DNA of 64,000 bases from Hexactinellida sp. DTS-2022 (lineage: Eukaryota > Porifera > Hexactinellida): assembly GCA_028753945.1 (NCBI GenBank), contig JAPNXP010000002.1, forward strand, positions 11,718,001-11,782,000, written 5' to 3'. The notes beneath the pieces were generated by a model. That model saw nothing but the letters and a program-made list of their open reading frames with translations. It had not been told where the DNA came from and did not search any database. A program made the position numbers and the translations under genes. Each line of letters begins with the position of its first letter. Within the stretch, counting starts at the first letter, position 1. Positions 1-64,000 of this stretch are shown here, in pieces.

Positions 1-873
1 TATGGACATTGATTGATTAGTAAACACTCTTGAACGAAGCTCGTCAGAAAGGACCGAGATTATTTGTCACTTGGACATAATGATCCAAGATTTAATTGAA
101 TGTCTACTCTAGTTCGTTGGATAGAGCCTGGGAAAGCTTACCAGTTCATGAGGAAAATTAACAGTTCAAACCTTCACGAGTTTTCACCATTCAACTATTG
201 CACTGCCTAAATTAGTAGAATATTGACCCACGAATGTGGATTTTCCTAAGTATTTTCATTTTTTATACAAATTGATATTATTGGACACCATTTTTGATTA
301 TACAAACATATTTCAGGGTCAAACTAATATGTATTGGTTGGTCAAGTCCATCCAAATACGTGCTAAATGAGGTGTTTACACTTTGAAAGTGTTTAAATTA
401 ATTGAGTGTTCATCAGTTCACCTGAAAAGTATTTTCTCAAGCGGATTCAAGCAATTCACTCTCCTTAAACTCGAAAGTGAAAAGTGCGAAGACTTCGTTA
501 ATGAGTGTATAGATTGTTTAGTACAGAGGAAAAGCAATTTATAATTTTCAATTTAACTACAGTAGCCAATTGTGAAGTAACAACAACAAGGCGAAGAACC
601 ATAATGTTCGTACTACTTGCCCAAAGTAATTCATAAGAAATTCCTCAAAATCAATTGTTAATTTTCATACTTCTACTCAATAGTTTACATGTAATAATAC
701 ACTTGAGCTTGAATTTATGTTGGGAGTCAACTCTGAATCATATATACAACTTTGATATGTGTAGTTGATATAATGAGTGTAGTATCAATCTGGTAATTGG
801 TTAGAGTTAGAAAATAAAACGCCTTTATCTTATCCTTGGTCATAAACAGTGAAATGACCTCTATATAGTAGCT
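1..873 (+). repeat. Interspersed repeat family R1, copy 1
   Basis: Unclassified repeat. Bases from about 340 to 873 align along their length with 29198-29720 in the same orientation, and bases 1-270 align with the reverse complement of about 61850-62105. Shared stretches include CAACAAGGCGAAGAACCAT, AATTTATGTTGGG and TTTGATATGTGTAGTT. No terminal inverted repeats, poly-A tail or intact ORF were seen. The minus strand of copy 2 (29245-29472) keeps a short open frame for which this copy has a decayed counterpart, so the family may contain an old coding exon. Class unknown. Confidence 0.7.
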
Positions 874-1149
874 ATGGCTGAACTCAACGGAGAAAATGAT
901 TAAGTGATTTGAGGTTACAAAAAATAGCCCAATTCAACCTAACTTGCAACTGTGAAGTTAAACGGATGAAGATGAAGATGATAATGATGGATTACTTGTC
1001 CACAGAAACAGAAAATGCTATTGTTTTAAATTTGGATATCTATGAAACGGTATCGAATTGTTACACTCTACAAAACGTTCCCCTCTCATGAATGAAATTT
1101 TACAAAGGTAAGTGAAATAAATTTATTCAAATGTTGAATGTAATTCTGA

Positions 1150-1443
1150 TTGCAAGACTCGATGGAGTTTGCTAGTCAACATCCTCGAAAGAAGAATTCA
1201 GATCAAGTTAAGCATCCAAAAAGCATTACTAGATCTCGGTATGAACATATTAATATTCGTGATCAGAAAATTGGGATGGTATCTTCTATTGTAGAAGCTT
1301 TAGAAGAAAAAACACTTAAGGATGCTTGCCGCCAAGAATGTATTAGCGATATGGGTTGTTTCGACAATATTATGAATATTGAATTGAAACTCTCTATACT
1401 AGACTGTAATTACATAACTAAGCAGATAATCACCACTGTATAA
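1150..1443 (+). CDS. Hypothetical exon, 97 codons, unrecognised
   Basis: An open frame with mixed, low-bias composition, including a Glu-rich stretch and three Cys near residues 60-71. A good 5' splice site (AAAG|GTAAGTG) lies upstream near 1108 and an acceptor-like TTGCAAG just before the frame, which would make a very small intron of about 50 bp. No family recognised. Chance or transposon origin is quite possible. Confidence 0.18.
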   Translation: MQDSMEFASQHPRKKNSDQVKHPKSITRSRYEHINIRDQKIGMVSSIVEALEEKTLKDACRQECISDMGCFDNIMNIELKLSILDCNYITKQIITTV

Positions 1444-2303
1444 CTTCCTTTGTTCTATTTTCGGAATCAATTTGAATAACATTGTTTTTGGCTTCCTATC
1501 TCGGTAATACTGTCGATATCATAGCGTGACCAAGATTTCTAGGAAACTATGAAAGCTATAGTTCTATAAATTATTGTTAAAAATTATAATCAACAGTATT
1601 AGATCTACAAATTTGACCATTTTCAGACTGATTAGATAATTGTAAAATATTCTAGAATTACAAACTCACGTAAATGCGTGAAATTCGTTAAAATTTCCTA
1701 TTTTATGCCTTTTTCTCTGTCACTGAACAGGAACCAAATCTTAGTTCTGTTCAATAAAGGTCAAATATGTAGGTTACAGTGTGTTCTAATATAAATAAAA
1801 ATTTCATAGAGCAAAATTCAATACTTTTTCCAAAATCTTGATTGAAAACTCCAAAAATCCTGAATTTAGCAATCAACGCTCAAAGTTTTTCCCTGCAAAT
1901 TCAATTAGAACTAATCTATTACAAGGTGTTTCATCCCGCTATGGATTCATCAGTTAAGCTCCCATTCGCTTAAACATTGTATTTTGAATAATGTGTAGGT
2001 TTGGGACAGGCCTGGGGTCAATTACTTTTAAATGTAATATATTACAATTACAATTACACAATTTTTCACCGTTACAATTACTATTACAATTACATTTCCA
2101 AATCTTGTCACATATTACAATTACAATTACTTAATCTCCCCGTTACAATTACATCTCAATTACATTATCCAAGTTTGGATTTGTTGATAGTGTTAATAGA
2201 AAATGATAGAAAAAAAATATTATGGAATGTGTTTAACTCAAATAGACTCATCTTTTTCTATAAATACCCATTTGATTTGACGGTGATGAGTTTGTGAAAT
2301 ACT

Positions 2304-2669
2304 TCATCGCTTAGGTCGAAAAAATTTCCCAGCTACGCTAAAAAGTCTCTCCACTGGAGCTGAAGAAGCTGGGACAGACAAATATCGTTGTGCTATCTCT
2401 GATAATGTTTGTAATTCACATTCTTTGAACTTCCAAAAGGCAAGGACATCAGCTTCTTCTGGTAAACGAGGCTCTGATGAGTATAGGTTCATTTCTCCTA
2501 ATTTACTCAATGAAGCTATCATTGGTGATTGAGAAGGCAAGCTGGTCATAAAACTCAGTAACTTGCACTTCTTTAATGGCGGCTCAGGAGGGCTTTCGAT
2601 TTGTGACTCTAAATTACAAATATCTTTTGTTGCTGTCAAATGCGGGGGTTTCTCGGAATAACCTGCCAT
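2304..2669 (-). pseudogene. hAT transposase, C-terminal dimerisation block
   Basis: The conceptual peptide ends in RYLSVPASSAPVERLFSVAG followed by FRPKR, the signature of the hAT C-terminal dimerisation domain (ZBED-type transposases). It is on the minus strand, the same orientation as the BED-finger N-terminal block at 3563-4113 but opposite to the catalytic block that lies directly upstream of it. The upstream part (Pro-, Lys- and Ser-rich, near residues 20-45) is the usual linker before this domain. Confidence 0.85.
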
Positions 2670-3600
2670 TTTATATTTGATTGGTCCTTGCGTTCATTGG
2701 TTTTGGGATGTAAACGGTTTCGAGGCCAACACAATGCAGAAAATATTACCGAACACTATGAAGAGATAATATCATTTTATAAACTTCAAGGTAAAATTAC
2801 TAACATAATTACAGATAATGCTTCAAACATGCTCAAGGCATTCAGACTACCTGGCTTTGACTCAATAGTGATAGATGGTTCGAGCTCAGATTCTTGTGAT
2901 GAGGATGATGATGATGATAGTATTCTCCCAATTGATCTCAAAAATTATATGACCTACATCCCAGAAAACGAACCCTGTTTTATTCACACGCTTCAACTGG
3001 TCGTAAAAGATGGTTTTAAAGAAGCAGGGACAGTGAATAAAGTACTTGCAAAGGCAGCAAATATTGTATCATATGTTCGTAGATCAATACACGCCAACGA
3101 TATCTTAGAAGGGGAAAAGAGGCTACATGCGAAAGTTGTTACGAGGTGGAACAGTGAATTAAAAAGCGTACGGTCTCTACTAAATATTCCCGAAACAAAG
3201 CTAGAAATGTTGGCTTGTCAACAACTAAGTGTCTATGAGCGTAGCCTACTCTCAGATCTGGTAGAAATACTTACACCATTTGAAGAAGCTACTAATTTCA
3301 CACAGCGGCAAAATTCAATCTCTGTTAGTTTCGTTATACCATGCATTCGGGGAATTCGCGCATCACTTGAAACACTGAGAGTGAAATATAAGTCTAATAT
3401 GTTGAAGGCACTGCAGAAATCTCTGGATGACAGAATGGGATCTACGAGCAACGTGAGCAATATATTTTTGCAGCCATTCTTGATCCAAGATTCAAATTGG
3501 ATTGGTGTACTGGAAGTGAGTCAGCTAGAATTGAATCCACTTTTAAGAAGTATGTGTCCAACATTGTTACGGAAACAGTATCAACCATATCTGGAAGATC
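2655..3600 (+). pseudogene. hAT transposase, inverted central catalytic block
   Basis: Encodes the hAT RNase H-like core: ITCHFIFDW, then IITDNASNM (second catalytic Asp region), an acidic loop, FIHTLQLVV, and TRWNSEL. Near 3460 the frame slips by one base, after which AAILDPRFKLDW (another hAT landmark) continues in the next frame. This block runs on the plus strand while the N- and C-terminal blocks of the same protein run on the minus strand. The simplest reading is a single inversion with breakpoints near 2655 and near 3560-3600. Parts of the fold on both sides of the break are otherwise in the expected order. Confidence 0.85.
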
Positions 3601-4113
3601 TTTCATCTTATTTTCAATTATTTGAACTTTCTCTGTTAGAATTTTATTAGAGAGGTGTTTTCGTGATGGTATAATATATTGCGTATCTAGTAGGTTTGCA
3701 AAACACTTGAATGAAGGACTCTCAACGAGTGATAACGGTAGCAGCTGGTCAGCAATTAATGTTATTAGAGCATCAGTAGCAGCTAACTGACGTGGGTCAT
3801 GTTGACTGTACTTCTTTACTACAAAGTTAAGAGGAGTTTGTTCAGTAGATTGTTCTGAAGATGTAGCAGCAATATTTGAGTGTATCTTAAGAAACTCTTC
3901 TTTGTGTTTTCTCTATATATTATATAATGAGTAAATTATACTCACTAGAATATATTAAATTTCAGTAAATTATCTAATACTTACCTTTAAGTGAGTATTA
4001 AGGTTCGAATGTGTTTTCGATGAATTTGAAATGGCACAGCTACATAATTTACAAATGGCTTTATAATTTCCTACAGTATTTGAAGGTATCTCAAAATAGG
4101 AATGGATTGACAT
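3563..4113 (-). pseudogene. hAT transposase, BED-finger N-terminal block, two exons
   Basis: The start is an ATG at 4113. Exon 1 (3985-4113) encodes a BED zinc finger: CKLC, then HSNLNTHLK. It ends at AAG|GTAAGT. Exon 2 begins at 3912 after an ATATAG acceptor. It contains LAATDALITLIADQLLPLSL and a PSRK motif, both typical of BED-hAT transposases just before the catalytic core. The reading stops making sense near 3563, which matches the right breakpoint of the inverted central block. Confidence 0.82.
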
Positions 4114-4158
4114 TATAATCAGGTTAAATAAGTAGATATGTTTTCTATATTTATAGTA

Positions 4159-4606
4159 CAGTATAACCTCCCCAATCCGGGCAGCCTCGTCCGGGGGGTG
4201 CCCGGATCTTAGAATTTGCCCGGTTCTCGGAAATAATCATAATTGGTATTGTATAATCAACTAGTGTTTATGTTCTGGTGTCTCAATAGCTGTTGACTGA
4301 CCTGCTACGCACCTCCGACATCTGATCTTGGTATAGGTTTACCAAAAGAGTTCATAAATTTCGAATATGAATCGTATATAAATTAGCGAGATTACCATAT
4401 GGCCAAATCCAAACCACTATTTACCGCCCAAATAAGGGTGGTTCTACTTTTATTAACATGTTAGACATACAAATCTGCAAAGATAAACAATATTTTGGAG
4501 CTAATTCCCAGAAAAATGGCGAATTAATTTTGAGCATATACAAAAATGTTGCCCGGTTTAAGGAGGTGCCCGGTTCTGAGAGGTCCGGATCTAGGAGGTT
4601 CTACTG
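4159..4606 (+). mobile_element. Tigger/pogo-like MITE nested in the hAT element
   Basis: The ends are CAGTATAACCTCCCC (left) and, as reverse complement of the right end, CAGTAGAACCTCCTAGATCC. Both ends sit directly next to TA dinucleotides (4157-4158 and 4607-4608), as for Tc1/mariner-superfamily insertions. GCCCGGTT motifs recur inside both ends. No coding capacity. It inserted upstream of the hAT transposase gene, so it is younger than that element. Confidence 0.8.
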
Positions 4607-4902
4607 TATACTCAATGTATCTGCTTATCACCTTGTAGGAAATTAAAAACTATTCAACTTGGTTCAATGTATTTTTCACATCTTCCTAGTTCTTCTCTAT
4701 ATAATTTATTAGTCAAGATTCGAAGTAATAGAAAAGTAATATAGAGTTACATATTACAATAACATCAATTACAATTACTATTACTATTACATCCTATTTG
4801 GAAAACACAATTACAATTACAATTACTATTACTTTTCAAATTGTAATCGTTACTTTTACAATTATAATTACATATTACTATTACCCCAGGCCTGGTTTGG
4901 GA

Positions 4903-6087
4903 ATGAATTGGAACTGTCAATAGCAGTCTACGTTCTTTTGGGACGCTTTTAAAGCATAATGTAATTCAATAACTATCTGAAATTGTTATTTTGTCATTAT
5001 ACATGTTAGTTTACCTTTTGTTATATGAACTTAATCCATAGTGCATAAGATTATAAGAATAAAGCTTATGAATTTGTCAATTATTGTTCATTGACAAAAA
5101 TATATGCCAGGTTTTGGGTTCGAACCCATGAACATTTGCATACTGTTCCGATATGCTAACAACTGAACAATTGGAACATCAAAATATTAGAAAATGTATT
5201 GTATTCCATATAAATGGGATATAGAATATAATACATGTATATAAATGTTTAAAAATTTGAATAAATGTACGTATGCATTCATTTAATTGCCAAAACATCA
5301 ATAATGACGTCATTAAAATGTCCCCTGAAGGGGATAGAGGACTTATTTTCGAATATTTTCAATTCCAGCATAATTCCATGATATAGTAGTAATATATTTC
5401 ACACTAATCTCGAAATTCAACTTTGTTGATTAATTCGCCAGAATTCCGAAGCAAGCATCCTTAAGACCATATATGGTCACACTGCAGGCCAATATATGGT
5501 CAGATTCTATAAGCAAGAGACAGATATTCTAAAGAGATTCTACACTTCTAGTGCCACCAATTGTTAAATTTAGGACTTTTGAAAGTGGGTCCCTAATCAT
5601 AAACTAAGGCTAGTGAACTAACCACTAAATACACTGATCTACGTATATGATATGTTTACTAATAGTACCAAAGGTGCTAGGTAAACGCTGATAATGAGTT
5701 ATGTAGATATTCTTCGAAACCAAATAAATCATTTAAAAGTAATACTTCTAAGTTCTAACCGTGTGAAAGATATCAAAGTTGTGAAATAAGCATGTAATTG
5801 ACTGTAGACAGTTAAATAGTATCCGCACATTCACCGTAAATAATAATTATGCGTAGGCCACACAATAGAAAAGGCAGAAAAGCGCGTTTTTTTCCGACAA
5901 CTGTGTGTATTAAATGTTCAATACAACTGAATGTAAGCTATTGGTAAACGGTGCTATGTTTTATGGATTAATTTGCCCACAAAATATTTCTGGTTTTTTG
6001 CAATTCGAGGAAACTTGCTATTTTGATGAGTGTTTTTATATTTTATTCCCACGAAAGTAAGTACTTATTGTAAAAGTTTTGTGAAAT
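4903..6087. other. Intergenic, no gene seen
   Basis: AT-rich spacer between the hAT element and the Tigger-like element. The only feature I can support is the tRNA-like sequence at 5105-5190. The short direct repeat of CATATATGGTCA around 5468-5505 is not explained. Confidence 0.5.
5105..5190 (-). repeat. tRNA-like / SINE-head sequence
   Basis: On the minus strand there is an A-box-like GTTCAGTTGTTAGCATA followed, at normal spacing, by a perfect B-box/T-arm ATGGGTTCGAACCCA. A 5-bp anticodon-type stem (CATAT/GTATG) encloses a 7-nt loop with GAA in the anticodon place, but loop position 33 is G rather than T. The acceptor strands do not pair. It is therefore a tRNA pseudogene or the head of a tRNA-derived SINE, not a working tRNA. 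Confidence 0.45.
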
Positions 6088-6156
6088 GTACTCCTTTAGT
6101 GGTTTTGTGGTTGTCTGAAGTTCAACTTGAATGTAGTTTCTTGTATAAAGAATGTA

Positions 6157-6885
6157 CAGTAATACCTCGTTTTACGCGGTTTTTTTTAACGCGCTTTCGT
6201 TTTACGCGGAATAATTTTTATAACGAAAACTTTTTTACGCGATCCTAACTCGTTTTACGCGGTTTATCTATGATATTCATACAATTAATTCACTATTTTA
6301 TCGAATTTAGATAATTATTAAGATTTAGTGGCAACAAAGCGGTTCTACATTTCCAAAAAGCCAAAAATGATAATTTAGGGATAGTAGATAGTTTGAGCTA
6401 AGTATTTGTCATATAGTAAGTTCATCCAAATATATTATTGGTCAAATTAATACATATTTGCTTCACTATACACACTAAATATACCCGGTTGTGGGAGGTA
6501 CTGAAGATGTAGGGTTGCGGTGTGAAGGGAATTTTATTCCCTTCACAACACAATTCACTTTATGTGGGAATTCCCAAGTGTCTCACAAGTTGGTTTCTAT
6601 CAGGATTCCCATAGGTTAAAATAATTTCCATTCAAATCCCATAATGGAAATCCCATGGAATTAACATACAAACGGAAACCTCGGCTATCTGAGAGATCCG
6701 GATGTTGGAGGTTTGAGTGTTTAAACACTAGGTACTTAAAATTTCATTCGATGTTGATATTATTTGGAAACGCATCCATTGGTTTAATATGTGTTACTAT
6801 GAGAATGGTCACTTTTTTATACGCGAATTCGTTTTACGCGGACTTTTCAAGGAACGCATCTACCGCGTAAAAAGAGGGAAACCTG
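6157..6885 (+). mobile_element. Tigger-like non-autonomous element
   Basis: Left end CAGTAATACCTCGTTTTACG; the reverse complement of the right end is CAGGTTTCCCTCTTTTTACG, the familiar Tigger/pogo style with TTTTACGCGG repeats just inside. TA flanks both ends (6155-6156, 6886-6887). It sits at the junction of a tandemly duplicated segment of about 67 bp (6088-6155 and 6886-6953). A piece resembling the right end of the 4159-4606 MITE occurs inside it near 6680-6715, so it is itself composite. No transposase ORF. Confidence 0.75.
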
Positions 6886-6937
6886 TACTCCTTAAGTGAT
6901 TTTGTGGTTGTCTGAAGTATAGCTTGAATGTAGTTTC

Positions 6938-8260
6938 TTGTATAAAATGGTTGATAAGAAATATCTGTTTTTAAGTAGAGATGACTTGAGTCTTTTTATT
7001 ACTTGGGTAAAGGTGTTAATAGTTAAGTACAATGCTGATGGTGTTATGTACTTAGAATGTAAGTGTACTGATTTTAGTGTTAAAGTTGAAAGTGAATTTA
7101 GTGAACTTCCACTTCCTCGAACTCACGATGTGCCTAATATTAAAATTGACAACTATGAATGACAAATGGTGATAGAAAGTTCTGAAATTGAAGTTCTAAC
7201 TCATTTGAGTAGTAACTGTTGGGAGTTTTATCTCGAAATGAGTGAGTGGGATAATATTTGTATTACAAATCCAACTATTATAAATTCATTGGTTAGTTAT
7301 TGGAAAAATGTTTTTGCTGAAAAAATTAAAGATTTAGCCCCAATGTGTGTTTGAAGGTTTGTAAATTATTGGTTGAAGAAACCTGATAGTCGCAAGGTTA
7401 ATAGTCCTTTCTTCAGAGCTAGAGCGTCTTATAAGTTTGAAAATTGTCGATCTTATATATTTTATATTGATGATGCACTAAATTTGGTAATGACATACTT
7501 GTAGAGATTTACTCAGAAGGATATTTGGCATTTCAACACACAGATGGGCAGAGTGCATTTAGTCGCCATCTATCTTGCAGTGAGCATAGTAAAATGGGAA
7601 AATTATTAATGAATAAGTAGGTTAGAAAGATTTATAATAAACAGTTTAATAATTTAAGTTATCAGAGTCTCTTTATGGTAATTTTACTTGTCTTAAATAC
7701 AAAGTTTGTTTGAGGGAAGTCAAAACCGAATTAAAATCTACGGAGCGTTTTTCTAATTTATGGAAGATGTAGCAGCAACCCAGCAGTATTTCCGTTATCT
7801 ACTCCCTGAATCCCCCCTACGAGGCTATGTTCAGTATTTCGTACAAGATCCTTTCTTTATTCATATGTATTTTTATAAGCAGCTGTAAATTCTAAAACTA
7901 ACGAAAATAAAAGATATCGTCTTGAATTTTGATGAGACTGGTTCTCTAATTTCTAAACTCCCTACCTGTTCTAAGAAAATATATTACGATGCCCTTACAA
8001 TACAACAACCGGAGTTTTCCACCAGTCCCAACCCATTAGCTGAAATGATAAGTAGCGATCATAGCACCGCTTGAGATCTCACACTTCCTGAATAAATGGT
8101 GTTTGAGTGTAAAATTATTTAACACAATGGAGTTAAAAATAAAGAAAGTTGAGATAGATTTTAGCTGGGCTATGATGCACAGTACATGTTCAGGGTTTAA
8201 TAAATTTACTATTTTTCATGATTTCCAATATTGTTGCGAATTTATAGCTAATCTGAGAAC
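6938..8260 (+). pseudogene. Decayed DDE-type transposase, N-terminal part, unclassified
   Basis: Two adjoining open frames (6938-7162, 7166-7354) and further coding-like patches, e.g. LNFDETGSLISKLP and LAEMISSDHS near 7920-8070, then VEIDFSWAMMHST near 8147. The FDxTGS and AEMISSDH motifs recall uncharacterised transposon proteins in which the Asp is probably catalytic. I cannot assign a superfamily. In-frame stops and frame changes make it a relic. The C-terminal part continues at 8470-8705 and 9476-10099, beyond a hAT MITE and a palindrome. Confidence 0.5.
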
Positions 8261-8272
8261 TTAGGTGATAAT

Positions 8273-8461
8273 CAGGGGCGGCTCAAGCGACGAAACCTCG
8301 GGGGGACGGACATACAGTTGTAATGATAATTTTCCGACCTCCATGCATGGGAACGGCCGCTTTTCTTATGTAAACACTAGATTTTCGCCCCCCAACAAGG
8401 GGGGAGGACCAAAATCTGGGGCTGGGGCGCCCCCTCCGCGCCCCCCCTCGCGCCGCCACTG
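8273..8461 (+). mobile_element. hAT MITE, 189 bp, perfect TSD
   Basis: Ends CAGGGGCGGC and CGCCGCCACTG, flanked by the perfect 8-bp duplication gtgataat (8265-8272 and 8462-8469). The interior is GC-rich (poly-C tracts), in strong contrast to the AT-rich surroundings. No ORF of its own; the 66-codon frame over it is an artefact of its composition. It interrupts the decayed transposase. Confidence 0.85.
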
Positions 8462-8713
8462 GTGATAATATTATAGCAGTCCTCCATTACTGCTCGTCTC
8501 ATATCATGTACAGAATTACTTATAATTTAAATAAGAAATTCAAATTAGAAAAGGCTTTAAAAAGAATAATATTGCATGTAATTGGTCGTATGGTTAATTG
8601 TAGACAAATGAATGAAATTAATCAACTTTAGGGTTACTTTGTTATATTTTGTGTAGTAAGAAGCAAACTAGGGTTTATTGCACTAAATTAAACCAACTAG
8701 AAGAAAGTATTAA

Positions 8714-9467
8714 AGGCTTCCCGTCCCTGAGATTCTGGCATAGGACCCCTAGCAAAAATATTCTGTTTAATATTGATTAATCTAATTTAACATATTAGCT
8801 ATATTATTGTAACAGAGAGCTAGTCTCTAGCTATCCTACTTTTCTTATTTCAGCAATTATTGTGTAATTGGAACCAAAAGGCTTCTATGAGAAAACTATA
8901 TTGAACTCAAATCAGGCGAATAGTATAGATCAATGCACTATTTTTTGAAATGCGTTGATTTGAAGTTGATTTGAGCCTATACTAACTTAGTCCATATTAG
9001 TTTACATTACGTGACAGACTTCGATTAGCGATATAAACTTTGAAACCAATAGGAATGCTTGAGTAATTTCGAAATGTCATGATATTGAAAAAATTCCAAC
9101 TAGTCACTCCCGTATTATTGAAAGTAAACATTAATTCAATAAAGTGAGTCTGTCACGTAATGTGCAATAGTATGTACTAAGTTAGTATAGCCTCAAATCA
9201 ACTTCAAATCAACTTCAAATCAACGCATTTCAAAGTATAGTGTATTGATCTATACAAATCGCCTGATTTGAAGTTCAATATTGTTTTCTCATAGAAGCCT
9301 TTTGGTTCCGATTACACAATAATCGTTGAAATAAGAAAAGTAGGATAGATAGAGACTAGCTCTCTGTTACAATAAGATAGCTAATATGTTAAATCAGATT
9401 AATCAGTATTAAACAGAATATTTTTGCTAGGGGTCCTACGGCCAGAATCTCAGGGACGGGAGGCCTT
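8714..9467. mobile_element. 754-bp foldback element containing a second, TTAA-flanked palindrome
   Basis: The two halves are near-perfect reverse complements: AGGCTTCCCGTCCCTGAG at the left matches CTCAGGGACGGGAGGCCT at the right. Flanks carry the 8-bp repeat agtattaa (8706-8713, 9468-9475). Its centre holds a 598-bp inner palindrome (8791-9388) bounded by TTAA on both sides. The same inner palindrome stands alone at 31322-31896, which shows it is a separate mobile unit. Without it the outer arms meet at ATTTAAAT, i.e. a central TTAA target. One outer arm also occurs at about 10566-10672. Confidence 0.8.
8791..9388. mobile_element. TTAA-flanked palindromic element, copy 1
   Basis: Starts CATATTAGCTATATTATTGT and ends with its near reverse complement, flanked by TTAA at 8787-8790 and 9389-9392. 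TTAA targets are typical of piggyBac-type transposition, but no transposase or piggyBac terminal motif is visible, so the mobilising family is a guess. Copy 2 is at 31322-31896. Confidence 0.75.
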
Positions 9468-9475
9468 AGTATTAA

Positions 9476-10099
9476 GGAGGAGATTAATTTTAGTAATAAT
9501 GCACCCAATTAATTCGTGGATGAGACTGAAGTTAAGACTTAAGAGTGATGCTGTAAATTACAGAGATAAATCCCCCTTTGGCAGACATTTTGAAATGATT
9601 TATCATAATACTTTAGTCTCAATAAGTGAATTCGAAAATAATTCGCAACTTGATCCTAGTGTATCTTATAATCTCCAGATAGTTGAATTTCTTCTCACCT
9701 GTTATATGCCATTATTACCGTTGTAGAGTGGGATAATTTTATGTACAGTTAATTCGTCAGACAATGCAACAGACAGTAATGCGATTGCTGAGAATTGGTT
9801 CTGAATTGTTAAACACAGCATATTTATTAATTCAGAGACCGGGATACGATGATTTCATTAGAACAGTATATAATAATATAGACGATAGGATCGCGGCGTT
9901 TAAATTTGCTTATACCCCACTGGCTCATAAAGTGTTTAAAGTTAAGAAGAGATTACGCGTGGAGAATGAGGAGGAGTGCAAAGAGGAGAAGTCTAGAAGT
10001 AAGAAGAGTAAATTTAGTTATACTAAACCAACTGTGGATAAAGTTAGTACGATATTTAAAAATTTCAAGTCTAAAAGTTTAAAGGAGTCTATGATTTGA
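9476..10099 (+). pseudogene. Decayed DDE-type transposase, C-terminal part
   Basis: Continuation of the relic at 6938-8260 after the palindrome. Patches include SPFGRHFEMIYHNTLV (about 9568-9615) and, in another frame near 9755, SSDNATDSNAIAENWF, followed by IVKHSIF. The 3' end (9764-10099) keeps a 111-codon frame with a highly basic tail (KKRLRVENEEE, KSRSKKSKF). The catalytic Glu could be in the NAIAENWF motif (inference). Not functional: several frame changes and stops. Confidence 0.5.
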
Positions 10100-10181
10100 A
10101 CAGAGTATAGATTCTTGAGGGCATAATAATACAGAGTTTGAACCAATGTATAATAATAAGAAGCAAGATACAATAAAATAC

Positions 10182-10405
10182 CTGAAAGATTGGCCTCCAT
10201 CAATAACTAGTGTTAAATCCTGTCCTGGAGAAAAACTACTTCCAAGACCAGCAAAAGAGAAATTATAGGGATTAGTTGAATATGGTTGACTAACAGAAGT
10301 AGCATGTTGAGGCATCAAGTTAGAACATGATTGAATAGGAGCACCTCCAGGAAATGCAGATAATCGCACAATAGAAAGAGCGAGAATCACAAAGTGAAAG
10401 TACAT
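10182..10405 (-). CDS. Reeler-domain secreted protein, first coding exon (partial gene)
   Basis: The ATG at 10405 opens a 75-residue exon. Residues 1-18 are a hydrophobic signal peptide (FVILALSIVRLSA). The mature start FPGGAPIQSCSNLMPQHA and later PYSTNPYNFSF and SPGQDLTLVI match the beginning of the Reeler domain (GAP...C...PxH...PY...PG...V.I...F+). That fold occurs in secreted insect defence proteins and in the extracellular part of ferric-reductase-like proteins. The exon ends at TTTCAG|GTATTTT, a plausible donor at the usual point after GxxF(R/K). No further Reeler exons are recognisable at lower coordinates, where a transposon relic on the other strand begins at once. The gene may have been disrupted, or has a very long first intron. 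The fold call is good; the specific function is unknown. Confidence 0.68.
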
Positions 10406-10913
10406 AATACCAAAAACTTTGTGCTATTTTAAATGAATTAAATTAGGAATAATACACATCAAACATTTTTTAAATTTAGCAACGCATAACTGTTTGATAG
10501 AATTCAGGACGTTATAATTCCAATAATTTTTGGAAATTTTGGGGGACGCCGCAATTCGGTCAACGCTTTAGTAAGAATTTAGTCAAGGCTTCGCGTCCCT
10601 AAGGAATGGCTACTTGACCCCGAACAAAAAAATTCTATTTAATATTGATTAATCTTATTTAACGGTGAATTTAACAGGAAAATGGGAAATTACATCAAAA
10701 ACACAACAGGAATTAGAGGACCCAAAGATTTCGGGACAAGCACTGTCCATGGACCATATCTAACGTTTGTACATTATTTTGAGTCTCTTCCAAGAGCATT
10801 TTCTGAGATCGGAGCTATAGTATTTTGTACAGCGAATTATTGGTTTCACCACTTCGAATGATTCTCAATACTGTATTCCCAAATATTGGTAAGATTGGTG
10901 TTATCATATACAC
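10406..10913. other. Intergenic with one arm of the outer palindrome family
   Basis: About 10566-10672 resembles the outer arm of the 8714-9467 foldback (AAGGCTTCGCGTCCCT, then TTTAATATTGATTAATCTTA). No gene seen in the rest. Confidence 0.5.
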
Positions 10914-11169
10914 CAGTGGCCAACCTTTTGCACCCTGCAGGCCACATTTAGCTATTTGAAGAACTCGGCGGGCCTCACTTTTCAAAGTAAATTTATACTT
11001 TTGGAACTAGATTATTTTTATTTGCATTAGTATTATTTAATATTAAAAAAAATTTAAATCCTACAAGAATAGGATGTTATTAGCAATATGGCTGTAATTA
11101 TGAGGTTCCACTGTACATATTACTCATTCTGATATTGAGGCTCTGCGGGCCACAGGTTGGCCACCCCTG
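10914..11169 (+). mobile_element. hAT MITE, 256 bp, perfect TSD
   Basis: Ends CAGTGGCCAACCTTTTGC and GGTTGGCCACCCCTG, flanked by the perfect 8-bp duplication atatacac (10906-10913, 11170-11177). GCGGGCC motifs lie inside both termini. Non-coding. Confidence 0.85.
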
Positions 11170-12258
11170 ATATACACGATCCATTCGATCTCTGACGAAA
11201 ATAATCAACAATTGATCAAAATGGTATTTAAATAGGGAAAATTTGAGACTTTTTAGCCTATCATCTCATTCGAGGGTACGTTTTATCGAATATTTTGATT
11301 CTCATACAACGAGCAACTATAATTATAAATCACGTGTGCAAAATGCTCGCAATACTCAACTTTATATACTTCCATAATACATTTTGTGCCCCGAAGACAT
11401 GCGAGAATTTTTGATGATTTAGAATTTTTATTTCTCCTGAACTATAAATCTAAATCTTAGCATTGTTGCATGATATTTTGAGACGCGTGAGATTCTGAGA
11501 CGCCTATGTGATACACTAAATACACCATGGATGTGCTATTACAAATTATACAGTGATATTTTGAGACGCTATAAAGGGAAATTTTTCGCTTATTTTTACT
11601 TTTTAATATGAATTTAAGAATAATATAATTTGATTCGCGTGAGATTTTGAGACATTGTATTACCAAACCATGCATGTGCTATTAGAAATTATACAGTGAT
11701 ATTTTGAGACGCGTGAGATTTTGAGACATTGTATTAGCAAACCATGGATGTGCTATTAGAATTTATACAGTGATATTTTGAGACACTACTATAAAAGTAA
11801 TTTTTGGCTTATTTTTACTTTTTATTATGAATTAAAGATTCTAACAATTTTGAGACGATAGTAAAGATAAACCAGAGACATAGATGTGCTATTTTGTATT
11901 CTTTTGAGACGCTGGTATATAACAATTTCTGAGTGAATACCTGTTTTGAACGTCTCACTATATGTTATATTCTATCTACAATAAGTATCCCTTTTAAATT
12001 AATTTAAATTACTGATAATTATAGCAACTTAAACGCCCAATTTCACATGTATATCTGATTTGACTAGTTTTCCTAATCTAATAATTTCCCAATTCACCAT
12101 ATGGTTATAATACTAACAATTGCAGAGACACAACTTTAATTAAGTAAAAACAAAAACAACTATTACAAACAAACAGAATAAACATACTAAATTAATATAA
12201 ATGAAAACTAATAATAAATACATAAACTAAATAAAAAAACACAACATTAAATAAATTA

Positions 12259-12486
12259 TTATAATATCCCCATCAAAACCCCCCTTCTCCTCCACAGCCT
12301 CCTCCTCCTGTCCTCCCTCCTCCTCCTCCTCCGGCTCATTCCCTCCCTCAGAAGTCCCCTCAGGGTTAGAATTTCACCCTCCTTCCAAAACAGTTTCTCC
12401 CGCCATCCCCTCCTCTCCCCTTCCCAAGACCTCCTCTCCCCTTCCCACTTTCTTAAATAAAACAGTAATAAATATAATAGTAACAT
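12259..12486 (-). CDS. Short Trp/Arg/Glu-rich ORF at the far end of Ginger A
   Basis: A low-complexity 75-codon frame with repeated WEGERR and runs of Arg and Glu. By position (minus strand, beyond the OTU gene, near the left terminus) it matches the coiled-coil ORFs of Ginger B at 22183-22443 and about 21387-21489, which share a W..E+..L++KIR-like pattern. The purine-rich strand could give such a frame by chance, so it may be only a composition effect. Function unknown. Confidence 0.25.
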   Translation of the reverse strand: MLLLYLLLFYLRKWEGERRSWEGERRGWREKLFWKEGEILTLRGLLREGMSRRRRRREDRRRRLWRRRGVLMGIL

Positions 12487-13171
12487 TTAAATTATGTAGC
12501 TTTGTTAGCTATTACTTATAGTTATTAAATTTTCATAGCCAACCTACGAAATTATAATACACAGTGTCAATTACGTCAATTGCCAACACATACCTTATCT
12601 GATTACGATTAACAAAATAATACAAACAAAATATTTCTAACAAACTTTGTTGTTACGAAATAAAACGATTTTTTAAAAATGTTTAAACCTTTATATTTCT
12701 CCTGAATTTCTATAATATATTCCTAGATTTCTGACGACTTATGGTTACTAGCCTACCAATATAATAGCTAAAAGAAATAATCACAACGATTAACTTATTT
12801 CTTAATGTATCATACTTAAACTTGGAGAATGTCTAGAAAGAGATATACATATATTTATAAGATCAGTAAAAGGTAAACTATTTTTTCAATCAGTTTTGAT
12901 TGTATTAACCTATTATTAATTTGGGGGCCTCCTCCTTTTCCCCACACAGCCGCCCTATCCTCTCCATTCATACAGTGGAAACCGCATAGCTATATCCATT
13001 CAATCGGCCCCAATTTTTAAGTTAATTAGCCTTCGTTCGTATGTGTGTAACAGAATGAGCATCGCATTGATGCGCCCTGATAATGCGGTTCCCAGTGTAC
13101 AAAAAAAACTCTCAAAGGAAAATAGGTTAAGTTACAGTAAATTACTCAAACTCTTAAATTAAACACTATTA

Positions 13172-13403
13172 CAGTGAACTCCAATTCGGATATAAATCGG
13201 CTTATAACAAAGTTCAATGGTCCGTACATCCTTATATTTGACTATACTATAATCAAATAAATTCATATATGTAATCTCTTTTTAACGAAGATATTTCTTA
13301 CCCCATAAATTTCTGAGTAATTAATTTTAATCTGCTTATAACAAATTAGGTGTATACAAATATTAAATCGATGTCCGCAATTCGTTATAACGGGAGTTCA
13401 CTG
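13172..13403 (+). mobile_element. TA-flanked MITE nested in Ginger A
   Basis: CAGTGAACTCC at the left and GGAGTTCACTG at the right, each next to TA (13170-13171, 13404-13405). GGATATAA and CGTTATAAC lie just inside the ends. Absent from Ginger B, so it entered A after the two diverged. A degenerate relative is at about 34038-34209. Confidence 0.8.
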
Positions 13404-13570
13404 TACTTAATAATATACGATGTAACAAAGTTACATCGTCTATGGTGGACTTACTAAATAGAAACTAATTAATTACTTAGTATAAAGTATATTAGTAGAT
13501 AATTAAAAATGTTAACTCACTTGATTCCACAGATAATTTACCTACATACTAGTCGTCAGTCTTTTGCATC

Positions 13571-13786
13571 CTAGATCGTAGATAACAGCTCGTCTTTCGC
13601 CACTGGGGATGTGCCGTTGCAGGTCACGTTTCCATAATCTGGGCTCACCATGATTGGGATTGCGTTGCCTGAATAACCTCGAGCAGAGGTCCCCACAAAG
13701 TTCGATGTACCTTGCCTTTGAGCGCTTTCGATAGAGTGTTGTGAGCTGTTATTCAATCGTTTGGACATCATCTGAAATAGTTCCAT
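13571..13786 (-). other. Conserved 3' ORF/tail of Ginger A
   Basis: After the OTU frame stops, a different frame stays open to 13571 and encodes SQHSIESAQRQGTSNFVGTS followed by about 40 more residues. The segment 13578-13754 differs from 23948-24124 of Ginger B at only about 6 of 177 positions, clearly fewer than the surrounding exons. It may be a separate exon, an alternative C-terminus or a constrained non-coding sequence. Confidence 0.5.
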
Positions 13787-16700
13787 ATGTCTTGTAATTC
13801 GTGATCAGCATTGATACGACAGGTTGATAGTGGTCGAAGTAGTTTTGGATATAAAGGATGGCTGTAGGCTTATCTGTGGCTCTGTGTAAACTCCAACGCA
13901 CCTCGCGAATTAATGAGTCTTTCGGTGTGTAGAAGTTATTGGCAACGTATACATCGGCATCAAGAATAGCAGAAGCAGCATAAATTTCCACATCTGTTCC
14001 CCAAATGGATTCACGATTCATAAGTCTTTGTGTGCTAAGGTATTCACACGGTGTCGTTCGTTTGGTTTTAAAATACCATCCTAGTTTCCTTGTTCCTTCA
14101 CTGGCGATAAAGCGAGAGATGATGGAACGAAGATGTAGGTGGCTGTTTTCACTCCCAGTAATTAATTTAATTTGGATATGCATCGAAATAGACAATTACC
14201 ATCTCCTTCGATATGTTCCGCATCGCAAGGTTCAAAATCGCTAAGTAACTTCCCAACGCTATTAAATGGTTGTCTACAAACTGATTCAAATGATATCCCC
14301 AACATATCGCATTTACTTCGCTGCCAATTTTCATCTATCACTGTGATCCTTGGGTCCATCGGTGTGTGGTAGGGATTACGAAGCGGAACTGCGTCGTGAA
14401 ATGATTCCCATAGCATTGTGTTTAGGTACTGCATTGCCTAAAATATTAACTTGTTTACGATTTAATAAATATAAGAATTTTTATAAATGTCACAACTTGC
14501 TTTGATATACTAAACAAACATACTAATTTAAATTGAATTGAGTTGTATGAGTGTATTGGTAGATAGTTTTGACTTACCAGGAAATACAGTACTTTGTGTG
14601 TGTATCTAGCACGTTGGGTATCTGTATAGCTGGGGTAGAGATCTGATGTCCATCCGAGTATAATCTCCATAATATCTCTCTTCTACAATAAATGGGTAAA
14701 ATGGTAATTTGTAGTTATCGTATGAATCATTGTTAATTAACTTACAACTTCCTCTTCTTTTCCGCCATCCAAATACTCGAATAACATCGTGTTGGGAGTG
14801 TAGCTGTGCGCTTTGTATAGCAAGTGGTCCAGCTCTTCATGTAGAGGAGTCATGAAGGTCTGCCCACGTATATTCTGCTTTAGGATTTCCTATCAAATGA
14901 GAACATTGTAATAAGAAAAATATTATGGAATGTTACAAATATTCTGGATTGACGTCAAGAGAAGGTGTAAAGCGAAAATAACAATGAGTGTCAATAAAGA
15001 TTACACTAAATGAATTAGACTATAGATGTGAAACGGGAAGCTTACTTTTAAGTTATTAAGGTGTTGAAATATAGATTCCGTAGAAAATCCGAAGAGATTC
15101 TGGTACATCTAAAAAAGGAATATTTTACTATTAACACTATTTTATATTTTAAATAACAACTCAATCACAATGATTTACCTGTGAGGTGTTGATTCCGATG
15201 CTAGTATCGAGGCTTACTTTCTTCTTAGTATTCTTGGGACTAGAGGATCTTTCGAAGTAAGGTCTTGTGATATGGATTGGAATCTTTTTGTCCTTCTTCG
15301 TTCCTAATTCTGTTTGAGAAATTATAACATGGCTTTCTGTTGATTTCGACACCGTGTAAGGCCCGAGATGTTTCGTTTGCTTCTTTGTTTTGGGCATGTG
15401 TTTTATTTTGGGCATGTTGGTATAGATGATCTTATCACCCTTCTTTAGAGGTGTACTAATTACAGAGATAATAATTATGGAAATAATTATTATCGAAGGA
15501 ATGAATCGAACTTTAGTAACAAGATAGACTGTGTGTTATGTATGAATTAAATATCGTCAGCAGTTCAACTAACCGACTAGTGTTAACTTTCTTATCATAT
15601 TGTATCTTCTGCTTGAGTTGTTCAAAACTGATGCAGTCCATAGCTGATTGCTGTGTTGAAGTTCGAGATTCATCAATATTGCTAACTGCTTCGAGGGGAT
15701 TATCAGGAGGTGGGCAAAATATGTCGTTTATACCTTCGATATCATCTAGTGGATCTGTGAGTTCTGAGAAAATCGATTCTTCCAAATCAAAGTCTTCCTC
15801 ATCGTTGGTATGCAGGTCGTTAATGGTGGACAAGAGATCTTGATGCCGGGACTCTCTTCCCCACATGACCTTGAATGGAGTTTGTCCGAGGGATCTTTTC
15901 TTGCAGGAGTTCATTGCAAGCACAGCTTGTTTGAGCAGTTTGGACCAATGATCCCCTATCTGACTCTCCATTTTAATCAGTTTTCTATATGGATAATACG
16001 TAAATTGGTCTTAAAATTATATTACAAAATACTAACTGTTTCAGAATCTTGTTGTGCGCTTCGACTAAGCCGTTAGCCATGGGGTGGTAAGCACGAGTGC
16101 TACGATTGTCGATACCCAATTTCTGGTTGAATTCCTTAAATATCTGTTAAATACAATAAATAAAAATACAATAAATAAATAAATACAAATAATAATACAT
16201 ACTATAATGTTAGTGTGTAAAATTAGATAATTATGATAATTATATAAGTTATTTAATTTTAATGAATGAATTAATTAATTAACACTAATCTAGCAAACAG
16301 TATTACATTATACTACTCACATTGCTTGTGAACTCTTTCCCCTGGTCGTGCTGGATAATATCAGGTAATCCCATATCGAGATAGATGTCCTTCAGATTCT
16401 GAATAACTTCTTGTGAAGTCTTGGTCTTGAGAGGGCGTACTGCAACATATTTGCTCAGGTAGCATACAGTGACTAGAACGTGTTTGTAGCCGTCTTCACT
16501 CTCAGGGAGGTCGCATATAAGGTCCATTCCTATATGTCTCCACGTTTTAGAAGGAGGTGGTATTGGTTGGAGTTTCTTTTGCGGTTGAGGTGGCAAGGCC
16601 GCTGTCATCTGACATATATGGCACGTCTTTACCTTAATAATATAAGAAAGCCATTACTAGTGTATAATTTAAGAAATATATTACAAGATAAAGTAATTTG

Positions 16701-17393
16701 AGAGTAGTTTAATTCAGCAGGCTTTATTACGCTAACGAGAAGTATATTGTAATTTTTTAACAGGAATAAAAATACTGTTCAAATAGTTTTGGTGACTTAG
16801 TATACATTAAGTTAGAATGCATCATATCCTTTGAAATGATTCAAAATTAAAATACCCCAATTGAATAATATAAATAAGAATGCTCAATTGAAACGAGATA
16901 GGTAGGTAAATCTTACAAGCTACGAACAAAATACAGAAGTGGTCCGGCCAATGACCGAACCACGTGCTACATAGGAAAGTATACCGGATAATTTAACTAA
17001 CATATTCTTTAACGTCTTGGGAAACGCCTGCCCATGTGTATCTTTGCTGAACTGAATGTAGGGTCGTATTTATTCCGGGATGACCGACTTCGTCATGGAA
17101 CTTCTCATAGATGCTGTCCAACTCAGACTGCAATGGAACTGCCAAATCTGTCTCTGTGCCTTCCAGTTTTACTCTCTAAAGGGAGAATTCAATTAAACCA
17201 TGGAATATATAAAATTGGTCTAGGGGAATAAGGAAGTCAATATTACCTTGAAAAGTCTGTTGGTATCTCCAATAAAATAGGAAGACAATCTTCTTTTGTA
17301 GTTCGATTTTGTCTGACGTGAAGCTTGAGATGCTTCAGGATATTTTTCTTCACGAAGAAAGTGAATGATTTCGTCATATTCATTTGGATTCAT
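13749..17393 (-). pseudogene. Ginger A integrase + OTU protein, OTU frame broken
   Basis: Same ten-exon structure as Ginger B. Exons: 17247-17393, 17002-17175, 16321-16632, 16037-16143, 15574-15984, 15179-15455, 15046-15108, 14746-14889, 14578-14682 and 13749-14437. Intron borders are GT...AG and phases match B. The integrase part appears open: HHCC finger (FHDEVGH ... CHIC), first Asp in GMDLICD, second in IIQHDQGKE, Glu in ANGLVEAHN with exactly 35 residues between the last two, and LGPYTV of the GPY/F module. In the last exon the OTU nucleophile motif GDGNCLFRC is present, but about five extra bases just after it (near 14160) cause a frameshift. The rest of the domain (TGSENSHLHLRS ... FDHYQPVVSM) is in another frame. 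The catalytic integrase could still be made as a truncated product. Confidence 0.82.
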
Positions 17394-17824
17394 TTCGAAA
17401 TAAGAATAGATTTGTTTGTTTGTTTGTTTGTTTGTTGTAAATGAATAAGACAATTAATGCATATATTAAATGTCTTATATAGTAAATTTGATAATAGTAT
17501 AGGGTTTATCTATACTATGATATGAAAATCATAGTATTTTTAATTAAATTCATAATAAAAAGTAAAAATAAGCCAAAATTTCCTTTTATAGTGTCTCAAA
17601 ATATCACTGTTTAATTTCTAATAGCACATCCATGGTTTGCTAATACAATGTCTCAAAATCTCACGCATCTCAAACTTAAATTAAATTCATAATAAAAAGT
17701 AAAAATAAGCCAAAATTTCCTTTTATAGCGTCTCAGAATATCACTGTATAATTTGTAATAGCACATCCATGGTTTGGTAATACAATGTCTCAGAATCTCA
17801 CGCGTCTCAGAATATCATGCAACA

Positions 17825-18230
17825 GCACTAACTTTCTGATCACATCTATATCCCACTAGAAACTCTCTGGAAGAACAAATGAGACCATTATCCTTATGTT
17901 TGCAATTCCATAAATTAACATGTCCATATATAGTGGTGTAATTTCAGAATTGTGACCATAAAACTTGAAATTAAATAATAATATGCTAGAGCTTAGCTCT
18001 AACTTCCTAGTGCCATCTAATCCATTTTAACGGTTAGATTATTTATTAAACAGTTTGCTGATCTGTTGAATATCAGCAGAGATATTGGGAAATTATTGTA
18101 TAAATTATTTAAAAAATCAGATTATGATAGTCCTAAATTAATTTCTCATCACCACTTAATAATTTTTCTTAGACAACATTGGTTTAAATTTACCTAAAGC
18201 ACGAAATGTATCAGTTAAGAAATCTTGGGA
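17825..18230. repeat. Internal fragment of the CAAGG-type MITE family
   Basis: About 18025-18230 matches the interior of the 46201-46588 element (GTTGAATATCAGCAGAG, CATCACCACTTAATAA, AAGCACGAAATGTA). Neither terminus is present. It joins a MULE transposase fragment directly on its right. Confidence 0.6.
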
Positions 18231-18860
18231 TTTCAATATATTTCCACATCCATAATTTAAAAAATCTATGAAAAAAGAACACTGGAGAGGTTTCAGCTCA
18301 CTTGTTGTACAAAAGTACCTTTGTCTAATATTTCTTTACATTAATTAGAGTTGGAAGAATCTCTTTAATTAGCTCATTCTCAATTTCATTAAGATTAAAA
18401 TCTTGTTGTTCCAAAATTGAGAAATTCTCGGGTATCTTATCCTCGGGTAATAAAGGCAATGCCATTAGTTTTCTGATCCAATTTGCAAACGTATTATTAT
18501 TTTTTATTAAATTTTCCTTGGCCTAAGGAATGTGTTTTCTTCCAGATGGCTTGAGTAAAATGGAACCAACACCCAAATACTTTTATTCCAGGGAAAAATA
18601 TGTGAATACATTTCTAGGTGCTTTTTCGAAATCACTGACAGCAATTTAGGAGAAAAATCAGGAATTAGCTCACGTTGCTTTAGTACAACAAGTGTGTATA
18701 GATCCTCAGTTTTATTCTGCATCAAAATGTGCATAGCTGGAATACAATGTCCATGAAACGTTATGAATATTGTAAAGAGTTTATAAAAAATCTCCGGTAC
18801 TGTATAGAACGTTACATCAAATTGGATTTGTTCAACATCTTTCATCTTCTGTAGCATGAA
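18231..18860 (-). pseudogene. MULE-type transposase fragment
   Basis: The minus-strand frame 18507-18857 reads QFDVTFYTVPEIFYKLFTIF, then CIPAMHILMQNKTEDLY. That is the start of the MULE transposase domain (first catalytic Asp region, where DGTF is usual; here DVTF) and the conserved P...LM..K....Y. Downstream, after a gap, FANWIRKLMALPLLPEDKIP continues the same protein near 18400-18490. It is broken by stops and bounded by the MITE fragment on the left. It may belong to the same family as the RING-bearing MULE C-terminus at 30595-31140. Confidence 0.65.
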
Positions 18861-19139
18861 ATTAGATGCAAATATGATTGCATATGAAGCTTCACTACAG
18901 ACGCTTCCTCTATATAAATGTACAAAAGGGTAGTCATAAATACACTGACTTAATCTTGAGGAACAAGGAGAGAGATGGGAACATTTTTCGTCTTCTTTTA
19001 CATATACTGCTCTCCATTTGTCTAAATGTTACTGATGAACTGCATGGATCACTTCGACAAGTTTCATTAAAACTTGTCGAAGTCTATCCGACGAAGTCGC
19101 AGTCTATCCGACGAAGAATCAGCGGCTCTTTTTAATTTA

Positions 19140-20930
19140 TTCAGTAGTGACTCGCCCTTTTTATAGAAAGTTTCATCATGGTCATGCTCATGAGTTGTGA
19201 TCAACGTATTTGATGCATGCTCTATTTTCGCAAATCCTTTACATCCTGAGTTTCTACTCAGTGTACCAAAGATAAGTAAAGTTTTCTGAATCTCGAAATT
19301 TTATGTATAGATATTCATCTGATTCATTGATAAGAGGGTTTTCCTTCAAAAATTATAAATTCCATTATTATCAATGAAACATATTGTTACGATTACAACT
19401 ATATATAAATAACCAAGAAACAATGGAGTTTCTGTCTTCTTTTCAAATAACATATAGTTTACAATTTGTCGAAACCTCTCACTAGTGTCATGTAGTTAAT
19501 TCACACTCAAATTAGAAAACATTGACCAAAATCTTAACGTTTTAAAACGTTGACCAAATTCCTAACGTTTTAAATACGTTGATCAAATTCCTATTTCGCG
19601 TTGACCAAATTCCGCGTTCCCAATTTTGGATGATATTTACAGTTATTTATTTATGTAATAAATATCTACAATACAGCGCAATAAAAATATTCAATAAAAC
19701 CCAATAACATAATTTCTTGGATTCTTGTATTTTAAATGATTTTGGGAGTGTTAGTGATAACTAATATCTACGGATGCCATCAAGTCCAAAGTATTTGCAA
19801 TTTTTGAAAAACTGAAGCCCAAATTTAATAAGTCTAGAATTAATACAGTTAGTGTGGGGGGACGAAACTTCGGGCGACGAAACATCCGCCATTTGTATTC
19901 CTATAGTGTTTTCTAACTGCAGATCAATTTCAATTAATTCTGAAACTTAAAATTTTAAACAGCAGCTATTTGAAGATTGATTTCGTCATCAAAATGTATT
20001 GCTAAGAATTCATGGTAATTCTTAATTAAATAACCAAAAGTATTGTAAGCTCGTGTATACTCAATATGCTTCTGATTTATTCAATTAAAGATTGTACAGT
20101 AAATACACTATGTTTACTATGCTCTTAAAGCACGAACTAATATTTATTGTATACTGTAGAGACTCCCAAAACGGACACTCCGAGAAGCGGACAACCCCTC
20201 TATAACGGACAACCCTCTTGGAACGGAATTAAATTACCATACATGTAATACTTAAGCAGTCCCCGAGAAGCGGACAACTCCGAATTCCGAACAACGGACA
20301 GGGAACTGGCCCCGAATGTGTGTCATAATACAAAATTTATTCCAAACAACGGACAATCAGAAACTACGCACAAAGATTTACATGGATATCACTAATTTAA
20401 CATGACAGGATGGCACCTAAACAATTCCAGGGCCTTTCTTAGTCTTTCAAGAATTCTTTCATCTTGTCAATATAAACTTTAGGTCCATGTAGGCGGTACA
20501 CACATGGGATTTCTAGTCCATAAGCTGCTCCTCTATTTACTTTCTCTCCCGAAACCTCAGCATATGCTTTGTTTACTTCTCTTCTCAAACATTGAGAAAA
20601 GCGTGGTGCGAAATTATATGGTACGTGTCCAGAGACGGATTAACGGACCCTGGGGCCCCGGGCGGTGAGTAAACTATGGGCCCTTTAACATACAATACTT
20701 TAAAATATCCACGAAAGAGCATATCCCAAGGTGAAAGTAAGTAATTATGCGCCTAGGGCGGCCATTTTGAAATTCTCAGATTGCTTTAGCACCTCATTAG
20801 TCTAGAATTTGGAATCATAAGTATGCTAGTTATTTCTTAGATACTTATAACCTTCTTATTTTTATCACAGTAAAATAACGATTTGAATAACGAATAACGA
20901 ATCGAATTGAATTGAATTTCTTCTATGAAC
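19140..20930. other. Intergenic with MITE debris
   Basis: About 20152-20370 contains AACGGACACTCC, AGAAGCGGACAAC and AACGGACA motifs of the TA-flanked family also seen at 49923-50109 and 28735-28812. About 20636-20690 (GACGGATTAACGGACCCTGGGGCCCCGGGC) is the end of a GC-rich hAT-type MITE. Around 19535-19620 are short repeats of GTTGACCAAATTCC. No gene recognised. Confidence 0.5.
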
Positions 20931-21062
20931 TGTTGTGTGGTATTTTGAGACGCTGTGGTATTTTGAGACGCCTATATGATACACTCTATACACCATGGAT
21001 GTGCTATTACAAATTAGACTGTGGTATTTTGAGACGCTGTGGTATTCTGAGGCGCAACTATA
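20931..21062 (+). repeat. Ginger B left terminal inverted repeat
   Basis: Identical, base for base as read, to the reverse complement of 28529-28660. Contains four TGAGACGC/TGAGGCGC motifs in two pairs, a likely integrase-binding arrangement (inference). Confidence 0.92.
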
Positions 21063-21386
21063 CAAGGCAAATTTTATCCACTCTAACTATAAGTTTACTG
21101 AACATTTAATGTTATACTAAATTATTAATTTAATAATTAAATTGTGAATTTGATACTTAGTATCCAATCTACTGTGGTATTTCGAGGCGCTGGTAGTGAA
21201 GAGAATTTTCCACTTTACAGATTAATTGTAATCCACTAGCTTTATTAAAAGAAGGTGTTTATTAATTAATACGTAGTAGCAACTCAACTTTATTTCATTA
21301 ATTGACACAACAAACATCTAAATAATAAAGTATACAAATTATTTTAGTTTCCAATGATATCCCTCCACTTCTCGGAACCCTCCAGC

Positions 21387-21489
21387 TAAGTCTCCATGTT
21401 TCGCAGTTTTCTACTCTTCTCCCTAATTTTTCTTTTCAAAGCATTTCTCTCATCCTGCCATACTCTTCTCTCATTCTTCAGGGATCCTC
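21387..21489 (-). CDS. Short basic coiled-coil ORF fragment in Ginger B
   Basis: Minus-strand frame reading LKNERRVWQDERNALKRKIR and ending KLRNMET-stop at 21387. It resembles the C-terminus of the 86-codon ORF at 22183-22443 (E-W-x-x-E+++LK+KIRKLK), so it may be a duplicated or second exon of an accessory coiled-coil protein. Start not determined. Confidence 0.3.
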
Positions 21490-22059
21490 TGCTCTTAATT
21501 AAAAGAATCAATTACTTAAAATTGTTCGACTGCATCTTGGCAGCTCGATCTGCTCTTCGGCTGATTCTGAATTTATTCTGTCAACGTCTCGTCCACATAA
21601 ATCATTGAAACCATCCTAATTCAATATTTCTAAACTGTAACCTATTTATAGTTTCTAAGTTTATACATCTTTGATCAAATAGAAAGACTCACGAAGTAAT
21701 CACGAATATCATGTGCATTGATCATTAAATTTGATGTAATCCGAACTAATAGCTTATATTCTTTAATCAAATTCCGGAATTAAATGGAATGCGTTAGTTA
21801 TTTATCACTTCCGATTACAAGAATGAGGAACTGGTTCCCAAAACGATTACTAACTTCGATATCTTGCAAATCTTAATTTTTTTCTATCTAAAGCATTTTG
21901 TTGGCTAAATATCATATTTATAATTCTTATAATTGAAAGATTTAACTCTCTAATCCACTTGCCTTAAAAAAGACAGGATCTAGTCAAGCTATAGGCATTT
22001 TCCCTTATAGATTAATTAATTAAAAAATACCATAAATTAAAATACTAGTAAAGCACAAC

Positions 22060-22142
22060 TTTATTTAATCTTATGAATTAACAAAAAACACATTACAAAA
22101 CTTTATTTAATCTTATGAATTAACAAAAAACACATTACAAAC
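22060..22142. repeat. Tandem duplication of a 41-bp unit
   Basis: ACTTTATTTAATCTTATGAATTAACAAAAAACACATTACAAA occurs twice in a row, without a change that I can see. Lies within Ginger B next to the coiled-coil ORF, on its 3' side. Confidence 0.8.
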
Positions 22143-22182
22143 TAAAGTCTAATACTCTTCTTCTAATTAAATAATTCTTTAC

Positions 22183-22443
22183 TTAATCTGAATCTATATC
22201 CCCCATTCGTATTATCGTTTGTTTTAATTTTCTGATTTTTTTTTTCAAATGCTTTTTTTCGATTTCCCATTCCGCCCTTTTCATATCTATATACGCTTTG
22301 TGTTCATCAATCATTTTGCATGTCTCTACCATCATGCTCATTTTTTTTTCTTCGTATTCTTTTTCCATCTGTTCAATTAATTGAATATAGTATCTATCTG
22401 AAGAATCATCCATTATAGCTGTAATTACTTTTGCATATTTCAT
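22183..22443 (-). CDS. 86-codon coiled-coil protein in Ginger B
   Basis: ATG at 22443. Very rich in Glu, Lys and Met with heptad-like spacing: QLIEQMEKEYEEKKMSMMVE, then EWEIEKKHLKKKIRKLKQ. Predicted to be one long alpha-helix or coiled coil. It lies downstream of the integrase/OTU gene on the same strand. Such regions often form the C-terminus of Myb/SANT- or zinc-finger-type accessory proteins in DNA transposons, but no DNA-binding part is visible here. Function unknown; a regulatory partner of the integrase is a guess. Confidence 0.45.
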   Translation of the reverse strand: MKYAKVITAIMDDSSDRYYIQLIEQMEKEYEEKKMSMMVETCKMIDEHKAYIDMKRAEWEIEKKHLKKKIRKLKQTIIRMGDIDSD

Positions 22444-22504
22444 GTGGTATTTATAGTTGTAAGTTGTAAATCATTGTAGCACAAAACTGAGTCATGAAAC
22501 ATTA

Positions 22505-22685
22505 AAAACGTAATTTGGGCCAAGTGCACACATTGTGGAAGCTTATGAAACTTGTGTAATTTGCGCCAAGTGCACACATTGTGGAAGCTTATGAAACTTG
22601 TGTAATTTGCGCCAAGTGCACACATTGTGGAAGCTTATGAAACTTGTGTAATTTGCGCCAAGTGCACACATTGTGGAAGCTTAAA
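22505..22685. repeat. 46-bp minisatellite, four copies
   Basis: Unit CTTGTGTAATTTGCGCCAAG + TGCACACATTGTGGAAGCTT + ATGAAA, phase positions 22551, 22597 and 22643, plus a diverged first copy from about 22509. Inside Ginger B; not present in A. The unit contains AAGCTT and GTGCAC palindromes. Confidence 0.85.
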
Positions 22686-23652
22686 ATACTTCCTAAGTAA
22701 CACGATATCTAATTTATCTAACTACTAGTTTATTATCTTATTTCTCCACTTTATTTGGCTACAATACATACCTTATTACTCCCTGATTATATTTTTGATT
22801 ATAAAAATTATGTCTAACTAAAAGCAAATTATATTAAAAATTTACTTTTATCACCCTGTTATTAAGATTAGCCACTATTATGCATTGATATCTTTTATTA
22901 ATAAATTTAATGGGAAATATCAGAGTAACAGTTTCAGAAAGATGTTATAAATATACCACATAACTAACGTGTAAAGGATATAAACTAATCCATCAAAATA
23001 CACAAATTCAGGACGGGAACTACTTGTTCTGGCTTGTACAATGTTCAGGCTCGATTCTTCTCGCAGAGTAATAAGATAAAATGTCTTGATAACTGCCTGT
23101 TAGTAAGCTATATGGAAAGATAATTGATTATGCTGTGCGCTGTGAAGTAGTGTTAATTAATTAATTAATTAATGAATAAATAGTAGGTTGGTCCCTCAGG
23201 GCTGCAGCTAGCTACTAAAGAGTAGTTTCGCTGTGAGTGTACTTGGAACACACTCTGTACCTTTCCCCAACCGCGAGCCTAACGGTTGAGGGATGTCAAG
23301 AGCTTACCTGAGAACACCTAACTTATCTCTTGACACCATTAGCGGGACCTAGGCTCAGGACAATTTACCCATTACATGAGACTGAGGGTTTTTATTAAAC
23401 AGAAGGTTTAATAAAAACTATGATAAGTTATCACAACGAAAGTTTTAACTTAGCTAACTGAAAGGAATGGAAATTTTGGCTAGTTATTATCTCAGTATTC
23501 CACAACAACAACCAAATTATAGCCAGACATATGTACTGAAATTAGATACTCTTTTTTATGGCATACGACAGCGCTATATAACAATTATTAATTAATATCG
23601 TTTCTAGCTGCTGTACCTAGTGTAGTATTAGTAAATTAATTATTATTTCTTT

Positions 23653-24121
23653 TTAATTAAAAACCAGTTTGTTTGTAAATTGTTCTAATTTCCTATTATA
23701 ATTTAATCGAGAGTTCGCTATATGTTTATGAAACTGGATAAACGGAAGAATTGGCATGGGAAATTTTGTTGATCTAGTTCCAGGTATTATGAAGAACCCT
23801 AAGAAGGCGAGGCGGTTTCCAATGTACCTAAAACTTAAAAGAAATAAACGCAAACAATATTAACTACAATTAAAAAAATAACTTTAAAACTCACTTGATT
23901 CCATAGGTATCTCACTTACCTATTTGTTGTCATCTTTTATTTACCTTGTAGATAACAGCTCGTCTCTCGCCACTGGGGATGTGCCGTTGCAGGTCACGTT
24001 TCCATTATCTGGGCTCACCATGATAGGGATTGCGTTGCCTGAATAACCTCGAGCAGAGGTCCCCACAAAGTTCGATGTACCTTGTCTTTGAGCGCTTTCG
24101 AAAGAGTGTTGTGAGTTGTTA
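23653..24121 (-). other. Conserved 3' tail and possible extra exon of Ginger B
   Basis: Downstream of the OTU stop codon a different frame encodes NNSQHSFESAQRQGTSNFVG and continues to DELLST (23948-24124), about 97% identical to Ginger A at the DNA level. It can be spliced at ACAAG|GTAAATAA (23943) to an AG acceptor before 23838, which joins in phase to a 61-codon frame ending at 23653 (YIGNRLAFLGFFIIPGTRST ...). This would make a second small gene or an alternative C-terminus. The upstream start is not found. Confidence 0.4.
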
Positions 24122-27100
24122 TTACACTGTTAGGACTTCATCTGTTGTAGTTCCATACGTCGGGATAGAAGATTTCAGCATTGATACAACAGGTTCATAA
24201 TGTAGGACGAAATTTTTGATGTAAAGATTGGCAGTCGGGCTGTTAGTAGATCTGAGCAAGCTCCAACGCACATGACGAATTACAGACTCTGGCATTCTAT
24301 AATCGTTGTTAGCAACGTAGATATCGGCATTCAGAATAGCAGAAGCAGCCATAATTTCAACATCACTTCCCCAAATGGATTCACGATAGATAGCGTTTTC
24401 GTGTGTGAGGTAATGACACGGTGTTGTTTGCTTTGATTTAAAATACCATCCAAGTTTTGTTGTCCCTTCACTGGCTATAAATCGGCATATAATGGAACGA
24501 AGCTGTAGGTGGCTGTTTTCACTCCCAGTAATTATTTTGGAGAGACATCTGAAGAGACAATTACCATCTCCTTTGATTTTCTCTGTCAGCTCTGGTTCGT
24601 ATTTGCTTAGTGGCTGTCCAACGAGATCCGATGGTTGCTTGCTAACTGAATCAAATGTTATCCCCAAGAGAACACATTTACTACGCTGCCAATTCTCATC
24701 TATAACAATAATTTTTGGGTCATCCGGATAGGCATCTGTAATAACGGTTTGATCTTTTTCGTCGAACGTGTCCCATAGCATTGTATTGAGATACTCCATC
24801 GCCTAATAAAGGTATATAGGAATCATTAAGTATAATAAAATTATACAATTAATTAGAGCATCCATATAAGGTATCTCAATAATATTGTGTAGAATACTTA
24901 CCACGAAATACAGTATTTTGTGTGTATGTCTAGCACGCTCATTATCTGTAAAACTAGGATAAATATCTGGTGTCCATTCCATTACAGTCTCAATTATGTC
25001 TCTCTTCTACAGATATATAAATACAATGGATAGAAGTTGTGTTTAACTAATCTAAAATTTTCTAATTTATACTCGGTTAGACTTACAATTTTATCTTCTT
25101 TTTCACCATTCAAAAACTGAAATAAATAGGTGTTGGGAGTATAGATGTGTTGTTTGTTTAAGCTTCTGTACAATTTCTCATGTAAAGGAGTCGCGAAGGT
25201 TCCTTGGAGAATATTCTGTTTTAGAATTTCCTAGAAATTCAAAAAAATGATGAAGTAATCATTATTGCCTGGAAGTTTATGAGATAACTGAAATTGACAT
25301 CAATTGGAGAAGTAAATTATAAAATAACAATGACTTCTCAACAATAATTCAGGAATGTAAAGAGAATGGAATCCTTACTTTGAAAGTAGTTAGATGTGTA
25401 AATATAGATACTGCTGTAAATCCATAGAGATTCAGGCAAGTCTAAAATTGAATATTTTCAATTAAATTGACACTAATTTCTAATTATGTATGATTTGATC
25501 AATAGTACCTGTGATGTGTCGACACCTATGCTCGAATCGAGGTTTACTTTCTTCTTAGTGTTTCTTACAAAATAAGGACGTGTGATATGGATTGGAATTT
25601 TCTTGTCTTTTTTGGCTCCTAATTCTGTCTGAGAAATAGTAACATGACTATCTGTTACTTTCGACACCGTGTAAGGCCCAATATATTTTGATTGCTTCTT
25701 CGTTTTGGGTAAGTGTTTTATCTTTGGCATGTTAGTGTATATGATCTTATCATCCATCTTCAGAGAGGCACTACAGATGTCATAATGATAATAAAATGTG
25801 AGTAAGAAAACATTGTTGAATATATAAAGCTCAACTAACCGTCCTTCGTTGACCTTCTTATCATACTGCATCTTCTGTTTTATTTGCTCAAAGTTGATAC
25901 TATCCATTGCTGATTGCTGTGTAGAAGTACGAGATTCATCAATACTAGTAACTTCTTCTTGGGGAATGTCAAGTGGTGGAGAAAAGATGTCTGATATTTC
26001 TTCAATATCATCGAGTGGAGGAATGAATTCGCTCATAATAGCATCGTCTATTGCAAAATCTTCTTCAGTGTTGCACTGCAGGTTGTTAATGGTCGATAGA
26101 AGATCTTGATGCCTGGACTCTCTTCCCCACATAACCTTGAATGGAGTTTGTCCATGGGACCTTTTAAAGGTAGAATTCATTGTTATTGCAGCAGCTTTTA
26201 GAAGATTTGTCCAATGATCCCCAGTCTGGATCTCCATTTTGTTCAGTTTACTAAAAAAGAACTTTCATAGTTGGTATATTATCCTAAATCATGCATTCGA
26301 AATGTTGTTATCATTTACTAGTTAACTAATAACACTACCTTTTGAGAATCTTATTGTGTGCTTCGACTAAACCGTTAGCCATCGGGTGGTATGCACGAGT
26401 GCTACGATTTTCAACTCCTAATTTCCGGTGAAATTCCTGAAATATCTATGAATAATACAAGCAAAATTACAATCGAATACGTACTAATATTATAAAAAAT
26501 ACATATTTAGCAATATGTCACTGATAATATTTGATTAGAATGTAGAAAAATGATTATGCAACTCACATTACTTGTAAACTCCCTTCCTTGGTCGTGCTGA
26601 ATAATATCGGGTAATCCCATATCGAGGTAGATATCCTCAAGATTCTGGATTACTTCTTCTGATGTCTTCGACTTGAGAGCGCGCACTGCAACGTATTTGC
26701 TCAGATAACAAACAGTGACTAAAATGTGTTTATATCCATCTTTGCTCTCAGAGAAATCACATATAAGGTCCATCCCTATATGTTTCCACGTTTTAGATGG
26801 AGGTGGAATTGGTTGGAGCTTCTTTTGCGGCTGTGGTGGCAAGGCAGCTGTCATCTGACATGTATGGCAAGTTTTTACCTTTAGTATACAAGAAAGTAAT
26901 TATAATATGGCATTTTTTAATAATTTTGTATTAGTTACAGCATCGATATCTAATTACACCATTATATAAAATTCGTAAATGGTTGATTAAAGTTAACTGA
27001 ACATTATAAAAATAAATATAAAAACAATTTGGGATCTTGCGAAATCATGTTAGTTGCTATTAGTCGTCAAAATAAAATGCTTTACTAATTAGACAATCTA

Positions 27101-28412
27101 GAACTTAATAATTACGATTACAGCACATGGATGATTCAACTGAAATGTTCCACTAACACTGCATTCTAATGCTATTTTGGGATGTACGTACATCAATTAG
27201 AATAGAAATATAATAGAACTCGATTAAGGCGTACCAGCCTTGGGAAACAAGACAAAGTACGTACTAACGGAAGGCATGTCGAAATCCGTATGCATAATCC
27301 ACAGGTCGAAATGCTGACTTGTTGAATTGTGTAAATACGATGTAAAGGGTATACAGTCTTCAAACATACTCAACGATAATATAAAAGTATTTTGGTTGTC
27401 ACGTACTCAGACAATCAAAACACTAACGAAGTTCTGCTGACAATTTTCTAAGAGTACATACTAGCAGAATTTAGTTGGGAATAGAAATTGGTACGTCTGA
27501 TTCGAGTATGTACTGAATTGATAATTGCAATGCAATTTACCCAGTAATTGTAAAATAAATCAAATGAATATATCTACATAACATTACAAATTGATTTTAA
27601 TTGAAAATAAATCGAACTAATAGTAGGTTAAGGGATAATTATATAATTATATAATCGTTAGGAAATAGGGAAATTTTTCGTACAGAAGTCAAAGATTAGA
27701 TTGGTTGAAGTTGCAAAATGAGGACCAGGGTGATCCAGTTGGCTATAATTTGAAAAGTAACTACTTTTTCCTATTTTGAGTAGATAAGTTACCCTTATTA
27801 ATTAAGCAATTTTAATTCGAAAGACATCAAATACAAATTGTTCAAATAAATTTCATTATCATATTAACTTACATAATCTCGAACGTCAATGTGCATGCCT
27901 GTCCATGTGTATCTTTGCTGAACTGAATGAAGAGTGGCGTGAATCCCTGGATGACCAACTTGGTCATGGAACCTTTGATAAATATCATCCAACTGAGACT
28001 TCAATGGAACTTCCAAATCTGTTTCTGTACCTCCCAGTTTAACTCTCTAAGGAGAAGATTAATTAAAAGTATTAAATCAAATATAGTAGAACCTGCTAAG
28101 TAATAAGGACCAGGAAAGGACAGGGCAAAATGGCCGTTATAGACAAGTAACCGTTATGCAGTGGCTGTTAATTAAAGAGGATCTACTGTATTTTTAATTA
28201 ATATATAAATAATGGGATTATTTATTAGTATAGCGAGTCATTTTTGGGGTTAAAAAAAATCTCACCTTGAATAGTGTGTCGGATTCTGCAATGAAATAGG
28301 AGGACAGTTTTCTTTTGTAATTCCATCTTGTTTGCCGTGAGTCTTGTACTGTCTCAGGATATTTTTGTTCGCGAAGAAACTGAATAATTTCTTGATACTC
28401 GTCTGAATTCAT
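24122..28412 (-). CDS. Ginger B integrase-OTU fusion protein, 801 aa, ten exons
   Basis: Cut-and-paste integrase with a deubiquitinase-like tail. Predicted exons: 28266-28412, 27873-28046, 26567-26878, 26339-26445, 25840-26250, 25509-25770, 25379-25441, 25087-25230, 24902-25006 and 24122-24802. All introns have GT...AG ends, and the phases add up to one open frame of 802 codons including stop. Residue landmarks: HHCC zinc finger H76, H81, C111, C114; catalytic D144 (GMDLICD), D203 (IIQHDQGRE) and E239 (ANGLVEAHN), with exactly 35 residues between D203 and E239; GPY/F module at 415-417 (IGPYTV); OTU domain about 648-790 with D654/C657 (KGDGNCLFRC) and H776 (FVLHYEPVV). The start is chosen at MNSDEYQE because element A conserves it; an upstream in-frame ATG at 28505 would add 31 low-complexity residues. 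Closest relatives by memory are KRBA2-like/Ginger integrases. Confidence 0.88.
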
Positions 28413-28528
28413 TTGAAAATCAGAATAGAAATGATTGATTATTTGGTTTGGTTTGATTAGTTTGTTTGATTGATTGATTGATTGTGTTGTGATAGTTGTA
28501 GACAAGCAGAGTAATATAATTTACCTTA

Positions 28529-28660
28529 TATAGTTGCGCCTCAGAATACCACAGCGTCTCAAAATACCACAGTCTAATTTGTAATAGCACATCCATGGTG
28601 TATAGAGTGTATCATATAGGCGTCTCAAAATACCACAGCGTCTCAAAATACCACACAACA
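28529..28660 (-). repeat. Ginger B right terminal inverted repeat
   Basis: Exact reverse complement of 20931-21062. It is next to the 5' end of the integrase gene (first ATG about 120 bp inside), so this repeat probably also holds the promoter (inference). Confidence 0.92.
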
Positions 28661-28734
28661 GAACTATTCAACCTTAATAAATGTAAAACTGCATTTTAAA
28701 TTATGTATATTGTGTGATATGATAAAATTATGGA

Positions 28735-28812
28735 CCAGTCTCCGAGAAGCGGACAACTCTAAACAACGGACAGAAGCCATTTCCCCAACGTGTCCGTTAT
28801 TCGGAGACTCCA
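28735..28812 (+). mobile_element. Short TA-type MITE
   Basis: CAGTCTCCGAGAAGCGGACA at the left, and CGTTATTCGGAGACTCCACTG at the right followed by TA. GCGGACAAC and AACGGACA motifs link it to the elements at 49923-50109 and 20152-20370. Confidence 0.55.
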
Positions 28813-29055
28813 CTGTATATACTTATGATATTTGACCGTTGGGTATTATCTCAGTCTTAAAATGCACAATATTTCACCTTTTCCAAAGTGGAATAATATG
28901 AGTTCTTAATTAATATTAAATCGGATGCTTCCGAGCATAGATCTCTTTGCCTACTTATCACAGAAACTTAGTTTTGTTTTGATTCCGAATAGAGTTGATT
29001 TCATACGGTCTTACATAAAGTTAATTTTACAGAAGATTTTACTAAAATCTCAATT

Positions 29056-29720
29056 AAGGAAATTGTCTAAAACCTCAGATTTGTACCCCGATTGTTGTTA
29101 AGTACTCACTAAAAATATGTCTATGAACTATGTGAGTTGAAGACGCAGATTTTAACTCTAAACTTTGATTGGCCTTTTTGATCGTGGCGGATTAAATGGC
29201 GATCCAAACACGTGCTAAATGCGGTATTTACAATAATTGAGTATTTACCAGTTCACTTTAAATTTGTTTTTTTGAATCGGATTCAAGCAACTCCCTCTCC
29301 TTGAGCTCGAGAGTGAAATTGCGAAGACTTCGTTTATGATTGTATAGATTGCTTTGTACAGCATGAAAAGCAACTTATTACCTTCAATTTTAACACCAGT
29401 TGCCAATTGTTGCGTATCAACAACAAGGCGAAGAACCATTATGTCCTTACTACCAGCTCCAAAGAAACTCATAAGAAATTCCTCTAAATAATTGCTTAAT
29501 TTTCATACTATACTATCTAGTTTGCATGTAATAATATATTTGAGCTTGAATTTATGTTGGGGGACAACTATGAACCATATATATTACTTTGATATGTGTA
29601 GTTAATATAATGAGTATATTATTTATCTGGTAATTGGTTGCAGTTAGAAAAGTAAAACCGCCTTTATCTTATCCCTGGTCCAAAGCAGTGAAATGGCCTT
29701 TGTATAGTAGGCTATGGATA
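29056..29720 (+). repeat. Interspersed repeat family R1, copy 2
   Basis: Aligns with 340-873 in the same orientation and, at its 5' end (29056-29215: AAGGAAATTGTCTAAAACCT), with 58868-59040. The minus strand keeps a 75-codon frame at 29245-29472 (MSFFGAGSKDIMVLRLVVDT ...) with a decayed counterpart in copy 1. I do not recognise the protein. Confidence 0.7.
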
Positions 29721-29820
29721 TATCAATTTTTCAACCCCCACCAAGTTAGTTCAAATATTTCCTAGAATTCAAGGTGAAACAACAAAGAAATATAATGCAA
29801 GCAGTGCCGGATTTGAAATC

Positions 29821-30036
29821 TCACTGTAGGTAGGCCTTCGAAAAGTTATGTTTACGGGATTTCACAAAAGCAAAATTATGAATGAGCGTTGACAAATCTA
29901 TGTCACAAAGAACTCTGTGATCTATGCTGAGTAGAGTTAGGTTGTTCAAATGTGTCTGTGACATACACGATCGAAACTGGTTCTTTATGATACGATGGTT
30001 AGAGAACGAACGCTCACCAGAATAATTACAAATCAT
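29821..30036 (-). pseudogene. hAT transposase C-terminal dimerisation fragment
   Basis: Reads SGERSFSNHRIIKNQFRSCM, then SQTHLNNLTLLSIDHRVLCD. That is the conserved ERSFS...LK..K...RS.M...RL..L..LSI module at the end of ZMYM-like/hAT transposases. Upstream (higher coordinates) the sequence changes at once to unrelated repeated DNA, so only the tail of the element remains. Confidence 0.7.
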
Positions 30037-30114
30037 TAGGCTGAGTTAATTGCGCAAAGTGATTACAACGTTCTACAATGCGCAAATTCCTTCATTACGC
30101 GGGACAAAGAGACT

Positions 30115-30597
30115 ATATGGTAATACTCAAACTGTGGGACATAAAGTTAGTCCATCGATTTCGAACAAAACTACCCACTCCGCGGGGCCGCGGCATATCC
30201 GTATCTACCGTATGGTAAATCCGGGCCTGAATGGAAGGCCTCTTGAATTCTATCAAGAAATTTGCTGAAGTTGAAAAGCTGCCTGCGAATCTTCTTGACT
30301 CCTTGCTATTACAGTTTTCCCCTATCGATTAATCTCAGTATCTCACGTAATACTCAATATGGTAATACTCAAACTGTGGCACATAAAGTTAGTCCATCGA
30401 TTTCGAACAAAACTACCCACTCCGCGGGACCGCGGCATATCCGTATCTGCCGTATGGTATTCCCGGGCTTGAATGGAAGGCCTCTTTAATTCTAACAAGA
30501 GATTTGCTGAAGTTGAAAAGCTGCCTGCGAATCTTCTTAACTCCTTGTTATTACAGTTTTCCCCTATCGATTAATCTCAGTATCTCACTACGGCAAA
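30115..30597. repeat. Tandem duplication, 242-bp unit
   Basis: Two copies, about 30115-30356 and 30357-30597, start with ATATGGTAATACTCAAACTG and end with TTAATCTCAGTATCTCAC. They include GC-rich CCGCGGGGCCGCGGCATATCC. The second copy joins directly to the last codons of the RING-finger frame. The open frames on both strands are a consequence of the repeat, and I could not link them to a protein. Confidence 0.8.
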
Positions 30598-31140
30598 TGG
30601 GACAATGCATGCCTTCATCAATAAATTTATGCCCACAATTGCGACATAGATTTCCATTACCACAAGGGACCAATGCAAATATTCCTTTAACTGTTTGGCA
30701 ACAAATTAGGGAAGTGTTTTGAAGTGTGTCATCGTCACTGTGAATTGATTTATCAATTGAATCGTCCTGGAAATTTTAGAAGTACGCCCTATAGTTAGTG
30801 AAATAGCGTTGAGATATTGAGTAGTTGAGAATGTTCCATCTTGTAACTTGTCTTTACATGCTTTTCTACGTTCAGCATTTTGGATATTTTTCTTGCTTCA
30901 TTTTCTGGTAATTTGAAGACCTTGTTCTAACCTTTGATATTCAATTTCATAATAATATTTAGATCAAAGTAAAATTTCCATATATTTGGATGGTGAACTT
31001 AAAACTTTAACGATTTCATGATATGTCTCAGCACCATTATTTGTCGCATTTTCAGCAGAAAATATTGACAATGCTTTTTCTCCAACAATCCATGTCTTTC
31101 TGTAGAAAGACTTTAACTTTTTAATGCAGATTTTCAATAA
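30595..31140 (-). pseudogene. MULE-like transposase C-terminus with RING finger
   Basis: The minus strand reads SFYRKTWIVGEKALSIFSAE, NATNNGAETYHEIVK and QLDGTFSTTQYLNAI-like text (D-G-T-F-S-T-T-Q-Y-L-N-A-I). This corresponds to the region after the MULE catalytic core (N..ES.H). It then ends in a C3HC4-like RING: CC, ALVPCGNGNLCRNCGHKF and CPICRSE (30595-30712). At least two stops interrupt it, so it is a relic. A RING-type E3 ligase tail on a transposase is unusual but recurs in uncharacterised invertebrate transposon proteins (from memory). Confidence 0.6.
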
Positions 31141-31321
31141 TAATTTTGTATTACTCCATTACTATTAATTTCACTTCATTGCTAGGTCATTTCTTTCACA
31201 TTAAATTGTCTTTCATTAGTATTTATTTCATTTCATAATTAATTTATTTCTATATCCAACGCTCACATTCACAAATCCTGGCGTTATATAATTTATAAAG
31301 ATACATTGTAATTTTCATTAA

Positions 31322-31896
31322 CATATTAGCTATCTTATTGTAACAGAGAGCTTGTCTCTAGCTATCCTACTTTTCTTATTTCAGCAATTATTGTGTAATT
31401 GGAACCAAAATGCTTCAATGAGAAAACAATATTGAACTCAATTCTGGAGATTTGTATAGATCAATGCACTATTCTTTGAAATGCATTGATTTCAAGTTGA
31501 TTTGAGCCTATACTAATTTAGTACATACTAGTGCACATTGCGTGACAGACTCACTTAATTGAATTTATGTTTACTTTCAATACTACTGGAGTGACTAGTT
31601 GGAATTTTTTGAATATCATGACATTTCAAAATTACTCCAGCATCCTATTGGTTTCAAAGTATATATCGCTAATCGAAGTCTGTCACGCAATGTAAACTAA
31701 TATGGACTAAGTTAGTATAGGCTCAAATCAACGCATTTCAAAGAATAGTGCATTGATCTTATACAAATCTCCAGATTTGAGTTCAATATTGTTTTCTCAT
31801 TGAAGCATTTTGGTTCCAATTACACAATAATTGCTGAAATAAGACAAGTAGGATAGCTAGAGACAAGCTCTCTGTTACAATAAGATAGCTAATATG
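31322..31896. mobile_element. TTAA-flanked palindromic element, copy 2
   Basis: A 575-bp palindrome starting CATATTAGCTATCTTATTGT and ending with its reverse complement, flanked by TTAA (31318-31321, 31897-31900). Same family as 8791-9388. The right flank TTAACGCTACCTACGA is found on the minus strand near 33472-33490 within the THAP-type transposase, so the target was probably another copy of that gene. Confidence 0.78.
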
Positions 31897-31900
31897 TTAA

Positions 31901-33430
31901 CGCTACCTACGACTAGTCAGGACTGTGACGTAATGTTAAAATCAAAACTATTAACGATGTCAATTCAATTAGTATATCAGTTCCTTTGCCTTACTGTATA
32001 GTATACGAAAAATAACTAACATCATTGATTTCATTCTTAAACTTGCCTATATTCAATGAAAACATGTATAGCGTTGCTATGTAATATAAGCCATAGATAT
32101 ATCTAGTAGAAAAACATGATAACTTGAAACAATTTGTTTTTACTTCATAACTCGTCAAATAAATATGCATTCAACTTGCGTATACGAGAAAATCACCAAT
32201 ATTATCTAATTTATATTATTTATTAGGAATTCAAAAATTTAGGTCAATTTTAAAATGGAATTTCCCTATTTTTGAGAAATGTGGCCATACAACTTTGCGA
32301 AATTAGAAAAAAGTATGGAAAGGCTCTGAACGTTATTTAGATATATATATAAACTACATCTCCCCGAAATTTCAAGTTGATACGATAAATAATCACGGAG
32401 TTCTCTAGCTTTTTCCACAGCCGGTATTAGAAAATATTTATGTGGATAAGAGGGTATAGAAGGACACAATAGTGGCACAAACCTTCAATACTTCTTACAG
32501 ATAATGGTATGAAGATAATTGAAGCAGTTCATATTCCTCGAAAACGATTACTGATAGTGTTAGCAAGTTAGAGCTAAGCTCTTGCACAACTCTGATTTTC
32601 ATGATCGATGGTTTGTGATGGTCACATGACACCTCCATATTTGGGCATGGGCTTCTTAGCATGGTAACAATTTGGAAAATAGTCAAATTTGTTATTCCAA
32701 TGATATATGCAGTGTTTTTTTTAAGGCAAATTAGAGGCCCAAAATGGGCTTCTAATTTTTCTCAATGGGCCTCTAATTTTTAACGTGCTAAGTACTCAAT
32801 ATCATGAAATGTAGGGTGAGGGCCTCTAATTGTTGGTAGGGCCCTCTAAGCAAATCCTTAAAAAAAACACTGGATATATGCATGATATATTGATGTGAAT
32901 AATCGATTACAGCTAAGCTCTGCTTTCTCTAGTCTATGAAATACAAAATTGCTGAATCATCAAAATGTGGCACATATCCATGCCCATATATGGTCATTTG
33001 AAAAAACGGGGCGTCTGAGGGTCACAAAATGTATTAGGGACGCATAGGAAGTCGTGTATTGCGAGCCTTTTTCACTAGTGCATTTTAATTCTAGGTGCAC
33101 GGGTGTCTGAGAAATGTATTCAGAGGGGTGTGTTAGAAATAGGACCCCAAGGATAGATAATGGCCCTAACTTTGCGAATTTTCTTTTTCTATGTGATTTT
33201 TTTATCAATTTTTTTCTTTTTCCCACACACTATCTAATGGGTCAGGTATAATGGTGGAAAATCACAAAAAATCACGCCAGTTACAGCAAACAATCCATCT
33301 GAAAGTGCTGAACCACTGAAAAAGTACACTCAGCACCCCAAATATCGACTTATAGAGGTCAAATTAACCAGATATTGTACGTTTGACCTTTGCATATCCT
33401 TGGGGGCTTAATCAAGCGTCTATAGACGGA
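31901..33430. other. Intergenic, one MITE, no gene seen
   Basis: Apart from the MITE at 32710-32872 I see only AT-rich sequence and short open frames without family resemblance (e.g. 32960-33226 minus, Lys-rich start). Confidence 0.45.
32710..32872 (+). mobile_element. hAT-type MITE, 163 bp, perfect TSD
   Basis: Ends CAGTGTTTTTTTTAAGG and CCTTAAAAAAAACACTG. The perfect 8-bp TSD gatatatg flanks it (32702-32709, 32873-32880). The inside has inverted AATTAGAGGCCC motifs. Non-coding. Confidence 0.88.
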
Positions 33431-33439
33431 TAATAATTT

Positions 33440-34931
33440 TTTTTGTGATTTTGTAGCCATTGGCAAAATAGTACTCGTAGGTAGCGTTAATAAGAAACGC
33501 TTTGAATTCATACTCCAAACCAGAGTTTGAAGTAAGATTACGTAGAGTACTTTGATGGGGAAGAATAATACACTGAGAAGTTTGAAGAAAATTATAACAA
33601 GCAGGAGAAATAAGTTGGGCTTTTAAAGCAACTGCTAGAGTAAGGACATTGTATTTGTACCTCTCTTTGGGAAGTAAGATATTCTCGAGCTGGCATAGAA
33701 TAAATTGGAGACGAGGAATTGCTGGTAATAACTCATGTTCACTACGAAGTTCAAGCTTAGCGATTGAAGTTTGAATATTTAGGATAGCTTGTTTAACTTC
33801 TACTTCGACAGAATCTGAATGGTAGTCCGAAATATCTTTGATTTATATATCAATCTCACGAATATCATTAACATGATGTAGAGATAATGCCACTTGAACC
33901 TTTCCATAAAAACCTAGAGAAACCATTTATAAAAGTCTAAGGAATATCCCAAAAGAATACATTTAATATGCGTGTGTTCTTTAAAATTTATTACATTTAG
34001 TTTTTATACGGACATGTCAATTATACTCAAGTTACTCAACTCCCGTTATATTGAAGTCCAAGGGACCTGTATATTCCTTCGATATAACCGTGTATTCGGA
34101 CTAAGCAGGATGAAAATAAATGCATTTCGTAAGTACTCTGGGGGATTATCACAATTCGCTATAAGCGGTATTTCGTTATATCCAGCTTCGATATAACGGG
34201 AGTAGACTGTAACAAGAAAACTAACCTTTTGCGGAGAGGTTTGAATCAATAAGGATGCATGATTCAACATCTAGTATTGTCCCAGAAAGCCGAGGTTTGA
34301 AAAGGCCCAAAGTTTGGACTGAGGAACACCATAAAAACCAATTGTCCGGTAGAGAATAATTGCGAATCTTTATTTTAAGATCTTCAAATGTAGATAATGC
34401 GAAATACTCAACTTCAAGCTCATAATCACGCTTGCTATCTCTCATTCCCTTAATAATAAAAATATTATGAAACAATATGTGAATTCCGAAATATAGAGTC
34501 CGAATGTATAACCTGATTATATTAATTATTGAAGATGTTCCTAGGCAGGATTATGGAGAGTAAATACCTGTTGTAAGAACGATAACTCTTTTTTATCCCA
34601 GTCCAGCCGCTCAGGGATCGCTTCATCCGATGTCAAGTAATTAGGGAAGTCAAATATGCGAGGTATAGTACCGGGAAGGTAGGCCGGCCGTCTGGAAACT
34701 GTTTTACTATACCATCAGGTTGAGGTACATCAAAAGTCAAAAGCAGATCTTCTTGTCTAAAATGTTTGATGCAGACGTAAACTGTATCTAAACTAGAAAC
34801 ATCCTCGCGAATATCTGCTTCACCCATTGTTTCGCTAATTCAGGATCTTTTGGCAATGAAAAGACAGTGCAAGTTTCCTTTGAGCCTGGATAGTTGCTTT
34901 TGCAATTAGGCACTGAGCAACAATTTGGCAT
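33440..34931 (-). pseudogene. THAP/P-element-like transposase, 5' part, broken
   Basis: ATG at 34931. The THAP zinc finger is recognisable: MPNCCSVPNC, VFSLPKDPELAKQW, then after a frame slip near 34795 TVYVCIKHFRQEDL. Next come an exon at about 34220-34452 (EYFALSTFEDLKIKIRNYSL ... KPRLSG; acceptor TTAAG|GG, donor AAAG|GTTAGT) and an exon from about 33912 down (IPRLQFILCQLENILLPKER ... ISPACYNFLQ). The frames correspond in order to the better-preserved second copy at 50511-52320. The catalytic half is missing. A degenerate TA-type MITE (about 34038-34209) lies in the intron. The frameshift in the finger and an in-frame TAA near 33842 mark it as a pseudogene. Confidence 0.7.
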
Positions 34932-35545
34932 CGTGCTAAGCTAGTCCAAGAACTTGAGTAAATAAATTAGCATTAGGTAAGAATAATTGAATAATCATGA
35001 CTCATGAGCAATCAAAAATAGTACGTAGGAACTAGCGAATAAAGAAATGTGTATGAACTGTTGTACAGAACCAAATAAATTAATTGCAATATTTATATAC
35101 CAAAGTATATTTAATTATTGTGGTTATTTAAAATTGAGTATACTTTCATTACATCTTGTGGTTGCATAAATACTACCATCTACTTGTAATCCATGGTTAT
35201 AGCAAAATATAGCCAGTTGTAAGTCCTGTATTACGAAGTCTATGTATTGGCACACTCTGAAGAACTGTTGAGAGAGATTAACGCTGGGCATAATTTCAAG
35301 TGTTTCTCCGAAGAAGGGGCTGAGGCCTGCAATATATTGATTCGAAGGTATTGAGAGCATCTAGCCAGAAAGACCTGTTTCGAAGATAATATAAATGATA
35401 TCCTCGTAAGGATAGCACCCGAAAGTAACACAGTTTTGTTGGAATCCCGTTCAAAAAGTTAATTTGTGATAGGTGCGGAGAACATGGTCACACAAGAGAA
35501 CGAAGTACTGCAACTATGATTATATAATAGAGAGGTCTATAGATA

Positions 35546-35786
35546 CCGTATTTCCCCGAATAAGCGCCCCTTCGCTTATTGTTTTCGTGGGCCAAAATTA
35601 TCCTGAAACTTTTGTGAAAAATTCAGAATATAAAGATTAGGTGGGTTCTAATGGTTTCCACCAACAGTATACTTCCTGAAGTTGCCAAAATCGATGGAAT
35701 TACGTTACAGTGATCTACTAATGTGTTTAAATTTTATCATACCAATGTCATTTTTATTGCCCCGGCGCTTATTCGGGGAAATACGG
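35546..35786 (+). mobile_element. TA-flanked MITE with AATAAGCGCC termini
   Basis: CCGTATTTCCCCGAATAAGC at the left and GCGCTTATTCGGGGAAATACGG at the right, next to TA (35544-35545, 35787-35788). A second copy is at 47626-47887, and a partial terminus near 49379-49400. Confidence 0.85.
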
Positions 35787-36154
35787 TAGTTAGTTCAATC
35801 AGTTTTAATATAGAATGTACTTATATAGTAATGTATTTTTTGTATTAAATATAGTTTGTATAAATGTTAAATTATAGGCAATGATATCATCACTATAAAC
35901 GCAACTCAGGTATATATTCGACTAGCGCCATTCGATTTATAGTGCTGATAGGTTACCACATATATATACACACAAAATTATTTTAACAACACACTCTCAA
36001 ATATTGTAAATTTAGTACCATCATCATGATGTCGTAAGGGACCAAATTGAGCCCGTTGAGAAATTTGGCCACGCCAAACGTTTTCTAGATATCGATAACC
36101 CATATGTAAATACAGTACATATTGGATATAGTGATAATGGTGGAGACATCTGAT

Positions 36155-36535
36155 TTGTGGCCAATATATCACTATATCCAATATATCACTATACCCATTA
36201 TATCACTATATCCACTGTATCACCGCATCTAATATATGACTGTATACATTGTCAATACTTATATTTTGAAAAGAATAATCAAATTCCTTATCAAATTCAA
36301 GTGGTAACGATATTTATACTGTAAAATATGAAATTATGGGGTCCAAGGAAGGTCAAAAATCCAATATTCTTGTGTAATCTGTACACAAATTATCACTATA
36401 TCCAATAATGATATAACTATAACCAATAAAATTTGTATGGGATTTGCTCGGGGACGCACCTAAAGCTGCAAAATTATCACTATATCCAATATATCACTAT
36501 ATCCATGATCACTATATCTATTATGTACTGTAATA
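36155..36535. repeat. TATCACTATATCCA minisatellite-like clusters
   Basis: The word ATATCACTATATCCA recurs at about 36165-36245, 36388-36425 and 36475-36510, separated by unrelated sequence. Irregular period of about 17 bp. No coding content. Confidence 0.6.
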
Positions 36536-38457
36536 CTTAATTTATGGATATTGTGTAGTTTAGTGGTTTCCAACTTACTGCCCGTCTGTCGTATATAGCG
36601 AACGTAGGTCATACAGCCAAAACAAAAATGATTACAAAGCAAATCCAATTACGACTTTAATAGTCTAAAATATAATTTTTTGTCGAGAACTTTGTATTGA
36701 TCAATCTTATATGTTACCAGTTTGAACTCAAGAGTTTTTCCCAGACTCCTCGCGGAATCTCTATAAAATTTCACGAATGTTGAATGTTGTATCTCAAAAC
36801 TGTTGTTATATAATATTCAAACACTCGTTTATATGATTTCCAAAAATATCTCAATTAACATATACTATACACTATCGTAATATCTGTTTCATTCATGAAT
36901 TAATAATTTTTCCGTGAGTAAATTTAGTACCTTTACTGAAACCTGATGACTGCTGTCAAGAAAAGGAAAATTGATGGAGAATGTAGAATTTTCAAGGGAT
37001 AATGATTTTTTTGAAATCAAGCACAATGAGGTCCTAGTGTAACTGATATATCAAGAAAAGATAGCTGTTTTTAAGGATACAATATCAAGCGACATTACTC
37101 TGCGAAACACGCTAGCAAATTGGACATGTTGAACGGTGAGTTGTAAATCGATCGAAGGAACTCGCTAAAACAGAACATGATCGGTCAACAATCTTTATTC
37201 TAAGCTACAAGACATAGTTCTAAGGCAGTTACCAAGGTGAGCTTTTTATATCAGAAGCAATAGCGAAGAGAGGGAAACCATTATCTGATGGAGAATTTGT
37301 GAAAGACTGCTTGGACATATTTACATTTGTGGTGTGTCCTGACAAAACTCGATGGTAGAGAAAACCTGTCTTTCATCTCAGACAGTTGCTAGAAGAGTGG
37401 ATGACCTCGCAAACAATATCCAAAACATTCTGCTGAACAGACTTGGTGCCTGTCAATTTTATAGTTTAGCCATCGATGAAAGCACAGATGTGTGTGATAC
37501 AGCTCAACTTGCAATATTTATATGAGGAGTTACAAATGGTTTTGAAGTCATTGAAGAACTACTCGATCTATGTCCGATGAAAGGCACAACAACTGGACAA
37601 GACATTTTCGACGAAGTAAATTTAGTATAATGATGAAATTCAATTTAAGTGAGGACAAACTTTGTGGCATAACAACTGATGGAGCCCCTGCGATGATAGG
37701 AAAGCATAAAGGATTCACTTCGCTAATACTTATATCTGTTTCGGTAGATGTTGACACTTCGAACATGTTAACATCTACCGCGGTAGATGTTGTATTCAAC
37801 TTCACTTTCAATTTTATAATTATAGTATGGCTTCCTGATTACTATCAGTTTGGTACAGATGGGACGGATAATTATGTTATGAGGAGTAAACAAATAGATA
37901 TATAATATTAATATTATAGTTTTATATAATTTCACGTCTTCATATTGTATGTCTGACAATCGGTTAAATATCACTGTCTTAAGTTCGAGAATGAAGTATT
38001 GGCCAAAAACAGGAACCAAAATCTCGTAACTGGAATAAAGAAGAGGTACAAATTATAATTGATCAACTGTGTGATCCAAGCGGATGGAAATATTCGCTGA
38101 AGATGGCACTATTTCAACTGTTGCAGATCTCAGCAATAAAGCAGGTAATTGTATAGAAATATCCAAGAACGAGTGTCCCAAGAATAAAAGCTTACTAGAT
38201 TAGCTAGATACTGATAGTTCTGATCTGGTATTTTTAACTCTGATTAGCCTCCTTATTGATAACTTGTTAACTCCGATTTGCCTCCACCTTTACCAATTAC
38301 AAAGACTTCTGAAGGGCTGGAAACAGCGGTCAAAGATTACTTAGTTGAAAACTCTAGCTCATATTCACACGATGAAGTTCGATTCCCTACGCTTTTGGTT
38401 AGCAAGGAAAATGAATGTAGAATGTGAAAATAAAGAACTTAATTTCTTTGGGTGAGA

Positions 38458-39242
38458 CATGGCCTACTATATACACGGCTACACATGCTGCCGAATCATA
38501 AGAAAAAATAAGAGTCCAGTTTTGTAATTTTATACTAAGCAAAACTATGCTTCCTATTGGCATAATTTGCATTGTATATGGGGTAATCAACCATTGCGAG
38601 TCCAATGGAACCACTTTTGAGAATCTGAGATTTGTGGTTAAGGTGTTAGGCGCCATTTAATGATGACACCACAAATATACTATATATACAATTCGAGTCC
38701 AAAATAACTACGAGAAAATGAAAATATTTACTAATATACTTTGTATACATTTTTCGAATATATAATGAGAATTAATACAGATAAACCAGCAATTATATAC
38801 GTTTATAAACGAAAATAGTAAGTTGTAACTCAGCTACTACTTGTATTTTAGCATGTGGTTGGTTTACAAATTTTTAGAATTTTTAGAACGTCGCCATTTT
38901 GTGATTTAGTAGCCTTTGGGGTATGAAATACATCCCTATTTTAGTATTCCTGTTATTTAATTATTAAAAAGTAGGAAGAAAATGAAATTTATGTCATTTG
39001 AAATTTTTTGCATTTTAGCATAATTTTTTCCGTCATCATTTAATGGCGCCTAAACACCTTAACCACAAATCTCAGATTCTCAAAAGTGGTTCCATTGGAC
39101 TCGCAATGGTTGATTACCCCATATACAATGCAAATTATGCCAATAGGAAGCATAGTTTAGCTTAGAATAAAATTACAAAAACTGGACTCTTATTTTTTCT
39201 TATGATTCGGCAGCATGTGTAGCCGTGTATATAGTAGGCCAT
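38458..39242. mobile_element. 785-bp foldback element with 8-bp TSD
   Basis: Both ends carry about 205-bp inverted repeats beginning CATGGCCTACTATATACACG and reaching ATTTAATGATGAC. The flanking duplication gggtgaga (38450-38457, 39243-39250) is perfect. The loop of about 370 bp is AT-rich. A diverged relative of one arm is at about 53512-53720 (GTCATCATTAAATGGCGCCTAAAC). Confidence 0.85.
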
Positions 39243-39503
39243 GGGTGAGAATACAACTTGTTAACGCACTAATTAATGTTTGATTAATCATCCAGGAATA
39301 TTACCATCAAAGAACGCATCAACTATTTCTATATTCGTTTCATAAATTTTCAAACAACTATCGAGTCTAAACTGATCCCGAAAAAGTGCAAATTATGCCA
39401 AAGGAAAGAGCGTCAAGTAAATTTCCTCAACTTTGTCCTTAACTGTTTATTGAAGGAGGAAACTTGCAAAGTAAATGAGAAATTGATTGGTCCCTATATA
39501 AAA

Positions 39504-40221
39504 TAGTGATCGACCGGGACCAATATCTTCTCCGGGACCGGGACCGGGATCGGGAATATAATATTTCACCGGGACCGGGTTTTAACCGGGATTAATACCG
39601 GGATCGAAGTAAATCAAATGATGGCCCTTACCAATCCCATTAGGGGTTCTACCACAAATAGGCGAAGTTTACTTGGTCCACGGGGCAAAGAATGGGAAGG
39701 TGTAGTTACAATGCATATTGTAGTATAATGTTATCAATGTTGTTTTGGAAAAACACAGCTACCAAAAATCAAAAGATAATTATTCATCATTCACCAATTA
39801 GATTATGCCAATCATATTTCCACTGTTCATCAGCAGTTGTCTTCTTACCAATATGAAATAACAATATAGAATGAATAGACACTGGGTTATATTGGTTGTT
39901 TTAGTAGATCGTAGTTAGTAATTTAGAATTTTAAATGTTAGTTATAGGATTTACTTTCACATGAAAGAAAAAGTTGATATTAATATCACCTTTCATTTCA
40001 AAAATACTATGTCAGAGGACTTGGAATACTTAATGAAAAAAGTTCATTTTTTGAATTTTAGCTCCAATGACAATGTTTATTAATTCAATTTACAACTTTG
40101 AGTTGTCCATTCCCGGTTAGGAATCCCAGTAAAAACATCAATATTTACCAGGACCGGGACTCTAAAAACAGCCGGGATTTCCCGGGGCCGGGACTAAAAC
40201 CGGGATCCCGGTCGTTTCCTA
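39504..40221. mobile_element. hAT-type non-autonomous element rich in CCGGGAC
   Basis: Starts TAGTGATCGACCGGGAC and ends CCCGGTCGTTTCCTA. Perfect 8-bp TSD atataaaa (39496-39503, 40222-40229). Subterminal repeats of ACCGGGACCGGGA at the left and CCGGGGCCGGGACT at the right, about 100 bp each. 718 bp, no ORF. Nested in the 37742-40804 insertion. Confidence 0.85.
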
Positions 40222-40492
40222 ATATAAAACTGGGGCATGGGCACGATATCCTAACTTTCAGATACATAGATCATGCACTTATCTATGGCAATCATTTCAC
40301 ACTGAATACATTCATAAAAGAACAGCTCGTGTCATATGATGGGATTAGAAACCGGAAAATTCAGATTGAACTTCCGTCAAAGTTCCCAGAATCCTCTAAA
40401 ATCAATTTCGTCGCATACATGTTAGTGCTAGATTGATCATGCTTGCTGCTTAGACTTAGGATCAATCATAAGTGTTTAGTACTATTATTAAT

Positions 40493-40618
40493 CAGTGGAG
40501 GCGCTAGACGGCCGCCACTAGTGGGACACAAATGCGTCACTGGTGGGGCAGTCTATTAAACTGGGGCACACCAACGTTAATGAGTTGGGGCACAGGCCCC
40601 ACCCTCTCTCCGCCTCTG
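40493..40618 (+). mobile_element. Short GC-rich hAT-type MITE
   Basis: CAGTGGAGGCGC at the left and CTCTCCGCCTCTG at the right. Flanks ttattaat and gtattaat agree at 7 of 8 bases. GGGGCACA motifs inside. 126 bp. Confidence 0.65.
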
Positions 40619-41789
40619 GTATTAATTAATTATTCATAAGTGTTTAGTAATAGTATTAATTAATTATTGTAGTTAATGTTAACACAAATAACATCTACTG
40701 TAAGTAATCAAGAAGCCATACTATAATTATAAAATTAAAAGTGAAGTCGAATACAACATCTACCGCGGTAGATGTTAACATGTTCCAAGTGTCAACATCT
40801 ACCGTAGCATATCTATATCCCATGAAGTTATTACACATCACTGCATCATTCACCAGCAACAACTGTGTGCAAAAACACGAGATGAAACATTTGATGGAAA
40901 AAGTTGTTTCTACAGTCAACTTCATAAGATCCAAGGGACTCAATCATAAGCAGTCCAGGCCTTTATTACAGAAGTTGGATCAGACCACGACGATGTCATT
41001 ATTTCAACCATGTTCGCTGGCTCAGCAGAGCGGCCACTCGTGACATAATATTCCCTACGTGAAGAAATAAAATTTTCATGAAAGAAAAGAAAAAAGATAT
41101 AAGCTTTATGGAAGATCATGATTGGTTGAATGACTTGGTATTTCTAGTTGATGTTACCAAGTATCTTGAGGAACTTAATGTGAAACTACAACGAAAGGAA
41201 CAATATGTCAACAAACTGTATGAGCATGTACAAGCATTCATTCGGAAATTAGAATTGATTCAGAAATAGTTTATTAACAAGAAATTTATGCATTTCACAA
41301 CGCTATCTACTAGGGATGGAAGAACAGTGAGGTATGAAAAGTATTCTGCACTCATCGGGATTCTAAGAAATGAATTTGACTAAGGTTTGCGGATTTCAGG
41401 GATCACTGAAGAACTAAAACTGTTTCAGATCCATTTAGAATTGATGTCAATGAAGCTCTGCCATGTTCCAATTGGAATTAATTGACATTCAAAGTGACAG
41501 TGTTTAAAGAGGGCTTTCGCTGAACATGATCTTCTAACATTTTATCGTCAATATTTAAACTCAGTATCCTATCCAAATCTCTCGCAACTTGCACTTCGAT
41601 TTATTGCACTGTTTGGCAGTACGTATTGCTACGAAGTTTTTTCAAGAATGAAAAACGTTAAAACTCATACGAGTCAAAATTGACAGACGAACATCTTACC
41701 GGAATACTCCGTGTCGCTACATCAGGTGTACCGGCAGACATTGACTTTTTATGCAATCAAAAACAATGCCAGACATCTCATTAAAGTTC

Positions 41790-44620
41790 AATAGTAAAGT
41801 AATATACGTCTAGCTATAATTAGACTTACATTTGATTAATTGCAAATAAACTATCAGTCCAACATTTATTCATCAGACCTTTATGTGAAATTTAGTTGGA
41901 ATGTGGCCCTTTCTAGAAAATTTTGGAAACCCCTGGTGTAGATAGATGCCTATTCCCTACCAAATGCCATTTTAAGCCACTGTGCTTCATTAATCTGTTC
42001 ATTTAATTAATTAACCTGTTTGCATTATGCAAAATAATTTATTTCCTCGAACTAAAAGGTGTAGGCCATGTCATTTTCCTATTTTCCGATATCAATATTA
42101 AGACCACCATCGATATAAATATTCTGACGTATTATGTAGGATAAGATGGGTTTGCAAACCTTCCCTGGGATATAACACAATTTCTACCAGTCTTGTCCAT
42201 TGAGTTTCCTCTGCTCTTTCATTATCCAAAGGTGCATTCAATGTATTGAATCTTCACAAAACAGTTATAGCTTTCGAGTTTAACAAGTAATGGAGTGGGC
42301 GAATGGTATCATTGACAATGATGTATCTAGTCTCTTAATAATGTTTTTGGGTGATTTGATTAAGAATTATATTTTTGGTTGGTTAACAGTCCTTTATTAT
42401 TCACCCATGATTATTGACACAGTATTTTAACGTGGGAAAACAAACTAGTCTTACCCCGAGATTTTTATATTGCAACGAATGTAAGCAATGTGGATTCTCG
42501 CAAGTATAAGTACTCTTAGCATGTTTTCTTCCGTTTTTTTATAACATAGTTCTCTGTTTTTGGATCATAGCTAGCATACGAAATATCCTCACAAGCATAA
42601 ATCCACTTATTGGAATTTCGATAGCCTGGTTTATGGTTTTGGAATTAATAGATGGTATACTATTTGTTGTTTATTTTTAGATTCAAGGAAATATGTAGAG
42701 TAACATGCACAGTTGGAATTTTTAGGGGTGTAAGTGCAAATAGAAAAACTATGCTAGATAGACTCTAATGAAGTATTATTGACATATAGGTTATCGGTAG
42801 CTGCAAACTGAATGGCATTATCAAAATGATGTACGTAGTCTACTAAACGTAGTTTTTCTGTCATAAATTATACTTTAGGTTTGTTAACAAATTTTTTATT
42901 GTTCACCCATGATTATTGATTATATTTCTTGAACAAGGTATTTTTTTTTCAAAAATCCTAATATATATGGTTCAAAGTTATTAAGTGATCCACGTCGCGC
43001 CTTTTTGCATTTAGAAACTATTTATAAGAATATTACATCAACTGGTTTTAGGCTAGTAGAACCTAGTTTGACAATATTGTTGAGATCTCAGTATGTAAAA
43101 AGTATGTTTCCACTAATTTTCCGACAGTTAGCTCACTGCTAAACTTTAATTCATCAAATTGACACCGAATTGTTTGATATTAGTCAGATTCTAATTCATT
43201 GTAATCCATAACTCACTGGATTCGAGTTAAGAAATTCAAAAGCTTCCTTGTAATGCAGAAGAAATAATTTTAATTGAAGGAGTATAATTTGTACTTGAAT
43301 CACTTATCTTAATAAATAAATAAATATTATAAGAGAATATCTGTGGGCAAATTTTTGGGAATCTGGAATTAGGTATATATTGATGTTAAATATGTCTACT
43401 TTATATTAATAACACACAAAAAAATCCCATGAGCCTGGACACGATATTTCCCATCACCTTGAAAGTGGGGGACTAAGCAAGAATTTATTGTCCGAATCGT
43501 ATATTTTCTGTTAGCCACATCCCATAATCAATTTTACTGAGATGTTATTATGATATCCAATATATATAATTAAACCATGTATATCAGAATATTCAAAAGA
43601 GAAATCATTCTCAAGAACAGTGTTCTCAAAATCTGCAATGAAGCATTAGTGTCTTTCTATAACCGCAAAATATAAATTCCAATTTTCAATCTAATACTTT
43701 GAATAGTCATAAGACTCAACAATCAAATATTTCTTAGGTCAGAATGAAATTATGCATTACTAGGTTATTTGATATTCTGAATTCAGTGGTAACCACGAAT
43801 TCAAGATAATGATAATTTTATCCTATTTCCACCTAAATTCCCACTGTGACATGCATGTAATTCTATATGCCCAATTAGTATGCATGATTTGACCTATCCA
43901 GCTTTTAAGTCATGAGAGATTTGGGGAAGGTTAGGGATCCCTCGATTTTATTTATAATAGACCCATGTTACCATGTATCTATTGGAACTTGAAAAATGTC
44001 TTTCCACGATTGGCCACTTTGAGTGTATGCACTTTACAGTGGGTAACTAGGATGTCCGAATTAGTAATTAATTAATAAACCATACCAAAATTTGTTTCAA
44101 ATATCTTCGAACCAAGGTTATTCAAAAGAAGAGCATCTTATACACAATTCCAGGAAATACGAGATCAGGAGTTGAATTTGCATATATTAAATTTTCTTAT
44201 TCGAAAGTCGAACAACTCTTATTCGACAGTCGAACAACTCTTTCAGATACGGATGATGGGTCTCTGGGATCATAGGCTGGGTAGAATTAGGGCCCCCTTT
44301 CCCCCTTCAACCAATATAAAATTACGACGAGCAGATCTTATGGGGCCGCCAGAACCCATGGGCACCTAGGCGGCAGCCTACTTAGCCTATTGGCTGATCC
44401 GGCCCTGAACTCTTTGTCGACAGTAAATTAACTCATTTTACATTGTCGAATTACTTATTTAATTAACTAATATTCGAACGCGTCTAATTAGACTATTCAG
44501 TTAATTAATTTAACCAAATCTTGTAATATCATATACAAATTCACCTATGTTCTAGTTAGACTATTTTCAAATATTTTTTACCTAAATGGACAATAAGTTA
44601 TCAGTTACAACACAATTTAC
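41790..44620. other. Intergenic, mostly featureless
   Basis: AT-rich. A short sequence (GTTAACA...TTATT.TTCACCCATGATTATTGA) occurs twice, near 42380 and 42890. About 44235-44410 is a fragment of a GC-rich hAT-type MITE ending GCTGATCCGGCCCTG. No gene seen. Confidence 0.45.
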
Positions 44621-45077
44621 ATGGATCCATTTCCAACAAATCAAAGGAAGAGAACTTTTCAAGAAATGACAAGTACTAATGCATCATTTGCCAGTGTGCA
44701 TATCTCACCTATAGAACCAATAGTTATAGATTATGCCGATTCAGTTTCAGCTATTATTACTCTTTCTGATACGTTACGAGAGGAAGAATCACCGGGATTT
44801 TCTGTGGCACAAATACCAATTGAATATTCTGTGAAATTTAGAGACGAGAATTCTACGGAATCAGAAGTTGTCCCTCTGCATAACGGCTTATGTGAAACAG
44901 AAGCATTAGACTTATGCTTTAACCTTACAGAAATTGACATCTCATACATACTCAGATATAGCCACTTACTTTTGAAGCAACAATTTTTATGGCAACTTCA
45001 GGACACAAGCATAGCACTGATTCATGACTACAATATTACTGAAGGTCAGTAAATTTCAAAAATCATTTGTATTTACG

Positions 45078-45212
45078 TTGCAGTTTATGGACGTACCTGG
45101 TGTGCACGCGTGCACACTGGTGTATCCGCGTGCACACCAGAAGAAAAACCTGGCGTGCACGCGGGTACACCAGTGTGCACGGGAATACACCAGGCACGTC
45201 CATAAACTGCAA
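45078..45212. mobile_element. GC-rich palindromic MITE in an intron of the KDZ-like gene
   Basis: Near-perfect inverted repeat from GTTGCAGTTTATGGACGT to ACGTCCATAAACTGCAAC with GTGCACGC/GCGTGCAC repeats in the arms. 135 bp. Flanks gtatttac and atttatat share ATTTA only. It lies just after the predicted donor of exon 1. Confidence 0.7.
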
Positions 45213-46200
45213 CATTTATATAAAAATAAAAATAAATACTTGTTTGTTATAAGGCAAATGTTTCCATTATGAACTAATGTATAATGTACTCCGTACTACT
45301 TATTAATAATTAATCAAAGTCTTTTTAATGTAATTTAGGTATACTATCTCTCAAAGACACTTATATTGAAATACTAGACATAGACACAAATTTTTGCAAA
45401 GAATGTAACTCACTCACGTGCCTACACTTCAGAGCTTTCGAAAAGTGCTTCATGAGTTATAACAGTTCTTTCAATATTGTCTTGAAAATGTATACAAACG
45501 TACAATTTATTATATTTTAAACAGTGGAGTTATTCTCTTGATGGATCCAAACACTGATATTCATATTTATAAGTCTCGGAGAAAAAGATGGTACTGCGAT
45601 ACTTGTCCCAAAGTTTGCACATTAAAAAATCTCGCAGAAAAGATATTAGAACATAGCCAACCAGAAATTGAGACTCGAACTCAGAGCAATATCAAATCAA
45701 CTACTGTTTCTTCAACACCGATTCCATTTTCTCTAAATCGAGATCAAGAAAACATATATGAAGAACAATTAGCTAAAGGAATTCATTTGCCGGAGCACTT
45801 GATACCTGAAAGTCCATTTTGCGCAAATGGATTTGAATTTGAGAATAAATCTAAGCTAAAATTAGAAAAAGATGGTATTATACTATATCTTGAGAATGAT
45901 GTACGCCAACTTAGTGCTCACAAAGGTATGTGACTATCGATTATCTAAACATATCCATGTATATTTCACATATTAGGTTAAATATCCAATTTATTAGTGG
46001 TTTCTTCTCTAGTATATAGTTCTTTCTGCTGTGGCCCTTGCAATTGCAAAAATATATTTAACGGACATAACTTTCTTCTGGTTAATCTCAATAACAGATA
46101 TTTTATCCATTACAGTTTGCTCTATGAATATAGAGAAATGATGACTGTTTCAGAAACCCTTTGTTTAGTTATTTGAGGTGAGTAATCTTTTTAGCCCGAA

Positions 46201-46588
46201 CAAGGCTGGATTCGGTTAACCGGTTAACGGTTAGAGATTTATTAACCAGTTAGCCGGTCTGTTGAATACAGCAGAGTTATTGGGAAATTAATGTATAAAA
46301 TATTAAATTTTATTGAATTTATCAGAATATGTAGTCCTAAACCCATTTCTCATTACCACTCAATAAATTTTATTGGACATCATTGATTTAAATTTACCTA
46401 AAGCACGAAATGTAACAGTTGATATACTTATGTAGTTATACTTTATACACCTAAGTCTTATTCTGTAGTATAATCCAATTTTCATAAAGGATTTTATGTT
46501 TGAATAGGATGGGCGGTTAACCGGTTAACCATGGCGAGAAATCGAATTGTAACCGTTGCCTCAGATCGGTTAGCCAACCCCATCCTTG
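46201..46588 (+). mobile_element. CAAGG-type MITE, reference copy
   Basis: CAAGGCTGGATTCGGTTAAC at the left and GGTTAGCCAACCCCATCCTTG at the right, flanked by gcccgaa on both sides (46194-46200, 46589-46595; 7 bp, or 8 bp with one mismatch). GGTTAACCGGTTAACC repeats lie inside both ends. Other copies: 57829-58797 (inverted, truncated), 61644-61762 (one end) and 18025-18230 (interior). Confidence 0.8.
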
Positions 46589-47625
46589 GCCCGAAACCTT
46601 TCCGGATTTTTCACTTAAGTTCCAAATTAAATGCTCTAAGCGGGTGCGGTAGGAACTGAAACAGCTAGAAAACTGTAAATTACAACGAGCACTGCTCTTA
46701 CGACTAATTTTGAACGTTTAATGTTGTAGACGACCACGGGAAAAATGGTTCTAAAATCGTGGCCGACGATTTTGTATATAGATGGTAGCGGCGCCGTCTC
46801 ACTTTAAAACCGAAAATATCCCCTCGTGCCACTTTTAAAATGATATGCAGCGCCTGCTGAGAAAGTAATAATTTCTAACCTAGAATAAACATATCATTAG
46901 TCAAATAAATCAAAGTGTAAATTATCAACAACTATTTGGGTGAAAATTGCCGAATCCCTTGTCAAGAACTATAACTAGGGATGTCAACTTTTATCTGTTT
47001 GTAACATTTTTATTTTATTTTTCTTTAAAGGGCAAAGAACAACAAACTTTCCCGTATGGGTAGAAAACTTAAATATAAGTATCATGTTGTCCAACAAGCA
47101 TGGAACGCTTATTTGAGGAGAGTAGACATTGATTTTACTACCAACTTTACGTGCCCCAGCTGCAAGGATAAGCCACCGATCATCATTTTGATGGCATAGT
47201 TATGGGCACAACTAGGGCAATCGAAGAAACAAAATCACATATAGATACTACCCAACTATTACCTCTTATTCCTATCGAAAGAGCGAATTCTAATCTCTGA
47301 TATCAATATTCGAAACCATTTAGCTGAATACACAAGAATTGGACTTAGCGACTCATCATTTAATCGAGTTTTAAACGATATAAAGATGCCAGAATTTGTT
47401 GAATACTTAAAATTCACTTTTGAATCTCATAGTTCTCGTGCTTTCGTTAGTCCATTTTATTCCAGTGCTTCAGCAGTTATAAAGCTATTTCTCTCACATA
47501 ATCTATATGCGCAATATTTCGATTTTCAGCAGTATCTAACTTTGAGCGACAGATTATAGTTAAACTAGCACTGGGAGAATCAATTGACATTAGTGAAGTA
47601 AGAGAGGTATACACCAGGATGTATA

Positions 47626-47887
47626 CCTTATTTCCCCGAATAAGCGCCGGGGGCTTGAATATGCGCCGGGTCAATAAAAATGACATTGGTATGATAAAAA
47701 AAATTGCACATTAGTTGATTACTGTAATGTAATTCGATTGATTTTGGCTACTTCGGTAGGTATACTGTTGGTGGAAACCATTAGAACCGACAAAAATATT
47801 ATTATATTCTGGATTTTCACAAAGATTTCAAGATAATTTGGCCCACGAAAACAATAAGCGCCGGGGCGCTTATTCGGGAAAATACGG
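47626..47887 (+). mobile_element. TA-flanked MITE, second copy of the AATAAGCGCC family
   Basis: CCTTATTTCCCCGAATAAGC at the left and GCGCTTATTCGGGAAAATACGG at the right, next to TA (47624-47625, 47888-47889). The interior is inverted relative to 35546-35786. Interrupts the KDZ-like relic; the 87-codon frame at 47838-48101 is a chimera of this MITE and transposase sequence. Confidence 0.8.
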
Positions 47888-48783
47888 TACTTTAGAATTA
47901 TTAGTCAATTCAATCCCGCACTCTCTAAATAAGGATTTAGGCAAAATTATTTTACACAAAAATGTCTCGATGTTACTAACAGCAATTATGAACAAAATTA
48001 AAGTATTATTCAAGAAACCATCTCGAAAGTTGATAGAAAAAGAGGCAAGCGAAACAGACTTATTTCAGTACTTCCCAGCCTTACCAGCAAACTACAAGTA
48101 AGCTTACTGATACAATAATATGACATACTCAGTGTTGTCACTGAGAAAGTTGATTAATTATATTAATTATTGAAAAAAATTTCTTTAATTATCATTGTTA
48201 ATAGGATACCACAGTATGAGAAACTAAAGGAGGACATATGCATACCTACTACTTGTTCCAAAATTTACCCTAAGCACCAAAGATTTTCTCCTGGATTAAT
48301 AGTAATGGCGTGTAAACACAAGTTCTGTTATGGATTTGAAATTTTAACCACTAGGGAGTCAACAGTACTTATATATAACATGCTCATCAGCAAATTTACA
48401 ATCCCACCAGCTGTTATTATTTATGACAACCCTTGTAACTTAAATACAACTTGTATTATAAGGTAACATACTTACTGTTTTTTTCCCTTTAATCCCAAGG
48501 AGACATTTATTTATACTTTCTAATTAGGGACCCTGCATTGTTTCGCAATACAACCTATCTGGTCGAAAGATTTCATAGCAAAAATCATCGCTGCTATCCT
48601 ATTTTCTCTATGAACACCTGGGCTACACATGAAATGAAGAAAGTAAATTCAGAGATTTGTGAGCAATTATTCTCTACCCTTCGAAACATTCAACACAAAT
48701 TGCGTATATGCGCATAGAGAATGTATTCTTTAAACGCGTTATTTTTTAGCTAGTTGGAACAAAAATATTAGTATATAGTATTA

Positions 48784-49312
48784 CAGGGCCGGCCTTAGGG
48801 CAAGGCGAGCAAGGCAGGAGCCTTGGGCCCCGCGGTAGTGGGGCCCCGCACTTCACTCTAATCTTTATTGATATGGGTTCAATTGCTCTAAGGTTAGTAT
48901 ATACTGTACCCGCATATTACTCTTTGAACTTTCCAACCCTAGCGCTTATTCCTACCCATCCGTTTTTTAGGTACCCTAGAGAACAGCCTTTAGAATCTAT
49001 TTTAACTAGATAGAGCTAAATACATATTTATTCCCTAACTGTTAATTCTATGTAGTTTCTCCTTTGTTTAAATCAGGACACCATGCCACCAAAGCGCTTA
49101 CGAGACACTGGTCGAAAGTACATATTAGTACACAGTAGTCAGTAGTTATTCAACTTACATACCCACATAGGTTTATACATTACAGTTAGAAGTAAATGAA
49201 TTTCATTTCTGATCACATGTAACTTATACACTGTATTTACTTTTTGTTTAGGGCCCCGCAAACTGTCTAGCTGGCCTTGTGCCTTGGGCCTCGCAAACTG
49301 TAAGGCCGGCAA
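48784..49312. mobile_element. hAT-type MITE with AGGGCCGGCCTTA ends
   Basis: CAGGGCCGGCCTTAGGGCAA at the left; at the right GCAAACTGTAAGGCCGGC. GGGCCCCGC motifs repeat near both ends. Flanks tagtatta and tagtatac are only partly alike. Right border uncertain by a few bases. Confidence 0.65.
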
Positions 49313-49922
49313 TTAGTATACATCACTTTATGTTTTTGATATTTACCGACAGAACATCAATTTATTATACCATAATTCGCCCAATAAGCGCCTCATTTGA
49401 CGAATAACTAGATAAACATAAAGTTCTAGTCGTACAAGAAGTATCAAATGAAGAGAGTTGATAAATAGATACATTAATAATTTAAGGTTTATTCGTGCAA
49501 GTTACACAGCTAAAACTATTGTAAATGGTTGAGCGTTCAGGAAGCCCTACACATTCATAATGGAACCAGCTATCGCATACGTCACATTGAACTGTGTATC
49601 GAACTGAACTTTCACGTTGATTTACTTAAGCCATAGCCTACTCAAATCAGGCCTCACAATAGAATGGGGATTTTGGACCAGGGATGCGGTCGAAGCCGGA
49701 ATACCAAAATTTTGAAACCTATATTTTGGAATACATTTGTTGAGCTGGTACTTGAAAATAACAAGGCTTTTTTTACAAATTGGGTCATATTTTTTTACAA
49801 ACTAGTTCATGACCGGAAACATTATTTTTAATTTCTGATATTTAAATTCACCTTTAATATATAACATTACATCCTGTTATAAAATCAAATTTTATTTTTA
49901 ATTAATATTCGTATATTATATA

Positions 49923-50109
49923 CAGTGGAACCTCCCATAACGGACACTCCAAATAGCGGACAACCTCTAAATAACGGACAACCCTCGTGGCACGGATTTA
50001 TTTATTTAGCATATGTTTAATAGAAAAGCAACCTCTAAATAGCGGACAACCTCTAAATAACGGACAACGGTTCCGATCCCAAGGTGTCCGTTGTTCAGAG
50101 GCTCTACTG
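49923..50109 (+). mobile_element. TA-flanked Tigger-like MITE, 187 bp
   Basis: CAGTGGAACCTCCCATAACG at the left and TTGTTCAGAGGCTCTACTG at the right, next to TA (49921-49922, 50110-50111). GCGGACAACCTCTAAATA repeats inside. Confidence 0.82.
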
Positions 50110-50180
50110 TATATCTTTATTGCCCCAGTCGATATTTTTCCCGATTTAAACCAGATACTATTTAATTATTATACTCCAGC

Positions 50181-50500
50181 CAGGATTTGATTTAAATCAT
50201 TGATTTAAATCATGATTTAAATCAAAGAAGTCTGATTTAAATCAAAAAAGTAGGACTTTTTTGATTTAAATCAGATTTTTTATGCTATTGTTTTTTGCGA
50301 AAAGAAAAGAAATACATTGATAATGAGTCAAATTACATTGATAATGAGTCACTAACAATGTAATTAATCTATTAGCCAAAGAATATACGCCAGTGTGAAA
50401 TAGATTGCACAAAAAAAAATTAAAATCAAAATTCTGATTTAAATCAAAAAAATCTGATTTTTTTGATTTTTTTAAAAAATCATTATTTTTATCAACCCTG
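50181..50500 (+). mobile_element. hAT MITE with ATTTAAAT palindromes, perfect TSD
   Basis: CAGGATTTGATTTAAATCAT at the left and TTTTTATCAACCCTG at the right. Perfect 8-bp TSD actccagc (50173-50180, 50501-50508). Made mainly of GATTTAAATC units in both orientations. It sits 10 bp upstream of the THAP start codon at 50511. Confidence 0.85.
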
Positions 50501-50510
50501 ACTCCAGCAG

Positions 50511-52320
50511 ATGCCAACTAGTTGTTCGGCACATAAATCTGAAGAAAGGATTACTCTTTTCAAGATGCCCCAGAAACCAGACCAAATCAGACACGCTTGG
50601 GCTCGGGCACTCCGCAGAGATGATATAGATCAACTAAAGGCTGTATACGTTTGCGTGAAGCATTTTAGGGATGAAGATATCGAGTAGACACACAGGGTTA
50701 CCAATGGAGTCGGTACTTTTAAGGAAATTCATAGGCATCGGAGCTGCAGCGGCTGGGGCGGCCATGGCGCCCCACTTTTTTGTTGAAATTAAAAGAATAC
50801 TGCATATTGGCCGAGGATGTCCTCGGCCACCTTCAGATCAATTTCTACTCTTCGTCGAACCACTTTCTTAGGAACAAATAATATACTTATGACGAAAAGT
50901 GGAGCGGCCTAGCGGTCACCCATTTCTAGGCCCGTTTTGGTCGCTCACTAACTCTGTTAAAATAAAATTATGGCCGCCCCACTTTTATTTTGCTTCCGAC
51001 GCCTCTGGAAATTCCAAGAGTTAACCCCAAGCTGAAAGATGGTGCTGTATCAGTTTTTCTACCGGATGTCCTCTTGCTATTGTCAATCTGCAACAAAGCG
51101 GAGTCACCTGTCTCTCGACTCTAAAGAAGATGAATTACTCAATCAAGCTTTGACACTTAGCTTGAAAACTGATACAGAATAGAATGAGAAGTTCAAGATT
51201 ACAAGTTTTCAGGATCTCCAAGATATGTGAACATTTATTTCTATACCTAAAACTTGGTCATTATGGTACCCAGTAGAACATAGCTTAATTTTTATGCGTC
51301 ATAATTTGGAGAATTCTCGTATCCTCGTTGATATTTATTTGTAGTAAAATTCGATCTTTCCATAAAGGCATTTTGTGAAAATGAGACATTTCCACTTTCG
51401 TTAAGTTGCCTCAGTGATATTCGACATCTTGAGTCTGTTCTGAATGAACTGTCTTTTACGCCTCATCACTGTCAATCATCTTTGAAATCTGACTCAACTA
51501 CTGCGTCCCATGTATCTTCAGCAAAGCTCACATCCAACAAGCCATCGATATTATGCATACCACTTAGGATTTAGAAACATCCGAGTCTCCAGAACTTAAT
51601 CGACTTCAATTCATTCAATGCCAGCTAGAAAATAGTCTTGTTCCCAAAAATCGACGTAGATACAACATACTCACTCAAATTCTCTCTCTCAAAACTCATG
51701 TTATATCTCCTGCTTGTTATAAGTATCTCCAGCATATGTCTTGTCTATCCCTTCCTCACTTCAATACTTTGGAAAAACTGTATTCTTCCTTTGGGCTCGA
51801 AAACGAATTCTTTCCATTCCTTAGGCAAGCAACGCATTCTTTTTCTATTGGATAAAAGCATGTTATTCTCCAAATGGATGAAATTCACGTAAAACCCAAT
51901 ATATCATACAAGGGATGCAAAATTATTGGTCCCAATATATGTCCTGATGATCTTACGAAAACTGTATTCGCTATCATGGTCTCGAGTCTTCAGAAAAAAT
52001 GGTCCTGCATTGTTCGTCTATTGCCATGTGCATCTTTATCTGCAGAGAAGATATTTACCATTGTCAAATCTTGTATTCGAGATGTTGAGGCTTGTGGCTT
52101 ATTAGTTGAGATCATTTCAACGGACAACTACCCACTTAACGTGAAACTCTTTAAGTTGTTCTCTCCTGTTGGTGATCTGGAAATTAAGGTACCCCATCCT
52201 TGTGATAATAGTAGAGTCCTTTTTCTTACATTTGATTTCGACAATAGTCAATTAACATGTCCAAGTTACGAATTTTATAACCTTTTGAATTCGATATACT
52301 ATAATCTGGAAGAAGAATAG
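50511..52320 (+). pseudogene. THAP/P-element-like transposase, second copy
   Basis: ATG at 50511 opens a THAP finger: MPTSCSAHKS, RITLFKMPQKPDQIRHAW and VYVCVKHFRDEDIE, then a stop at 50685. A MITE (about 50725-51007) interrupts the gene. After it come IPRVNPKLKDGAVS, then RLQFIQCQLEN-like text near 51600, ISPACYKYLQ, LPHFNTLEKLYSSFGLENEF and, in the last frame (51874-52320), MDEIHVKPNISYKGCKIIG, IISTDNYPLNVKLFKLFSP and VLFLTFDF. QMDEIHVK and STDNYP carry Asp residues in the RNase H-fold of P-element/THAP9-type transposases. The closing 148-codon frame is intact, but the rest has stops and frame changes. Confidence 0.72.
50725..51007. mobile_element. GC-rich MITE inserted in the THAP gene
   Basis: The interior has GGGGCGGCCATGGCGCC near the left and GGCCGCCCCACTTTTATTTTG at the right, ending GACGCCTCTG. 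Flanks gaaattca (left) and gaaattcc (right) agree at 7 of 8 bases. Exact left border uncertain. Confidence 0.6.
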
Positions 52321-54830
52321 GGAATCCTTAAAAACTAAGCTTCACATATAAATCAGAAATGATTTATACACTCCATAACTGTAGCTACACCTGAATGTAT
52401 TTCAACCCGAAAAATAATAAGATATGTTTCAGTAGAATAATGAAAAGATAAAAGCCTGCTGTCATTTAGAGATAGAAGGGTATATTGATGGGATAGGGTT
52501 GAGTTTCATATTTAGCCTAGTCCTTAATGGATGGGTAACTATATTTTTTCTTCACAATGTTGGATGCAAATTCGTGAAGACTGAGTAATTGTGAAAGCTT
52601 CTCAATTCAAAAACTTAACCCATTTCTGTCGAAGCTCATCATGCTTTGGAAAGGCAAACATAACTTTACTAGGTCCATTGGAATATCCAGAATGACAATG
52701 TACGACAGAGCATTTGAAAGGCATAAGATATTGAGATCTAAAGATTGATTAGGAAAAGTTTTATCAGGAAGTCAGAAATACACATATTGCTATAATACGG
52801 ATATTATTTATATACATGTCACGGTCGGATTTTAAATTTATTATATTCGAAATCTCAAATTCGTGGATCCTCAATTTCGACGGTAACATATCTATATTAT
52901 TAAAACCGATTGTTGTGTGTGTGTGTTTGTTTTTTTGTCCAGATTGTATTAAAGTGATGGGGGAATAGAAACTGCATTTAATATTCAGATATAAACTATC
53001 TTTCAAAGTGATTATAGGTAAAAAGTATGCTGATTTCGAATTTCGCATTTATAAATTTATAATATGAATATTTGTTGTTGTTTACAAAAAAAGGTAAACA
53101 AATTAATCAAATTTAAAATCGACCCAGAAATTAGCTTCAAAGGGGAATTATTGAAATGGTTAAAGGGATGTATATAACTATGCCAAATTTTTACTATGTA
53201 ATCAATTGTTTAGTGAGGAGTAAGGCAGCATAGCGGTCGTTAAATGGAAGTGCATAGCACCGATGTAACAAAGCGATCGAGCCCGAACGTATTTTCAAGA
53301 ATGAATATAATATATTTTCTAAGTATAAGGTTGTGTTAAAATAATCTTTAGTTTTTTAGGTAGAAGCCAATTTGCAATTTGAATATCGTATATTACTATA
53401 CCTATATTGAAGAACATTCATAAGTGCAAAATAAATAAATAAACGATTGGTGTACAGTACATTTTAATACATTGTAGACAAATATGTCAATTTAAAATAA
53501 ACTAGAAGTTGCTGACGTCATCATTAAATGGCGCCTAAACCGCAGTTCTGAAAATCTCATAAAACTATTAATGGATTTACCATACTCTATTACCCTATAT
53601 TAAGTCAAATTCACAACTTCTATAAGCATGGATTGTATTAGAGTGAAAATCAAAAACTGGCCTTCGTTGGTCGGCTGCTTACCCATCTGTATTAAATAGT
53701 AGTCTATGGGGTAACATAGACAGGTATAAACTAAAATTCCAATAGCTTATTCTTACCATACGTACACATTGATAATTAGCGAATCCACAACCCTGACTCG
53801 ATGATTCGCGAGTCATCGAGTCAATCAAATGACTCGTGAAACGCCCTGGAAATATGGATGCCACCAATATAGCTCCGTGCATTTTAGAAGATTAACTCGA
53901 AATTGACCACGCTCACTCTTTCATTTGGGTGAAAGAGACGACTAGGAAAAACGTGATAATAAAATGGCCCTGGAGATGATATTGTTGAATTTGACCAGGA
54001 CAAGGACACTCTAAACGCTTAGCCTTTAATCCCTCCAATAAACGAGGATTTTAATGCATTACAAATCGTATTTTCTCAGTTTGCGATCCCTCTGCGTTCA
54101 GAGAAAACAAATGTACTTAACCGAGTTTTTTAACCCTTGTAATATTTTAGAATTTATCTAAGGTTCTATCTGGGGTGCGAATAATTAGCACCTGTAATAG
54201 TATAACTCAAAATCCATCTAAACTTAAAATTCAATCAATATTATATTATATTATCCTGGAATTGACTATACTGTTAATTATTTTTCCTCATGTTTAAGAT
54301 TTATAATCATAATTATGGGTGAGTAATAAATAATTAGTACAAAAGAGAAATGAAATTAATCAAAAAATCACCATTTATCGTCTAAAACTACAATTTTGAG
54401 AGTACTACATATTTTTTGTTGTTGATGCGATTCAGTTTGCGCTATCAATAACATATACGTCAACTATATACTCCATTTGTGGCTATCTGATACCAAAATG
54501 TATATTACCCCTAAACTTACTCTTTTGCCCACATGTGCTGAGAAGACCACATTTAATAACGTTATTAAAAACCGAATTGGAAGAATTACGGACAGACACC
54601 AACGTGAGCGACGTGGGAAAGTAAGCAGGAAATTATCCTCCAACAGAATAATGTTCGGCCCTAAGTCAGTGTTCTATCTAACAATGCAATCTGAAGTTTG
54701 GGATGCGAATGTCTCCCGCACCCTGCCTATAGTTCAGAACTGAATCCAAGTGATACTAGCTCTTCGGACAGTCCCTTAATGTAATCCTTTTTAAGGGCTT
54801 TAGTACCTTGAGGTCGGTGGTAGAACTGCG
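52321..54830. other. Intergenic with a foldback-arm fragment
   Basis: About 53512-53720 is a diverged arm of the 38458-39242 foldback family. A GT-rich microsatellite lies near 52910-52930. Short frames, e.g. 54477-54743, have no family I can name. Confidence 0.45.
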
Positions 54831-54837
54831 GGGAAGG

Positions 54838-54931
54838 GTACCCAAAGAATATTTCGCCACAGGGATTGACAAGCTTCCAGAAAGGTGGGAGCGATGCATA
54901 AAACTCAAGTGGAGTACATTGAAGATTTGAT
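54838..54931 (+). pseudogene. Mariner transposase C-terminal scrap
   Basis: Reads EYFATGIDKLPERWERCIKL, followed by a few residues and a stop. This resembles the common end of mariner transposases (F..GI..LPERW..CI...G.YFE). Nothing further upstream can be aligned by eye. Confidence 0.4.
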
Positions 54932-55306
54932 AGTGATTTAGCAATTATTCTGATAGTATGCTCGTTTCGTTTCTGATAGATGACTAGTCTTATTAATTAT
55001 GGGGCAATCCTTGAGGTGTTCTAATGAGCAGAATATATTTTATCTAATATTTTGTGTAGCATAATGGATTTCATATTGCCATGTTCAAACATTAGCGATA
55101 TTAGTTAAAAGAACTTTGACTAGAATATTTGAATTCAGCATTCAAAATAACCTCTAGAAACTTAATAAGTATCTACTATACGTATCCAATATACAACAAT
55201 CCTTGAAACATTAAAGAATGGAGGTAGATAAGCATTATTTTTTGTTCAACGAAATTTATTCCCTCGTTTCAGAAAATGTCAATCATAAAATACAATAGAT
55301 ATAAAA

Positions 55307-56991
55307 TCACACTTTACCAAGAATATAATCAATAAAAATCTGTTCTTCCTGTATTTTTTGAAAATGAAATAGTATTTCTCGACGATATAGATCTATTGTA
55401 TTCATTTGATGATGAAGCTCGTCCAAAGTATACAAGCCACTCTTTATTATTTTTCCTTTATCAATCTGAGGTAGAAAGTAACAGGTGTGAAATTCTGATC
55501 GAAGAAAATCCATTACATTTGGATAATCAAGTAGAACCTCAAGGAGTACACGCTTTTCCAGGACCCAAATACTACAAAATCCTTTCGAAATTGCAGTTTC
55601 CTCCCTCCTTCGACCAATAAAATCAAAATTTATCACACAACTTTCACCAAAAAAGTCTCCTTTTGTTAATTCTATAGATTGAAAACCTTCTGAATTGCCA
55701 AGACACTCGGATTTTGTTAATTGTACCCTACCTTCTCTAATAATATACATATCATTCCCTACATGACCTTCCCTATAAATGTTTTCTTCAGGGAGAAGAG
55801 TTTGGGTTTTCATATGTAGTATCAATTCTATTTGATAACTCAAAGGTTGTTTACGAAACAAGAAGTTGTTTTCAAGCAAATGCCTATTTGCTGAAAAAGC
55901 TATCTGGGCACGCAGTTTCTTTGGGAGGTTTTCCAGGATTTCATGTTCATCCACCCCTTTCTTCGATATCCACTGGTGATCGAATAATTTAACAACCATA
56001 TATTGAAGGTTTTGTTCAATAGAAAATTTAGACATATATTGCTTGATATTATCAAGTCGAGTAGTAAATCTAGTACGATTTACATTCAATGTTTGTATTG
56101 TATTACCTACTTCACCAATGAGAGTTGCATAAAGGTAAATACCACATAATAAGAGGAGAATTACGATTAAATGTTCAGGATTTGTAATTGGACTAGGAAC
56201 CTCACCAATAGTAGTTACTATTTGTGTCCCCCAATGCAAACTATGGAAATATTGTTGCCACACACCACCAAATGCAAGTTTTATCTTAATAAACGAGTTG
56301 GTAAGTGTATCATTGTAACCAGGATATACCCAATTATTATTTTCAAATCCAATTATCAATGATAAACCAAAGTATAGGCATGCAACAATGTGGATCCAAT
56401 TAAGAAGGGTAACAAAGAGTGAAATTATCTCAATTATAGATGGATTATCACTTCGAGCTTCTAGTCTACTAAAGAAATGTCTAATTCTATAGTACTTGAG
56501 AAATCGTAACACTCTTAAGCCAATTATTATGTTATAATATGGAAAAATGTGAGAATTAATCAAAAATAAGTAATCCAATGGTAAAATTGATATAACATCA
56601 ATGAGTATTGCTTTGTCAACCAAAATATATTGTTTAGAAAGGGAGGAGATAGTTGATACCAAATATCCCTGATGGAGAAATCCAGTTCTCATTTGTACAA
56701 CCAAGTCTAATATATAATATATATCAGCAAACACATCAAGAATTAGAAAATATGACCAATATCTCTCTTGAACATAAGGAAATACAATTCTGAAAGTCAC
56801 AAAGGCCACATTATATAGATAAATCATTGAAAGCAAAAACAACCAGTGCAAAATTCCTGAATCATGTGGATTAAATATAGACTTTATTTCCAAAAGTTTA
56901 AAGATACTTGAGAATGTAATTGAACTCGATTTGTCAAAACATGTTTCTTTATAATCTTGATCACGGTTAGTAACTAAAGAATTGGACTTAG
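55307..56991 (-). CDS. Cyclic-nucleotide-gated cation channel, main exon (5' incomplete)
   Basis: Membrane channel of the CNG family. With residue 1 at base 56893 (a TTG, not a true start), landmarks are S1 14-34, S2 44-66, S3 91-111, S4 122-141 (RVLRFLKYYRIRHFF, basic every third residue), S5 153-180, pore 215-235 with TTIGE at 227-231 (CNG-type; K-channel GYG absent), S6 241-268, C-linker to about 345 and a cyclic-nucleotide-binding domain 350-465. The phosphate-binding cassette keeps FGE (415-417) and Arg 428-430, but the Thr usual after the RR pair is Glu. A C-terminal helix (485-520) may be the trimerisation zipper. The frame runs on upstream to a TAA near 56990 without an ATG, next to an AAACTAAG acceptor, so at least one 5' exon lies beyond 56992. 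A single long exon with no stops suggests a living gene. Confidence 0.88.
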
Positions 56992-57828
56992 TTTAAAATA
57001 AGCATTAAGTTACAATGTTCTTCATTTTTATTGGAACTATGGCTTTGTTATCTCAAATATTACAATCTTAAAGCTATATAGGTGTAAGGTGTTCTTAACA
57101 AGTAGTACACACAGACCTCCGTCATCCGGACCTCCCATAAACGGGTAACTCCCTAAATTGGGCACCCTTTTAGTGTAAGAAAAACTAAATATGTTTTCAT
57201 TTAATCAATAATGGAGTTTAATGACAAAACTATATACCAGATACAGATCTTAAATTATCCACAACCCGTTAAAAACATCAGTATTCATTTTGAATGAATT
57301 TAGAAAAATATAGATTATTCACTTTGGAATTCCATCAGGCCTTCATATAGCCCAGTGGCGGATTAGGGCGGAGCACAGGGGTACGTGCTCCCCACCCTTG
57401 AAATTTTTTACCAATGTAATATGTGCAAAATTAGGTCCCCCTTACCATCACTCGCTCCGATCCCCCCTTACCCAATCCTGGATCCGACCCTGTACCCCTA
57501 AGAGAGCCGTGTACCTAGATGATGCCTGAATTCCATGTGTACCAGCCAATTTAATTCTCAGTTACGGGTATCCTCCGGACCATAGTGAATTCATCCATAA
57601 AATTTTGTACATTCAGAATCAATTTCCATAATGAAATTGTATTTATATAGCAATGAAATCAAGAAGTTACAGTCTGGATTCTAGATATAAATTTCATGTT
57701 GATAGTATGTATCATTATATGAATAGAATTCGTACAAGTTTGATTACGATCTTAATATCACAACAGAATTGTTGAAATAGATTATATTTAGATCAGTTAT
57801 TCCAATTCATATTATTCATTACCATGAT
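56992..57828. other. Upstream of the channel: MITE fragments
   Basis: About 57111-57175 (CCGGACCTCCCATAAACGGG) and 57560-57590 (TACGGGTATCCTCCGGACC) look like two ends of a degenerate Tigger-like element. About 57350-57495 (CAGTGGCGGATTAGGGCGG ...) is a hAT-type MITE fragment. The missing first exon of the channel was not found. Confidence 0.45.
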
Positions 57829-58797
57829 CAAGGGTGGGATTGGTTAGGGGGCGCTGCATTAGTTCGAATCGAATTTGACTATGTAGGCGTTAGTTCGAAT
57901 AGAATTTGACTATGTAGGCGTTAGTTTGAATCGTATTTGACTATGTAGGCGTTAGTTCGAATCGTATTTGACTATTTAGGCGTTAGTTCGAATCGTATTT
58001 GACTATGTAGGCGTTAGTTCGAATCAAATTTGACTATGTAGGCGTTAGTTCGAATCGTATTTGACTATGTAGGCGTTAGTTCGAATCGTATTTGACTATG
58101 TAGGCGTTAGTTCGAATCGTATTTGACTATGTAGGCGTTAGTTCAAATAAAATAATTTAAATAGACCGACAGTGGCTATTGCTCACTATTTCTAGATGAA
58201 ACATGATTCCACATGTCCATTTTAATTATTTAAGATAATATTATTAAATCAAAGAAAAAACAATTAATTATTTAATAAATATTTGTAGTCTACTTGCAAT
58301 TGGAGTGCGGCATGTTGGACATGGCTGACTAACGCCTATATAGTCAAATTCTATTCGAACTAACGCCTACACATAGTCAAATTCTATTCGAACTAGCGCC
58401 TACATAGTCAAATACGATTCGAACTAACGCCTATATACAGGATTCACACTAACGCCTACATACAGATTCGAACTAATGCATACACCCCGGTTGGTTAACC
58501 GATCTGAGGCTACGGTTACAATTTGATTTATCGCCACGATTAACCGGTTAACCGCCCATCCTACTCAATACAATAAATCCTTTATTATAATTTGATTATA
58601 CTACAGAATATTACTCAGCTGTATAAATATAACCGCCTAAGTGTATTAACTGATAAATTTCGTGCTTCAGGTAAATTTAAATCAATATTGTCTAAGAAAA
58701 TTTATAAAGTGGTGATGATAATAGATTTAGGACTAACATATTCTGATAAAATTCAAAGATTTTAATACATTATGCATTAATTTCCCAATTAACTGTA
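57829..58797 (-). mobile_element. CAAGG-type MITE, inverted and interrupted copy
   Basis: CAAGGGTGGGATTGGTTA (57829-57846) continues, after a 642-bp insertion, at GGTTGGTTAACCGATCTGAG (58489 on). It then follows the 46201-46588 element in reverse complement to about 58797, where similarity stops before the other terminus. Confidence 0.75.
57847..58488. mobile_element. Foldback element whose arms are inverted tandem arrays
   Basis: The left arm holds about 9.5 copies of a 31-bp unit (TAGGCGTTAGTTCGAATCGT + ATTTGACTATG; 57860-58150). The right arm (58330-58475) holds about five decayed copies in the opposite orientation. They enclose about 180 bp of AT-rich sequence. Ends GGGGGCGCTGCATTAG and CTAATGCATACACCCC. 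Flanks gattggtta (57838-57846) and ggttggtta (58489-58497) agree at 8 of 9 bases, which suggests a 9-bp TSD as in MULE-type insertions. Confidence 0.78.
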
Positions 58798-58867
58798 TGT
58801 AAGTCCTGTAAATGAAAGGGCACTTTAACTGCTCTAGCTTTATCGGAGGATTTGCTACCTTTAGTAT

Positions 58868-59040
58868 AAGGAAATTGTCTAAAACCTCAGATTTGTGCCT
58901 GATTGTTGTTCAGTACTCAATAAAAATATGTCTGTGAAGTGTGGGAATTGAATACCCGGATTTGAAATTTGCCTTAATTGGCCTTTTGTTTGCGGCGGAT
59001 TAAATAATAAAATGGTCAAACAATATTATTAGATAATGGA
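58868..59040 (+). repeat. Interspersed repeat family R1, 5' fragment
   Basis: AGGAAATTGTCTAAAACCTC to GCGGCGGATTAAAT aligns with 29056-29215. The rest of the family is missing. Confidence 0.65.
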
Positions 59041-59129
59041 TTATAAGTTACAATAATATTAAGATAATAAATATGTCTCTTGTCTTTGCAGGTTAAGCTT
59101 TAATGGCATGTACTATTGCAAATTATTCG

Positions 59130-59700
59130 GGCTTTGAAACACTAAATCTGTTAGACTTACATCCTTTTCCAGTTAGTACACACTTACATTAGTAAAACCT
59201 TAACCACTACAATTAGAATCTTGATGCTCAGCCTCACGAACTCCAAGTCTCCAACCTCCATATCTTGACATATATCCTCGTAGTTGTTAAGTTTTTGTGG
59301 ACAAAGATAAATTGATTAGTCTCGCGAAACGTCCACTATCCCCGAGCAAATTGGTATGCGATATAATTATCATTTCGATGCAAAATAATACCATTTATGT
59401 TGCGTGGGTCACCTTTACCACGAACATTCAAACGTATTGAGAATTTGAGATACTCATGTTATTAGCTGTACCAGCAACTTGTTCAAGACGACTGCATTGA
59501 ACCATACGTTGGCATTGTACAAACAAGTCATCTCTAGGTTGAATAATATTTTGATTCATTTAATCAAGATTATCTGCTATTATATCCTGTGAGTAGTCAA
59601 AGCAGAATGGCACGCGGAAGAATTTTGCACCCGCAGCCCGTCTCGCATAAAATGCAGTATCTTGTTTATTGCCCTTAAATTTACAAAACGATAGGTGTTT
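59130..59700 (-). pseudogene. Decayed gene of unknown family
   Basis: The minus strand reads GNKQDTAFYARRAAGAKFFR, then VPFCFDYSQDIIADNLD-stop, DDLFVQCQRMVQCSRLEQVA, a frame change, NVRGKGDPRNINGIILHRND, WTFRETNQFIFVHKN and GYMSRYGGWRLGVREAEHQD. The long amino-acid-like stretches in order, with only single stops or frame slips, look like a once-coding exon. I do not recognise the protein. Both host gene and mobile-element origin are possible. Confidence 0.35.
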
Positions 59701-59999
59701 TGGTCAACTAATTCCATTAGATAAGTCTAGCTCACTCTAACAGACCTCAACTCGTGAGCTGAAGAAATAAATTATCATGCTAACACGTATTAGGTCGAAA
59801 TGAGTATTCTTCTGGATGTAATTATTACGGATATACGAAAAATCACGTTTTGATTGTGCAGAAATGGCTGTAAGAGGTGAAATTTCGTGGTATTTATTAA
59901 TTATTGTATTTATAGTAAATACAAAATTTAATTAATGATAAACAATTTACACTGTCAGTGTTATAAGTTCATTGGATTAACTGACTGTCCTGATAATTG

Positions 60000-61069
60000 C
60001 AAAGCTGGGCAATAATCCGTTAATCCGGTAATCTTTAATTAACTGAAGTTAAATTTTTCGTTAACGATTAACTTTTAAGTTAACCTTGAAATCGTTAACG
60101 GACTTAATTAACTTCCGTTACATTTACAAGTCCGTTAATAGACCGTTAACGCAATTATGAATTATTGATAGTTTCTATTACAATAACCGAACAAATGTTT
60201 TTGAACATCAGGTATTTTATCCCACACACAATATGCTTCTTGTAGCGTATTAACGGCTGTTTAACCTACTTCGGAAGATATTAAATATCTTGCTATAGTT
60301 ATAAACTTTATAAACTTGCGATTTTAAGTCATTTTTTTTCCAATATCCATGAATAATATCCATGAATGTATCTCTGCCAAGTGCCACTTGTAGTACAAGT
60401 GGAACAAATGGGAATGCGACTTTATTTCAGTGGAAAATATTCGCAATGGTTAGAATATAAGCACATATATATTCGACCATGTGGTATTCAAATCATAAAT
60501 CAGAATTTGTATATTCTAATTCTCTCATAATGATCATAAGTTGTATATTTCATTACTTATTTTAGAGTTAATGAGTTTAACACATCCATAAAATGTAAAT
60601 TAATATCGTTTTGGTCAACTTATCGTCTACAAATGTTATTATCGTGCATGCTAGAAGCTTGAATGTATGAATACAAATTATTATTGTTTAAATCCTTTTG
60701 ACCGTTTAGTGTATTTTTAAATTTTCAATAGTGACACTTATGTGAATTTGAATTTTATATCTATATTAGTCAACATCCCTTAAACAACTTATTTTTCTTA
60801 TTATTCGCTCATTATACGATATAAAGGTTGTACTAGCATATCTCTTAGCTTGAATGACCCAACAAAGGAACATTTTTTAGTTAGAGCACTTTTTGAGATG
60901 TCTTATAGCAAAGAAACGTTGTTTGTATAATATAAATTAACTTTAACGGATTAACGTTAACTTCCGTTACATTTTTAACGGATTAACTGTTAATTAACGA
61001 AGTTAACTTTTTGGTTAACGGATTAACGATTAACGAAGTTAACCTTTTGATTAACTGTGCCCACCTTTG
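60000..61069. mobile_element. 1070-bp hAT-type non-autonomous element, perfect TSD
   Basis: Starts CAAAGCTGGGCAATAATCC and ends ATTAACTGTGCCCACCTTTG. Perfect 8-bp TSD gataattg (59992-59999, 61070-61077). Subterminal clusters of TTAACG/CGTTAA (GATTAACGGAAGTTAAC-like) at both ends. No ORF of note inside. Confidence 0.87.
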
Positions 61070-61643
61070 GATAATTGTTGAGTAGTACTTATATTCCGGG
61101 TCTTATTTGGAATTTTTTTTGGTCAACGGCCCGCTTGCAGCTCTGAATCACAGGCTCAGAGATAGTATTTGTAACCACGGTACTCTCATCCAGAATAGTA
61201 TTAATTGACGCAATACACTACCTACTACCTTTGAAATTAATAATTCTCTAAAAACAAATTTTCAAAACATTATCCAATTGTAGTATTAGGTATGGTGCAG
61301 ATATTATAATAATTTCCTAATTCCAATATTTATACCCCAAATTTAATAAAATGATTGGAATATTATTTGTTGTCAATTGATTGTTCGTATCGTGAAATTC
61401 AACCTTTTTCATTATTCAACCTATAACGCCCCAAATATCATTTGCATATGTGTCATTCTCTAAAGGGGAGTTTTTAATGTGTTATAATTTGTTATTGTAC
61501 TATCAATTGTGTGAGAAATAGAGTGTCTCTATTTTTCCAGGAGAAATAGAGTTATTTGTCAATATATTGGATTGCTAACTTTTATATTTTTTCAGATACA
61601 CCATTCTTTCAAACCTAGAAATACCAATTTCTGAATTCATATA

Positions 61644-61762
61644 CTATCATGGCAAGGCTGGATTCGGTTAACCGGCTAACCGGTTAACCGTTGCTGACAT
61701 TGGTTAACGGTTAGAGATTTTATTAACCAGTTAGCCGGTCTGTTGAATATCAGCGGATTAAA
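61644..61762 (+). mobile_element. CAAGG-type MITE, one terminus only
   Basis: CAAGGCTGGATTCGGTTAAC through GTTGAATATCAGCGG, the left part of the 46201-46588 element. Beyond it AAAGTGTCCTTTCATTAACA is the reverse complement of the sequence that follows the truncated copy at 58798-58835. Confidence 0.7.
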
Positions 61763-61849
61763 GTGTCCTTTCATTAACAGGACTTACATTACAGTTTTAC
61801 CCTGGCATCTGTATGTTATCCAAAATGGTGACCAATAAGATCAATTTGT

Positions 61850-62105
61850 ATAAATGATGACAATACTTAGGGAATCCATTTCGCCGGTGAATATTCTACA
61901 AGTTTAGGCAGTCATACTTGAATGGTGAAAACTAGTGAAAGTTTGAGCTGTTAATTCCCTCATGAACTGGTAGGCTTCCCCAGACTCTAACCAACGAACT
62001 AGAGCAGATAATAAATTAACATGGAATAATTATGTACAAGTGACAAATAAAATTGGTCATTGAGACGAACTCCCTTCCAAAAGTGTTGATTAGTCAATCA
62101 TGTCC
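61850..62105 (-). repeat. Interspersed repeat family R1, inverted fragment
   Basis: Reverse complement of bases 1-270 at roughly 80% identity by eye: CTAGTTCGTTGG, TACCAGTTCATGAGG and TTTTCACCATTCAA are shared. Confidence 0.7.
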
Positions 62106-62135
62106 ATATCTGACGATTTTCACAAATTCCGTTTC

Positions 62136-62254
62136 TGGGCCAGCGGAAGCAGCTCTAAAGTGGTCAGGCCATGACCTGCCGGGCTAAGTAGTGACACAAG
62201 AGCGGTCAGGTTATTGGCCTGACCGTCCTGACCGCTTCCGCCGACCCTGCAGTT
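62136..62254. mobile_element. Short GC-rich MITE fragment
   Basis: CTGGGCCAGCGGAAGCAGC at the left and GACCGCTTCCGCCGACCCTG at the right, with internal GGTCAGGCCATGACCTG palindrome and GGCCTGACCG. TSD not clear. Confidence 0.5.
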
Positions 62255-62792
62255 GAATGAGAAATTCTCTGGCGTTCACGATTATAACATTTAAAAAGTT
62301 GTCAAATCAATAATGTTATGGATTGAAATGACTACTCTATTTGATGTCCTATTGAGAAAATAATATGTTATCAAGATGCAAAATAAATTTAAATAATCCA
62401 TCCTTGGAGGATCTTTAGATTTGTCAATTACTTCATAAAATATAGTGATTCTAGAATATCGCTGTGAATCTTCGTAGGATTCAGAGCTTTGGTTTATTTC
62501 CGCCGCTGCTGTATAATAGCATCAAATAAAAACCGAAAATAACAACCATCGCTATGCAGTAATCGTTTCCATTTCATTTCTGAACTATGTCTTGCGGTCC
62601 TCAAGGAATGTGAAATAAAGGAATACCACTATGAACATTGTAATATCCAGTAGTGTAACTAAGATCAGAACAAGGTTAGTTAGGCAACCAATGAATAAGA
62701 AGCTAAGGCCACATTTAAAAAATACTTGTCTTCATACCCGCCCGTTCCAATTTTTATCCTCCGAACGGTCAATATATATTAGGCATATTTAG

Positions 62793-63608
62793 TAGAGCTG
62801 TACCGGAAGCGAGATTCTCTACTTCGGCCGGATCCGGATATCCGGTGCTCAATTATTCGGTTATCCGGCTAAATATGCATTTGACAAATTATACCATAAT
62901 ATCAGATCAAGCACAAGTTCTCCTTATTCTTGATTAATTTGTACATATACTAAGCTGGTGTTTTTTAGGGAGGCTTCTAAAATACTTTATGTGAATCCAC
63001 AATTGATGCAGTATATGAATACGTATACTTTCAATCGCATTCACCTTTGGTAAATAAGATCTTTTCACTAACATATTTATTTTTGTGATCGCTTTTCCTA
63101 TTAGCTTGAAAGGTTGCATTTTGTATCAATCCCAGCATGAGTGAAATTTGGCATTTTTCTCACTACCTAAGAACGATTCTTTCAGATCACTCTGTAATGA
63201 ATGTGATGCCAATACATATATCACGTGGTAAATATCCTAAATATATAGCACTTCAACACTGTGGAACCACATAAAACATTCACATCCAGAAATTTACCAA
63301 AAAAATAAACAATAAATGAAAATCCTCTTGTAGAAATTCGCAACAAGGTGATCATAGTATTTTTCGATCAACCAGTTCTGCTATTACACATTTTCTAAAT
63401 TCTACTCAAGAATATATATACAAGAAAACCTGTACCAGACATTAGAACGACAGAAGAAATGGACAGTTAATGACCCTAGAGCTATGGAAATTAACTTTAT
63501 ATTCGGAGAGTAGTTATTCTTTAATTCGTACACAAATACAATTGGGACCGTTATCCGGCCGGATAGTTGTTCATATCCGGTTCCGGCCGGATATCCGGTA
63601 CAGCCCTA
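62793..63608. mobile_element. 816-bp hAT-type non-autonomous element, perfect TSD
   Basis: Starts TAGAGCTGTACCGGAAGC and ends GGATATCCGGTACAGCCCTA. Perfect 8-bp TSD atatttag (62785-62792, 63609-63616). CCGGCCGGATATCCGG repeats lie inside both ends. Small frame at 62934-63119 is not supported as a gene. Confidence 0.87.
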
Positions 63609-63616
63609 ATATTTAG

Positions 63617-64000
63617 GCATCCATAATGTTTAAATAATCAATTTTATATATATTAAATTCCCTCATCCTTCCTTAAAATGTCAATTTACTTGAAAGCAAA
63701 CAACTTGTGCATATTGTATAGTAATACTACACAGTAGCTTAACACATGGAAATAGGAAAATATTTGTGATTATAAAATGCCTCTAAATGGTATTAAATTA
63801 AAGTTAGATAGATACTAACATTCATGTGAAATTTCAATTGATTTGAACACAAACTACGCCGATAAATATATTTTTGAATTATATCAAATGTATAGTTCCA
63901 TTTGTGATTTTCAGAATTCTAAAAATACAACATATTTCATTTCACTCTGAATTACATTGTATAAGGAATCGTGGTTATTTTGTATTCAAATATATACAAA
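63617..64000. other. Intergenic, nothing seen
   Basis: AT-rich sequence to the window end with no recognisable element or gene. Confidence 0.4.

Follow-up and report, generated by a model that had tools for sequence, protein, structure and literature searches.

A complete DNA transposon of 7.7 kb occupies positions 20931-28660 of the window (the whole stretch of 64,000 nucleotides analyzed here), and as a whole it is very probably best explained as an autonomous, OTU-type, Ginger-like cut-and-paste element that moved recently. It belongs to a known kind of element, the OTU-bearing Gingers, and differs by its GNNC target and by a conserved block 3' of the transposase gene. The element begins with TGTTG and ends with CAACA, and GAAC lies on either side as a 4-bp target site duplication (unstranded; left copy, 20927-20930; right copy, 28661-28664). 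The left terminal inverted repeat (20931-21077, plus strand) matches the right one (28514-28660, minus strand) at each of its first 132 bases and at 144 of 147 overall, and the arms are 98% complementary across 148 nt. The perfect GAAC duplication and roughly 132 bp of identical repeats described in an initial annotation of this DNA were thus both recovered. Two tandem 18-bp units (TGTGGTATTTTGAGACGC) lie within the left repeat (20936-20971, plus strand), with a second pair at 21019-21055 and mirrored pairs at 28536-28572 and 28620-28655; these units are candidate binding sites for the transposase. A 46-bp tandem repeat of 3.8 copies (22510-22683, unstranded) is internal to the element. An open reading frame of 86 aa at 22443-22186 was considered as a second gene and rejected: replacement changes outnumber silent ones among copies, frameshifts are frequent, no Pfam family scored above cut-off, and the region could not be aligned to the sibling element described below.

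The transposase gene lies on the minus strand, where a model of ten exons and nine GT-AG introns predicts a protein of 801 aa. Exon 1 (28266-28412) carries the start codon and a KYP...SSYF...LF region that is kept in the sibling element and, by eye, resembles the YPYY motif. The H2C2 zinc finger (H76-x4-H81-x29-C111-x2-C114) is split between exon 2 (27873-28046; H76 and H81) and exon 3 (26567-26878; C111 and C114). Exon 3 also holds D144 and D203 of the D-D-35-E integrase core, and exon 4 (26339-26445) holds E239. Use of the ATAG acceptor at 26446 for exon 4 adds three residues relative to an alternative acceptor (798 aa) and restores the D203-x35-E239 spacing. Exon 5 (25840-26250) is followed by exon 6 (25509-25770), with the GPY/F motif (GPY) at residues 415-417, and by exons 7 (25379-25441), 8 (25087-25230), and 9 (24902-25006). 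Exon 10 (24122-24802) encodes the OTU domain and the stop codon; its GDGNC motif at residues 653-657 contains D654 and C657, and a histidine, H776, follows. From known OTU enzymes, we take D654, C657, and H776 to be the catalytic residues.

Three Pfam families scored above cut-off, namely Integrase_H2C2 (5e-18), rve (2e-10), and OTU (4.5e-9, spanning profile positions 1-89 of 128). Relatives of solved structure were the PFV (E 5e-23) and Ty3 (E 3e-19) integrases for the integrase region and OTUD1/3/5 (E 2e-4 to 1e-3) for the OTU domain. A search for viral relatives of exon 3 found none. The initial annotation had proposed a Ginger-type integrase-OTU fusion on a ten-exon model closing into one 801-aa frame; the Pfam matches support the fusion, the same residue count was obtained with the 26446 acceptor, and its HHCC, D-D-35-E, GPY/F, and OTU triad were all located in the protein. 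The OTU protease is probably functional, since an alignment of six sequences from three families, with identity down to 48%, shows the D-x-x-C and H residues conserved throughout.

A second family is represented by a sibling element 3.1 kb from the window copy (11464-17824, minus strand), with inverted repeats, the same exon layout, a frameshift in the OTU exon, and an imperfect duplication (GCAT/GCAC). The gene model is not a chance product, because this divergent element aligns with it at 69-86% nucleotide identity in exons and 52-72% in introns (gaps excluded). Between the window and sibling families, dN was 0.18 and dS was 0.84. Locus L045, a candidate fourth family, proved to belong to the sibling family as a damaged copy and was not counted.

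Relatives were searched for in 112 Mb of genome. The search for terminal inverted repeats gave 40 scored matches from 450 candidates, and 87 termini were found at one mismatch or fewer. Seven of 26 examined copies had a full coding sequence with no stop or frameshift and all nine introns. When these intact copies were pooled against the window copy, synonymous changes numbered 51 and replacement changes 53; neutrality predicts 1:3.56, which gives a ratio of about 0.29 from comparisons that share ancestry. Some copies are more than 98% identical over their full length and are flanked by different 4-bp duplications. Related empty sites were found for the window copy (97% across the junction, query 20-362) and for copy L026 (100%, query 38-252). 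The seven intact copies and the empty sites together support an element that is recent and possibly still mobile. The recent insertion suggested initially is thus supported, and the element may still move today.

Among 23 two-ended copies, 22 had a perfect target duplication, and all 22 duplications read GNNC, a pattern with a background frequency of 2.8% in the 64-kb window. These 22 include copies L029, L030, and L036, whose complete ends have one 18-bp unit fewer. Four loci (L023, L025, L028, and L033) with only one end of a copy within the fetched stretch were left out of this count; their five partnerless ends are followed by GGCC, GGCT, GAAC, GGTC, and GATC, of which only GGCT does not fit GNNC. 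None of the 22 perfect duplications was CCGG or CCGT/ACGG. Homology of the integrase would also suit the remains of a Gypsy/LTR element or a Polinton, or an integrase gene that had been domesticated. Such an origin is extremely improbable: the terminal repeats are inverted rather than direct, 4-bp duplications occur at many loci (22 perfect), the copies are numerous, empty sites exist, and a scan of seven open frames found no further domain of a retroelement. Gypsy and retroviral integrases such as those of PFV and Ty3 share the zinc finger and DDE core, but the present element has no long terminal repeats and carries an OTU tail, and no reverse transcriptase was found in it.

Elements that combine an H2C2, DDE, and GPY/F integrase-like transposase with a C-terminal OTU domain, as here, were already known within Ginger1, for example, Ginger1-1_HM and a family from Aplysia (Bao et al. 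2010, PMC2836005). According to that account, Ginger1 elements end in TGTNR, have inverted repeats between 40 and 270 bp long, duplicate 4 bp of target, and encode a C-terminal OTU or Ulp1 domain and a YPYY motif upstream of the finger; our element shares the repeat length range, a TGTNR-type end (TGTTG), and the 4-bp duplication. It differs in its GNNC target, compared with CCGG (75%) or CCGT/ACGG (24%) for Ginger1, in its nine introns, against 0-4 in the table of Bao et al., and in its length of 7.7 kb, against 2.6-7.1 kb (PMC2836005). Ginger2/Tdd elements likewise have an integrase-like transposase and inverted repeats and duplicate 4 bp of target, or 5 bp in the case of TDD-4 and TDD-5, but are described as lacking GPY/F and YPYY and preferring RTATAY (PMC2836005), whereas GPY at 415-417 and GNNC are found here. 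The host genes derived from Ginger1, Gin-1/Gin-2 and Imagin, are also multi-exon and integrase-like (PMC2836005; PMC12863088). Imagin is present as one copy, from which both the catalytic DDE and the inverted repeats have been lost (PMC12863088), in contrast to the many triad-bearing copies found here.

Just downstream of the stop codon lies a hyperconserved block of 136 bp (23967-24102, minus strand). Its equivalent in the sibling element (13597-13732, minus strand) is identical at 132 of 136 positions, so that the block is 97% identical between families despite the gene dS of 0.84. Since this near-identity across families is accompanied by normal variation within the family, the block is either constrained or exchanged between families. 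An exact 26-bp part of it adjoins OTU exons of only 44-60% identity, and at six sites it also lies behind integrase exons of only 59-61% identity. Among the matches listed, 33 of 100 exact 26-mer sites showed no tie to a listed Ginger exon. No Ulp1 match was found between the integrase exon and the block in more distant families, at sites compared by eye for replacement of the OTU domain. Deletion derivatives exist that moved without the block, whereas families with the gene keep it. No exact match to the block was found in viral and bacterial/archaeal collections, and our literature search found no description of it, nor does one appear in the available text of the Ginger account (PMC2836005).

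Exchange or homogenization between families, by gene conversion or by template switching in gap repair, would account for the near-identity without a need for each base. Variants common across families (G at alignment column 18 and T at column 122) and the many copies within one genome (177 and 209 sites) fit such exchange. We consider it unlikely, however, given the sharp edges of the block, seen behind the OTU exon in the loci read, the unhomogenized exon immediately upstream (72% between families), and the six sites at which the exact 26-mer follows diverged integrase exons.

Neither a coding nor an RNA-fold explanation of the block fits well. The imperfect hairpins that can be drawn, a GC content of 52% compared with 34% for the window, and columns 78 and 97, which by eye change together between window and sibling, although outside the consensus fold, would be in keeping with a structured RNA, for instance a ribozyme or a retention element. 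This reading is improbable: folding energy was not better than that of shuffled sequences (z 0.05, -0.48, -1.14, and 0.66), none of 33 consensus pairs was kept through a double change, and no Rfam match came close to a cut-off. The sole Rfam match up to E 5, RFPL3-AS1_2 (15.4 bits versus a cut-off of 40), touched at most the block edge and was taken as chance, and no tRNA was predicted. We judge it slightly more improbable still that the block is a coding exon for an alternative C-terminus. One frame (ESAQRQGTSNFVGTSARG...) is open throughout the block in three families (window, sibling, and L048), the other two frames having stops in at least one of them, and the 43 variable sites show a slight excess at third positions of that frame (18 versus 14 and 11). 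Against this, silent positions are almost as frozen as the rest, no conserved donor or acceptor linking the block to exon 10 was seen by eye, and no Pfam family scored above cut-off (best E 0.059).

From its position and conservation, the most likely role for the block is one within the transcript of the transposase gene or in controlling expression, a reading that we hold tentatively. With a little more reserve, we suggest that it is a non-coding nucleic-acid element, constrained base by base and retained downstream of the transposase gene in many Ginger families beyond synonymous saturation, that would be needed for transposase expression or for preference of the transposase for its own message. 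It would then be a DNA-transposon counterpart of the highly conserved SINE domains, such as V, which, by their description, are likewise short mobile-element stretches that change far more slowly than their surroundings (PMC6887750). The present block differs in lying behind the transposase gene of a DNA transposon.

In the mechanism that we propose, the 801-aa product of the spliced transcript would attach to the inverted repeats, and its D-D-35-E core, by homology with integrases, would join the ends to target DNA, generating 4-bp duplications at A|GNNC|T sites; the anatomy of the element and its target are observed directly. The OTU domain, judged from its conserved catalytic residues, would probably act as a deubiquitinase on the transposase or on repair proteins of the host; the initial annotation had suggested that it could protect the integrase from ubiquitin-dependent turnover. 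The 136-bp block may work at the level of the transcript or of gene expression.

Judging by the GNNC target, CCGG does not seem to be a constant feature among OTU-type Ginger elements. Several intact, barely diverged OTU-Ginger copies in one genome offer a practical setting for a question posed in 2010, namely what a transposase gains from a ubiquitin protease (PMC2836005). A non-coding block that has outlasted the adjacent protease domain points to dependence of the transposon on a slowly changing partner, either of the host or its own.

The OTU-bearing, Ginger-like DNA transposon at 20931–28660 of the window is bordered on either side by GAAC and has terminal inverted repeats that are identical over their outermost 132 bases. 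Each terminal repeat contains two tandem pairs of the 18-bp unit TGTGGTATTTTGAGACGC, the second pair being less exact. The transposase gene starts ~100 bp inward of the right terminal repeat on the minus strand and encodes 801 aa in ten exons, with nine introns that are all GT-AG. Exon 4 has two possible acceptors, and since the one adding three residues yields D-x35-E, we adopted the exon 4 model of the initial annotation. The H2C2 finger, integrase core, and OTU domain all scored above the Pfam cut-off; with D-x35-E, these domains bear out the Ginger-type integrase-OTU fusion proposed earlier. Best matches among solved structures were foamy virus integrase (E 5e-23) and Ty3 (3e-19), and the OTU exon matched OTUD1, OTUD3, and OTUD5 (E 2e-4 to 1e-3). 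A 46-bp tandem repeat occupies 22510–22683 within the element. The window copy exceeds L009, another copy of this family, by 93 bp, a length close to two 46-bp units.

A second Ginger-type element, belonging to another family and hereafter called the sibling, lies 3.1 kb away at 11464–17824, with an imperfect duplication (GCAT/GCAC). With gaps left out, the two elements are 69–86% identical across the ten exons and 52–72% identical across the introns (dN 0.18 and dS 0.84 for the coding sequences). Splice sites are mostly shared, although the exon 4 donor coincides with a gap of the alignment; the OTU exon of the sibling carries a frameshift. Seven of 26 other window-family copies keep the complete 2406-base coding sequence, free of stops and frameshifts, with all nine introns intact; the remaining 19 are incomplete, damaged, or lacking a splice site. 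Pooled against the window copy, these seven, whose comparisons have common ancestry, gave 51 synonymous and 53 replacement codons (no-selection expectation, 1:3.56). The intact copies and the excess of synonymous changes support the predicted spliced reading frame.

Six OTU sequences, drawn from three families, were aligned, and every one has the same D-x-x-C box and His. Between the window element and the sibling, dN was 0.23 for OTU and 0.10 for the integrase core, with 0.72 at silent sites; in these two families, OTU has evolved faster than the integrase core and slower than silent sites. Protection of the integrase by OTU, as suggested in the initial annotation, may be its role and is one proposal among several; Bao et al. 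(2010, PMC2836005) suggest, alongside other possibilities, that it influences DNA repair once transposition has occurred.

Forty of 450 terminal repeat candidates were scored and were 97–100% identical over 143–147 of 147 bases. A 21-bp terminal pattern occurred 87 times with at most one mismatch, and the reversed pattern 0 times. Aligned over 7730 columns, the window copy and the full-length L009 show 23 mismatches and 93 gap positions. Of 27 copies including that in the window, 23 had both ends in the fetched stretches, and 22 of these carried perfect 4-bp duplications, the sole exception being L016 (GTCC and GCCC). The window copy lies inside a host repeat, and its joined flanks match uninterrupted sequence elsewhere (best, 97% over 345 bases spanning the junction), as do those of copy L026 (100% over 215 bases spanning the junction), indicating that the element entered pre-existing repeat copies and duplicated 4 bp. 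Near-identical copies, duplications, and empty-site matches thus uphold the earlier view of a recent element, whereas its present-day mobility, judged from sequence, is only likely. The earlier proposal to look for copies above 98% identity with different 4-bp duplications was borne out: other copies have differing duplications, and some exceed 98% identity along their full length.

Four copies (L012, L030, L017, and L034) are deletion derivatives with intact ends, forming two look-alike pairs with unrelated flanks, and were apparently spread by transposase from elsewhere. In L029, L030, and L036, one terminal repeat is short by one 18-bp unit, with the duplication still perfect. Two facing terminal patterns just 381 bp apart, at G000:C11:14497003-14497383 (G000 being the whole genome searched), likely constitute a miniature derivative.

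All 22 perfect duplications were GNNC, a pattern that makes up 2.8% of window 4-mers. The first 19 comprised GGTC (5), GAAC (5), GACC (4), and one each of GATC, GGCC, GAGC, GTAC, and GCTC, and three further ones were GACC, GGCC, and GAGC. The base preceding the duplication was A in 35 of 38 cases (19 duplications, both strands). At five ends without a found partner, GNNC came next in four and GGCT in one. According to Bao et al. (2010, PMC2836005), Ginger1 targets CCGG (75%) or CCGT/ACGG (24%); neither target appeared among the 22 perfect duplications, and the element therefore lacks a defining Ginger1 feature. Domain set and mode of action are like those described there for Ginger1, but the GNNC target differs, and both the nine introns and the 7.7-kb length exceed the values in the Ginger1 table of that source. 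We filed the element as a Ginger-like variant, not a strict-sense Ginger1. A near-palindromic host repeat (GAGAGACCTACTAGTCTC and variants) harbours three copies (L015, L018-L019, and L026), all at one and the same position, so a preference of the element for that repeat, or for the GNNC at its centre, is possible.

Just 3' of the transposase stop codon, the window element and the sibling are identical at 154 of 160 bases (four 40-bp steps), compared with 72% identity in the OTU exon. The 136-bp core of this block (23967–24102) differs at four positions from the sibling and at four from L048. The latter belongs to a third family, its OTU sequence sharing 48% identity with that of the window element, and in L048 the similarity starts and ends sharply. 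A 29-bp part of the block occurred 177 times in the genome with at most three mismatches, and a 26-bp part 209 times; neither occurred reversed. Among the 100 listed matches to the 29-bp part, 83 followed a listed OTU exon at a distance of no more than 700 bp and in the correct orientation, and all ten hand-picked sites outside known window-family copies had a Ginger OTU upstream, one just a short piece. Among the 100 listed exact matches to the 26-bp part, 60 lay within 500 bp behind a listed OTU exon, and none was in the wrong orientation or on the wrong side. OTU exon identity was at most 60% at 19 of these 60 sites, two with a placeholder value for exons recovered solely with L048 as query; roughly half of these 19 exons are incomplete or damaged, and their identity values are lowered as a result. 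Eight of the 19 are clean cases, with 44–55% identity and no stop across 190 or more of the 226 residues. Of the other 40 listed sites, seven sit in register 2.3–5.3 kb behind an integrase exon (six at 59–61% identity and one at 83%), and none is wrongly arranged; because a 10-kb limit gave eight in register and three wrongly arranged, information comes from the narrow limit alone. The remaining 33 of the 100 had no exon partner among the best 150 of 778–920 candidates.

In 17 window-family copies with the block, variable sites numbered 15/136 in the block, 220/1885 in introns, and 62/681 in exon 10. Low mutation was rejected as the cause of conservation, since the block varies within the family much as introns and exon 10 do. 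At sites invariant within the family, between-family differences numbered three in the block, 168 in exon 10, and 373 in introns, a deficit in the block relative to exon 10 (Fisher p 3e-6) and to introns (p 1e-4). Three families share one open reading frame through the block, but its silent sites are almost as invariant as the others and no protein-family match exceeded the cut-off, arguing against protein coding as a simple cause. A stable fold was likewise rejected (z-scores, −1.14 to 0.66; no double changes in the consensus), and an Rfam search of the block gave no match near the cut-off. Two kinds of deletion derivative lack the block, each at two places with unrelated flanks and perfect duplications (L012, GGTC, and L030, GGCC; L017, GAGC, and L034, GCTC), and the block is therefore not required in cis for transposition. 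Two candidate explanations are left: the block may act in the transposase message or on its expression, or families may exchange blocks with one another.

Long open frames of up to 1890 aa in the genome likewise contain OTU and may belong to other elements. Searches of the 112-Mb genome with the integrase and OTU exons returned 920 and 885 first-look candidates, respectively, and the best 150 of each were scored. The initial annotation read the element well as a whole, and the finding is genuine and of a known kind; its distinguishing points, both additional to that annotation, are the different target and the conserved block, in a genome that is a rich swarm of Ginger families.
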